A stretch of DNA of 41,093 nt from an uncultured Bacilli bacterium (GTDB taxonomy: Bacteria > Bacillota_I > Bacilli_A > RFN20 > CAG-826), in the NCBI GenBank assembly GCA_944336335.1, contig CALVLC010000005.1, positions 1 to 41,093 of the forward strand, given 5' to 3'. Below, piece by piece: positions 1 through 41,093 of the stretch (position 1 is the stretch's first letter; each line of letters begins with the position of its first letter). The notes beneath the pieces are model-generated. The model did not search any database, was not told the origin of the DNA, and was given only the letters and a program-made list of their open reading frames with translations. A program made the position numbers and the translations under genes.

Positions 1-1
1 T

Positions 2-529
2 GATTATAGTGTTGATAAACCAAGCTTTGTCGAAATTCGACCAGGTCACTTTGTACTTGCAAACAAGGCCGAAGTTGAAAAATATAACAAAGAAATGGAA
101 GAAATCGATGCTCGACTTGCTGAAGAAGCTAAAAAAGTTCAAGCAGAAGAAATTATTGAGAAAGAAGATTCTTTAGAAAAACACGAAACTAAGGTAGAAG
201 AAAAAGATAACTCTTCTTTAGTTAATACAACTCTAGAGAATTTAAAGGAAGAAGATAACTTAACAAAAGAAATAAAGCTAGAAGAAAATAAAAAAGAACC
301 TTCTGAAACTTTATTAAGAGAAAGATCTGGTGAAATTAAAAAGGTTTACCATGTTAAAAAAGTGGATGGTAAATGGGAAATAATTTTAAAAGATGGTCTA
401 AAAGTTATTAAAACTTTCTCAACTAAGAAAGAAGCTGTAGAATTTGCAAATGACCTAGCAAAATCTCAAAATGGAACAGTTTTAGTTCATGCTTCTAAAG
501 GGAAAAATAAAGGCAAATTTATTAAATAA
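2..529 (+). CDS. C-terminal part of a DUF2188-domain protein (5' truncated by window edge)
   Basis: The reading frame is already open at base 2 and ends at TAA 527-529, so the true start lies outside the window. The first ATG inside is at base 95, but about 31 in-frame codons precede it without a stop, so 95 is unlikely to be the start. The visible part has three sections: a short ordered stretch, a long Glu/Lys-rich linker that is probably disordered or coiled, and a C-terminal domain of about 60 residues. That last domain starts near [12 protein letters not shown] and contains [17 protein letters not shown]. This is the pattern of the DUF2188 family, a small alpha/beta domain of unknown function that is usually a stand-alone protein of about 60-80 residues; here it is fused to a long acidic linker. 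Function is not known. No clear terminator follows; the next promoter starts about 35 bases downstream. Confidence 0.7.
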
Positions 530-562
530 AAATCGTTTTTCAAAAAAATGTAAATTTAAGTA

Positions 563-590
563 TTGACAGAAAGAGGTTTTAGTTTACACT
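563..590 (+). promoter_or_regulatory. Promoter of the lysine riboswitch/transporter operon
   Basis: A perfect -35 box TTGACA (563-568) is followed after 16 bases by TACACT (585-590), a 4/6 match to TATAAT. Transcription would start near 597, just before the riboswitch aptamer at 602, as expected for a riboswitch leader. Confidence 0.75.
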
Positions 591-601
591 AATAGCCGAA
601 G

Positions 602-764
602 ATTGATAGAGGCGCAGTTTAAAAGAGTAACTTGTGGAGAAGGCGTTCTAAGAAGCAAGTGAAAGGTATAACTGCCGAAACAACTTACTAGGCATAGAAG
701 TTGATTGGTCTATGGAAGAATATTCCAATAGACTCCTAGAGATTTTTCTAGAGGCGCTATCGGT
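602..764 (+). promoter_or_regulatory. Lysine riboswitch (L box) aptamer
   Basis: The leader carries the conserved blocks of the L box in the right order: GATAGAGGCGC at 605-615, AGAGTAA near 624, GTGAAAGGTATAACTGCCGA at 660-679 (with the diagnostic GCCGAA) and GAGGCGCTATC at 751-761. GATAG (605-609) pairs with CTATC (757-761) to close P1, extended by G-U pairs. This arrangement matches the B. subtilis lysC leader block by block. An intrinsic terminator follows at 781-809, so lysine binding probably favours termination. The downstream genes encode a polar amino acid importer, so the ligand and the transported substrate are very likely both lysine. Confidence 0.93.
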
Positions 765-780
765 GTGATTTCTTAAATTA

Positions 781-809
781 AAGATTGCATCGAGCGATGC
801 AATCTTTTT
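781..809 (+). terminator. Riboswitch expression-platform terminator
   Basis: A perfect 12-bp stem, AAGATTGCATCG (781-792) with CGATGCAATCTT (795-806), has a 2-base gap at its tip and is followed by a T run. Flanking AAATTA/TAATTT can lengthen the stem. It lies between the lysine aptamer and the AAGGAG ribosome site (815-820), the normal place for a transcriptional off-switch. Confidence 0.9.
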
Positions 810-829
810 AATTTAAGGAGCACACGGAT

Positions 830-2515
830 ATGAAAAAGAAAATTTTTTCGTTTTTCTTTCTATTTCTTGCTACTATTGGTTTGACTAGTTTGGTAAGTTG
901 TGGAGAAGATTCGACTGCTGATAATTCTCGTCTTGTTATCGGAATGGAATGTGGCTATCAACCTTTTAATTGGACGGTACAAAAAGCAAGTGAATATACT
1001 TTGCCAATTGATGGCACAAATGAATTTGCTGATGGATATGATATTCAAATTGCAAAATATTTAAGCGAAGATTTAGATCGCGAAGTTATCATTAAAAGAA
1101 CAGTTTGGGACAGTTTAATAACCGATTTAAATGCTGGAAACATTAATATGGTACTTGCGGGTATGAGTTCAACCGCTGAAAGAAGAGAACAAATTGATTT
1201 TACTGACCCATACTTAACTAGTGATTTAGCATTTTTAATTCAAAAAGAAAATATTCCAGAAGGTAATTCAGCTGAAAATCCTCTTTCGTACGAAGATGTA
1301 CTTCGATTATTCGAAGGAGAGAGTTTAATTTGCCAAAGAGGTGTTGTTGGGGATGAATTAATTGAAACATATTTCTCATCAGTTGACGAATCAATTCAAC
1401 ACAATGATCCAGCCAATACTTACCCTTTAGCTGCAATGGATGTTGATCAAGGGATTTCTTTTGCAATGCCTGCTGAAGTCCCAGTTTGTGAAGCAATGGT
1501 TAATATTTCACCAAACAATTTAGGTATTTTATATGTTGACCAAAGTTTTATAAGCGATGTAGACAAAGAAGGCCTATCAGTTTCAATCGGGATTAAAAAA
1601 GGAAATGATGAATTAAGAGAAGATCTTAATGCCTCACTTGCTAAACTTTCTAACGAAGAACGTGGAAAAATGATGGGAGAAGCAGCTCAAAGAAGTGCTC
1701 AAAGTGATGATGGAAGTGGAGAAACAACAGTTAGCGAACAAAATATTTGGACGTTATTTATAAATAACTTTGAATTAATTGGTGCTGGTATTGTTGATAC
1801 TATCATTTTAGCCGTATTTGGCACTGGAATTGGTCTTATTTTAGGTATTTTTATTGCTTATGGTAAAAATTTGAAGATTAAGGATACTGACAAATTTTTA
1901 GTTAAAAGTGGTAAAGGAATCTTAATTGGACTAGCGAATATTTATTCAACAGTTTTAAGAGGCACACCAATGATGGTTCAAGCTTTGATTTTTAAATATG
2001 GATGTCAAGCTATTGGTTTAAACTGGGGCAACATCAATTTTGGAGGCGACATTTCAAACTTCTTTAATGGCTGGTTTATTGCAGGTTTGATAGTTATTAC
2101 CTTAAATACAGCAGCTTATATGGGCGAAATTGTAAGAAGTGGTTTAAATGGTATTGATAAAGGGCAAATTGAGGGTGCTCGAAGTTTAGGTATGTCTTCA
2201 ACAAGAACTTCGATTACCATTATTCTTCCTCAAGCTTTAAAAAATGCCCTTCCAACAATTGGAAACGAATTAATCGTCAATATTAAAGATTCATCAGTTT
2301 TAAATGTTATTGCAGTTACTGAACTTTATTACAGAATGATGAATATTGCGAGTACAACATTTGCTTTCCTTGACGCATACTTCATTCTTGCGATTATTTA
2401 TCTTGTCTTAACTCTTATTGCAACTGGTGCTCTCAAACTTATAGAAAAGAAGTTGGATGGTGTGAAATTTTCTTTTAATCCATTTAGATGGGCGAGAAAG
2501 AAGGAGGTCTTCTAA
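830..2515 (+). CDS. Lysine-type amino acid ABC importer: substrate-binding lipoprotein fused to permease
   Basis: This 561-residue protein joins two parts that are separate genes in many bacteria. Residues 1-24 are a lipoprotein signal with lipobox LVSC (Cys24). Residues about 34-290 form a type 3 extracellular solute-binding domain ([28 protein letters not shown]). Residues about 305-555 form a HisM/GlnP-type permease with several membrane segments and the ATPase-docking EAA loop ([23 protein letters not shown]) near 432-456. Such fusions are known in Gram-positive glutamine/arginine importers. The ATG lies 9 bases after AAGGAG. The lysine riboswitch upstream is the best evidence for substrate; the protein sequence alone only says polar amino acid. 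The ATPase gene follows 2 bases after the stop. Confidence is high for the transporter and good for lysine. Confidence 0.93.
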
Positions 2516-2517
2516 AA

Positions 2518-3525
2518 ATGGAAACTTTATTAAAAATTGAAAACATAGCTAAATTTTTTGGAGCAACACAAGTTTTAAAAGATATTTCATTAACTGTCAA
2601 TAAAGGTGATGTCATTTCTATTATTGGACCTAGTGGAAGTGGTAAATCAACATTTTTAAGATGTCTTAATCTTTTAGAAGAGCCAACTAGAGGAAAATTA
2701 ACTTATTTAGATAAAACTTATTTTAGTGTTACAAAGTGCAAAGATGATTTTGTGGATTATGCTCGTTATCAAGATGATTTAAAAAAATATGAAGAAAAGC
2801 TTATCGAGACTGAAGACAACTATGCTATATATAAGAATAAGTTAATCGAAGATCGTAATAATAAAGAATATAAGATTAAATGTAAGGAAGCTAAAAAAGA
2901 ATTTGATAATGTTAGAAAGCATCCAATCTTAAAAAAAGATTATTTCAATAAAGAAGCTTATGAAGAAATAATAAAAAATTCACCTTCTTTTACCATTAGT
3001 CAAAAAGAAATTAATGAAATAAGAACTCATATCGGAATGGTCTTTCAATCTTTTAATCTTTTTAATAATTTTAATGTTTTAGATAATTGTATTTTAGCCC
3101 AAACTAAAGTTTTAAAAAGAAAATATGATGAAGCAAAAGAAATTGCTATTAAAAATTTAACAAGTGTTAATATGCAAGATAGAATGAATTACAAAATTTC
3201 TGAATTAAGCGGCGGACAAAAACAAAGAGTAGCTATTGCTAGAACTCTTTCAATGAACCCATCGATAATTTTATTTGATGAACCAACAAGCGCTCTTGAT
3301 CCTGAGATGGTTAACGAAGTTTTGAGTGTTATGAAAAATCTTGCTGAAAATGGCATGACGATGATTGTTGTAACTCATGAAATGAATTTTGCTAAAAATG
3401 TTTCTAATAAAGTTGTCTTTATGGAAAATGGTTATATAGTTGAAAGCGGAAATCCAAAAGAAATTTTTGAAAATCCACAAACTGAAAGACTTAGAGAATT
3501 TCTTAAATTAGATGATAAAAATTAA
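2518..3525 (+). CDS. Amino acid ABC importer ATPase with a large internal insertion
   Basis: This is the ATP-binding subunit that powers the fused permease encoded just upstream. Walker [10 protein letters not shown] is near residues 37-45, the Q-loop VFQSFNLF near 175, the signature [12 protein letters not shown] near 230-241, Walker [11 protein letters not shown] near 252-262, and the switch His in VVTHEMNFA follows. I chose ATG 2518 because AAGGAGG (2501-2507) sits 10 bases upstream; an in-frame ATG at 2488 lies inside the permease gene and lacks a site. The protein is 335 residues where GlnQ/HisP proteins have about 240-250. The extra 85-90 residues lie between Walker A and the Q-loop (about residues 70-160), are rich in Lys, Glu, Asp and Tyr, and look helical. 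All catalytic motifs are intact, so the insertion is probably tolerated or regulatory. Confidence 0.93.
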
Positions 3526-3645
3526 GAAATATTTTCAATAAGAAAAGTATTAAAAATAAGTAATATTTCAAAAATACCTTTAAAACTCGGTTATTTTAAA
3601 GATATTTTCGATTTTTAGGTTCTTAAAAAACTCTACTCATATTGC

Positions 3646-3687
3646 TTTATTAAAAAGATATATTTATATATAATTTTTATCGGAGGT
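3646..3687 (+). promoter_or_regulatory. Promoter and ribosome site of the M18 peptidase gene
   Basis: A consensus -10 box TATAAT (3669-3674) follows TTTATT (3646-3651, weak -35) at 17 bases. CGGAGG starts at 3681, so the mRNA would begin close to the Shine-Dalgarno sequence and have a very short leader. The rest of the gap 3526-3645 is AT-rich; GAAATATT at 3526 and AATATTTC near 3563 form a weak inverted repeat, without a GC-rich stem, so I do not call a terminator for the transporter operon. Confidence 0.6.
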
Positions 3688-3695
3688 AGATAGTT

Positions 3696-5063
3696 ATGTA
3701 TAACAAATATGCTTATGCTAAATATGAAGGCGAAAATAAAGTTGCTCTTGATAAATTTGCTAGTGAATACATTGAATTTTTATCAAATAGTAAAACTGAA
3801 AGAGTATTTACTAAAAACGCAACTGCATTAGCTGAAAAATTTGGCTTTAAAAATATCGAAACAGTAAAATCATTAAAAGCTGGAGACAAAGTTTATTCCA
3901 TTAATAGAGGAAAAAACATTGCTCTTTTTGTAATTGGTAAAGAAGATATTGAAAAGGGTATTAATATTTTAGGCGCACATATTGATTCACCTAGACTTGA
4001 CGTTAAACAAAATCCACTTTATGAATCAACAGGTTTTGCTTTACTTGATACTCACTATTATGGTGGAGTTAAAAAATACCAATGGGTTACAATTCCACTA
4101 GCAATTTATGGAACAGTTTATAAAAAAGACGGTAGCGAAGTTGAAATTCAAATTGGTGATAGTGAAAATGATCCAGTTTTTGGAATTAGCGATCTTTTAA
4201 TTCACTTATCAGCTGATCAAATGCAAAAAACAGCATCTTCATTTATTGAAGGTGAAAATTTAGATTTAACAGTTGGTTCTTTACCTGTTAAAGATGGTGA
4301 AAAAGATTCAATTAAAGCTAATGTTTTAAAACTTTTAAAAGAAAAATACGATATCGAAGAAGAAGATCTTTCAAGTGCTGAGCTTGAAATTGTTCCAGCT
4401 GGCAAAGCTAGAGAATATGGTCTTGATAGAAGTATGATTGCTGGATATGGACACGATGATAAAGTTTGTGCTTATACTTCTTTAAGAGCAATTTTAGAAG
4501 TTGAAAAACCAGAAAGAACTTCTTGCTGCATCTTAGTTGATAAAGAAGAAATTGGTTCAGTTGGTGCAACTGGTGCTCAATCACGATATTTTGAAAATTT
4601 AATTGCTGAAATTATGAACTTAAAAGGTGAATATAATGAATTAAGTTTAAGAAGAGCATTAACTAATTCCAGAATGCTTTCAAGCGATGTTTCAGCTGGT
4701 GTTGATCCACTTTTCTTAAGTGTTAATGAGCTTAAAAATAGTGCATATTTAAATAAAGGTATTGTCTTTAATAAATATACAGGTGCTAGAGGAAAGAGTG
4801 GCTGCAATGATGCTTCTCCAAAATTTATTGCTCATTTAAGAAAAATTATGGACGAGGATAATGTTTATTATCAAACATCTGAATTAGGTAAAGTTGATCA
4901 AGGTGGTGGCGGAACCATCGCTTATATTCTTGCAAATCTTAATATGGATGTAATTGATGCCGGAATTGCAGTCTTAAATATGCATGCTCCAATGGAGATT
5001 GTTAGTAAGATTGATGTTTATGAAGCATATCTTGCTTACAAGATATTCTTAATCAAAGGATAA
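3696..5063 (+). CDS. M18 family zinc aminopeptidase (aspartyl aminopeptidase type)
   Basis: This 455-residue cytosolic enzyme removes N-terminal residues, mostly acidic ones in studied members, from peptides. M18 motifs are clear: GAHIDSPRLDVKQNPL (zinc His, near residue 93), HYYGGVKKYQW (about 127-137), GHDDKVCAYTSL (bridging Asp, near 250), DKEEIGSVGATGAQS with the catalytic Glu (near 281), SSDVSAGVDP, and HAPMEIVSKIDVYEAY near the C-terminus with the last zinc His. Length agrees with bacterial M18 enzymes (430-470). It has its own promoter and a CGGAGG site 9 bases before the ATG, and ends at a strong terminator, so it is monocistronic. The role is probably peptide turnover and amino acid salvage. 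Confidence 0.95.
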   Translation: MYNKYAYAKYEGENKVALDKFASEYIEFLSNSKTERVFTKNATALAEKFGFKNIETVKSLKAGDKVYSINRGKNIALFVIGKEDIEKGINILGAHIDSPRLDVKQNPLYESTGFALLDTHYYGGVKKYQWVTIPLAIYGTVYKKDGSEVEIQIGDSENDPVFGISDLLIHLSADQMQKTASSFIEGENLDLTVGSLPVKDGEKDSIKANVLKLLKEKYDIEEEDLSSAELEIVPAGKAREYGLDRSMIAGYGHDDKVCAYTSLRAILEVEKPERTSCCILVDKEEIGSVGATGAQSRYFENLIAEIMNLKGEYNELSLRRALTNSRMLSSDVSAGVDPLFLSVNELKNSAYLNKGIVFNKYTGARGKSGCNDASPKFIAHLRKIMDEDNVYYQTSELGKVDQGGGGTIAYILANLNMDVIDAGIAVLNMHAPMEIVSKIDVYEAYLAYKIFLIKG

Positions 5064-5085
5064 TTAAAACAAATTAAAAATTTAC

Positions 5086-5122
5086 AAAAATAGGCGCCGA
5101 TAAATAAGACGCCTATTTTTGT
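5086..5122 (+). terminator. Intrinsic terminator of the M18 peptidase gene
   Basis: AAAAATAGGCG (5086-5096) pairs perfectly with CGCCTATTTTT (5110-5120) over 11 bases, with a 13-base loop and a T-rich 3' side. Confidence 0.9.
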
Positions 5123-5195
5123 TATATATTATATATAAAGATAATAGTGAAAATTTAATTCGACTGAACTTTTTGAATAGTGCAAAAGTTCAATA

Positions 5196-5226
5196 AAAAA
5201 TAAAAATCCCCAGCAAATCGGGGATT
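5196..5226 (-). terminator. Intrinsic terminator of tRNA-Val
   Basis: Read on the minus strand, AATCCCC (complement of 5220-5226) and GGGGATT (complement of 5205-5211) form a 7-bp stem with an 8-base loop, followed by TTTATTTTTT. It lies just downstream of the tRNA-Val gene. Confidence 0.88.
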
Positions 5227-5238
5227 AATTTTTAAATT

Positions 5239-5314
5239 TGGTGGGTACTATAGGGATCGAACCTATGACCTTCTGTACGTCAAACAGATGCTCTCCCAGC
5301 TGAGCTAAATACCC
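5239..5314 (-). tRNA. tRNA-Val (anticodon GAC)
   Basis: The reverse complement folds as a standard cloverleaf. The acceptor stem is GGGTATT with AGTACCC, the D arm has AGCTCAGCTGGGAGAGC, the anticodon loop TTGACGT gives anticodon GAC (Val), and the T arm has GGTTCGATCCC. The CCA end is encoded (5239-5241). The gene has its own promoter and terminator and runs against its neighbours. Confidence 0.96.
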
Positions 5315-5325
5315 AACGCTTAAAT

Positions 5326-5355
5326 ACTTTATCATAACTTCATTACTTATGGCAA
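5326..5355 (-). promoter_or_regulatory. Promoter of tRNA-Val
   Basis: On the minus strand TTGCCA (complement of 5350-5355) is followed after 18 bases by TAAAGT (complement of 5326-5331), which is 11 bases before the tRNA 5' end. The same layout, TTGCAC-18-TATAGT, precedes tRNA-Asn at 20114-20143, and both are preceded by TACTTGC-like sequence and followed by TTAAGCG. Confidence 0.7.
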
Positions 5356-5583
5356 GTACTTTTTTAAAAATTTTTAAAGAAATTTTTTAGGCCGATTTTT
5401 TTAATTATGAAATCTTTGGCATGCTAAATTTACACTTTCTTTATATGATTTTAATATGCAGTGTCAATATTTCCACTTTTATACCTATTTTTCGCAAAAA
5501 CCTTATAATACCTCAAAAAAAGTTTTAAAAATGTCATATTTTTTCTTTATTTTTTTAGTTGAGCAACCTAAAATATAAGTAAT
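5356..5583. other. AT-rich intergenic region before the membrane cluster
   Basis: I see no gene here. Two possible -10 boxes face the downstream gene: TATAAT at 5504-5509, giving a leader of about 70 bases, and TAAAAT at 5569-5574, only 9 bases before ATG 5584. Neither has a good -35 box. There is no Shine-Dalgarno sequence before ATG 5584, which favours the second, nearly leaderless option. Confidence 0.4.
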
Positions 5584-6471
5584 ATGATTAGTGCGGACCT
5601 AATTTTGATAATATGTCTAGCTCTAGGATTTATTGGGGGCTCGATTCGTGGATGGTGGAGATGCTTAATCGGCATTCTTATTTTATTTGTCGGTGCAGCT
5701 TTATTTTATATCGGATTTTTCGATTATGCTGCCAACTGGGTTCAATACGATAGCCTAGAATTCCTTGCAAAACAGTTCAATTTTAATTTAACTTATGAAA
5801 TTCCTGATATAGGTTTAACAATTAGATTTACCAACATTAAGGATGCATTTTTATTACTTCAAAATACTGGTCTTGATCCTGTTTTATTAAATGCAACAAG
5901 TGAAGGCTTCTCTAAATCAGTTATTGCTTTAGTAGCTTTTTTAGTTATAGTGCTTGCCGCTTTCTTAGTTTCCACAATATTATATTGGGTTTTATTAAAG
6001 TGGATTATGCCAAGGAGACTTAGAAAAGGTTTCTTATCTAGACTTTTTGGCGCAATCTTTGGAACAATTGAGATGGGTGCGATTTGCGTCATTTTTTTCC
6101 AATTTGCAGGAAATTTAGCAATTCCGTTAGAAACAGTTGTCATTCCAGAATTAAAAGACACCAATAGTGAATTATATAAATTGATTATGAATTTAGATGT
6201 CATCGCTGCTAGCGATTTAGATAGCTATGTGAACATGGCACAAAATATTCTTGCTGTAATCAATCCTTTGAGCGAAAGTTCAAGATATGTCAGCATGATA
6301 TTCAATTATCTAGGCAATATAGGTTTAAGTCCTTTCAATATTATTTCAGTTGATGTTATTGACGAGACCGGTGCAAAAGTTGCAATCCCATTCAAGGATG
6401 CGTTCACCGACATGCTTAATAACTTTATTGATGTAAGCGTTGGAAAACTAAATACCTTATTGGGAGCTTAA
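5584..6471 (+). CDS. CvpA-like integral membrane protein, first gene of a three-gene membrane cluster
   Basis: This 295-residue protein starts with a hydrophobic stretch containing GFIGGSIRGWWRCLIGILIL. That follows the N-terminal G-x-x-G-x-x-RG pattern of the CvpA (colicin V production) family. Further membrane segments lie near residues 112-140 and 152-180, the latter with FGAIFGTIEMG, again CvpA-like. Typical CvpA proteins have about 160-180 residues; this one has a longer loop between segments and about 110 extra C-terminal residues without a strong hydrophobic segment. CvpA proteins have no agreed biochemical function. No Shine-Dalgarno site is visible. The next gene starts 20 bases after the stop with a strong ribosome site, so the three genes 5584-11143 are probably one operon. 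The family call is tentative. Confidence 0.6.
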   Translation: MISADLILIICLALGFIGGSIRGWWRCLIGILILFVGAALFYIGFFDYAANWVQYDSLEFLAKQFNFNLTYEIPDIGLTIRFTNIKDAFLLLQNTGLDPVLLNATSEGFSKSVIALVAFLVIVLAAFLVSTILYWVLLKWIMPRRLRKGFLSRLFGAIFGTIEMGAICVIFFQFAGNLAIPLETVVIPELKDTNSELYKLIMNLDVIAASDLDSYVNMAQNILAVINPLSESSRYVSMIFNYLGNIGLSPFNIISVDVIDETGAKVAIPFKDAFTDMLNNFIDVSVGKLNTLLGA

Positions 6472-6491
6472 TTTACGGGGGAGGGTAGTTT

Positions 6492-8741
6492 ATGAAGAAA
6501 AACCGTGTTTTAAGAAACTGGGTGATTACCGGCCTTGTAGGAATGGTTGTTACCCTTGTCGTTCTTGGACTAGGCGTTTGGTTCAGAGACGTTGAAGGCT
6601 TCATAGGTGATCAATTCATCCATGGAACCAACCTCAATGCAATCGCTTGGTTACCAGTCATCAGCCGTGATTATTGGTCCGGATTCCTTGCAGATGCTTT
6701 TGCAGCATTTTTCGGATTTAACGGAACACAAGGTCTCGCTGATTGGTCAGATTATCGTATTTATGTAGATAATCTTATTTGGCTCATTATCGCAGCCTTA
6801 GCAATCGTTTTCTTTGTAGTCCTTTTAATAAAGGCTATAAAAAGAAAGAGTGGAAAACATGTCGCTTTTGCAATCTTTTTCTTAGTTTTTGCAGCAATTT
6901 CTGTTGCTTGCACAACTGCATATTATTTTGCAAGACACATGGTCTTTACCTATGAGAATGGAACATTAGAATTTGTCAAATTTGCAAGAGGTGTTGCAAA
7001 TAATGGCGAATTAACTTTTGTTCATGCAATGATTAATGCTCTTAGCTTTGGCACTTATAAACCAGGTTCATTTAACGGAACATGGCAAGCATGGGTTGTT
7101 AGTGGTTTAGCAATTGTCTTATGCTTAGCAGTTTTAGTTTATATCGTTGCTTATCTTGGAATGGTCATCACTGCTTTAGTACAACTTAGAGCACCTAAAG
7201 AAATTGTTGAAGAAACAGTTCCTGTTATCGAAACAGCTCCTCAACCAGAACCAGCACCAGTTGTTGAGAAGAAAAAAGGTATTCTTGTTGTTAAAAGATT
7301 TGATAAGTATGGCAACTATGGACCACTTGTTGAAAGAGGCGAAGTTGATTATCCACGTCAAAATGTTAAAGCTAAACCTTTAACTGTAGAAGAAGTTAGA
7401 AAAGTTATTCAAGATGAAATCGAAAGAGCAGAAACTAGAAGAATCGTCGAAGAATATAAAAACGAAAAACAAGCTGAAGCAATTGCCAAAGCAATTGTAA
7501 AAGCAAATAATAACGAAGAAAAAACTCCTGCACCAGTTGTAACCCAAGCTGTTGAAGGAAAAAAGGATGAAAAGAAAGTTTATCCTGCACCAGTAATCTT
7601 TGCAATGCCTACAAGTGTCAAAGAAGAAGGCGTCAAAACAAAAGAAGTTAAAGAAAAACCTGTAGCTCCTAAAAAAGAGAAAAAAGGCTTAACAGAAGAT
7701 CAAGTTAGAGACATCATTGCTAGTGAAATCAAAGATGCTTTAAAAGATCTTGTTATTAAGCACGAAAGAGTAGTTGAAAAACAAGTTGAGGTTAAAGTCC
7801 CAGCAAAAGATGAAACTCCTGTTAAAGAAGAACCAGTAGTTGAAACTAAAGTTGAAGAAGTTAAAGTAGAAGAAACTCCAGTTCAAACTGAAACAGTAGT
7901 TGAAACTAATCCACTTGTTGAGTCAACACCAGTTGAAGAGGAAAAACCTGTTGAAACTGTTGAGGCTACTGTTCCAACTGAAACAATAACTGAAGAAGTC
8001 AAAGAAGAACCAGTTGTTGAAGAAACTCCAGTTGAAGAAGAAGTCAAAACAGAAGAAGTTAAAGTAGAAGATACTCCTGTTACTGAAGAAGTAAAAGAAG
8101 AAGCTCCTGCTACTGAAGAAGTAAAAGTTGAAGAAAAGGCAGAAGAAAAAGTTGAAGAAACTGCTCCAGTTGCTGAAGAACCAGTTAAAGAAGAACCAGT
8201 AGTTGAAGAAACTAAGGTTGAAGAAACAAAAACTGAAGAAGCTCCTGTACTTGAAACTCCAGCTGTTGAAACTCCAGTCGAAAAACCAAAAATTATTAGA
8301 ATCCCATTCACAACAAGAATGTTAGAAGCCGATGATGAACTTAAGGCTGCTTATAATCACATTAAATCCTTATTAAAATCATATGGTTTAAATAACAGAG
8401 TTGCTAATGGTGGTGATTCATTCAGATTACATAGAGTTACCTATTGTAAGATCACCATTGCTGGTAAATCATTAAAATTATATCTTGCACTTAATCCACA
8501 AGATTATGTTGATACAACTTATCCAATTAAAGATGCAAGCAGCAAAAATATGTATAAAGAAACACCTCTTGTCTTTAAAGTAAGAAGTGGTCTTAGCTTA
8601 AGAAGAGCTGATGAATTAATTAGAGATTGTATGGATAAACATGGTCTTGAACAAATTGACCAAGTTCAAGAATTCGATTGGGCAAGTGATCTTGCTAACA
8701 CCACTATCGAAGATGATGGTGATGAAGGTGATGAAGAATAA
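6492..8741 (+). CDS. Large membrane protein with Pro/Glu/Val repeats and a conserved C-terminal domain (paralogue of 8759-11143)
   Basis: 749 residues. Membrane segments are at about 11-31, 95-116, 123-146 and 201-231. From about 240 the chain becomes soluble and low in complexity: Pro/Lys/Glu-rich, then a dense Val/Glu/Thr/Pro repeat at about 430-598. Two copies of a short helical motif interrupt it, LTVEEVRKVIQDEI (297-310) and LTEDQVRDIIASEI (400-413). The last part (about 605-735) is a compact domain with RVANGGDSFRLHRVTYCKI, LKLYLALNPQDY and LSLRRADELIRDCM. This domain recurs at the end of the next protein, and I recall similar unnamed domains at the C-terminus of Firmicute proteins. The start has GGGGGAGGG 8 bases upstream. 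I do not recognise a function. The four membrane segments, long tether and terminal domain suggest a membrane-anchored scaffold or sensor (inference). Confidence 0.85.
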   Translation: MKKNRVLRNWVITGLVGMVVTLVVLGLGVWFRDVEGFIGDQFIHGTNLNAIAWLPVISRDYWSGFLADAFAAFFGFNGTQGLADWSDYRIYVDNLIWLIIAALAIVFFVVLLIKAIKRKSGKHVAFAIFFLVFAAISVACTTAYYFARHMVFTYENGTLEFVKFARGVANNGELTFVHAMINALSFGTYKPGSFNGTWQAWVVSGLAIVLCLAVLVYIVAYLGMVITALVQLRAPKEIVEETVPVIETAPQPEPAPVVEKKKGILVVKRFDKYGNYGPLVERGEVDYPRQNVKAKPLTVEEVRKVIQDEIERAETRRIVEEYKNEKQAEAIAKAIVKANNNEEKTPAPVVTQAVEGKKDEKKVYPAPVIFAMPTSVKEEGVKTKEVKEKPVAPKKEKKGLTEDQVRDIIASEIKDALKDLVIKHERVVEKQVEVKVPAKDETPVKEEPVVETKVEEVKVEETPVQTETVVETNPLVESTPVEEEKPVETVEATVPTETITEEVKEEPVVEETPVEEEVKTEEVKVEDTPVTEEVKEEAPATEEVKVEEKAEEKVEETAPVAEEPVKEEPVVEETKVEETKTEEAPVLETPAVETPVEKPKIIRIPFTTRMLEADDELKAAYNHIKSLLKSYGLNNRVANGGDSFRLHRVTYCKITIAGKSLKLYLALNPQDYVDTTYPIKDASSKNMYKETPLVFKVRSGLSLRRADELIRDCMDKHGLEQIDQVQEFDWASDLANTTIEDDGDEGDEE
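7790..8285 (+). repeat. Degenerate VEETPV/VKEEP coding repeat
   Basis: The DNA is a degenerate array of GTTGAAGAA, ACTCCAGTT and AAAGAAGAACCA units that encodes Val/Glu/Pro/Thr/Lys repeats (residues about 433-598 of the host protein). The units vary in sequence and length. The array keeps the frame open on the opposite strand, which creates long spurious antisense reading frames. Confidence 0.8.
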
Positions 8742-8758
8742 TAGGAGGGGAAAATACT

Positions 8759-11143
8759 ATGAGAAAAGGTAAATTAGTAAAAACTGTATTCTTCAGCATT
8801 ATATTTACAGCTTTATTATTCGGTCTTGTCGTTCTTACATTCGGTGAATGGATGAACGCTAAAAACAGCGCATTAACATGGGCTGGAATAGAGCCATTAT
8901 TCCATAATACTGGGAATACTTTTGGATTAGCTCCAGCGTTTGATCAATTAACAATGGTCACTTTTGGATTTAGTTGGCTCGGTGCTGACTTCAGTGGTGT
9001 CCATTCATTCTTCTTTGGATTTGTTGAAGGATGGAACGCTGTCATTACGGCTTTCAGAGTTGAACTTATTCCATTTATAATTTATTGGGTAATATTTATC
9101 GTTGCATGTCTTGCAATCGTTATAATCATTATCCAATGCTTTACACACCGTAATGGAAATCTTATTTGGTTAGCACTTTTTGGTGCAATTGTCGCAATCT
9201 TTGCTTTATATACAGTTGCTGGCGTTAACATCTTACTTTTTGGTAAACAAGCTTTAACAACTTATGCGGTTGATGCTGCTGTTGCTCCAACTGATGGATA
9301 TGCTTATCTATTAATTCCAGATCTCTTTATGAAATTCTGGAATTTAGCAATTGGTGAAACTCATGAAATTCGTTGGGGTTCACTTCTTGTTGTTGCTTTA
9401 ACTGTTATTATTGTCTTCTTAGCAATTGCTAACTTAATTACATCTCTTGTATATCTTGTTCAAGCTTTTGTCTATTCACATTCACACAAATATGACTATC
9501 TCACAAGAAGAGAAAGAAAAGAAAAAGTTAAATATTATAAAGATAACGGATTCAAGAATATTAATGGTAAGAAGAAAGCTAAAGGCAATAAAGAACAACC
9601 AATGCCAGATGCTGCTCCAGCATATGCCAATGCTGCTCAACTTCCACCTTATGGATATATGCCATATGGCTATCCAATGAATCCACAAGTTGTCCCTGTT
9701 CCACAACAAGCTCAACCTGTAAGTGGTGGTAATTATGTCCAAACTGGAAATAATGCACCATTAATCGTTCAATATATTACAACTGGTGGCGAAGAAAAAT
9801 TAAAAAGCTCCAAACCAGAAGCTGAATCAGTCGGAATTTATGGAACAAGAATGAATCACGTTGAAACAGCTGGTCCAAGCTTAACACGTGATGACATTAA
9901 GAGTGCCGTTATTGATGTTTTAAGAGAAAATGATCTCTTAAGACCTGAAATTGTTGCACCAGCTCCAGTTATGCCAGTTCAACCTGAAGAACCAAAAGAA
10001 GAAAAGGTTGAAGATAAATACGATTTATTAACAATCGATGAATTAAAAGATTTAATTAAAGAAACTGTCGTCGTCAAAGAAGAACCTAAAGAAGAAGAGA
10101 AGGTTGCTACTGAAGAAGACGTTAGAAGAATCGTTAGTGAAGCCTTGGTCAAACAAGCTACTCCAGTCGTTGCGAAAGAAGTAGAAGTTGCTCCAGCTCC
10201 AGCACCTGTTCCTACCAAAGAAGTCGAGGAAGAAAAGGCGGTTACTCCCATCGTTGTAGCAATGCCTGCAAAGATCGAAGAAGAACCTGTCGAAGAAGAA
10301 CCAGTCATCGAGGAAGAGGAAGAAGAAAGAATCAGCGAAGACGACTTAAGAGCTCTTGTTAAAGCTCAACTTGTTGAAGCTTTAAAAGATATTAAAGTCG
10401 AAGAAACTGAAACTGTTAAAGAAGTTCCAGTTTATGTCGAAGAAAAAACTCCTGAAGTAAAAGAAGTTGTCAAGGAAGTCGTTAAAGAAGTTCCTGTAAT
10501 TAAGGAAGTTGTTAAGGAAGTTCCAGTAGTTAAAGAAGTTCCTGTTATTAAAGAAGTTGTCAAGGAAGTTGAAGTTCCTGTAGTTAAAGAAGTTCCAGTT
10601 GTTAAGGAAGAACCAAAAGCTGAACCACAACCAGAACCAGCTCCAGTTGTTGAACCAGCTCCAGTAAAACGTCCTTTAATTAAACAACCAGAAGTTAGAG
10701 GAAAAGAAGCAGCACTTGAAAAAGGTGATGTTGTTAAACTCAACTTTGCTGATAGAATTTTAACTGGCGGAAGCGACATTGTTCTTGCTTACAATAACTT
10801 AAAGAATTTGCTTCTCTCTTATGGCTTAAAAGATCGTGTTTCATCAAGTGGCGATACATTTAGAGCTCATAAAGTTACTTATTGTAAGATTACAATGGGC
10901 GGACAACACTTAAAACTTTACATCGCTTTAGATCCAAAAGATTACAAGAATTCCGCAATTCCTGTTGGCGATGCAAGCTTTAAAGAAATTTATAAAGACA
11001 TTCCTTTAGTCTTCAGAGTTAAATCCGACTTATCATTAAGAAGAGCTAGAGATTTAATTACAGATTGTATGAGACAAAAAGGTGTTGAACAAGTTGGACC
11101 AGAAGAAAATATTGACTGGGCAAGCCAACTCAAAAACAACTAG
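8759..11143 (+). CDS. Large membrane protein with V-K-E-V-P repeats and the same C-terminal domain (paralogue of 6492-8741)
   Basis: 794 residues with the same plan as its upstream neighbour. Membrane segments are at about 9-28, 104-126, 134-162 and 205-240; a basic region follows near 245-280, then a Pro/Tyr/Gln-rich stretch (PPYGYMPYGYPMNP, 296-309). The helical motif occurs four times: LTRDDIKSAVIDVL (375-388), LTIDELKDLIKETV (424-437), ATEEDVRRIVSEAL (450-463) and ISEDDLRALVKAQL (525-538). Residues about 553-620 are repeats of EVPVVKEV type. The C-terminal domain (655-780) carries RVSSSGDTFRAHKVTYCKI, LKLYIALDPKDY and LSLRRARDLITDCM, aligning residue by residue with the upstream paralogue. 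AGGAGGGG lies 7 bases before the ATG. Tandem duplication is the simple explanation. A terminator follows at 11167. Function unknown. Confidence 0.85.
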   Translation: MRKGKLVKTVFFSIIFTALLFGLVVLTFGEWMNAKNSALTWAGIEPLFHNTGNTFGLAPAFDQLTMVTFGFSWLGADFSGVHSFFFGFVEGWNAVITAFRVELIPFIIYWVIFIVACLAIVIIIIQCFTHRNGNLIWLALFGAIVAIFALYTVAGVNILLFGKQALTTYAVDAAVAPTDGYAYLLIPDLFMKFWNLAIGETHEIRWGSLLVVALTVIIVFLAIANLITSLVYLVQAFVYSHSHKYDYLTRRERKEKVKYYKDNGFKNINGKKKAKGNKEQPMPDAAPAYANAAQLPPYGYMPYGYPMNPQVVPVPQQAQPVSGGNYVQTGNNAPLIVQYITTGGEEKLKSSKPEAESVGIYGTRMNHVETAGPSLTRDDIKSAVIDVLRENDLLRPEIVAPAPVMPVQPEEPKEEKVEDKYDLLTIDELKDLIKETVVVKEEPKEEEKVATEEDVRRIVSEALVKQATPVVAKEVEVAPAPAPVPTKEVEEEKAVTPIVVAMPAKIEEEPVEEEPVIEEEEEERISEDDLRALVKAQLVEALKDIKVEETETVKEVPVYVEEKTPEVKEVVKEVVKEVPVIKEVVKEVPVVKEVPVIKEVVKEVEVPVVKEVPVVKEEPKAEPQPEPAPVVEPAPVKRPLIKQPEVRGKEAALEKGDVVKLNFADRILTGGSDIVLAYNNLKNLLLSYGLKDRVSSSGDTFRAHKVTYCKITMGGQHLKLYIALDPKDYKNSAIPVGDASFKEIYKDIPLVFRVKSDLSLRRARDLITDCMRQKGVEQVGPEENIDWASQLKNN
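10420..10620 (+). repeat. VKEVPV coding tandem repeat
   Basis: Short in-frame units such as AAAGAAGTTCCTGTAGTT and AAGGAAGTTGTTAAGGAAGT are repeated with small changes and encode alternating VKEVPV and VKEVVKEV (residues about 553-620). The near identity of units at DNA level suggests recent slippage or recombination. Confidence 0.85.
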
Positions 11144-11166
11144 TCTATATAAATAAAATTAAATTC

Positions 11167-11194
11167 AAAAGGGTCTCAAATACGAGACCCTTTT
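11167..11194 (+). terminator. Intrinsic terminator of the membrane cluster
   Basis: AAAAGGGTCTC (11167-11177) pairs perfectly with GAGACCCTTTT (11184-11194) across a 6-base loop. The symmetry and flanking A/T runs could let it act on both strands; only a plus-strand operon ends here. Confidence 0.92.
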
Positions 11195-11195
11195 A

Positions 11196-11204
11196 TGTTA
11201 TAAT
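11196..11204 (+). promoter_or_regulatory. Extended -10 promoter of tdk
   Basis: TGTTATAAT at 11196-11204 is an extended -10 box (TGN-TATAAT) directly after the upstream terminator. Transcription would start near 11211 and give a short leader holding AAAGGGAG. Confidence 0.75.
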
Positions 11205-11227
11205 CTTTCTTGTTGAAAGGGAGAGTT

Positions 11228-11806
11228 ATGGGACACGACGATTTAGAAATAGGTTCAATTGAAATGATTACTGGCCCAATGTTTGCTGGTAAAAGTGAAG
11301 AATTATTAAGAAGAATTAATAGATTAAAATATGCTAAGAAAAATTTCTTAGTTTTTAAACCATGCATTGATGATCGCTATAGTGAAACAGAAGTTGTTTC
11401 TCATAGTAAAAGAAGTTCAAAAGCGATTCCTATTTCTAAAGGTGAAGAAATTTATAAATATTATAAAGACGGAATTGATGCTGTTTGTATTGATGAAGTG
11501 CAATTTTTTGATGAAGGAATTATCAAAGTAATTGATGATTTAGCAAATCGTGGCGTAAGAGTAATTTGTGCTGGTCTTGATTGTGATTTTAAAGGCGATC
11601 CATTTAAAATTAGTGCCATTATCCTTGCAAAAGCTGAATATGTTACAAAATTAACAGCAATTTGTTGTGTTTGTGGTAGAGAAGCTACTATGACTCAACG
11701 TTTAATAAACGGTGTGCCTGTTTCAAGAAAAGATCCTGTAGTTTTAGTTGGTGCAAGCGAATCTTATGAAGCTCGCTGCCGCCATTGCCATATTGTAAAA
11801 GATTAA
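11228..11806 (+). CDS. tdk: Thymidine kinase (type II)
   Basis: A 192-residue cytosolic enzyme that phosphorylates thymidine to dTMP in pyrimidine salvage. The P-loop GPMFAGKSEELLRR (about residues 16-29), the Walker B-like VCIDEVQFF (about 88-96), the lasso region, and the zinc cysteines CCVCGREA and CRHCH are all in place for the type II family. I chose ATG 11228, which has AAAGGGAG about 7 bases upstream; an in-frame TTG at 11210 lies at or before the predicted transcription start. Length fits the family (about 190). It has its own extended -10 promoter, and the next gene appears to have a separate promoter inside the end of this one. Confidence 0.96.
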   Translation: MGHDDLEIGSIEMITGPMFAGKSEELLRRINRLKYAKKNFLVFKPCIDDRYSETEVVSHSKRSSKAIPISKGEEIYKYYKDGIDAVCIDEVQFFDEGIIKVIDDLANRGVRVICAGLDCDFKGDPFKISAIILAKAEYVTKLTAICCVCGREATMTQRLINGVPVSRKDPVVLVGASESYEARCRHCHIVKD

Positions 11807-11821
11807 TACAGGTATTATAAT
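11793..11821 (+). promoter_or_regulatory. Promoter of the CNNM pair, placed for a leaderless start
   Basis: TTGTAA (11793-11798) and a perfect TATAAT (11816-11821) are 17 bases apart. Only 8 bases separate the -10 box from ATG 11830, so transcription should start at or within 2 bases of the start codon. No Shine-Dalgarno sequence is present. Confidence 0.75.
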
Positions 11822-11829
11822 TAACACAT

Positions 11830-12954
11830 ATGTCGCCGAGTGATCTATCTGTTTTAACTAGTACTACTGAATCTCTAACTACTATCTGGGGAATGCCAGA
11901 TTATGTATGTTGGATAATAATAGCAATTTGTTTATTAATAAGTGGAATTTTCAGTGCTTCTGAGAATTCTTTTTCAAACTGTAATAAATATCATTTTAAA
12001 GTTTTAGCTGATGAAGGAAAATTAACAGCTAAAATTATTGTTCGTTTAGTTGAAAAATTTGACAATACTTTAGTCACAGTTTTAGTTGGAAATAATATCG
12101 TTCAAACTTTCATGACCTATTTAAGCGCCATGCTTTTTTATAATTTATGTATTAATTATGGTTTAGGAAGTGGTGTTGAAGCTATTTTATCAACAGTTGT
12201 AATGGCTTTATTAATCTATATTATTAGCGATACTGTCCCTAAAATTATATCTAAGCAAATACCAAATAAATTAGTATATGTTCTAGCTTATCCTATTTTT
12301 ACAATTGGAATAATTTTAAGTCCGATTTCTTTGATTTTTAAACTCATTTTAAAAGCAGTCCATAAAATCTTTAAGATTAAAGAAGAAAATATTTTAACTA
12401 AAGATGACTTTATCTTGCAAGCTGATGAAGCAGTTATAGAAGACGAAAATGCAGAAGAAGATGAAGAAAAAGAAGATGAATTTTTTGAACCAAATGAACT
12501 TCAACTTTTAAATAGAGCCTTTTATTTTGATTCGATTTATGTAAAAGAAGTTCTAACTCCAAGAGAAAAAATCTTCGCTGTTGATATTAACGGTTTAACT
12601 TGTGAGAAACTTAACAAGATTATTCTTGATACAACTTTTTCTAGAATTCCAGTTTATGATGAAGAAATTGATGATATTATTGGAATTTTAACTGTTAAAA
12701 ACTACTTTAAAGAATATAGTAAAGATCCACACTTAGAGATTAGAAGTGTTTTATCTAAGCCGCTTTTTGTTGATTATGGCGCAAAAGTCGATGATATTTT
12801 CCGTTCTTTTAATCGTGAGAAAAAACACATTGCTATTGTTAAAGATGGCGATAAAGTTGTTGGAATGATTACGATGGAAGACGTTTTGGAAGAGTTAGTT
12901 GGCGAAATTAACGAAAAGAAAACCAATATATTAAAAGAGGCAACGAGAAAATGA
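11830..12954 (+). CDS. CNNM-domain membrane protein with CBS pair (hemolysin C/CorC superfamily), short form
   Basis: 374 residues. The N-terminal half is a CNNM/DUF21 domain: about four hydrophobic segments, with GIFSASENSFSNCN and TVLVGNNIVQT. It is followed by a very acidic linker (about 200-218) and two CBS domains (VLTPREKIFAVDI, FSRIPVYDEE, IIGILTVKNYF; then KHIAIVKDGDKVVGMITMED). It ends soon after VLEELVGEI and lacks the C-terminal CorC_HlyC domain that its neighbour has. CNNM proteins studied elsewhere are linked to magnesium export. ATG 11830 lies 8 bases after a -10 box and has no ribosome site, pointing to a leaderless mRNA. Its stop overlaps the next ATG (ATGA), so the two proteins are probably co-translated and may form a heterodimer. 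Confidence 0.88.
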   Translation: MSPSDLSVLTSTTESLTTIWGMPDYVCWIIIAICLLISGIFSASENSFSNCNKYHFKVLADEGKLTAKIIVRLVEKFDNTLVTVLVGNNIVQTFMTYLSAMLFYNLCINYGLGSGVEAILSTVVMALLIYIISDTVPKIISKQIPNKLVYVLAYPIFTIGIILSPISLIFKLILKAVHKIFKIKEENILTKDDFILQADEAVIEDENAEEDEEKEDEFFEPNELQLLNRAFYFDSIYVKEVLTPREKIFAVDINGLTCEKLNKIILDTTFSRIPVYDEEIDDIIGILTVKNYFKEYSKDPHLEIRSVLSKPLFVDYGAKVDDIFRSFNREKKHIAIVKDGDKVVGMITMEDVLEELVGEINEKKTNILKEATRK

Positions 12955-14270
12955 ACGAATTAACTTTGATTTTAATATATAGTGTTGTCTTAATTCTTTT
13001 GCTTTTCTTAAGCTTCATTTTTTCAAGCGCTGATATGGCTTATGGAAGTGCTAATTTAACTAAAATTGAGGCTATTTATCGTGCGGATGAAAATAAAAAA
13101 TCTAATAAATATGCTTATAAACTTTCTAAAAATTACGATAAAACCATCTCAACTATCTTGCTTTTAAACGATACAGTTAATGCAGGTCTTGATTCTGTTT
13201 CAACTTTGGTTGGTGTTAATCTTTGCTTTTTAGTTTTAGGTCAAACTGAAATTGCTCAAATTAGTAGTGAAACTTGGGGCTTTATTGCTTCCTTAATTTG
13301 CTTAATTATTAAGATTACCTTTGGCGAAATTATCGCTAAATCAATTGGTAAGATTTATAACTATAAATTAGCATCCTTGTACTCGCGAATTTTAAATGCT
13401 CTTCAATATATTTTCTATCCAATAACTTTCTTTGTTAGTGGATTTGGCTCAATTATCTCTTATCCAATTAGAAAAAATGTTGAAGATATTAAAATTTCCG
13501 AAGAAGAACTTCACGAAATGGTCGACGAAATTGAAGATAGTGGCCTTGTTAATGAAGAAAAAGCTGATATTTTACATGGCACAATTGACTATGCTGAAAC
13601 CGAAGCTTATGAAATTATGACTCCAAGAGTAAATGTTTATGCAGTTGAAGTTGACGATGATATTGATGAAATTTTAAAAGATGAGGATACTTATATTTAT
13701 TCACGTATCCCAGTTTATCAGGATAGTGTTGATAATATTTTAGGTTATGTTTTAACAAAATCTTTAGTTAGAGCAAAACTTGAAAATAATCATGCTACTT
13801 TAAAAGATTTATTGATTCCAGCTTTAACATTCCCTCGTTCAACAGAAATTAACGACATTCTTATTGAGTTTAAAAAGACACATCAACATTTTGCTGTCAT
13901 ATTAGATGAGTATGGTGGAGTTGAAGGTGTTTTAACTATGGAAGATATTTTGGAAGAAATAGTTGGAGAAATTTGGGATGAAAGTGACGATATTTCTTCA
14001 CCTTATTCAAAGAAAAATGATGGTAGCTACATTGTTGATGGAAAAATGAATTTAGAGGACTTTTGCGAGCTTTTTGATTTAGATTACGATGATATTGAAA
14101 CGGATTATGTTACAATTGGCGGCTTCTGTATCGAACTTTTAGATGACCAATTCGCAAAAATTAACACGATAATTAATTATAAAAATTTAACGATGAAAGT
14201 CATCGCAATCGATGAAAAACACACCATCGAAAAATTATTAGTAAAGGTTTTTAAAGATCCAGAAGAATAG
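12951..14270 (+). CDS. CNNM/CBS/CorC_HlyC membrane protein, full-length form
   Basis: 439 residues with the complete domain set: CNNM/DUF21 membrane domain (about 1-180), CBS pair (about 205-330; IMTPRVNVYAVEVDD, YSRIPVYQDSVDNILGYV, HFAVILDEYGGVEGVLTMED) and a C-terminal CorC_HlyC domain (about 345-430; GSYIVDGKMNLEDFCELF, DYVTIGGFCIELL). This is the architecture of YhdP/YqhB/MpfA-like proteins, linked to magnesium efflux in Bacillus and Staphylococcus. The start overlaps the upstream stop by 4 bases. The two genes are tandem paralogues and both halves of a possible heterodimer. It ends 2 bases from the 3' end of the convergent kinase gene. Confidence 0.92.
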   Translation: MNELTLILIYSVVLILLLFLSFIFSSADMAYGSANLTKIEAIYRADENKKSNKYAYKLSKNYDKTISTILLLNDTVNAGLDSVSTLVGVNLCFLVLGQTEIAQISSETWGFIASLICLIIKITFGEIIAKSIGKIYNYKLASLYSRILNALQYIFYPITFFVSGFGSIISYPIRKNVEDIKISEEELHEMVDEIEDSGLVNEEKADILHGTIDYAETEAYEIMTPRVNVYAVEVDDDIDEILKDEDTYIYSRIPVYQDSVDNILGYVLTKSLVRAKLENNHATLKDLLIPALTFPRSTEINDILIEFKKTHQHFAVILDEYGGVEGVLTMEDILEEIVGEIWDESDDISSPYSKKNDGSYIVDGKMNLEDFCELFDLDYDDIETDYVTIGGFCIELLDDQFAKINTIINYKNLTMKVIAIDEKHTIEKLLVKVFKDPEE

Positions 14271-14272
14271 TT

Positions 14273-14806
14273 TTAAATAGATTTAAGTTTGCTTAAATAG
14301 ATTTCATTAATATTTTTAGCAAGTTCTTCAAGCGTTTTATCTTTGTTTTTAATTATAAAATCAGTTTTTATATCTTTATAAAATAATACGCGATCATTAT
14401 TTATACGGCGATTGATATCGGAGATTTCATCGCCTCTTTTCAACATTCTTTGATAACGCTCTTTTTCATCACTATCAATAAAGAAAGAAATCATATGAGG
14501 ATCATTTAGTTTTTGAAATGCTTTTAAACCATTTGGTTCGACAATTAAAATCTTATTATCTGCTTTTTCTTTTTTAAAGGAACCATAATAATTATTGTTA
14601 TAAATTGTGTATTCAATAAAAGCATCTTCTTTTATTTTATTTAAAAAGTCTTCTTTATTTATAAAGTAATAATCTTTTCCATCAATTTCGCCAACTCTTT
14701 TTTGGCGAGTCGTAGTTGTTACAAATTTTTGGTAATTAAAAAGAGAAATTAGCATTTTAGCTATATCTGTTTTTCCGCTTGCACTAGGTCCAGTTAAAAT
14801 AATCAT
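14273..14806 (-). CDS. Guanylate-kinase-like P-loop kinase
   Basis: 177 residues, starting with MIILTGPSASGKTDIAKML. Guanylate kinase features are recognisable: a P-loop at the N-terminus, VTTTTRQKRVGEIDGKDYYF (compare the TTRxPRxGExxGxDYxF GMP-binding signature), FIEYTIYNNNYYGS, and a distal RRINNDR arginine stretch. It is shorter than usual Gmk (about 190-205), and its P-loop reads SASGKT where Gmk has SGVGKGT. It may be a divergent Gmk or a paralogue with another nucleotide substrate. A longer frame upstream of 14806 runs through the divergent gene and lacks family similarity, so I chose the start at 14806. No Shine-Dalgarno sequence precedes it; the upstream 30 bases are A/T runs. It is convergent with the CNNM pair and divergent from the Tad-like operon. 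Confidence 0.75.
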   Translation of the reverse strand: MIILTGPSASGKTDIAKMLISLFNYQKFVTTTTRQKRVGEIDGKDYYFINKEDFLNKIKEDAFIEYTIYNNNYYGSFKKEKADNKILIVEPNGLKAFQKLNDPHMISFFIDSDEKERYQRMLKRGDEISDINRRINNDRVLFYKDIKTDFIIKNKDKTLEELAKNINEIYLSKLKSI

Positions 14807-14873
14807 AAATTTTTTAAAAATTTTTTTAATTTTTTTCGAATAAACTCCTTTATATAAGTGAGGAGGTAAAATT

Positions 14874-15989
14874 ATGAAAAAAATTGTGGTAAATTCACTC
14901 TTTCTTTTATCAAGTGTGCTTAATGTTTCACCAACACAACAAAATTTTAGCATTGCAGTCGATACAAAAAAAGCAAATTCAAATACTTTTGTTGAAAAAG
15001 AAAAGATTGAATTAAGCAATAAAATTCGATACTTAGAAATTCAAAGTTTTGATTTAAGGTTAAATGAATTTAAAGATAAAGATGCAATCACTTTTAATTT
15101 TGAAATAAAAAAACCTGTTGAGATGTTTCAAAGTTATTTTGTTTATTTGATAAATGGCGAAAAAGAACTTTTTGATACATTAACTATTGGATCCATGAAT
15201 GCTCCTGAAAGAGAAAAAGAAGTATCGGTAAATATTTTAAAAAGCGAGATTGAAGATATTGGTAATGATTTTTATATTCGAATCGGCGCAGCATTAAGTG
15301 AAAATACTGCGTTTGACTCTGTATTTTATTATCTCGATTTTCCTTTGTCGAATATTCGGAACTTAGTTTTTGATACAAATTCACTCGAATTTATTGTGGC
15401 ATTAAGTTACGACACTAGATATTTAACAATAATCAGAGAATACATGGAATTTTTAAATATCGAAAGAGATGTTTATGTCGATACTTATGAAAGTTTTTTC
15501 TTAAACGATATTGATTGCACTTATGTTTCTCAAGACATTCTTCCTGGTTATAACGCAAGAATGAGTTTTTATCTTTATGATCCGCTTCATTTATATTATT
15601 CAGCTTATAACAAAAAGCATCCAAAGTATGAAAACTATGCTGGCACATCCGTATTTTTCGGCTCAACTTATGACGATGTAATGCACACTTTAAGACTTAA
15701 TACTATCTTTTATATTGATTCAACGACCCTTATTTCTTTTAGATTAAAAGGTGATCTTATTTATTATTTCAGAAGTTCGGAATCAGTATATTTTCCAGTT
15801 AATTATTATGAAGTTTTTAAAGATGCAAAGTGCTTAATTAGGTTTGAAAATTACGGTAGTACAGGAGCTTGTATTGAATATCCTTTTACAATTCATTTTG
15901 CACCAAATTTTAGATTTGATGATTATTATGTTTCAGCTGTTGAAAGTGTAAAAGATTGGGACATCAGCCCAGAGGTGGTTGAGATATGA
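14874..15989 (+). CDS. Secreted protein of unknown function, first gene of the Tad-like operon
   Basis: 371 residues. The N-terminus (about 1-25) is a lysine-plus-hydrophobic signal peptide (MKKIVVNSLFLLSSVL), without an obvious lipobox. The rest has no second strong hydrophobic segment, is rich in Tyr, Phe and Asp, and alternates short polar and aromatic stretches, as in beta-rich surface proteins. I recognise no domain. AGGAGG lies 7 bases before the ATG, so expression can be strong. Its stop overlaps the next ATG (ATGA), tying it to the pilus-like operon; it could be a surface-exposed tip, minor subunit or assembly factor (inference from context). A possible -10, TATAAG at 14853-14858, is close to the ribosome site; no convincing -35 is seen. 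Confidence 0.8.
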   Translation: MKKIVVNSLFLLSSVLNVSPTQQNFSIAVDTKKANSNTFVEKEKIELSNKIRYLEIQSFDLRLNEFKDKDAITFNFEIKKPVEMFQSYFVYLINGEKELFDTLTIGSMNAPEREKEVSVNILKSEIEDIGNDFYIRIGAALSENTAFDSVFYYLDFPLSNIRNLVFDTNSLEFIVALSYDTRYLTIIREYMEFLNIERDVYVDTYESFFLNDIDCTYVSQDILPGYNARMSFYLYDPLHLYYSAYNKKHPKYENYAGTSVFFGSTYDDVMHTLRLNTIFYIDSTTLISFRLKGDLIYYFRSSESVYFPVNYYEVFKDAKCLIRFENYGSTGACIEYPFTIHFAPNFRFDDYYVSAVESVKDWDISPEVVEI

Positions 15990-16393
15990 GTAGCGTAATT
16001 ATCTTTTTCTCATTAATGCTTGTGACATCTTTAACAAGTATTTTAGGAATTTCAGTAAATGGAATGTCAATAAATAGAATTTTTTATAATATGCCAAGTG
16101 GAGTTGTAAATACTGCAGTTGCTTTGTATCAAAGAGATGGAGTTTATGATCCTTATTTTAATAGAGGACAATTAGAGAAAAACATCAAAACTTATCTAAC
16201 TAAGAGTCTAGAAGGATATATAAGTAGCTACGAAATCGATTTTACATATTATAAAAAGACTGAAAACAATGAATATGTCGTTGATGGTTCATTATATCGA
16301 AGAAAAGTGGAAGTTTATTTTGCTTGTACGTATTCAACTTTTGTTCGATTTGAAGGACGAAGAGGGTTTGAAATTGAAAGGACAGATTTATAA
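15986..16393 (+). CDS. Small single-pass membrane protein of the Tad-like operon
   Basis: 135 residues. Residues about 3-24 are a hydrophobic segment (VIIFFSLMLVTSLTSILGIS) followed by NGMSINRIFYNM, then a mostly polar domain with many Tyr residues. It overlaps the upstream stop by 4 bases and shares one base with the next gene (TAATG). The layout (N-terminal helix plus small exported domain, next to CpaF) resembles TadE/TadF-type pseudopilins, but I see no diagnostic motif, so the role rests on context. Confidence 0.75.
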   Translation: MSSVIIFFSLMLVTSLTSILGISVNGMSINRIFYNMPSGVVNTAVALYQRDGVYDPYFNRGQLEKNIKTYLTKSLEGYISSYEIDFTYYKKTENNEYVVDGSLYRRKVEVYFACTYSTFVRFEGRRGFEIERTDL

Positions 16394-17445
16394 TGAATTT
16401 AAAATTAATTGAATATATTGAAAATAGTTTTTTAAAGGAACTTTTAGAAAGAGATACGATAACTGATATCAGTTACAATGGGGAAAAGCTTTTTTATCAA
16501 GATAATTTGAGTGGACGTTTACAAAGTGATTTAGTTGTCACAAATAATGAAGTTTACGCTTTTTTAAGACAAATTGCTAATTTAACTGAGCAACAATTTT
16601 CAATTACTAATCCAATTTTAGATGTTAGTGTTGGAAGATATAGAATTAGTGCTCTTCATTCTTCTTTAGCAAGAAAAAATAGGGAAAAAGTATATAATTT
16701 TTCAATTCGTATTGGTTATGACAAATTAAGAATTGAGGATAATGGATCTTTTATTAATAAAAGAGCACTCATGCTTTTAGATGAAGCAATTAATAAGAAA
16801 TGTTCAATTGTAATTGCTGGAAAAACCGGAACAGGTAAAACTGAGTTTCAAAAGTTTTTGATCTCAAGAATGAACGAAAATACAAGAATTATTCTTATCG
16901 ATAACATTAATGAGTTTGAGACTAATTATTTTAAAGATAATTTAGATAGCCAAACTTGGCTAGTCAATAATCAGAAAAATAATTTTGATGATTTAATCAA
17001 AAATGCGTTAAGAAACAATCCTGATTGGTTAGTTGTTGGCGAAGCAAGAGGCGAAGAAATGAAAGCCTGTTTAAATTCAACAATGAGTGGTGCACCAACT
17101 ATTACAACAATGCATGCTAGAGATAGTGAAAGCATTTATCATCGTATCGCTAGAATGTGCATGATTAATTCTAAAAATTTAGTGTTTGAAGAAACGCTTG
17201 AAGACGTAAAAGAACATTTTAAATTCTTGGTTTACATCAAAAAAATATTTGATGAAAAGACAAGAAGCTATGTAAGATACGTAGATTCGATTTCAACAAA
17301 TGATCATGGCAAGTTCCTAGAAGTTTATAAATATCCATCAACTTTTAAGAGATTACCTGCTGAAATGAGAACTTTATTTGAAATGTCTTTAATTGAATTT
17401 AATAAATTTAATAAGAGATTTGCGGGGTTAAAGAATGAAGACTAG
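16393..17445 (+). CDS. CpaF/TadA-family secretion ATPase
   Basis: 350 residues; cytoplasmic ATPase that drives Tad/type IVb pilus assembly. The N-terminal domain (about 1-125) includes TDISYNGEKLFYQ and LRQIANLTEQQFSITNPILD, typical of CpaF. The core has Walker A IAGKTGTGKTEFQKF near 140-154, an Asp box (IILIDNINEFE), Walker B region NPDWLVVGEARGEE near 208-221, and the His box TTMHARDSESIYHRI near 236-250. All residues expected for an active VirB11/GspE-superfamily ATPase are present. It is somewhat shorter than proteobacterial CpaF (about 400-450), lacking a long N-terminal extension. It shares one base with the upstream gene and overlaps the TadB-like gene by 11 bases. Confidence 0.93.
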   Translation: MNLKLIEYIENSFLKELLERDTITDISYNGEKLFYQDNLSGRLQSDLVVTNNEVYAFLRQIANLTEQQFSITNPILDVSVGRYRISALHSSLARKNREKVYNFSIRIGYDKLRIEDNGSFINKRALMLLDEAINKKCSIVIAGKTGTGKTEFQKFLISRMNENTRIILIDNINEFETNYFKDNLDSQTWLVNNQKNNFDDLIKNALRNNPDWLVVGEARGEEMKACLNSTMSGAPTITTMHARDSESIYHRIARMCMINSKNLVFEETLEDVKEHFKFLVYIKKIFDEKTRSYVRYVDSISTNDHGKFLEVYKYPSTFKRLPAEMRTLFEMSLIEFNKFNKRFAGLKNED

Positions 17446-18223
17446 GTATTTAGTGTATGTTATAATTTCGCTTTTATTTGGTGGAAGTTTCTTTATTTTA
17501 ACAGGCGATATCATCTTTTCTGTCGCAACTTTATTAATCTTTCTCTTATTCTTCTTTCTTATTTATGACAAGAAAAGAAATTATTATAAAAGAAATTTAT
17601 CTAGATCATATGAAGCAATAAATTATATTAATAACTTTATTATTTCATTAAGTGTTAATCCGAGTTTAACTTATGCATTTGAAAATGCTAAAAATAGTGC
17701 TCAAAAAGGTTTAAGACAACAAATAGAATCGATAAATCATTTGCCGATCGAAGAGCAAATTGCATATTTATATCGCTATTTTGAATTACCACTTTATGGA
17801 GTTTTTATAAACATTATTAAACAATACATTTTCAACGGAGGAGACATCTTAGATATATCTCAAGTTCTGATTCGTGATTCTAGAGCACTTGAAGATCGTT
17901 TGATGGAATTCGAAAAAATGAGTCGAAGAAAATTTAGTGAATTTATTACAAGTTGGGCACTTTCTTTCCTTATCTTGTTTATACTTCAATTCTCAATTTC
18001 ATCAATTTATCAAGCGATAGATTCTGTTAAAAATTACGCCTTATTAATCTTCGTTTTCTATCTCATATTCTTAGTCAGTTTAATCTTTATGACTTATAGA
18101 ATATATGACATTTCTTTTATGACGAAAGGAGATTCGTGTCCAGATGTTAAAGAAACAAAAACAAAAAATGTTAAAGCTAAAACTAAATCCAAAAAAAGAA
18201 CTCTTAAAATTTTTAATAGGTAA
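17435..18223 (+). CDS. TadB-like membrane platform protein
   Basis: 262 residues. Two hydrophobic segments near the N-terminus (about 5-46), a cytoplasmic T2SSF-like helical domain (about 65-165; INNFIISLSVNPSLTYAFEN, FNGGDILDISQVLIRDSRAL), and two more segments at about 175-230 (WALSFLILFILQFSISSIY; LLIFVFYLIFLVSLIFM). This is the TadB plan, the inner platform on which CpaF acts. The tail is very rich in lysine (about 240-262) and its coding DNA also encodes the start of the TadC-like gene. It starts inside the cpaF gene (11-base overlap). Confidence 0.87.
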   Translation: MKTRYLVYVIISLLFGGSFFILTGDIIFSVATLLIFLLFFFLIYDKKRNYYKRNLSRSYEAINYINNFIISLSVNPSLTYAFENAKNSAQKGLRQQIESINHLPIEEQIAYLYRYFELPLYGVFINIIKQYIFNGGDILDISQVLIRDSRALEDRLMEFEKMSRRKFSEFITSWALSFLILFILQFSISSIYQAIDSVKNYALLIFVFYLIFLVSLIFMTYRIYDISFMTKGDSCPDVKETKTKNVKAKTKSKKRTLKIFNR

Positions 18224-18815
18224 TTTAGTTGTTATAGCTATTTCAATAGCCTTAATCTTTATATTTAAATCTCTATTTTATATATCAGTTTTAGTAGTAG
18301 GCGTTCTTCTTTTCTCTTATGCATTCTTTTATCGATATGATCAATTTGAAATTGATAAAAGAAAGAGATTAGAAATTGAGTTCGTTGAAGTATTTTCTTA
18401 TCTAAGGATTTATTTAACAAATAAAGAAACAGTTTATACAGCTTTGACCAAAGCTAGTGAATATACATCAAAAGAAATGAACAGTAAGATAAATGAATTT
18501 TTATTAAAGATTGATGAAGATAAATCAATTGTTCCATTTTTGGAATTTGGTAGATATTTTCATAACAAAACGATAGAAGAAGTTATGATCTCTTTATACC
18601 AAATGGTTGATGGTGGTTATGCTGAAAATTATATAAATCAATTCGTTTTAGTATTTGAAAATTTAAGAAAAAGAAGCAATGAAGAAAGTTTGCATAATCG
18701 TTATAAAAAGATGAATAATCTGAATCTTATTACTCTTGTTGGTAGCGGATATTTAATGATGGTTATGTTAATTGTAATTGTTTCAGTGATAGGAGAAATG
18801 ACAAATGGCTTCTAA
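18144..18815 (+). CDS. TadC-like membrane platform protein
   Basis: 223 residues. A lysine-rich N-terminus leads into two hydrophobic segments (about 24-62), a helical cytoplasmic domain (about 72-185; FVEVFSYLRIYLTNKETVYT, ISLYQMVDGGYAENYINQF), and a C-terminal segment (LNLITLVGSGYLMMVMLIVI). This is the TadC plan, which pairs with TadB. The first ATG (18144) has AAAGGAG (18125-18131) 12 bases upstream and lies 80 bases inside the TadB-like gene in another frame. A later internal start would shorten the overlap, but no better ribosome site is seen in frame. The next gene overlaps by 11 bases. Confidence 0.85.
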   Translation: MLKKQKQKMLKLKLNPKKELLKFLIGNLVVIAISIALIFIFKSLFYISVLVVGVLLFSYAFFYRYDQFEIDKRKRLEIEFVEVFSYLRIYLTNKETVYTALTKASEYTSKEMNSKINEFLLKIDEDKSIVPFLEFGRYFHNKTIEEVMISLYQMVDGGYAENYINQFVLVFENLRKRSNEESLHNRYKKMNNLNLITLVGSGYLMMVMLIVIVSVIGEMTNGF

Positions 18816-19149
18816 AATCGGTGTAATTTTATGTTTATTATTCTTTTTCTACGCATTCTTATTCGCTAGTGACTTTATTATGATCCAACTTACATATACA
18901 AGTTTGGATGCTCTTTCGACAACAGTTAGTTATCGAATTTCTAAAACAGGAGAAATCAATGAAGAGTTAACTAAATTTGTGAAAGAGGAAATTAATGGTG
19001 ATATTAAACCAGTTGGAGCGTCTTCATCTTATGAGGAAGGTTCAATGTTAGGATACTATCTTATTAAAGAGTATGAGCCAATCGCTTATGATAGTGAACC
19101 TTTAACCATTAAGATTAAACGCTACGCTGTGATTAATATGTATAGATGA
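18805..19149 (+). CDS. Small TadE-like pseudopilin-type membrane protein
   Basis: 114 residues. An N-terminal hydrophobic helix (about 5-24, GVILCLLFFFYAFLFASDF) is followed by a polar domain of about 90 residues ending in LTIKIKRYAVINMYR. A short protein with one N-terminal helix directly after TadC is the usual position of TadE/TadF pseudopilins. AGGAGAA sits about 8 bases before the ATG, which lies 11 bases inside the upstream gene. The family call rests on position and topology. Confidence 0.72.
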   Translation: MASKIGVILCLLFFFYAFLFASDFIMIQLTYTSLDALSTTVSYRISKTGEINEELTKFVKEEINGDIKPVGASSSYEEGSMLGYYLIKEYEPIAYDSEPLTIKIKRYAVINMYR

Positions 19150-19177
19150 TTTTTAATTAAAAGGAGGTATTTATTTT

Positions 19178-19369
19178 ATGTCAGAAATTAAAGGTCAATT
19201 ATTAGGGATTGTTTTAGTTGTTACAATCTTTGCAGCAGTAGGAGGTGTTTTACTTGGAGCATTTAAAACAGCTGCTTCAAATACAGCTGAAAAAATCAAA
19301 GAGCAACCAACAATTCAAGAACCAGCAGAAGCTCACGCAGCTCTTGATTCAAACTTATTATCATTCTAA
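19178..19369 (+). CDS. Putative Flp-like major pilin
   Basis: 63 residues with the best ribosome site in the operon (AAAGGAGG, 19160-19167). The start is short and polar (MSEIKG), followed by QLLGIVLVVTIFAAVGGVLL and a small Ala/Pro/Glu-rich hydrophilic tail. A Gly followed by a hydrophobic helix of about 20 residues is the prepilin processing pattern; cleavage after Gly6 would leave a 57-residue subunit. The Glu at position +5 of many type IV pilins is absent (Ile instead). Tiny size, last place in the operon, strong translation signal and the terminator behind it all fit a major Flp-type subunit made in excess. Confidence 0.72.
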   Translation: MSEIKGQLLGIVLVVTIFAAVGGVLLGAFKTAASNTAEKIKEQPTIQEPAEAHAALDSNLLSF

Positions 19370-19410
19370 TTAATAGACAAAATAATTAGATAAAAATTAA
19401 TTAAAATATA

Positions 19411-19456
19411 AAAATATCGAGGTTTTGCAGGCTATTTAGCAAAATTTCGATATTTT
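19411..19456 (+). terminator. Long intrinsic terminator of the Tad-like operon
   Basis: AAAATATCGAGGTTTTGC (19411-19428) pairs with GCAAAATTTCGATATTTT (19439-19456) over 18 bases with only two G-U pairs and a 10-base loop; T residues follow. Confidence 0.85.
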
Positions 19457-19490
19457 ATTTAAGTTATTGAAGTAGAAAGGAGGGCATTAT

Positions 19491-19853
19491 TTGTATCTAG
19501 CAAAAATATATGATTCGTTTATGCAGGGTGGCAAAAGTAAAAGATCACATTGGCGGATTATTGATAAAGATGAAAACGGAAAAATATATGCTGTTTTGAC
19601 AACTCACTTATTTGTTCCTGACGTAATACGTTTTCAACAAATAAAAGAAGGTTCTTTAAAGCAAGTCAAATTTAGTTGCTTTGATAATCCATCTGGTGTT
19701 TATAAACAAAGAATCTATAGAAGTCATAACGGAAGAACTTTAAATTACAAAAATATTAAAGCACATACTGTTGATAGAAAAAGATTCAAAATTGAAACTC
19801 GTAATTTAAATCACCATAGATATGAAGTGCAAAAGTATATGGATGAGTTTTAA
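19491..19853 (+). CDS. Hypothetical basic protein with a TTG start
   Basis: 120 residues, rich in Lys, Arg, His and Tyr. TTG 19491 is chosen because AAAGGAGGG (19476-19484) lies 6 bases upstream, a near-ideal site; the first in-frame ATG is 10 codons further and has none. The N-terminal half (SHWRIIDKDENGKIYAVLTT) looks like beta strands, and the second half is basic (RIYRSHNGRTLNYKNI, NLNHHRYEVQKYM), suggesting nucleic acid binding. There is a faint similarity of rhythm to MazF/PemK-type small barrels, not enough for a call. It sits between the Tad operon terminator and minus-strand tRNAs. I do not recognise the family. Confidence 0.72.
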   Translation: MYLAKIYDSFMQGGKSKRSHWRIIDKDENGKIYAVLTTHLFVPDVIRFQQIKEGSLKQVKFSCFDNPSGVYKQRIYRSHNGRTLNYKNIKAHTVDRKRFKIETRNLNHHRYEVQKYMDEF

Positions 19854-19899
19854 ATAAATGCAATCTCCATTTTACGAACTTCAAGAACTACAAAAAAGT

Positions 19900-19925
19900 A
19901 TAAAAAAATGCGATTTTCATCGCAT
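19900..19925 (-). terminator. Intrinsic terminator of the tRNA-Asn/tRNA-Glu unit
   Basis: On the minus strand ATGCGAT (complement of 19919-19925) and ATCGCAT (complement of 19908-19914) form a 7-bp stem with a GAAA loop, followed by a run of T residues. Confidence 0.88.
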
Positions 19926-19937
19926 AAATTTGTAAAT

Positions 19938-20014
19938 TGGTGACCTATACGGGATTCGAACCCATGAATGCATGCGTGAAAGGCATGTGAGTTAAGCCAC
20001 TTCTCCAATAGGCC
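19938..20014 (-). tRNA. tRNA-Glu (anticodon TTC)
   Basis: The reverse complement folds with acceptor GGCCTAT/ATAGGTC, anticodon stem ATGC/GCAT with loop CTTTCAC (anticodon TTC), and T arm GGGTTCGAATCCC. CCA is encoded (19938-19940). It lies 7 bases from tRNA-Asn and is transcribed after it. Confidence 0.95.
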
Positions 20015-20021
20015 ATTTGCG

Positions 20022-20096
20022 TGGCGCTGACTATAGGACTCGAACCTACAACCGATCGGTTAACAGCCGATTGCTCTACCATTGAGCTAAGTCAGC
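20022..20096 (-). tRNA. tRNA-Asn (anticodon GTT)
   Basis: The reverse complement folds with acceptor GCTGACT/AGTCAGC, D arm AGCTCAATGGTAGAGC, anticodon loop CTGTTAA (anticodon GTT) and T arm TAGGTTCGAGTCCTA. CCA is encoded (20022-20024). It is the first gene of the two-tRNA unit. Confidence 0.96.
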
Positions 20097-20113
20097 ACAA
20101 CTGACGCTTAATA

Positions 20114-20143
20114 ACTATATCACAAAACAAAAATTTCGTGCAA
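20114..20143 (-). promoter_or_regulatory. Promoter of the tRNA-Asn/tRNA-Glu unit
   Basis: On the minus strand TTGCAC (complement of 20138-20143) is followed after 18 bases by TATAGT (complement of 20114-20119), 17 bases before tRNA-Asn. Spacing and flanking bases match the tRNA-Val promoter. Confidence 0.72.
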
Positions 20144-20207
20144 GTATTTTTTTCAAAAATTTTGAAGAAAATTTCAAAGTTATTTAAGCGGTCGTTTTGA
20201 GAGATTT

Positions 20208-20432
20208 TTATTTAATTTTTGAAAGAATTAAATCGAAAAGTTCGCCAACTGTTTTGAGATCTTTTGTCTCATCAGCAGCAAAAGCAACTGAATATTTGTC
20301 TTCTAAATCAAGTAAAAATTCAACTACATCTAATGAATCCAATCCATAAGTTGCAAGAGTAGCATCTCTATCGATATTCTCGACGTGTAATTTAGTTTTG
20401 ATTAAATTTTCAAGTTCAGCTTTTTTATCCAT
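20208..20432 (-). CDS. Acyl carrier protein
   Basis: 74 residues, the usual ACP length. The phosphopantetheine site is the Ser in TYGLDSLDVVEFLLDLEDKY (about residue 33), followed by the acidic helix II that docks to fatty acid synthase enzymes. The overall charge is negative, with a regular four-helix pattern. It carries acyl chains in fatty acid or phospholipid synthesis, or on another carrier pathway; no biosynthetic gene is adjacent, so the partner is unknown. AGGAAGGGAA lies about 7 bases before the ATG on the minus strand. Upstream, TTTAGGAAAAACCTAAA forms a small hairpin in the leader. I give no symbol because genomes often carry more than one ACP. Confidence 0.92.
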   Translation of the reverse strand: MDKKAELENLIKTKLHVENIDRDATLATYGLDSLDVVEFLLDLEDKYSVAFAADETKDLKTVGELFDLILSKIK

Positions 20433-20594
20433 AATAAATTCCCTTCCTATTTAGGTTTTTCCTAAAACTTATTTTAATACAATGTGACATATATTTAAAC
20501 TTTAAATAATCGACAACAACTCTGGTTTTTTAAAAACCCCGCAAAAAGCTAATATTTTCATCTTAATTATTAATATGATTTTTTATAAATCGAT
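20433..20594. other. Divergent intergenic region between acp and the GNAT gene
   Basis: This AT-rich stretch should hold the minus-strand acp promoter and the plus-strand GNAT promoter (20595-20622). Apart from a small AGGTTTTTCCT hairpin near 20452 in the acp leader, I see no gene or strong structure. Confidence 0.5.
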
Positions 20595-20622
20595 TTAACA
20601 AAAGCCTGAAATATAGTAAAAT
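20595..20622 (+). promoter_or_regulatory. Promoter of the GNAT gene
   Basis: TTAACA (20595-20600) and TAAAAT (20617-20622) are 16 bases apart, each a 5/6 match. Transcription would begin near 20629, about 7 bases before ATG 20636, leaving no room for a Shine-Dalgarno sequence. Confidence 0.65.
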
Positions 20623-20635
20623 TTTTAAATGTAAT

Positions 20636-21121
20636 ATGGAATATTTAAGAGCGGAAGAAGAAAACATAAAAGAGTGTCAGGATTTAAAAAATGCAGTGGT
20701 CACATATTTAAACAAAACTGGTCTTCATATTTGGGATGATGAATATCCTAGTGATGATTTAATAAAAGAAGATATCCTTTTTTCTAACGCTCGAATTATT
20801 AAAGATAACGATCAAATAATTGCTTATGCTTGTTTTGATAAAGTCGAAGAAGAGTTTGGTGAAAATGTTTTTGAAGTAAATGGATTATATAGTTTTTCTC
20901 GTTTGATGGTAAAAGAAGGCTTTACAAGAAAACATGTTGCTACTTTTTTGATTAATTCGATGCTTAAAGAAATTAAATCACTTGGTGCAAAAGGCTGTGG
21001 TATCATGGTTCATCCAATTAATACAAATGCAATAAGTATGTATACCAAACTTGGTTTCAAGTTCGAAAAAACTAAAATGTATCCATTTGGCGAATTCCAT
21101 ACATTTGTGATGAGCTTTTAG
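20636..21121 (+). CDS. GNAT-family N-acetyltransferase
   Basis: 161 residues. The GNAT core is visible: a beta strand block (ARIIKDNDQIIAYACFDKV), the acetyl-CoA motif A region (YSFSRLMVKEGFTRKHVATF followed by LINSMLKEIKSLGAKG), and motif B (HPINTNAISMYTKLGFKFE). In motif A the usual Q/RxxGxG/A reads TRKHVA, somewhat degenerate. The acceptor substrate cannot be told from sequence. There is no Shine-Dalgarno site; the start is 13 bases after the -10 box. The next gene starts 27 bases after the stop and may be co-transcribed. Confidence 0.86.
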   Translation: MEYLRAEEENIKECQDLKNAVVTYLNKTGLHIWDDEYPSDDLIKEDILFSNARIIKDNDQIIAYACFDKVEEEFGENVFEVNGLYSFSRLMVKEGFTRKHVATFLINSMLKEIKSLGAKGCGIMVHPINTNAISMYTKLGFKFEKTKMYPFGEFHTFVMSF

Positions 21122-21148
21122 AGTTTATTGTTACTAGAAGGTTTCAAA

Positions 21149-22660
21149 ATGAGTAAAAATTTAGAAAAGTATAATCAACAGTATAGAAAAGCTCTGAAAC
21201 TTATGTGGAGTTCGGAGGAATTTAGCGAACTCACAAACTTAAACTATGATGAGTTTTATGTTAACGCCATTCTTTATGAGTTTTCTTTTACAATCGCTTT
21301 GCTTAATTATTCACTTTTTTCTGATACTAGTGATAATTCAAATGTTCTTTTATCAATAAGAAGACTTTTAGAATGTAGCGCTTACTACATTCCTTATATG
21401 GAGAAGAAACTAGAAAAAATAAATTTACAAGTTTTCAAGATTCAAGCTCAAAATAGAGAAGTAGGTGAAAAAGAAGCTATTAAATTTAAAAAAGCTCTTA
21501 AGTTAAAAAAGTGTGATATCAATGATGCTATTAAAAATAACAACTTTTTATTCTTACATGGGGTTTATGCAAGTGAATTTTCTTACAGAAACTTTATAAA
21601 TGAGACTTATGACAAAAATAATAATGAAATGACTTTTATTTATGATTATTTGTCTTTAAGAACTCATCAAACAAGTGTTGATCTTTTTGACAAGAAATTT
21701 CACATTTTAGATACACAGCTTATTAATGATATTAAGAGATTTTGCCCAAAAGTATTAAGTGACTCATTAAAGAAAATAAAACAATTACCTAAAATTTCAC
21801 TTATTGATACAGAGAAAGAGATGTTAAAAAAAGATGAAGGCCTTATCGTGGCTTTGAATAATGCTTTAGTAAGCTTTTTAGAACTTATTGGAAATAGTGA
21901 ATTGCAATATTTTAGTTGTTTTATTGATTTAGTTTGGTCTTTTATTTATTCATCATTATTTTTGCTTAACCTTGAAAGTTATCGAGGAGTTGTTGCAACA
22001 TTTAAACCATTTATTGAAAAAGTTGCTGTTTTAAATAGCCTTTTAAAAATGAAGCCAAACGAGGCTAACCAAGCTTATAAAGACTACAATTTGTGTTCGG
22101 TTTATGTTGTTTATAATTCAATGGTCAAAATGAAGTTAATTAATGAAAATTCATTAGATAATGATTTACGCAATATATACTTAAAACATTTTTCTCAAGG
22201 CAATAAGGACGCATATTCATCTTTTAAAATTAAAATAGAAAGTAATCCAAGTTATGTTATTACAAGAAGAGTAGAAAACTATTCTTCTTCTGTTGAAAGA
22301 TTTTTTACTGATAATTACACAAAAGACAAAAAGGAATTAATGGAAGCTTACTTAGAAAGTGTTATTCTTTCTCATTGTGACGGATTTTTGGTTTTTAGAC
22401 ATGAAAAAGATTATACTGACTATGCCAAAATTGTAGTTAAGTTTTCTTTAGATTATTTAAGATATTTAATAGATTTCTTTTTCGGAAACAAATTTCACTA
22501 TTTGCTCGATAATATTCAGTCTCATGGTGCTCATTTGCATGAAATTTTAACATCCTTAATTAATAAAGTAGAAGAAAACTTTGTTGCAAGTGAAGAAGTA
22601 GAAAAAGAAAAGAAAAAGACTTTCTTACCGTTTGTTAATATTAAAGATTATCTCGACTAA
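21149..22660 (+). CDS. Helical protein of unknown function, possibly two DUF5677-like repeats
   Basis: 503 residues, almost all predicted helical, without signal peptide or clear membrane segments. ATG 21149 has AGAAGG 7 bases upstream; an in-frame TTG at 21128 lacks a site. Two regions look alike in plan. Residues about 65-170 hold LLSIRRLLECSAYYIPYMEK and end in a long linker with SLRTHQTSVDLF. Residues about 280-345 hold LNLESYRGVVATFKPFIEKV followed by a similar Lys/Tyr stretch. Arg/Glu residues early in a helix, then an aromatic repeat, then S-x-x-H, is the style of DUF5677-type proteins. I cannot prove homology by eye. DUF5677 proteins have no settled function; some occur near defence genes. 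Context (GNAT upstream, EF-G paralogue downstream) gives no direct clue. Confidence 0.7.
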   Translation: MSKNLEKYNQQYRKALKLMWSSEEFSELTNLNYDEFYVNAILYEFSFTIALLNYSLFSDTSDNSNVLLSIRRLLECSAYYIPYMEKKLEKINLQVFKIQAQNREVGEKEAIKFKKALKLKKCDINDAIKNNNFLFLHGVYASEFSYRNFINETYDKNNNEMTFIYDYLSLRTHQTSVDLFDKKFHILDTQLINDIKRFCPKVLSDSLKKIKQLPKISLIDTEKEMLKKDEGLIVALNNALVSFLELIGNSELQYFSCFIDLVWSFIYSSLFLLNLESYRGVVATFKPFIEKVAVLNSLLKMKPNEANQAYKDYNLCSVYVVYNSMVKMKLINENSLDNDLRNIYLKHFSQGNKDAYSSFKIKIESNPSYVITRRVENYSSSVERFFTDNYTKDKKELMEAYLESVILSHCDGFLVFRHEKDYTDYAKIVVKFSLDYLRYLIDFFFGNKFHYLLDNIQSHGAHLHEILTSLINKVEENFVASEEVEKEKKKTFLPFVNIKDYLD

Positions 22661-22715
22661 ATCGACACAATTTCGAAATTTTTTTGTCATATTTAAAGAT
22701 TTTTCTTTATATTTT

Positions 22716-22745
22716 TTGGCTTTTATATTAATGTAATTATATAAG
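22716..22745 (+). promoter_or_regulatory. Promoter of the EF-G-like gene
   Basis: TTGGCT (22716-22721) and TATAAG (22740-22745) are 18 bases apart. The start of transcription would fall inside the palindrome at 22746-22759. Confidence 0.55.
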
Positions 22746-22759
22746 TGTAAGCGCTTACA
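22746..22759 (+). promoter_or_regulatory. cre-like operator (CcpA/LacI-family site)
   Basis: TGTAAGCGCTTACA is a perfect 14-base palindrome with a central CG. It matches every position of the catabolite-responsive element consensus TGNAARCGNWWWCA. It starts right after the -10 box and lies just before AGGAGG (22761-22766), a position where a bound repressor would block initiation. CcpA itself is not in the window, so another LacI-family regulator is possible. Confidence 0.8.
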
Positions 22760-22778
22760 TAGGAGGAATAATTGCTAT

Positions 22779-24839
22779 ATGATCTATGAAGCAAAAAATA
22801 TTAGGAACGTGGCCCTATTTGGCCACCAAGGAAGTGGTAAAACCTCTTTGGTGGAATCTCTTTATGCCGCGGTAAACAAAACAGAAAAAGGATCGATTGA
22901 AAGAGGTAATACGATTAGTGATTACCAAAAAGAAGAAAAGAAACGTCTTTCTTCTATCTCAACATCAGTCGTTCCACTTTTTTATAATGATTATAAGATT
23001 AATTTACTAGACGTTCCTGGAAATGATGATTTTGTTGGTGAAGAAATCGCTGTCACCCATTCAGTAAAAGGTGCGATTTTAATGATTGATGCCTCAAGTG
23101 GTATTCAAGTTGGTACAATCAAGGCTTTTAAATTATTAAAGAGAAGAGGTATCCCATTTATAATTTATGTCAACAAAATGGATAAGGGATATCCAAATTA
23201 CGAAGAAATTTTAGAACAAATTGTAAAGACATTTGGAAAAATGTGTATTCCATTTACTTTACCTTTAGGTCATGCTGATCAGTTTGATGGATTTATTAAT
23301 TGTGTTGAACTTAAAGCTAGAAAGTATAATGGTAAAGATTGTGTTGACGATGTAATTTATGAAGATAAGAAAGCTAAGGTCTTTGAACTTTATAATAGTA
23401 TCTGTGAAGCAGTTGCCTTAACAGATGATGCTTTACTTGATAAATTTTTCTCAGGCACACCTTTAACAAATGAAGAAATTCATAAAGGTTTAAGAAAAGG
23501 TGTTTTAAACGCTGAAATTTATCCAATTATTTTTGGTAGTGCTATCAATAACATTGGTATAAATACATTAATTCGTATGTTGATTGATTATTTACCAGCA
23601 CCAAATGATTTAAAACCTTATGTTGGTTATGATGATGAAGGCAAAGAAGTTACAAGAAAAACAACAATTGATGAAGCATTCAGTGGTTATGTTTTTAAAA
23701 CTTTAATCGATCAATATTTAGGTCAAATCAACTTTGTTAAAGTCGATAGCGGTGTTTTATCTTTAGGTGATGAAGTTTATGTTCCAAATTTAAATAGAAC
23801 AGTAAAAATTTCTGGATTAAATACAATTTGCGGAAATAATTTAACAGCTGTTGAAAAAGTTGGAGCTGGTGATATTTGTGCAATCACCAAATCATTAGAA
23901 CTTGAAACTTCCTTCACACTTTGTGATAAAGATAATCACATTAAATATAAAGAAACAAGTTTCCCAACTGCAGTATTCTTTAAAGCTTTATTAACTAAAG
24001 ATAAGAAAGATGATGAAAAATTATCTGGCGCTTTATCAAAAGTCATTAAAGAAGACAAAACATTAGAAGTAAAAAGAAATAATGAAACTAAACAATTATT
24101 ACTTGGTGGCTTAAGTGAAACTCATATTAACTTCGTTTTATCAAAAATAAAATCAACGTATGGTGTTGAAGTTCAAACTGCTGATCAAAAGATTTGTTAT
24201 CGTGAAACAATCACTAAACCTGCGAATGGCAATGGTCGTTATATTAAACAAAGTGGTGGTAGTGGTTTCTATGGCGTAGTTGAAATGAAATTTGAACCAA
24301 GTGAAACTACTGAATTTACTGAAGAAATTTTTGGTGGCGCAGTTCCTAAAAATTACTTCCCATCAATTGAAAAAGGTTTCTATGAAGCCTTAAATGAAGG
24401 TTTACTTGCTGGCTTCCCAGTCATCAATTGTAAAGCAACTCTTCTTGATGGTAAATATCACCCAGTTGATTCAAATGAGCTTGCATTTAAGATGGCTGCA
24501 ATTCTTGCGTTTAAAGATGCATATATGAAAGCAGCCCCTACTATTCTTGAACCTATTCTTACAGTTAATATTTATATTGATAATAAGTATTTAGGTGATG
24601 TCTTAAATGACCTAAATTCACGTAGAGGAAGAATTCAAAATATTGTTGATAAAGAAAGTGAAACAACGATGGTTGAAGTTTTACTTCCAGAAGCTGAAAC
24701 ACTTGATTATGTCACAAAGTTAAAAGTTTTAACTCAAGGTAGTGGATACTTTAACAGAAGCTTCTATTCCTACGAAGAAGTGCCACACCAATTACGTGAC
24801 AAAGTTATTAAAGAAAATTCTTTACTTACAAATAAATAG
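22779..24839 (+). CDS. EF-G-like translational GTPase (EF-G paralogue)
   Basis: 686 residues with all EF-G domains in order. The GTPase domain has G1 GHQGSGKTSLVE, a switch I region with KEEKKRLSSIS, G3 DVPGNDDF and G4 NKMDKG; domains II to V follow, ending in TQGSGYFNRSFYSYEEVP, close to the EF-G end. The catalytic His of canonical EF-G (DTPGHVDF) is Asn here, and switch I differs from the strict QERGITI form. These are marks of the EF-G-like subgroup and not of the main translocase FusA. Members elsewhere have ill-defined or auxiliary roles; it is not an obvious TetM. AGGAGG lies 12 bases before the ATG, somewhat far. A perfect cre-like palindrome just upstream suggests carbon-source control. 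A large hairpin terminator follows. Confidence 0.9.
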   Translation: MIYEAKNIRNVALFGHQGSGKTSLVESLYAAVNKTEKGSIERGNTISDYQKEEKKRLSSISTSVVPLFYNDYKINLLDVPGNDDFVGEEIAVTHSVKGAILMIDASSGIQVGTIKAFKLLKRRGIPFIIYVNKMDKGYPNYEEILEQIVKTFGKMCIPFTLPLGHADQFDGFINCVELKARKYNGKDCVDDVIYEDKKAKVFELYNSICEAVALTDDALLDKFFSGTPLTNEEIHKGLRKGVLNAEIYPIIFGSAINNIGINTLIRMLIDYLPAPNDLKPYVGYDDEGKEVTRKTTIDEAFSGYVFKTLIDQYLGQINFVKVDSGVLSLGDEVYVPNLNRTVKISGLNTICGNNLTAVEKVGAGDICAITKSLELETSFTLCDKDNHIKYKETSFPTAVFFKALLTKDKKDDEKLSGALSKVIKEDKTLEVKRNNETKQLLLGGLSETHINFVLSKIKSTYGVEVQTADQKICYRETITKPANGNGRYIKQSGGSGFYGVVEMKFEPSETTEFTEEIFGGAVPKNYFPSIEKGFYEALNEGLLAGFPVINCKATLLDGKYHPVDSNELAFKMAAILAFKDAYMKAAPTILEPILTVNIYIDNKYLGDVLNDLNSRRGRIQNIVDKESETTMVEVLLPEAETLDYVTKLKVLTQGSGYFNRSFYSYEEVPHQLRDKVIKENSLLTNK

Positions 24840-24867
24840 TTAACTTTTGCAAGGATTTTAAACAATC

Positions 24868-24930
24868 AAGGTATTTTCAAAATTTATATTTTTGGTAAAA
24901 AATACTAAATATAAATAGAAAATACCTTTT
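24868..24930 (+). terminator. Large inverted repeat, probable terminator of the EF-G-like gene
   Basis: AAGGTATTTTC (24868-24878) pairs perfectly with GAAAATACCTT (24918-24928). Inner arms TTTATATTTTTGGTA and TACTAAATATAAAT extend the stem with small bulges around an A-rich loop; TTTTATATT follows. The stem covers the expected -35 region of the dxs promoter. Confidence 0.75.
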
Positions 24931-24938
24931 ATATTGTC

Positions 24939-24944
24939 TATAAT
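24939..24944 (+). promoter_or_regulatory. -10 box of dxs, leaderless spacing
   Basis: A perfect TATAAT ends 6 bases before ATG 24951, so transcription should start at the start codon. The -35 position (about 24916-24921) lies in the terminator stem and is a poor match. Confidence 0.65.
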
Positions 24945-24950
24945 TTAAGC

Positions 24951-26708
24951 ATGGCAAAACATTTTGAATTAGACGAAAATTTTGATTTTAAAATAATCCC
25001 AAAGCTTAATAAAAAAGAACTTAATGAACTATCTAACCAAATCAAAAATTTAATAATTGATAAGTGCTCAAAATTTGGTGGTCATTTATCAAGCAATTTA
25101 GGAATTACTAATTTAACAATTGCTCTTTTTAGATCATTTGATTTTACAAAAGATAAAATCATTTTTGATATTGGTCACAACTCATATCCTTATAAAATTT
25201 TAACCGGGAGGCCTTTAACAAATTTAAGACAATCAAACGGTATTGATGGCTTCCAAAAGATTAATGAATCCAAATTTGATGTTTATGATGCTGGTCACTC
25301 CTCAACAAGTTTAAGTGCTGCTTTAGGTTTTGCGAAAGTTCGTGATTTGAATCATGATGATTATAATGTTATCGCCCTTGTTGGGGATGGTGGAATTGCT
25401 AATGGACTTTGTTTTGAAGCTTTAAATAATCTTGTTATTGCAAACACGAAAATCATTATTATTTTAAATGATAATGAAATGTCAATTTCACCAACAACTG
25501 GTGGCTTAAGTGCTATTTTAAAGGGCATTAGGCGCAATCCACTAGTCAAAATTATTTTTAAAGATGCAAATTTTGAATATATCGGACCAGTTGATGGGGA
25601 TGATTTTGATCAACTTAAAAAAGTTTTTGAAAAAGCTAAAAGCAGCAAAAGAAGTGTTTTGCTTCATGTAAAAACTTCAAAAGGCGAAGGTTATAAATAC
25701 GCTGAAGAAGATCATGCTGGGGAATATCATTTTGTTAATCCGTTTGATAAAGATACGGGAAAACAAAAAATCGAATTAGACAAAAATACTATTTCTTTCT
25801 CAAAAATTTTTGCTGGATTTGTTTATGAAGACATGAAAAATGATGATAAAACAATTGCAATTTGTCCTTCGACAACAGTTGGTGCTAAATTAACTCACTT
25901 ATTTAGTGAATTTAAAGATAGGTCATTTGATGTTGGAATAAGCGAAGAACATGCTGCTATTTTTGCAAATGCCTTTGGTGTTAATGATTACCATACATAT
26001 TTATTTATGTATTCAACTTTCCTTCAAAGAGCATATGATGAAGTACTTCATGATATTGCTAGAAATAATCGTCATGTTACTTTACTTATCGATAGATGTG
26101 GACTTATTGGCCATGATGGTGAAACTCATCAGGGTATTTATGATGATGGTTTCTTCTATTCAATACCTAATTTCACTTTAGCAATGCCAAAAGATGAATA
26201 TGATGCAAAACGTTTATTTAATTATGCTAAAAAGTATAATCATCCAATGGCTATTCGCTATACGCCACTTTATAAAAATTATGATGAAGTAGTAAATAAT
26301 GGTCCTGAAAATATAACAAATGATTTTGAAATGTTACAAGAAGGAAAGACTAAACATATTGCTTTAGTAAGTGTGGGGCCACATTTATCAAACTTATTAA
26401 CAAAACTTAAAGGTGAAGATGTGACAATATTTAATGCTTTATTCTTAAAAGGATATTCAGAAGAAAGCATTAATAAACTTTTAAGTTATGATTTTGTTTA
26501 TATTTATGATCCATACGGTGTAGAAACTGGATTTACTGCTAATTTAACTCTTGATTTAGTTAAGAAAAATTACAAGGGTAAAATTTTAACTAAAGCGATT
26601 CCTTTAAAATTTATTAATAAAGGAAATATTTTAGAACAAGAAATATTACTTAATGTTGACGTTGAATCTTTGGTAAGCGATATTTTAAAAATTAATCATG
26701 AAAATTGA
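24951..26708 (+). CDS. dxs: 1-deoxy-D-xylulose-5-phosphate synthase
   Basis: 585 residues. It makes DXP from pyruvate and glyceraldehyde 3-phosphate using thiamine diphosphate, the first step of the MEP isoprenoid pathway. Motifs: GGHLSSNLGI (about residue 44), IFDIGHNSYPYKILTGR, the ThDP/Mg site GDGGIANGLCFEALNN (about 145-160) with NDNEMSISP (about 173), and the pyrimidine domain GISEEHAAIFANAFG (about 326). It is somewhat shorter than E. coli Dxs (620). No Shine-Dalgarno site precedes the ATG, which is 6 bases after a perfect -10 box. The stop overlaps ispH by 11 bases. Dxs-IspH-UppS encode the start of the MEP pathway, its last step, and the carrier lipid synthase, so this operon links isoprenoid flux to wall synthesis. 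Confidence 0.95.
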   Translation: MAKHFELDENFDFKIIPKLNKKELNELSNQIKNLIIDKCSKFGGHLSSNLGITNLTIALFRSFDFTKDKIIFDIGHNSYPYKILTGRPLTNLRQSNGIDGFQKINESKFDVYDAGHSSTSLSAALGFAKVRDLNHDDYNVIALVGDGGIANGLCFEALNNLVIANTKIIIILNDNEMSISPTTGGLSAILKGIRRNPLVKIIFKDANFEYIGPVDGDDFDQLKKVFEKAKSSKRSVLLHVKTSKGEGYKYAEEDHAGEYHFVNPFDKDTGKQKIELDKNTISFSKIFAGFVYEDMKNDDKTIAICPSTTVGAKLTHLFSEFKDRSFDVGISEEHAAIFANAFGVNDYHTYLFMYSTFLQRAYDEVLHDIARNNRHVTLLIDRCGLIGHDGETHQGIYDDGFFYSIPNFTLAMPKDEYDAKRLFNYAKKYNHPMAIRYTPLYKNYDEVVNNGPENITNDFEMLQEGKTKHIALVSVGPHLSNLLTKLKGEDVTIFNALFLKGYSEESINKLLSYDFVYIYDPYGVETGFTANLTLDLVKKNYKGKILTKAIPLKFINKGNILEQEILLNVDVESLVSDILKINHEN

Positions 26709-27567
26709 AATTATTGAACCTTCAAGTTATTGCTTTGGAGTGAAAAGAGCAATAGATTTAGTAAACAAAATTTGCGAGGAAAATAAAGGTAAAGATATCT
26801 ATCTTTTTGGTGAATTAATTCATAATAAAACAGCAATGAAACCTCTTATTGATAAAGGTGTAAAAGTAGTAAATTTTACTAAAAACACTGCAGAATCCAT
26901 ATTAAATTCTTTTAAAAGAGATGATATTGTTGTTTTTAGTGCTCATGGACATGACAAAAAATATGAAGAAATTTTAATTAAAAATGGAGTAACTTTTTTT
27001 GATGCAACTTGTCCAATTGTTCAATTAAATTTAAAAAGAATTATTGATAGTAAACTTGATGTTATTTTTGTAGGTAAAGAAGGGCATCCAGAAACAATGG
27101 CTAGTTTAGCTGCAAAAGAAAATGTCTATCTTTACGACATTAAAAAACCTTTTGATTACACAAAAGTTAAAAGCGAAGAAGTTTTAGTCACTAACCAAAC
27201 AACCCTCTCTTTTTTAGAAGTTGAAAATATTTTTGATGATATTAAAAATCATCTAAAAAGTGCTCATATAAGTGATGAGATTTGTAACGCTAGTCGAGTG
27301 AGACAAGAAAAAGTTGCTAGTTTGGACGAAAAATATGATCTTGTTTTGATAATTGGCGATAAAAATAGTTCTAACACGACCAAACTTTATGAAATTTCTT
27401 TAAAAAATAAAGCTCATGAGACCTATTTTATTTCAACAATTGAAGATTTAAATAATTTAGATTTATCAAAATATAAAAATTGTGCATTATTTAGTGGAAC
27501 AAGTTGCCCTAAAACTTTAATTTACGATATTAAGGAGACATTGGAGGAACGTTATGGAAAAATTTAA
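26698..27567 (+). CDS. ispH: 4-hydroxy-3-methylbut-2-enyl diphosphate reductase
   Basis: 289 residues. It reduces HMBPP to IPP and DMAPP with a [4Fe-4S] cluster, the last MEP step. The three cluster cysteines are present: Cys12 in YCFGVKRAI, Cys in FFDATCPIV (about 101) and Cys in EICNASRVRQ (about 198). The catalytic Glu is in VGKEGHPETM, and TNQTTLS and SSNTTKLYEI are also conserved. A fourth cysteine occurs in FSGTSCPKTL, where other IspH proteins usually read AGASTP. The ATG overlaps dxs by 11 bases and the end overlaps uppS by 14, so all three are tightly coupled. Confidence 0.95.
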   Translation: MKIEIIEPSSYCFGVKRAIDLVNKICEENKGKDIYLFGELIHNKTAMKPLIDKGVKVVNFTKNTAESILNSFKRDDIVVFSAHGHDKKYEEILIKNGVTFFDATCPIVQLNLKRIIDSKLDVIFVGKEGHPETMASLAAKENVYLYDIKKPFDYTKVKSEEVLVTNQTTLSFLEVENIFDDIKNHLKSAHISDEICNASRVRQEKVASLDEKYDLVLIIGDKNSSNTTKLYEISLKNKAHETYFISTIEDLNNLDLSKYKNCALFSGTSCPKTLIYDIKETLEERYGKI

Positions 27568-28276
27568 ATTAGAAAAACCAATTAATCACATTGCTTTTAT
27601 TATGGATGGTAATGGGAGATGGGCAAAAAGAAGACTGATGCCTAGAACTTACGGCCATAAAGTAGCTTGCAAAAGAATTATTGAGATTGTTCGTTTTTTA
27701 AGAGAGATTAATGTTCGAGTTGTTTCTTTATATGCTTTCTCGACTGAAAATTGGAATAGACCAAAAGACGAAATCAAAAAACTTTTTGAATATCTTGATG
27801 ATTTTTTTAACGATTATATTAATGAATTTTTTGAAAACAAATGTCGTATTCAAGTTTCTGGAGATATCTCTGATCTCCCTGAAAATACACGAAAAACCAT
27901 ACAAAAAGCCATTGAAATTACAAAAGATTTTAATGATTATGTATTTAATATTTGTCTAAATTATGGTGGGAGACAAGAAATTGTCCGTGGTGTTAAGTTA
28001 GCTCTTAAAGATATTCAAGAAGGTAAAATCAAAGAAGAAGATTTAAACATTGATACATTTAAAAATTATCTATATACCCATGATCTTCCTGAAATAGATT
28101 TAATGATTAGAACAAGTGGTGAAGAAAGAATTTCTAATTTCTTGCTTTATCAATTAGCTTATAGTGAATTCATTTTTACCGAAACTTGTTGGCCAGATTT
28201 TACTCCTGACAAATTAATTGAGTGCTTAAAAGAATATCAAACTAGAGATCGTCGATTCGGAGCTATCAAGGAATAA
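27554..28276 (+). CDS. uppS: Undecaprenyl diphosphate synthase (cis-prenyltransferase)
   Basis: 240 residues, the family length. It adds IPP units to farnesyl diphosphate to make C55 undecaprenyl diphosphate, the lipid carrier for wall polymers. Motifs: HIAFIMDGNGRWAKRR with the catalytic Asp, YGHKVACKRI, VSLYAFSTENWNRP, LNYGGRQEIV and DLMIRTSGEERISNFLLYQL. GGAGG (27543-27547) is 6 bases before the ATG, within ispH. The usual partner cdsA does not follow; instead there is a structured leader and the rimP-nusA operon. Confidence 0.96.
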   Translation: MEKFKLEKPINHIAFIMDGNGRWAKRRLMPRTYGHKVACKRIIEIVRFLREINVRVVSLYAFSTENWNRPKDEIKKLFEYLDDFFNDYINEFFENKCRIQVSGDISDLPENTRKTIQKAIEITKDFNDYVFNICLNYGGRQEIVRGVKLALKDIQEGKIKEEDLNIDTFKNYLYTHDLPEIDLMIRTSGEERISNFLLYQLAYSEFIFTETCWPDFTPDKLIECLKEYQTRDRRFGAIKE

Positions 28277-28299
28277 ATTAAACTTTTAATTAATTTGGG

Positions 28300-28343
28300 T
28301 AGCCTCTACTTTACTATTATCTTTATTATATAAGTAGCGGCTA
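28300..28343 (+). other. Imperfect hairpin in the uppS-rimP gap
   Basis: TAGCC-T-CTACTT (28300-28311) can pair with AAGTAG-C-GGCTA (28332-28343): 11 pairs with one mismatch and a 20-base AT loop. No T run follows, so it is a weak terminator candidate; it could stabilise the end of uppS mRNA. Confidence 0.5.
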
Positions 28344-28357
28344 TCATTAAATATGTC

Positions 28358-28386
28358 TTGACTTTTAAGCTAAAAATCTATTAAAT
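28358..28386 (+). promoter_or_regulatory. Promoter of the rimP-nusA-infB operon
   Basis: TTGACT (28358-28363) and TTAAAT (28381-28386) are 17 bases apart. The transcript would start near 28393 and include the hairpins at 28394-28409 and 28415-28432. Confidence 0.55.
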
Positions 28387-28414
28387 TTTAAGCAGATAAG
28401 AAATTATCTTCGTA

Positions 28415-28442
28415 GAGTACCTGTGGGTATTCTTATTTTTTT
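28415..28442 (+). terminator. Intrinsic terminator in the leader of the rimP-nusA operon
   Basis: GAGTACC (28415-28421) and GGTATTC (28426-28432) form a 7-bp stem (one G-U) with a TGTG loop and are followed by TTATTTTTTT. A smaller hairpin AGATAA-GAAA-TTATCT (28394-28409) comes before it. The terminator ends only about 20 bases before rimP, inside the leader, so it probably attenuates the operon. NusA is encoded downstream and acts on such terminators. Confidence 0.72.
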
Positions 28443-28463
28443 AAAAGGGGCAATTTGTTATTG

Positions 28464-28919
28464 ATGGAAGAAATTAATGTTGTAGAGGAAGGTTTAGGTA
28501 AAAAGTTAAATGAAGTTGGCTATGAGCTATATTCATTTAAATTTATTCCAAAAACTAGAATTTTAGAAATTGTTGTTGATCGTGATAGTGAAATTAATTT
28601 GGATGACATAACGGCTGTTTCAGAAGTAATAAGTACATATTTAGATGAACATGATTTCACTGAAAATCCGTATACACTAGATGTTTCATCACTTGGAGTT
28701 GAAAAACCAATAAAAGTAGAAAAACTTGATAAATATGTTGGCAAATATATCAATATCCATTTGTCCCATCCTTATAAAGGGGAAAATATCTTAGAAGGTA
28801 ATTTAGATTATTGTGATAATGAAAAAATAATTTTGTCTTATAGAGAAAAAACAAAATTAATTAAATGTGAAATTAATCGAGCTGATGTTGATAGAGCTCG
28901 ACTTGCAATTAAATTTTAA
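28464..28919 (+). CDS. rimP: Ribosome maturation factor RimP
   Basis: 151 residues, normal RimP length. It helps 30S subunit maturation. Motifs: GYELYSFKFIPKTRILEIVV, the acidic turn NLDDITAVSEVIS, the family signature YTLDVSSLGVEKPI (compare LEVSSPGxxRPL), and a C-terminal SH3-like domain. The start is uncertain: AAAAGGGG (28443-28450) lies 4, 10 and 13 bases before TTG 28455, TTG 28461 and ATG 28464. I chose ATG, but TTG 28461 has better spacing. First gene of the rimP-nusA-ylxR-infB-rbfA operon. Confidence 0.92.
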   Translation: MEEINVVEEGLGKKLNEVGYELYSFKFIPKTRILEIVVDRDSEINLDDITAVSEVISTYLDEHDFTENPYTLDVSSLGVEKPIKVEKLDKYVGKYINIHLSHPYKGENILEGNLDYCDNEKIILSYREKTKLIKCEINRADVDRARLAIKF

Positions 28920-28939
28920 AAAGGACATGAGGTAAATTT

Positions 28940-30688
28940 ATGAATAAAAAAAGATTTCTTGAAACTTTTGAAGATATGAATAGAGCAAAAGGTGTCGACC
29001 AAGATACTCTTCTTGATGCTTTAAAAGAGAGTTTTAGATTAACATTCGCTAAAAAGATTGAAGACGAAAACAAATTAGATAAAAAACCAGTTAAAGTTAA
29101 TCAACCTGTTAATAGAGATAAAGTAGTTGTCAAACTTCCTGATGCTCTTGTTAGAGTTGATATCGATGTTAAAAAAGCTAAAATTGATTGCTTTAGACAA
29201 TGGCTTGTTGTTAATGACGATGATGTTAATGATGATTTCATTGAAATTGGCTTAACAGAAGCTCTTGAAAAGAATCCAAAACTTGCTTTAGGTGATTATT
29301 ATGAAGAAGAATTATCTTTAGATTCTTTAAAAGATAAAGATATTGCTCGTTTCAAATCTTGCTTTACACAAAAAATCAACAAAGCTGAAAAAGACGCTTT
29401 ACTCGCTACATTTGCTAATAAAATTGGCACAATCGTTACAGGTACAGTTGAAAAATGTGATACTCATTCCGTTATTGTTGAATTAGGAAGAACAACAGCA
29501 ACCTTATTCCAAAAAGATTTAATTGGTGATGAAAAATTCAACCAAGGTGATTCGATTAAAGTTTATGTTGAAGGAATCGGAAAAGACGATAAAAAAGGTT
29601 CACTTGTTAAAATTTCAAGAAGTTGCAATGGCTATTTAAGATGCCTTTTTGAAAATGAAATTCACGAAATTTATGATGGCACAGTCGTCATTAAATATGT
29701 CGAAAGAATTCCTGGAAGAAGAGCTAAAGTTTGTGTTTATTCAAATGATCCAAACGTCGATCCAAGTGGCGCATGTATTGGTCAAAACGGTACAAGAATT
29801 CAAAACATCGTTTCTCAACTTGGCAATGCAAAAGAAAGCAAGGAAAAAATCGATGTTGTCACATGGAATCCAAATTTAGGTTTATTTGTTAGCGAACTCT
29901 TAAGACCTGGAAAAGTCTTAGGTATGAATATTGATAGTGAGAAAAAAGAAATTCTTGTTGTCACTGATGAAGATTCATTAAATCTTGCAATTGGTTTCAA
30001 AGGAACAAACGTTGTTCTTGCTAGAAAAATTACAGGATATCAAATTAGAGTAATCGACGAAACTAAAGCTAATGAAGAAGGCGTTGAATTCAAAAGACTT
30101 GATGAATACGTTGAAGAAGCTAAAGAAGAAGAAAGAAAGAGATTTAGAGAAAAACAACAAGAAGCTATTAAGTCTAGAATTGAAACTGCTCACGAAGAAG
30201 AACCAACTGAAGAATTATTTGTTAAAGAAGGTGACGATGAAGAAGAAGTTGAAGTCACTCCAGTTGAAACTGTAGAAGAAGAAAAAGTTGAAGAGCCAGT
30301 TGAAGCTAAAGTTGAAGAAAAAGTTGAGATTAGCGAAGAAATTCAACCAGAAGAACCAGTTGTTGAAACTAAAAAGGTTAAAGAAGAAGAACCAGTTGAA
30401 TTTAAAGAAGTTAAGACAACTACAACTCTTGAATCTTTAGAAAAATTACTCGAAGACGAAAAGAAAGAAAAATCTTCATCCAAGAAATCTTTCAAGAAAA
30501 AGAAGAAAGAAGTAAAGAAAGACAATGAGGATGATTTAGAAAAAGAAGAAAAGAAAGTCATCCAAAAAATGGATATCTATACAGATGAAGAATTAGAAGC
30601 TTTCGAAAACGAAGATAGTGATGAAGACTTCGAAGACGAAGAAGACTATTCTGAATACGATGATGACGATTACTACGAGGATAGATAA
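28940..30688 (+). CDS. nusA: Transcription termination/antitermination factor NusA with a long acidic tail
   Basis: 582 residues. NusA binds RNA polymerase and RNA and modulates pausing and termination. Domains: N-terminal polymerase-binding domain (about 1-135, with a short extra loop near 44-60), S1 (about 161-228), KH1 (about 240-310; PNVDPSGACIGQNGTRIQNI) and KH2 (about 325-375; LNLAIGFKGTNVVLARKITG). In KH1 the usual GPKGSR reads GQNGTR. Residues from about 385 to the end are a charged tail: Lys/Arg/Glu helix, then Val/Glu/Pro repeats (PVETVEEEKVEEPVEAKVEE), a Lys-rich patch and a very acidic end. Bacillus NusA ends near residue 370, so about 200 residues are extra. The stop shares a base with ylxR (TAATG). 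Its own operon leader carries an intrinsic terminator. Confidence 0.95.
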   Translation: MNKKRFLETFEDMNRAKGVDQDTLLDALKESFRLTFAKKIEDENKLDKKPVKVNQPVNRDKVVVKLPDALVRVDIDVKKAKIDCFRQWLVVNDDDVNDDFIEIGLTEALEKNPKLALGDYYEEELSLDSLKDKDIARFKSCFTQKINKAEKDALLATFANKIGTIVTGTVEKCDTHSVIVELGRTTATLFQKDLIGDEKFNQGDSIKVYVEGIGKDDKKGSLVKISRSCNGYLRCLFENEIHEIYDGTVVIKYVERIPGRRAKVCVYSNDPNVDPSGACIGQNGTRIQNIVSQLGNAKESKEKIDVVTWNPNLGLFVSELLRPGKVLGMNIDSEKKEILVVTDEDSLNLAIGFKGTNVVLARKITGYQIRVIDETKANEEGVEFKRLDEYVEEAKEEERKRFREKQQEAIKSRIETAHEEEPTEELFVKEGDDEEEVEVTPVETVEEEKVEEPVEAKVEEKVEISEEIQPEEPVVETKKVKEEEPVEFKEVKTTTTLESLEKLLEDEKKEKSSSKKSFKKKKKEVKKDNEDDLEKEEKKVIQKMDIYTDEELEAFENEDSDEDFEDEEDYSEYDDDDYYEDR

Positions 30689-30948
30689 TGAAGAAAAAAC
30701 CAACTAGAAAATGTTTAGCAACTAATGAGATCTTTAATAAAGAGGATCTCTTTAGAGTTGTGAAATCACCTAGTGGCGAAATTTCTTTGGATATGACTGG
30801 CAAAGCAAATGGTCGAGGAGCTTATATTTCTAAATCTACTGAAGCAATTGAAAAAGCTAGAAAATCAAAATGTTTAGATAGAGCTCTTGAAACTACTGTG
30901 CCAAGTGAAATCTATGATCGTATGAATCTATTTTTGAAAATGAAATAA
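30688..30948 (+). CDS. ylxR: YlxR/RnpM family RNA-binding protein (DUF448)
   Basis: 86 residues, usual length. Family motifs are TRKCLATNEIF near the start, LFRVVKSPSGEISLD, and GRGAYISKSTEAIEKARKSK. The protein binds RNA; in B. subtilis it has been described as a modulator of RNase P (RnpM). It is translationally coupled to nusA by a one-base overlap. The ribosomal L7Ae-like gene ylxQ, often next in Bacilli, is absent; infB follows after 13 bases. Confidence 0.94.
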   Translation: MKKKPTRKCLATNEIFNKEDLFRVVKSPSGEISLDMTGKANGRGAYISKSTEAIEKARKSKCLDRALETTVPSEIYDRMNLFLKMK

Positions 30949-30961
30949 GGAGGGATTAAAG

Positions 30962-32809
30962 TTGAAAAATAAACCAATGAACAAAAAATCAAATCAAAGG
31001 GAAGCTAATCTTCCAACCAAGAAGACTCAACAACAAAATTTAAATAAGATTAACAATGGTGTATTTGTTTTCACAAGATCTCTCACTGTTGGTGAACTTG
31101 CTAAAGAATTAAATGTTGGAGCAGGCGACATCATCAAAAAGTTATTTTTACAAAAGAAACTTGTCACTATTAATCAATATTTAGACGATGAAACAATTGG
31201 TGAAATCTGTCTTGAATTTGGTTATGACTTCAAAAAAGAAGAAGTAATCAACGAAGAAGATTTTGAAAAAGCCCAAATCGAAGATAAAGAAGAAGATTTA
31301 ACTGAACGTCCACCAGTAGTCACAGTTATGGGACACGTTGACCATGGTAAAACTACATTAATTGACGCGATTAGAAATTCTAATTTAGCAGCAAACGAAG
31401 TTGGTGGTATTTCTCAAGAAATTGGTGCTTATCAAAAAGTGGTTAATGGTAAGAAAATCACCTTTATTGATACTCCAGGGCACGAAGCTTTCTCGGCTAT
31501 GAGAAGTAGAGGCGCTAGTGTTACTGATATTGTTGTTTTAGTTGTTGCAGCTGACGATGGTGTTATGCCTCAAACTATTGAAGCAATTGATCACGCAAAA
31601 GCTGCTTCTGTCCCAATTATTGTTGCAATTAACAAAATTGATGTTCCAGGTGCAAATCCTGAAAAAGTTTTAAATGAATTAATGCAACATGACGTTATTG
31701 CTGAAAAATTTGGTGGTGACGTTTTAACTTGTGAAATTAGTGCTAAGAAAAAACTAGGTATTAATGATTTACTTGAAGATATTTTGCTTCAAGCTGAAAT
31801 GCTTCAACTTAGAGCAAACTCAAAACGATATGCAATTGGTACAGTTTTAGAAGCAGAACTTGATAAAGGCGAAGGTCCAAAAGCTACACTTTTAGTCCAA
31901 AACGGAACTTTATTCAATAATGACTATGTTGTCGTTGGTACAACATATGGAAAAATTAGAAGAATGACTAATGAATTTAAGCAAGTCATTAAAGAAGTTG
32001 GACCTGGTACACCTTGTAGTGTTATCGGTTTAAGTGAAGTTCCTTTAGCTGGTGATCGTTTTATGGCTTTCCCAACGGAAAAACAAGCAAAAGATATTGC
32101 CGAAAAGAGAAAACTTAAGAAAGTTCAAGAAGAAAGAGCTGCTTCAAGCGGTGTATCTTCTCTTGATGACTTATATTCTAAGATTAGCGAAGGCCAACTT
32201 GCTCAAATTAACATTGTTTTAAAAACAGATTCAACAGGAAGCGCCGAAGCTGTAAAAGGTGCACTTGAAAAATTAAACAATGAACAAGTTAAAGTTAATG
32301 TTATTAGATCTGCAGCTGGTGCAATTACTGAAAGTGATATTTTATTAGCTAGTGCATCGGATGCTATTATTTATGGCTTTAATGTTAGACCATCAGCAAT
32401 GATTAGAAAGAAAGCTGAAGAAGAAAAAGTTGAAATTAGACTTCATAGAATTATCTACGCATTAACTGAAGAGATGGAAGATGCTATTAAAGGTAAGATG
32501 AAGAAAGAAGAAGTTGAAGTTGTTACAGGTCAAGCTGAAGTTAGAAACGTCTTCAAAATTTCAAAAGTTGGTGAAATTGCTGGCTGTATGGTTACAGATG
32601 GAGTTATTAAAATTAACGCAAAATGTCGTGTTTTAAGAGATGGTGCAATTGTTTATGAAGGTCAAATTGATTCATTAAAACGTTTCAAAGATGACGCAAA
32701 AGAAGTGAAGCAAGGCTATGAATGTGGTCTTAAAGTCTCTAACTACAATGATATTCATGATAATGACATTATTGAATGTTATGAAATGAAGGAAAAAGAT
32801 AATGCCTAA
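30962..32809 (+). CDS. infB: Translation initiation factor IF-2
   Basis: 615 residues. IF-2 is the GTPase that places initiator tRNA on the 30S subunit and promotes 50S joining. It has a short basic N-terminus, one IF2_N helical domain (about 38-90; [20 protein letters not shown]), the G domain with [14 protein letters not shown] (about 124), the [10 protein letters not shown] switch, DTPGHEAF and NKIDVPGAN, then domains II, III and the fMet-tRNA-binding C-terminus. The long repeat-rich N-terminus of Bacillus or E. coli IF-2 is missing, as is common in reduced low-GC genomes. The start is TTG 30962, with AAGGAGGG (30947-30954) 7 bases upstream; ATG 30977 is poorly spaced. The end overlaps rbfA by 8 bases. 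Confidence 0.96.
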
Positions 32810-33179
32810 AAATACTAAAGACATTGAAAAAATTAAAAGTTTAATTGCTCGTAATGTAAAAGACATTGTTTCGCAAGAAATTCAAAACGAGCATATTGGT
32901 TTTATGACAATTACTAATGTTGAAGTTAGTAGCGACCATTCGTATTGCAAAATTTATGTTTCATTTTTAAATAATGCTAAGCATTCTTTAGAAACATTAA
33001 ATAGGGCAAAAGGCTATGTAAGAAGCGCACTTGCTAAAAGAGTAAACTTTAGAAGAGTACCTGAAATTGCTTTTGTTCTTGATGATTCTTTTGAAAAACA
33101 AGCAAGATTTGAAGAGTTATTAGCAAAAGATAAGAAAGAAATCGAATCAATCGAAGAGATTGAAAAGAAACTTAAATAA
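32802..33179 (+). CDS. rbfA: Ribosome-binding factor A
   Basis: 125 residues, standard length. RbfA is a KH-fold protein that binds the 30S precursor and aids 16S rRNA 5'-end maturation. Family motifs: MTITNVEVSSDHSYCKIYVS, RAKGYVRSALAKRVNFRRVP, and EIAFVLDDSFEKQARFEELL. It overlaps infB by 8 bases at the start and the convergent TtcA-like gene by 8 bases at the end. Last gene of the operon; I see no separate hairpin terminator because the convergent gene occupies the space. Confidence 0.95.
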   Translation: MPKNTKDIEKIKSLIARNVKDIVSQEIQNEHIGFMTITNVEVSSDHSYCKIYVSFLNNAKHSLETLNRAKGYVRSALAKRVNFRRVPEIAFVLDDSFEKQARFEELLAKDKKEIESIEEIEKKLK

Positions 33180-34323
33180 GATTTTCTTTCTTTAAAATTG
33201 CATCTAAATTTCGAGGGTTCATATCTAATTGATATGAACCTTTTTGTTTTTTAAAGTAGAGTTTTTTAGCTTCGTTAAGATATTTTTTACCTTTTAAAAT
33301 GAAAGTAATAGGATTAATTTTTGCTGATATATTCCAGTAAAGTTTAAAGACGAAAGGGATAAAATATTTGTCTTCTTTTAACCATATTTTTTCAATTGTA
33401 TAAGTTTTATCTTTACTTGATAAAAGCAAGATTCCAAGCAATTCATCGCCATCATAAAGATGAAAATGCTCTGAGCTTTTACTTATATCATCACTTACCT
33501 TAAAATAATGTTTTTCGTCTAAAACCCTGCAAAAGTCCACTATTTTTTTGTAATAGAGCCCATTATCGTTAACTTTATTTTCTTCATGAAGAAAGAAAAT
33601 ATTAAATTTTTCTTTATTAGAAAGCATAGTTAAAAAGTTATCGTAACTTGATGGATAAGCTTTATTTAAACCTAATAAGATGTTTTTGATATCTTCTCTT
33701 TTAGTCTTTTTATCGTTTGGACAGTGACTTGGAAAAATAGGAATATTTTTTTCTTTAACTAGACGAATTATTTCTTTTTCATCGATATAAATAAATGGGC
33801 GGATAAAAGTAATGCCTTCATTTTCTAAAAACATTTTTGGTTCAAAAGTAGCAATTCTTCCGCCATAAATCTCATTTAAAAATAAAGTTTCAATTGCGTC
33901 ACTTTTATGATGAGCAAAACTAACCTTATTGCAATTTAACTCTTTTGCTTTCTTATTGATTATTGCTTTTTTCATTCTGGAGCAAATCGAACAAGGAAGC
34001 ATTGTTTTATTTTGTAATTTTTGTTGTTCTTTTAAAATTGGATAGACTGATTTACCATCAGCAACAACTAAATCAAGATTTAAAGAAGAACAATAATCTC
34101 TAATTGGCTTTTCATCATATTCAGGAAAACCTAGATCTATGTTTATTGGAACAATCTCAAAATTGATTTTAGAAAATCTTTTATATAAAGATAAGGCGTA
34201 TAAAAGAGCCATTGAATCTTTGCCGCCGCTAACTCCAATAGCAATGCGGTCATTATTATTAATTAAATTAAAATCATTATCGGCTTTTTTAATACTAGCT
34301 AAAACAATACGAATGGCATCCAT
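33172..34323 (-). CDS. TtcA-like PP-loop tRNA thiolation enzyme with a C-terminal extension
   Basis: 383 residues. The ATP-pyrophosphatase PP-loop is VSGGKDSMALL (31-41). Cys111 and Cys114 (PCSICSRMKK) and Cys201 (SHCPNDKKTKRE) match the three cysteines that hold the [4Fe-4S] cluster of TtcA, which thiolates cytidine 32 of some tRNAs. SFAHHKSDAIETLFLNEIYG and ATFEPKM are also TtcA-like, so TilS is less likely. TtcA/CTU1-like proteins usually end soon after residue 240-300. Here about 140 more residues follow (SEHFHLYDGDELLGILLLSS, YTIEKIWLKEDKYFIPFVFK), a mixed alpha/beta region that faintly recalls a GNAT half-domain. No Shine-Dalgarno site precedes the ATG; TTATAGGC lies directly upstream. 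Convergent with rbfA, divergent from ribF. Confidence 0.85.
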   Translation of the reverse strand: MDAIRIVLASIKKADNDFNLINNNDRIAIGVSGGKDSMALLYALSLYKRFSKINFEIVPINIDLGFPEYDEKPIRDYCSSLNLDLVVADGKSVYPILKEQQKLQNKTMLPCSICSRMKKAIINKKAKELNCNKVSFAHHKSDAIETLFLNEIYGGRIATFEPKMFLENEGITFIRPFIYIDEKEIIRLVKEKNIPIFPSHCPNDKKTKREDIKNILLGLNKAYPSSYDNFLTMLSNKEKFNIFFLHEENKVNDNGLYYKKIVDFCRVLDEKHYFKVSDDISKSSEHFHLYDGDELLGILLLSSKDKTYTIEKIWLKEDKYFIPFVFKLYWNISAKINPITFILKGKKYLNEAKKLYFKKQKGSYQLDMNPRNLDAILKKENLI

Positions 34324-34462
34324 GCCTATAATTATTCTTTATTTATATTGAAATTTAAATAAAAATGTATGAAAAAGTGGAAAAAATTCTTTTGGAAATA
34401 GTATTTATTTTGCGTAAAGTTTTGAATGAAACTTGATTTAAGAAACAAATGGTTTTTTTGCT

Positions 34463-34491
34463 TTTTAAAATGAAAAGTTTTGTCTTATAAT
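34463..34491 (+). promoter_or_regulatory. Promoter of ribF, leaderless spacing
   Basis: TATAAT (34486-34491) is perfect; TTTTAA (34463-34468) is a weak -35 at 17 bases. ATG 34499 lies 7 bases after the -10 box, so the transcript should begin at or next to the start codon. The preceding gap (34324-34462) is AT-rich and I see nothing else in it. Confidence 0.65.
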
Positions 34492-34498
34492 AATTTTC

Positions 34499-35404
34499 AT
34501 GGAAGTTGTATTTTTAAAAAATTTTGATGATATTAGACAAGGCATTAATGATCTTAGCCTTGTTTTAGGGTTTTTTGATGGTGTTCATATTGGACATGTC
34601 CAATTAATTCGTTATGCAAGATCAAACACTAAAAAAGGAAGTCTTGGCGTCTTTACATTTGATAAACCTTTAAAAACAATTGAAGGTTGTTTGATGAATA
34701 TTGATGACAAGATTGAAGCGATGAGAAGACTTGATGTTGATTATCTTTTTATAGTTCAATGCGATGATAATTTTAAAGAAATGAGCTATGTAAAGTTTGT
34801 CGATACTGTTTTAAAAGCTTTTAACCCTAGTAAAATTTTTTGTGGACCAGATTTCCACTTTGGATATCAAGCCAAAGGCGATGTTGCTTATTTAAAGCAA
34901 AGATTTAGCCAAGTTTATGTTTTAAATTATGTTAACGATCATAGTGAAAACAAAGTTTCTAGCACTAGAATCAAAGAACTTATTAAAGAAGGCAACATTA
35001 AAGAAGCAAATCGCTATTTAGGCAGACCTTATAAAATATTTGGCGCTGTAGTGCATGGGCTTAATAATGGGCAAATTATTGGTTTCCCAACAGCAAATTT
35101 ATTGCCTTCAGCTGATTATGTAATTCCTAATAATGGCGTTTATTTTACAAAAACTGAAATTAATGGTTATGTTTATAATTCAGTAACAAACATTGGAATT
35201 CATCCAACAATTGAAAAATTAAATATGCCAGCAATTGAAACATATATTATTGGCTATGAAGGTAATATATATGGAGAAAATGTTTCATTATATTTCTATG
35301 ACAAAGAAAGAGATGAAACAAAGTTTGAAAATTTAGAAGCGCTTAAAAAAAAGATTAATGAAGATATTCAAAACTGTGATGATTTCTTTAAGTACAAAGG
35401 CTAA
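34499..35404 (+). CDS. ribF: Bifunctional riboflavin kinase / FAD synthetase
   Basis: 301 residues, slightly shorter than usual (about 310). The N-terminal FMN adenylyltransferase domain (about 1-165) has the nucleotidyltransferase motif LGFFDGVHIGHVQLI and FCGPDFHFGYQAKGD, and ends with ENKVSSTRIKELI. The C-terminal riboflavin kinase domain (about 180-300) has GRPYKIFGAVVHG, IGFPTANLLP and NIGIHPTI. It makes FMN and FAD. In Bacilli ribF commonly follows truB and precedes rpsO; truB is not here, but rpsO follows after 124 bases. No Shine-Dalgarno sequence; see the adjacent promoter. Confidence 0.96.
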   Translation: MEVVFLKNFDDIRQGINDLSLVLGFFDGVHIGHVQLIRYARSNTKKGSLGVFTFDKPLKTIEGCLMNIDDKIEAMRRLDVDYLFIVQCDDNFKEMSYVKFVDTVLKAFNPSKIFCGPDFHFGYQAKGDVAYLKQRFSQVYVLNYVNDHSENKVSSTRIKELIKEGNIKEANRYLGRPYKIFGAVVHGLNNGQIIGFPTANLLPSADYVIPNNGVYFTKTEINGYVYNSVTNIGIHPTIEKLNMPAIETYIIGYEGNIYGENVSLYFYDKERDETKFENLEALKKKINEDIQNCDDFFKYKG

Positions 35405-35528
35405 GCGATTTTACTTGATTAAATTCTGAGTTTTTGATAATTTATTAAGGCTACATTAAACCATGTTTTACGAAACTCCGACGTTTGACATAGTTTATTG
35501 CGAATATATTTGAAAGGAGAAAAAGAAA

Positions 35529-35798
35529 ATGGCATTAGAAAAGAAAGAAAAAGCTGCTCTTGTTAAACAATTTGGTGTAAATGAAAAAGATACAGGTTCT
35601 GTTCAAGTCCAAGTTGCTATCTTAACAAAAAGAATTCAAGAATTAACAAAGCATTTAAAAGCTAATGACAAAGACCACACAGCAAGAAGAGGTTTACTTA
35701 TCCTTGTCGGTCAAAGAAAGAAATTACTTGCTTATCTTGAAAGAGAAGATAGAAATGCTTATTTAAAACTTATTGCTGATTTAGGCTTAAGAAAATAA
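35529..35798 (+). CDS. rpsO: 30S ribosomal protein S15
   Basis: 89 residues, exact family length. S15 binds the central domain of 16S rRNA and starts platform assembly. Motifs: DTGSVQVQVAILTKRIQELT, DHTARRGLLILVGQRKKLLA and YLKLIADLGLRK. AAAGGAG lies about 9 bases before the ATG. The gap after ribF (35405-35528) may hold its promoter or an S15-binding leader; GTTT-TACG-AAAC near 35465 is a small hairpin and TTGACA (35485-35490) lacks a well-spaced -10. A strong terminator follows. Confidence 0.98.
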   Translation: MALEKKEKAALVKQFGVNEKDTGSVQVQVAILTKRIQELTKHLKANDKDHTARRGLLILVGQRKKLLAYLEREDRNAYLKLIADLGLRK

Positions 35799-35818
35799 GA
35801 AAGAGTGAATTTAATTAG

Positions 35819-35850
35819 AGAAGACTTTATAATAATAAAGTCTTCTTTTT
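35819..35850 (+). terminator. Intrinsic terminator of rpsO
   Basis: AGAAGACTTTAT (35819-35830) pairs perfectly with ATAAAGTCTTCT (35835-35846) across a 4-base loop; TTTTTTATTT follows. Confidence 0.92.
35828..35833 (+). promoter_or_regulatory. Possible -10 box of the ABC exporter, inside the rpsO terminator
   Basis: TATAAT occupies the tip of the terminator hairpin, 22 bases before ATG 35856. If used, transcription would start near 35840 with a 16-base leader that has no Shine-Dalgarno sequence. No clear -35 box is seen, so read-through from rpsO remains an alternative. Confidence 0.35.
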
Positions 35851-35855
35851 TATTT

Positions 35856-37604
35856 ATGGCTAGTTCATATTCTTATATTAAATATTTCAAAAAAGAATTC
35901 ATCCTTGGTCCGACATTTAAAATGCTAGAAGTATTCTTCGAGCTTTTAATGCCTTTTTTAATGTCTTATATTATCGATCAAGGAATTGATGCGGCAAATA
36001 ATTATGGGGATTACACTAAAATTGTGGTGCCAGGCATTATTATTTTTGCTCTAGCTGTTTTAGGTTTATGCTCAACTCTTGTTTGTCAGCATTTTGCATC
36101 AATTGCTAGCCAAGGATTTGGAACAAGATTAAGAAATGCTTTATTTAAAAAGATAATGAACATGTCTTTAAGAAATGTTGAGTTAATAGGAAAAGGTAAT
36201 TTAAATACGGCACTAAGTAACGACGTTAATCGTTTACAAGTTTCAGTTGCAATGATGATTCGACTTGTTTTAAGGGCACCAACTATTGTTATTGGCTCTT
36301 TAATTTGCGCATTTATTATTGATTGGCAAGTCGCTTTTATCTTTTTAGGTGTAGTAGTTTTAATATCTATTATTTTATTTATAATTCTTTATTATTCATC
36401 AAAGAAAGTTATAAGTGTTCAAAAAAAAGTTGATAGCTTAGTTACTTTAACTAATGATTCATTAAATGGAATGAGAGTTATTAAAGCATTTAATAACGAA
36501 GAAGTTGAAGTGAAGAAATTCAAAAATAAAACTCAGGATTATTTTAACGAAATGAAAATAGTTAATTTTGTAAACGCCTTAACTAATCCATTAACCTTCC
36601 TTATCATTAATGTTGCAATTTGTCTTGTTGTTTATTTTTCCTCTAGTCAAATTATAAATGAACACACTTTATCAACGGGGCAATTAACAAGTCTTATCCA
36701 ATACCTTAATCAATGTTTTGTAGCCTTAATTGCAGTCAGCAATTTAGTTATTATTTTTACAAGAGCATTTGCTAGTAAAAAACGTGTTGATATACTTCTT
36801 AATTTAGAAGAAGATTTAAAAAATAATCTAGGATTTGCACCTTTTTCTATTAAAAATGGCGAAAATTTGATTGAATTTAACAATGTTAGTTTCCATTATA
36901 ATAAGGGCGAAAATAACGTTGTTAAAAACTTAAATTTTATAATTAATAAAGGTGAAAAAGTTGGTGTAATTGGTGGAACTGGTAGCGGCAAAACTACTTT
37001 AATCAAGCTTATAGAAAGATTTTTCGATCGTAGTGAAGGAGATATTTTATATAAAGGAAAAGATATTAAAGATTATGATTTAAACGCACTTCATGAAGAA
37101 ATCAGTTTAGTAAACCAAAAGGCCGTTCTATTTAAAGGAACAATTAAATCTAATCTTTTGATGGGGAGAAAAGAGGCTAGTGAAGAAGAGATGGTTCGAG
37201 CTTTAAAAGAAGCCTGTGCTTTTGATTTTGTTAAAAAATTACCTGAATTTTTAGATTATGAAATTGAAGAAGGCGGTAAAAATTTAAGTGGAGGGCAACG
37301 ACAACGTCTTTCAATTGCTCGAGCCTTGATTAAAAACAGCGAAATTTTAATTTTAGATGATTCAACAAGTGCATTAGATTATTTAACAGAGAAAGAATTA
37401 AAGACAAATATATTTAATAAAAAAGATTTAACAACGATTATTATTGCTCAAAGAGTTTCTTCTTTAATAAATTGCGACAAAATTATTGTCATGTATCATG
37501 GCGAAGTCGAAAATATCGGCACACATGAAGAACTTTTAAAGAAGAGCAAGGTTTATAAAGAAATCTACGATTCACAATATGGAGATAGCTATGAAACCAA
37601 TTAG
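35856..37604 (+). CDS. ABC exporter half-transporter, degenerate-site subunit
   Basis: 582 residues: six-helix exporter membrane domain (about 1-310) and an ATPase domain. Walker A is IGGTGSGKTTLI, the signature LSGGQRQRLSIARAL is canonical, but Walker B reads ILILDDSTSALD, with Asp in place of the catalytic Glu, and the switch His is Gln (IIIAQRVSS). These changes are those of the BmrC/TM287-type subunit in heterodimeric exporters. I start at ATG 35856, because the frame upstream (from GTG 35805) runs through the rpsO terminator; this start gives the usual exporter N-terminus (KYFKKEFILGPTFKMLEVFF). There is no good ribosome site. The partner gene overlaps the end by 14 bases. Substrate unknown: drug, lipid or peptide. 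Confidence 0.92.
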   Translation: MASSYSYIKYFKKEFILGPTFKMLEVFFELLMPFLMSYIIDQGIDAANNYGDYTKIVVPGIIIFALAVLGLCSTLVCQHFASIASQGFGTRLRNALFKKIMNMSLRNVELIGKGNLNTALSNDVNRLQVSVAMMIRLVLRAPTIVIGSLICAFIIDWQVAFIFLGVVVLISIILFIILYYSSKKVISVQKKVDSLVTLTNDSLNGMRVIKAFNNEEVEVKKFKNKTQDYFNEMKIVNFVNALTNPLTFLIINVAICLVVYFSSSQIINEHTLSTGQLTSLIQYLNQCFVALIAVSNLVIIFTRAFASKKRVDILLNLEEDLKNNLGFAPFSIKNGENLIEFNNVSFHYNKGENNVVKNLNFIINKGEKVGVIGGTGSGKTTLIKLIERFFDRSEGDILYKGKDIKDYDLNALHEEISLVNQKAVLFKGTIKSNLLMGRKEASEEEMVRALKEACAFDFVKKLPEFLDYEIEEGGKNLSGGQRQRLSIARALIKNSEILILDDSTSALDYLTEKELKTNIFNKKDLTTIIIAQRVSSLINCDKIIVMYHGEVENIGTHEELLKKSKVYKEIYDSQYGDSYETN

Positions 37605-39357
37605 TCGCTTATTTTCATATATCAAGAAGTATCCTTTCTTTTTAATCTCTTCTTTAATTTGTGCCTTAATTTTTGTTACATCAATGTGCCTCACTCCATT
37701 ACTTTTTGGAAAAGCTATCGACGAAATAACTTTTACATTTAAAACTTCAATTCTTATATTAAATGATAGATTTTATTTTTACCTGATTTTTGCAGGAATT
37801 TTGATAGTTTTAGTACTAATTTTTGAGTTTTTATTTGAATATTTAAACTCTTTATTTGTTGAAAAAGTTACTAAAGATATTAAAGATGACGTTTTTAAAA
37901 AGCTTCATGAAGTTTCAATTTCTTATATTGATTCTAATTATCATGGCGATCTTGTTTCACGTGTTATTAATGATACAGATAACATTAATATTGCTTTAGT
38001 AAGTGGTTTTAGACAACTTTATCAAGGGATAATTCAAATACTTGTTACTTTTGTTGTTATGTTTGTTTTGAACTGGATTCTTGGCATCGTAGTTGTTGTT
38101 TTAACTCCATTTGGTTTCTTTATAACATACTCGTTAGCCCATAAAACTAATAAATATTTCAAGGGACAAGCTAAAATTGTTGGCGAGATGGGAGCAATAG
38201 CCTTAGAAGACATCAATAATATTGACCTTATTAAATCTTTTAATTATGAAGATGATGCTTTAGAAAATTTTAAATCTCAGAATGATGAATTATATAAAGT
38301 TGGCCAAAAAGCTCAATTTTCAGGCAGTTTAACTAATCCAATAACAAGACTTGTCAATAATTCGACATATGCCATTGTTGGTATGGTGGCAGCTTTACTT
38401 TGCGCATTTACTTTTAAAGATGGAAATATTTTATTAGGTGCGAGCTGCACAGTTGGAACAATTTTAACCTTTATTCAATTTTCCAATCAATTCGCTAAAC
38501 CTTTTAATGAAATATCAAGTTGTGTACCTGAAATTCAAACCGGATTATCTTCTTTAAAAAGAATAAATGATGTTTTAAATGAAGAAAAAGACGTTAATGA
38601 AGGCAAAGAAAAAGTAGAAAATGTTATTAAAACTATTGATTTTGAACATGTTGATTTTGGCTATACTAAAGATAAATTAGTTATTAAGGGTCTAAATCTT
38701 GAAGTAAAAGAAGGACAAAAAATTGCAATTGTTGGACCAACAGGATGTGGAAAAACAACGATTATCAACCTTCTTTTAAGATTTTATGATCCAACAAATG
38801 GCCAAATTAAATTTGATAATTTAGACACTAAAGATATTTTAAAAGAAAGTTTAAGAAAATCTTTTGGTATGGTTTTACAAGATACTTGGATTTTTTCTGG
38901 AACCGTTAGAGAAAACATTATTTATGGTAAAAAAGACGCTAGTGAAGAAGAGATTATAGAAGCAACTAAAAAAGCTAATTGTTATGACTTCATCATGCGT
39001 TTACCAAATGGATTTGATACATATATAGATGATTATTCTGGACTTAGTGTTGGTCAAAAACAATTAGTTTCGATTGCTAGAGTTATGCTTGTAAATCCTA
39101 AAATTATGATTTTAGATGAAGCGACAAGTAATATTGATACTCGTACTGAAATGAAAATATCAGCTGCTTTTAATATTTTGATGAAAGGCAAAACAGCATT
39201 TGTTATTGCTCATAGATTATCAACAATTGTAAATAGTGACTTAATTCTAGTCATGAAAGATGGAAAGATTATAGAAAAGGGAAAGCATAAAGACTTGCTT
39301 TCGAAAAAGGGATTCTATTACGAGTTTTATAATGCCCAATACGCAAAAATAAATTAG
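37591..39357 (+). CDS. ABC exporter half-transporter, catalytic subunit
   Basis: 588 residues with the same plan: membrane domain (about 1-320) and ATPase. Walker A GPTGCGKTTI, Walker B IMILDEATSNID with the catalytic Glu, and the switch His in FVIAHRLSTI are canonical, whereas the signature reads LSVGQKQLVSIARV (LSVGQ for LSGGQ). In a heterodimer the altered signature faces the altered Walker B of the partner, so one ATP site is degenerate and one is active, as in BmrCD and TM287/288. ATG 37591 has GGAG 6 bases upstream; an earlier in-frame ATG at 37579 lacks a site. It overlaps its partner by 14 bases. Confidence 0.94.
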   Translation: MKPISRLFSYIKKYPFFLISSLICALIFVTSMCLTPLLFGKAIDEITFTFKTSILILNDRFYFYLIFAGILIVLVLIFEFLFEYLNSLFVEKVTKDIKDDVFKKLHEVSISYIDSNYHGDLVSRVINDTDNINIALVSGFRQLYQGIIQILVTFVVMFVLNWILGIVVVVLTPFGFFITYSLAHKTNKYFKGQAKIVGEMGAIALEDINNIDLIKSFNYEDDALENFKSQNDELYKVGQKAQFSGSLTNPITRLVNNSTYAIVGMVAALLCAFTFKDGNILLGASCTVGTILTFIQFSNQFAKPFNEISSCVPEIQTGLSSLKRINDVLNEEKDVNEGKEKVENVIKTIDFEHVDFGYTKDKLVIKGLNLEVKEGQKIAIVGPTGCGKTTIINLLLRFYDPTNGQIKFDNLDTKDILKESLRKSFGMVLQDTWIFSGTVRENIIYGKKDASEEEIIEATKKANCYDFIMRLPNGFDTYIDDYSGLSVGQKQLVSIARVMLVNPKIMILDEATSNIDTRTEMKISAAFNILMKGKTAFVIAHRLSTIVNSDLILVMKDGKIIEKGKHKDLLSKKGFYYEFYNAQYAKIN

Positions 39358-39427
39358 ATTTTGCAAAGTTTTTTGTAAAAAAAGTATGTAAATTTGTATA
39401 TTTATATTTTAACCCATTGACAAGTTA

Positions 39428-39436
39428 TGATATAAT
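39428..39436 (+). promoter_or_regulatory. Extended -10 promoter of uppP
   Basis: TGATATAAT at 39428-39436 is a full extended -10 box. A weak TTTAAC (39408-39413) is 17 bases upstream. ATG 39449 is 12 bases after the -10 box, so the leader would be about 5-6 bases. Confidence 0.7.
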
Positions 39437-39448
39437 TAAAAGGCCAGT

Positions 39449-40351
39449 ATGGAAATTTTTATTGTCATTTTACAAGCGTTACTTTATGGGGTGGTTGAAG
39501 GCATTACAGAATGGCTTCCAATTTCATCTACTGGTCATTTAATTATTTTAGATGATATTTTTAATGTGAAGGCAACTTATCCAGAGTTCTGGGATTTCTT
39601 CTTAGTTGTTATTCAGTTAGGAGCTATACTTGCGGTTATCTTAAGGTTTTTTAAAGAGTTGAATCCAGTAAATCCTAAATTAGAAAAAACCCAAAGAAAT
39701 GATATTTGGAAAGTATGGTTAAAAATTATCATCGGTGTTCTCCCGGTTTGTTTTATTGCATTGGTTCTTCAAATTACTGAACTCGATAGTTATTTGGATA
39801 ACACTATAATTATTTCAATTGCATTAATTTTATATGGTTTAATATTTATCGCACTTGAAACATTCATCAAAAAGGACCAAAAAAAGTTTTTAACTTGTCG
39901 TGATATTGGTTTAGTTGGCAAAAATGAGGCTTATTTTAAATATGAATCCACCAAAGATATGCCTTATCAAATCGCTTTAATAATTGGACTTTCTCAGGTA
40001 TTAAGCTTAATTCCAGGAACATCGAGAAGTGGGGTAACAATTGTTACTGCTTTATTACTTGGATGTTCAAGAACATGCGGTGCTGAATTTAGTTTCTATC
40101 TTTCAATACCAGTTATGATAGGCGCTAGCTTAATCAAATTTATTTCGTTTATGAGTGCAGGTGTAGCCTGGGATTTAAATATGACTTTATATTTAGTCTT
40201 TGGCTTAATTTCTGCCTTTGTTACTTCTTTAATTATCATCAACACATTGATGAAATTTATCAAAAAACATACCTTTATTGGATTTGGCTATTATCGAATT
40301 TTACTTGGTATTGTTTTGATAATTTTAGTGTGTGCAGGTGTAATGGCTTAA
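39449..40351 (+). CDS. uppP: Undecaprenyl-diphosphatase
   Basis: 300 residues, a polytopic membrane enzyme that removes a phosphate from undecaprenyl diphosphate so the carrier can be reused in wall synthesis. Both BacA/UppP signatures are present: VEGITEWLPISSTGHLIILD (about 16-35) and LIPGTSRSGVTIVTALLLG (about 190-208). Length is slightly above the E. coli protein (273) because of a longer middle loop (about 125-175, with KKDQKKFLTCRDIG). It has its own extended -10 promoter. It works with UppS encoded at 27554 in the same window. Bacitracin tolerance is a known effect of high UppP activity in other species. Confidence 0.96.
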   Translation: MEIFIVILQALLYGVVEGITEWLPISSTGHLIILDDIFNVKATYPEFWDFFLVVIQLGAILAVILRFFKELNPVNPKLEKTQRNDIWKVWLKIIIGVLPVCFIALVLQITELDSYLDNTIIISIALILYGLIFIALETFIKKDQKKFLTCRDIGLVGKNEAYFKYESTKDMPYQIALIIGLSQVLSLIPGTSRSGVTIVTALLLGCSRTCGAEFSFYLSIPVMIGASLIKFISFMSAGVAWDLNMTLYLVFGLISAFVTSLIIINTLMKFIKKHTFIGFGYYRILLGIVLIILVCAGVMA

Positions 40352-40353
40352 TT

Positions 40354-41028
40354 ATGGAAAAGAAATACAAAGTTATCGATATTGAGAAATGGAATAGAAA
40401 AACCCAGTTTTTGCGGTTTAATTCTTTTGAAAACACAACTTATGGGCTTGATGTAAGAATGGATGTTACTAATCTTGTTAACTATTCACGTAAAACTAAA
40501 ACATCTTTCTTCATTAATTTTTTGTATTGTCTTACTGTTGCTTTAAATGAGATTCCTGAATTTAGGTTAAGATACGTAAATAACGAAGTTCGACTTTATG
40601 ATGTGGTCAATCCAACATATACAGTTAAGTGCATCGACGGCACTTACAACAATGCTCGTCATGATTACACAAAAAGTTATTCCTTGTTTTATAAAAGAGC
40701 TCATGAAGTTGTTGAGTATGAAAAAGTTCATACTGAACACCGCGAAGAATATAACGACAGCTGCTATTATGACGATTTCTATTTTTCTTGTTTACCAACA
40801 TTAGATTTTTGTGGCATGACACATCCAATGATTTATGGTGATAAATCAAGTCAAAGTTGTATCAGAGCATTATGGGGAAAATTTGTTCTTGAAGGCGACA
40901 AATATAAGATGACTCTTAATTTAACTGGTTCTCATGCTTTAATTGATGGCTTTCCTATGGCTGAAGGATTTAACAAAACTCAAGAAATCATCGATAATTT
41001 TGAAAATTTTATAACTATTAACAAGTAG
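40354..41028 (+). CDS. Chloramphenicol acetyltransferase family protein (type A fold)
   Basis: 224 residues, the size of CatA (about 213-220). The active-site motif reads GSHALIDGFPM, with the catalytic His at about 194 and structural Asp at 198; canonical Cat has HHAVCDGFH. KTSFFINFLYCLTVALNEIPEFRLRY near 50-75 matches Cat. The stretch usually near PWVSFTSF reads PTLDFCGM here, so the Ser/Thr residues around the oxyanion site are changed. It may therefore be a Cat-like acetyltransferase with another substrate and not a true resistance enzyme. ATG 40354 lies 2 bases after the uppP stop and has no strong ribosome site; an in-frame start at 40330 lies inside uppP. Probably co-transcribed with uppP. 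No mobile element is visible and the base composition matches its neighbours, so recent transfer is not indicated. Confidence 0.85.
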   Translation: MEKKYKVIDIEKWNRKTQFLRFNSFENTTYGLDVRMDVTNLVNYSRKTKTSFFINFLYCLTVALNEIPEFRLRYVNNEVRLYDVVNPTYTVKCIDGTYNNARHDYTKSYSLFYKRAHEVVEYEKVHTEHREEYNDSCYYDDFYFSCLPTLDFCGMTHPMIYGDKSSQSCIRALWGKFVLEGDKYKMTLNLTGSHALIDGFPMAEGFNKTQEIIDNFENFITINK

Positions 41029-41093
41029 TTTTTTTCTCTTCGAAAAATTATTTTTCAAATTTTACTTTAAGTAAGTGAAATCTAGTTTTAATA
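41029..41093. other. AT-rich end of window
   Basis: Only GAAAAAT (41042-41048) with ATTTTTC (41050-41056) forms a weak AT hairpin. I see no gene here. Confidence 0.4.

Follow-up and report, generated by a model that had tools for sequence, protein, structure and literature searches.

We describe a seven-gene operon. On balance, we take it to encode a minimal machine of the Tad type (type IV filament assembly), one that operates with no prepilin peptidase and displays or exports the product of the first gene, A. The operon lies in a 41,093-nucleotide stretch of an uncultured Bacilli genome (the window), is confirmed as real and is strongly conserved across relatives. The machine is Tad-like in that motor, platform and pseudopilin are homologous to Tad components, and it departs from two features that define the superfamily, the A24 prepilin peptidase and a class III pilin. 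Because nearly all genomes bearing the operon are devoid of the trimming enzyme, the tiny pilin is probably put to use without trimming. If true, this implies a filament built without a peptidase across roughly 200 species, with leader removal not being essential, and places the operon among the smallest type IV filament machines.

Organization, conservation and host of the operon

All seven genes are encoded on the forward strand and overlap or nearly touch (Table 1). Their positions and lengths agree with the initial annotation, as does its view that the first two genes belong to no recognised family: neither A nor B has a match to a known family. Within the operon, neither CpaE/TadZ nor a secretin (RcpA) is present. 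The terminator-like hairpin at its end was missed by a simple terminator scan. The guanylate-kinase-like and acyl carrier protein genes on either side in the window flank the operon in most relatives as well.

Table 1. Features of the operon (14874-19369) and its surroundings in the window
Feature	Position	Strand	Remarks
Lysine riboswitch	599..767		80.9 bits
Guanylate-kinase-like gene	14273..14824		100 bits, below the 160-bit NCBIfam guanylate kinase cut-off
Gene A	14874..15989	+	Secreted, 371 aa; two Ig/FnIII-like beta-sandwich domains; putative adhesin or tip protein
Gene B	15986..16393	+	Bitopic, 135 aa; N-terminal helix starts at residue 2 and precedes an alpha/beta domain; leaderless, minor-pilin-like arrangement
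CpaF/TadA assembly ATPase	16393..17445	+	350 aa; family and structure matches; Walker A conserved in alignment
TadB-like platform protein	17435..18223	+	262 aa; T2SSF matches in relatives, TadC homology
TadC-like platform protein	18144..18815	+	223 aa; overlaps TadB by ~80 bp
Gene F, TadF-like pseudopilin	18805..19149	+	114 aa; membrane helix from initiator Met
Gene P, pilin-like peptide	19178..19369	+	63 aa; N-terminal MSEIKGQ, then one membrane helix
Terminator-like hairpin, operon end	19411..19456	+	18 bp; MFE -19.6 kcal/mol, z -5.2
Acyl carrier protein gene	20208..20432		

How widespread is this arrangement? A CpaF profile matches 207 of the 279 genomes of the order, 201 of them with E<1e-50 (hereafter strong CpaF), and homologous modules are found on Gram-positive conjugative plasmids (see below); the suggestion that the machine is specific to this lineage is thus unsupported. 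From these matches, a Tad-type machine appears to be kept in about 200 related species. The order A-B-CpaF-TadB-TadC-F-P recurs among 80 named loci, with every gene but A present in 76–80 of them and A detected in 57. In 63 of 69 loci, A has the guanylate-kinase-like gene as its divergent neighbour, and P is followed by the acyl carrier protein gene in 48 of 61. In f8 genomes (L060, L061) the address differs from that in family f1, the operon lying beside apparent spoIVFA/spoIVFB, rplU, rpmA and obg. In a CpaF tree, the genus holds together (support 1.00), as does family f1 (0.87), and the f1/f2 genomes stand apart (1.00), as expected under vertical descent. A is the fastest-evolving member, with 33–36% identity where CpaF keeps 80–83%; F and P evolve slowly.

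The host, we infer, is a relative of Candidatus Onthovivens in the GTDB order RFN20, with Onthovivens as the window genus, and its family is probably CAG-826. Its assembly (2.0 Mb in 169 contigs, 80% complete) belongs to the same genus as genome G020. Alloenteromonas, which we equate with Enteromonas pullistercoris, a species described as a member of RFN20 family CAG-826 (PMC8035907), has the operon as well (L148). For CAG-826, an absence of peptidoglycan has been predicted (PMC10868615). A gene for FtsW/RodA/SpoVE was found in none of the 26 genus members searched and in one of nine other family members, and also in four f8 genomes and one f6 genome, all operon-bearing; the machine thus occurs both in wall-less and in probably walled relatives. 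If our reading is correct, a wall-less gut lineage would gain its main candidate for a surface organelle.

Motor, platform and pseudopilin

CpaF had been recognised in the initial annotation, and its identity is certain, with matches to Pfam T2SSE (3e-19), NCBIfam VirB11 (9e-33) and TadA (8e-25) and to solved CpaF structures (4e-29). TadB and TadC of the window match no family on their own. The two are homologous to each other (hhalign, 7e-7), and T2SSF is matched by seven of 33 TadC relatives (best 1e-4) and two of 32 TadB relatives (best 2e-3), so that both initial assignments stand as distant but supported. Gene F had been called TadE-like, which is nearly right; its relatives come nearer to TadF, with Pfam TadF matched in eight of 46 (best 2e-4) and TadE in one. 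By sequence, TadB, TadC and F are all very diverged. PDB sequence searches with the P, F, TadB and TadC profiles returned nothing credible, and comparing the F profile with those of B and P gave no match.

Of the features of the type IV filament superfamily, a secretion-type assembly ATPase is thus present in CpaF, and a T2SSF-type polytopic platform protein is present through weak but consistent matches. The resemblance extends to Tad/Flp systems proper (type IVb/IVc: Caulobacter Cpa, Aggregatibacter Tad, Bulleidia extructa), with which the operon shares an ATPase of the CpaF/TadA clade, a platform of separate TadB and TadC, a pilin-like peptide of about 60 aa and, weakly, a TadE/TadF pseudopilin in the form of TadF-like F; B is assignable to neither TadE nor TadF. 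Unlike in Tad/Flp, the genomes bearing the operon nearly all lack a TadV/CpaA peptidase, their pilin-like proteins show no recognisable cleavable leader and no Glu at +5, and the operon here contains no TadZ. The Bulleidia tad locus begins with tadV (PMC12786226).

Absence of the prepilin peptidase

In reviews, the prepilin peptidase figures as a conserved component of type IV filament machines (PMC4471445, PMC6668835). The initial annotation had noted its absence from the window, and this holds genome-wide: the window genome contains no match to the A24 profile. As the searchable assembly is just 80% complete, the case for absence rests on relatives. The profile matched 12 of 14 control genomes and 13 of the 279 genomes of the order (12 above the cut-off), true matches within the order ranging from E 1e-7 to 1e-18. 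Among the 201 strong-CpaF genomes, ten have an A24 match and 191 have none, so that the peptidase, a hallmark of the superfamily, is missing from these as it is from the window genome. The A24-free genomes that carry the CpaF operon include one in a single contig (G269, 99% complete) and others in two to four contigs (G128, G263, G266, G273). A sub-threshold A24-like match on contig C12 of G000 (E 0.05, the best in that genome) is an ABC sugar permease; other sub-threshold matches were spurious.

What does the peptidase do where it is present? In the four A24-positive genomes inspected (G022, G095, G142, G042), the gene is pilD and sits in a separate PilB-PilC-PilD cluster that carries classic prepilins of the KGFTLIE type. 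P of G022 retains MSEIKGQ and is indistinguishable from any other P. Processing of P by PilD is therefore unlikely in these genomes, PilD sitting with its own pilins, and the operon appears neither to require the peptidase nor to be linked to it.

At the outset, two outcomes had been named that would together speak against a pilus: no peptidase in the genome, and no conserved pilin-like gene at this position in relatives. The peptidase is indeed absent, but the pilin-like gene is extremely conserved. This combination argues for a real, conserved machine, probably functional without the usual maturation enzyme, and against a relic. An unrelated peptidase could substitute for A24.

Related cases exist. 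Gram-positive tad-like loci without a prepilin motif are likewise Tad-like with non-canonical or missing pilins but retain tadV, the very part that is missing here (Imam et al. 2011, PMC3244431). As in our operon, the type IV filament genes of MSH pilus loci and of Nanoarchaeota have no peptidase at the locus, and in Nanoarchaeota it goes undetected even genome-wide (PMC6668835, PMC4471445). MSH genomes, however, have the peptidase of another system, whereas most operon genomes have none. Among the papers searched, none describes leaderless or peptidase-independent pilins.

Peptide P and the N-termini of the pilin-like proteins

The 63-residue product of the last gene, initially described as pilin-like, matches no known family, Flp profiles included, yet it is conserved at the same position throughout the order. 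In all 84 distinct sequences it reads M-[SGA]-E-x-K-[GA] from the start codon; E3, K5, L9 and F18 are invariant, and position 2 admits only Ser, Gly or Ala. Of the operon's N-termini, that of P is the most rigidly conserved. The start itself is well supported: each of the 84 has ATG or GTG with a Shine-Dalgarno motif (a strong one of its own, aaaggaggt, in the window), and an in-frame stop lies upstream, usually within 30 codons. Third positions of the codons for residues 2, 4, 6 and 8–10 vary freely among the 84 proteins, and the constraint must therefore act on the protein.

In its first residues P carries no net positive charge, the E5-Y6 motif of the Flp family is absent, and there is no Glu at +5, though K[GA] is kept before the helix. 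P thus shows no class III signal peptide (basic leader, G/A, helix with E5), and B and F begin with the helix, which in most members lies at or adjoins the initiator Met (onset at residue 1 in B). With no cleavable leader recognisable on any of the three, we infer that they are leaderless. An invariant acidic residue is not expected in a leader that is discarded, and E3 hence argues for a retained N-terminus. In the same direction points what appears to be a case of natural decay: G019 (L065), the sole genus member examined that lacks P, has a damaged CpaF Walker A (GENESGKK). Outside the order, the P profile gave weak class-level matches only, one element in G283 excepted (see below), and a scan of viral contigs revealed no relatives.

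Could P nevertheless be an ordinary Tad prepilin? KG|Q still resembles a possible class III cleavage site, and a leader of six residues is of normal length in type IVa pilins. The enzyme would then be too diverged for the Pfam profile or come from another family. The preservation of KG or KA before the helix speaks for such cleavage, as does the homologous operon of the outgroup genome G279, with an A24 peptidase of 122 aa directly after TadC. We nonetheless regard it as unlikely, since the profile does find A24 in the order wherever it is present, the remaining matches (the permease of G000 at their head) are spurious, E3 would be unusual in a discarded leader, and in F and B there is no leader that could be cut.

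Genes A and B and a possible function

For A, an AF2 model (pLDDT 86.7) predicts a two-domain beta-sandwich. The best fold matches were RbmA, beta-sandwiches of factor XIII (transglutaminase) and FimC-like chaperones, all with Z<8, so that the predicted fold resembles a common adhesin-like type, short of identification. B (pLDDT 92.9) is modelled as a long helix plus sheet; its fold search gave only Z<8 (T4 gp25-like proteins, pantothenate synthetase and, with Z 5.4, the pilin 5g25), none of them significant.

How might such a machine operate? We favour uncleaved assembly on the following lines. CpaF would hydrolyse ATP and turn the TadB/TadC platform. The platform would raise copies of P from the membrane and build them into a filament that is short or thin and has F and B for its minor pilins. 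The mature N-termini of P, F and B would be set by the translation start and methionine removal, the latter being proposed for P because its second residue is without exception Ser, Gly or Ala. The invariant E3 and K5 beside the membrane helix may substitute for the pairing of E5 with the free amine in processed pilins. The filament would display or push out the fast-evolving, Ig-like A, and A could let the cells, which are small, host-associated and for the most part predicted to be wall-less, stick to the host, a food particle or a neighbour.

The initial annotation had offered adhesion or DNA uptake as the role of the machine. Adhesion is plausible, and we favour it by way of a short filament or display device. 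The main functional alternative is secretion, in which P would form a short, pseudopilus-type piston that exports A, with no long surface pilus. A is the first gene and appears secreted, the ectodomain of P does not exceed about 30 residues, and there is neither an outer membrane nor a wall to cross. Secretion nevertheless seems distinctly improbable to us: A has an apparent Sec-type N-terminus of its own, and Tad systems with pilins as small as P build real pili.

DNA uptake, in contrast, found no support. A pilus feeding ComEC would fit the many genomes here that encode ComEC but no further type IV filament, and Tad pili have been linked with DNA uptake in Liberibacter (PMC8513845). ComEC is, however, similarly frequent with the operon (25 of 36) and without it (14 of 23), and it was not found in G000, which makes this role very unlikely.

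Relatives on conjugative plasmids

Searching plasmids with CpaF led to pHT-beta (NC_007594, L213), a Bacillus plasmid of the pLS20 type (NZ_OX419552, L212) and a plasmid of Paraclostridium (P. bifermentans; NZ_CP079739, L214). The second was classed by plasmid size and a thioester adhesin before CpaF/VirB11, comparable to the tie-virB11 order (PMC11730352). In all three the order matches that of our operon: a large adhesin in the position of A, a B-position protein (126–140 aa), CpaF, TadB, TadC, F (120 aa), then single or tandem peptides of 47–48 aa. The operon profiles confirm homology for CpaF (1e-75), TadB (9e-13), TadC (1e-11) and F (2e-7), whereas the B profile matched one plasmid only (2e-4) and the P profile none of the three. 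The plasmid micropeptides differ from P in sequence, starting MLDQN.DR... in two plasmids and MQENN... in pHT-beta, with no detectable homology, and the adhesin is of thioester or SpaA type, not A. Nor is A24 present on any of the three. The 47–48-aa membrane peptides, annotated as hypothetical, are leaderless; the 47-aa one is matched in 85 plasmid records, among them records of Bacillus, Enterococcus and Listeria.

Is the chromosomal operon, then, a relic or a still-working part of a conjugation system? The shared module on pHT-beta, the pLS20-type plasmid and the G283 element would suggest so. The plasmid modules, however, adjoin transfer genes of the VirD4 type, and in those loci of relatives that were inspected, the operon has no VirB4, VirD4 or relaxase gene next to it; gene order is kept throughout the order, and the chromosomal address between the kinase-like and acyl carrier protein genes is fixed. 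Such a relic or remaining part is the least probable of the readings that we weighed.

Conversely, the plasmid link bears on conjugation itself. Pili are said to be absent from Gram-positive mating (PMC8092201, PMC11730352), and efficient conjugation of pLS20 depends on its adhesin TIE (PMC8092201). A pilus-like mating device in Gram-positive conjugation operons is possible, and the link puts forward a pilus-like candidate, open to testing, for the initial contact in mating. More tentatively, we can conceive of an entire type IV filament clade without prepilin processing, whose leaderless pilins would arise from translation and methionine aminopeptidase; mating-pair adhesion by plasmids may share this principle.

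Two further genomes complement this picture. The CpaF of G279 (L199) groups with the plasmids (support 0.93). As its operon includes A24, the RFN20 line may have lost the peptidase, though this grouping leaves room for another order of events. The enzyme is TadV-like, and a WXG100-like gene lies close by. In G283 (L201, L203), CpaF-TadB-TadC adjoins conjugation-like genes, and a P-like peptide, MGEQKGSLWLVVIGL, is encoded on another contig.
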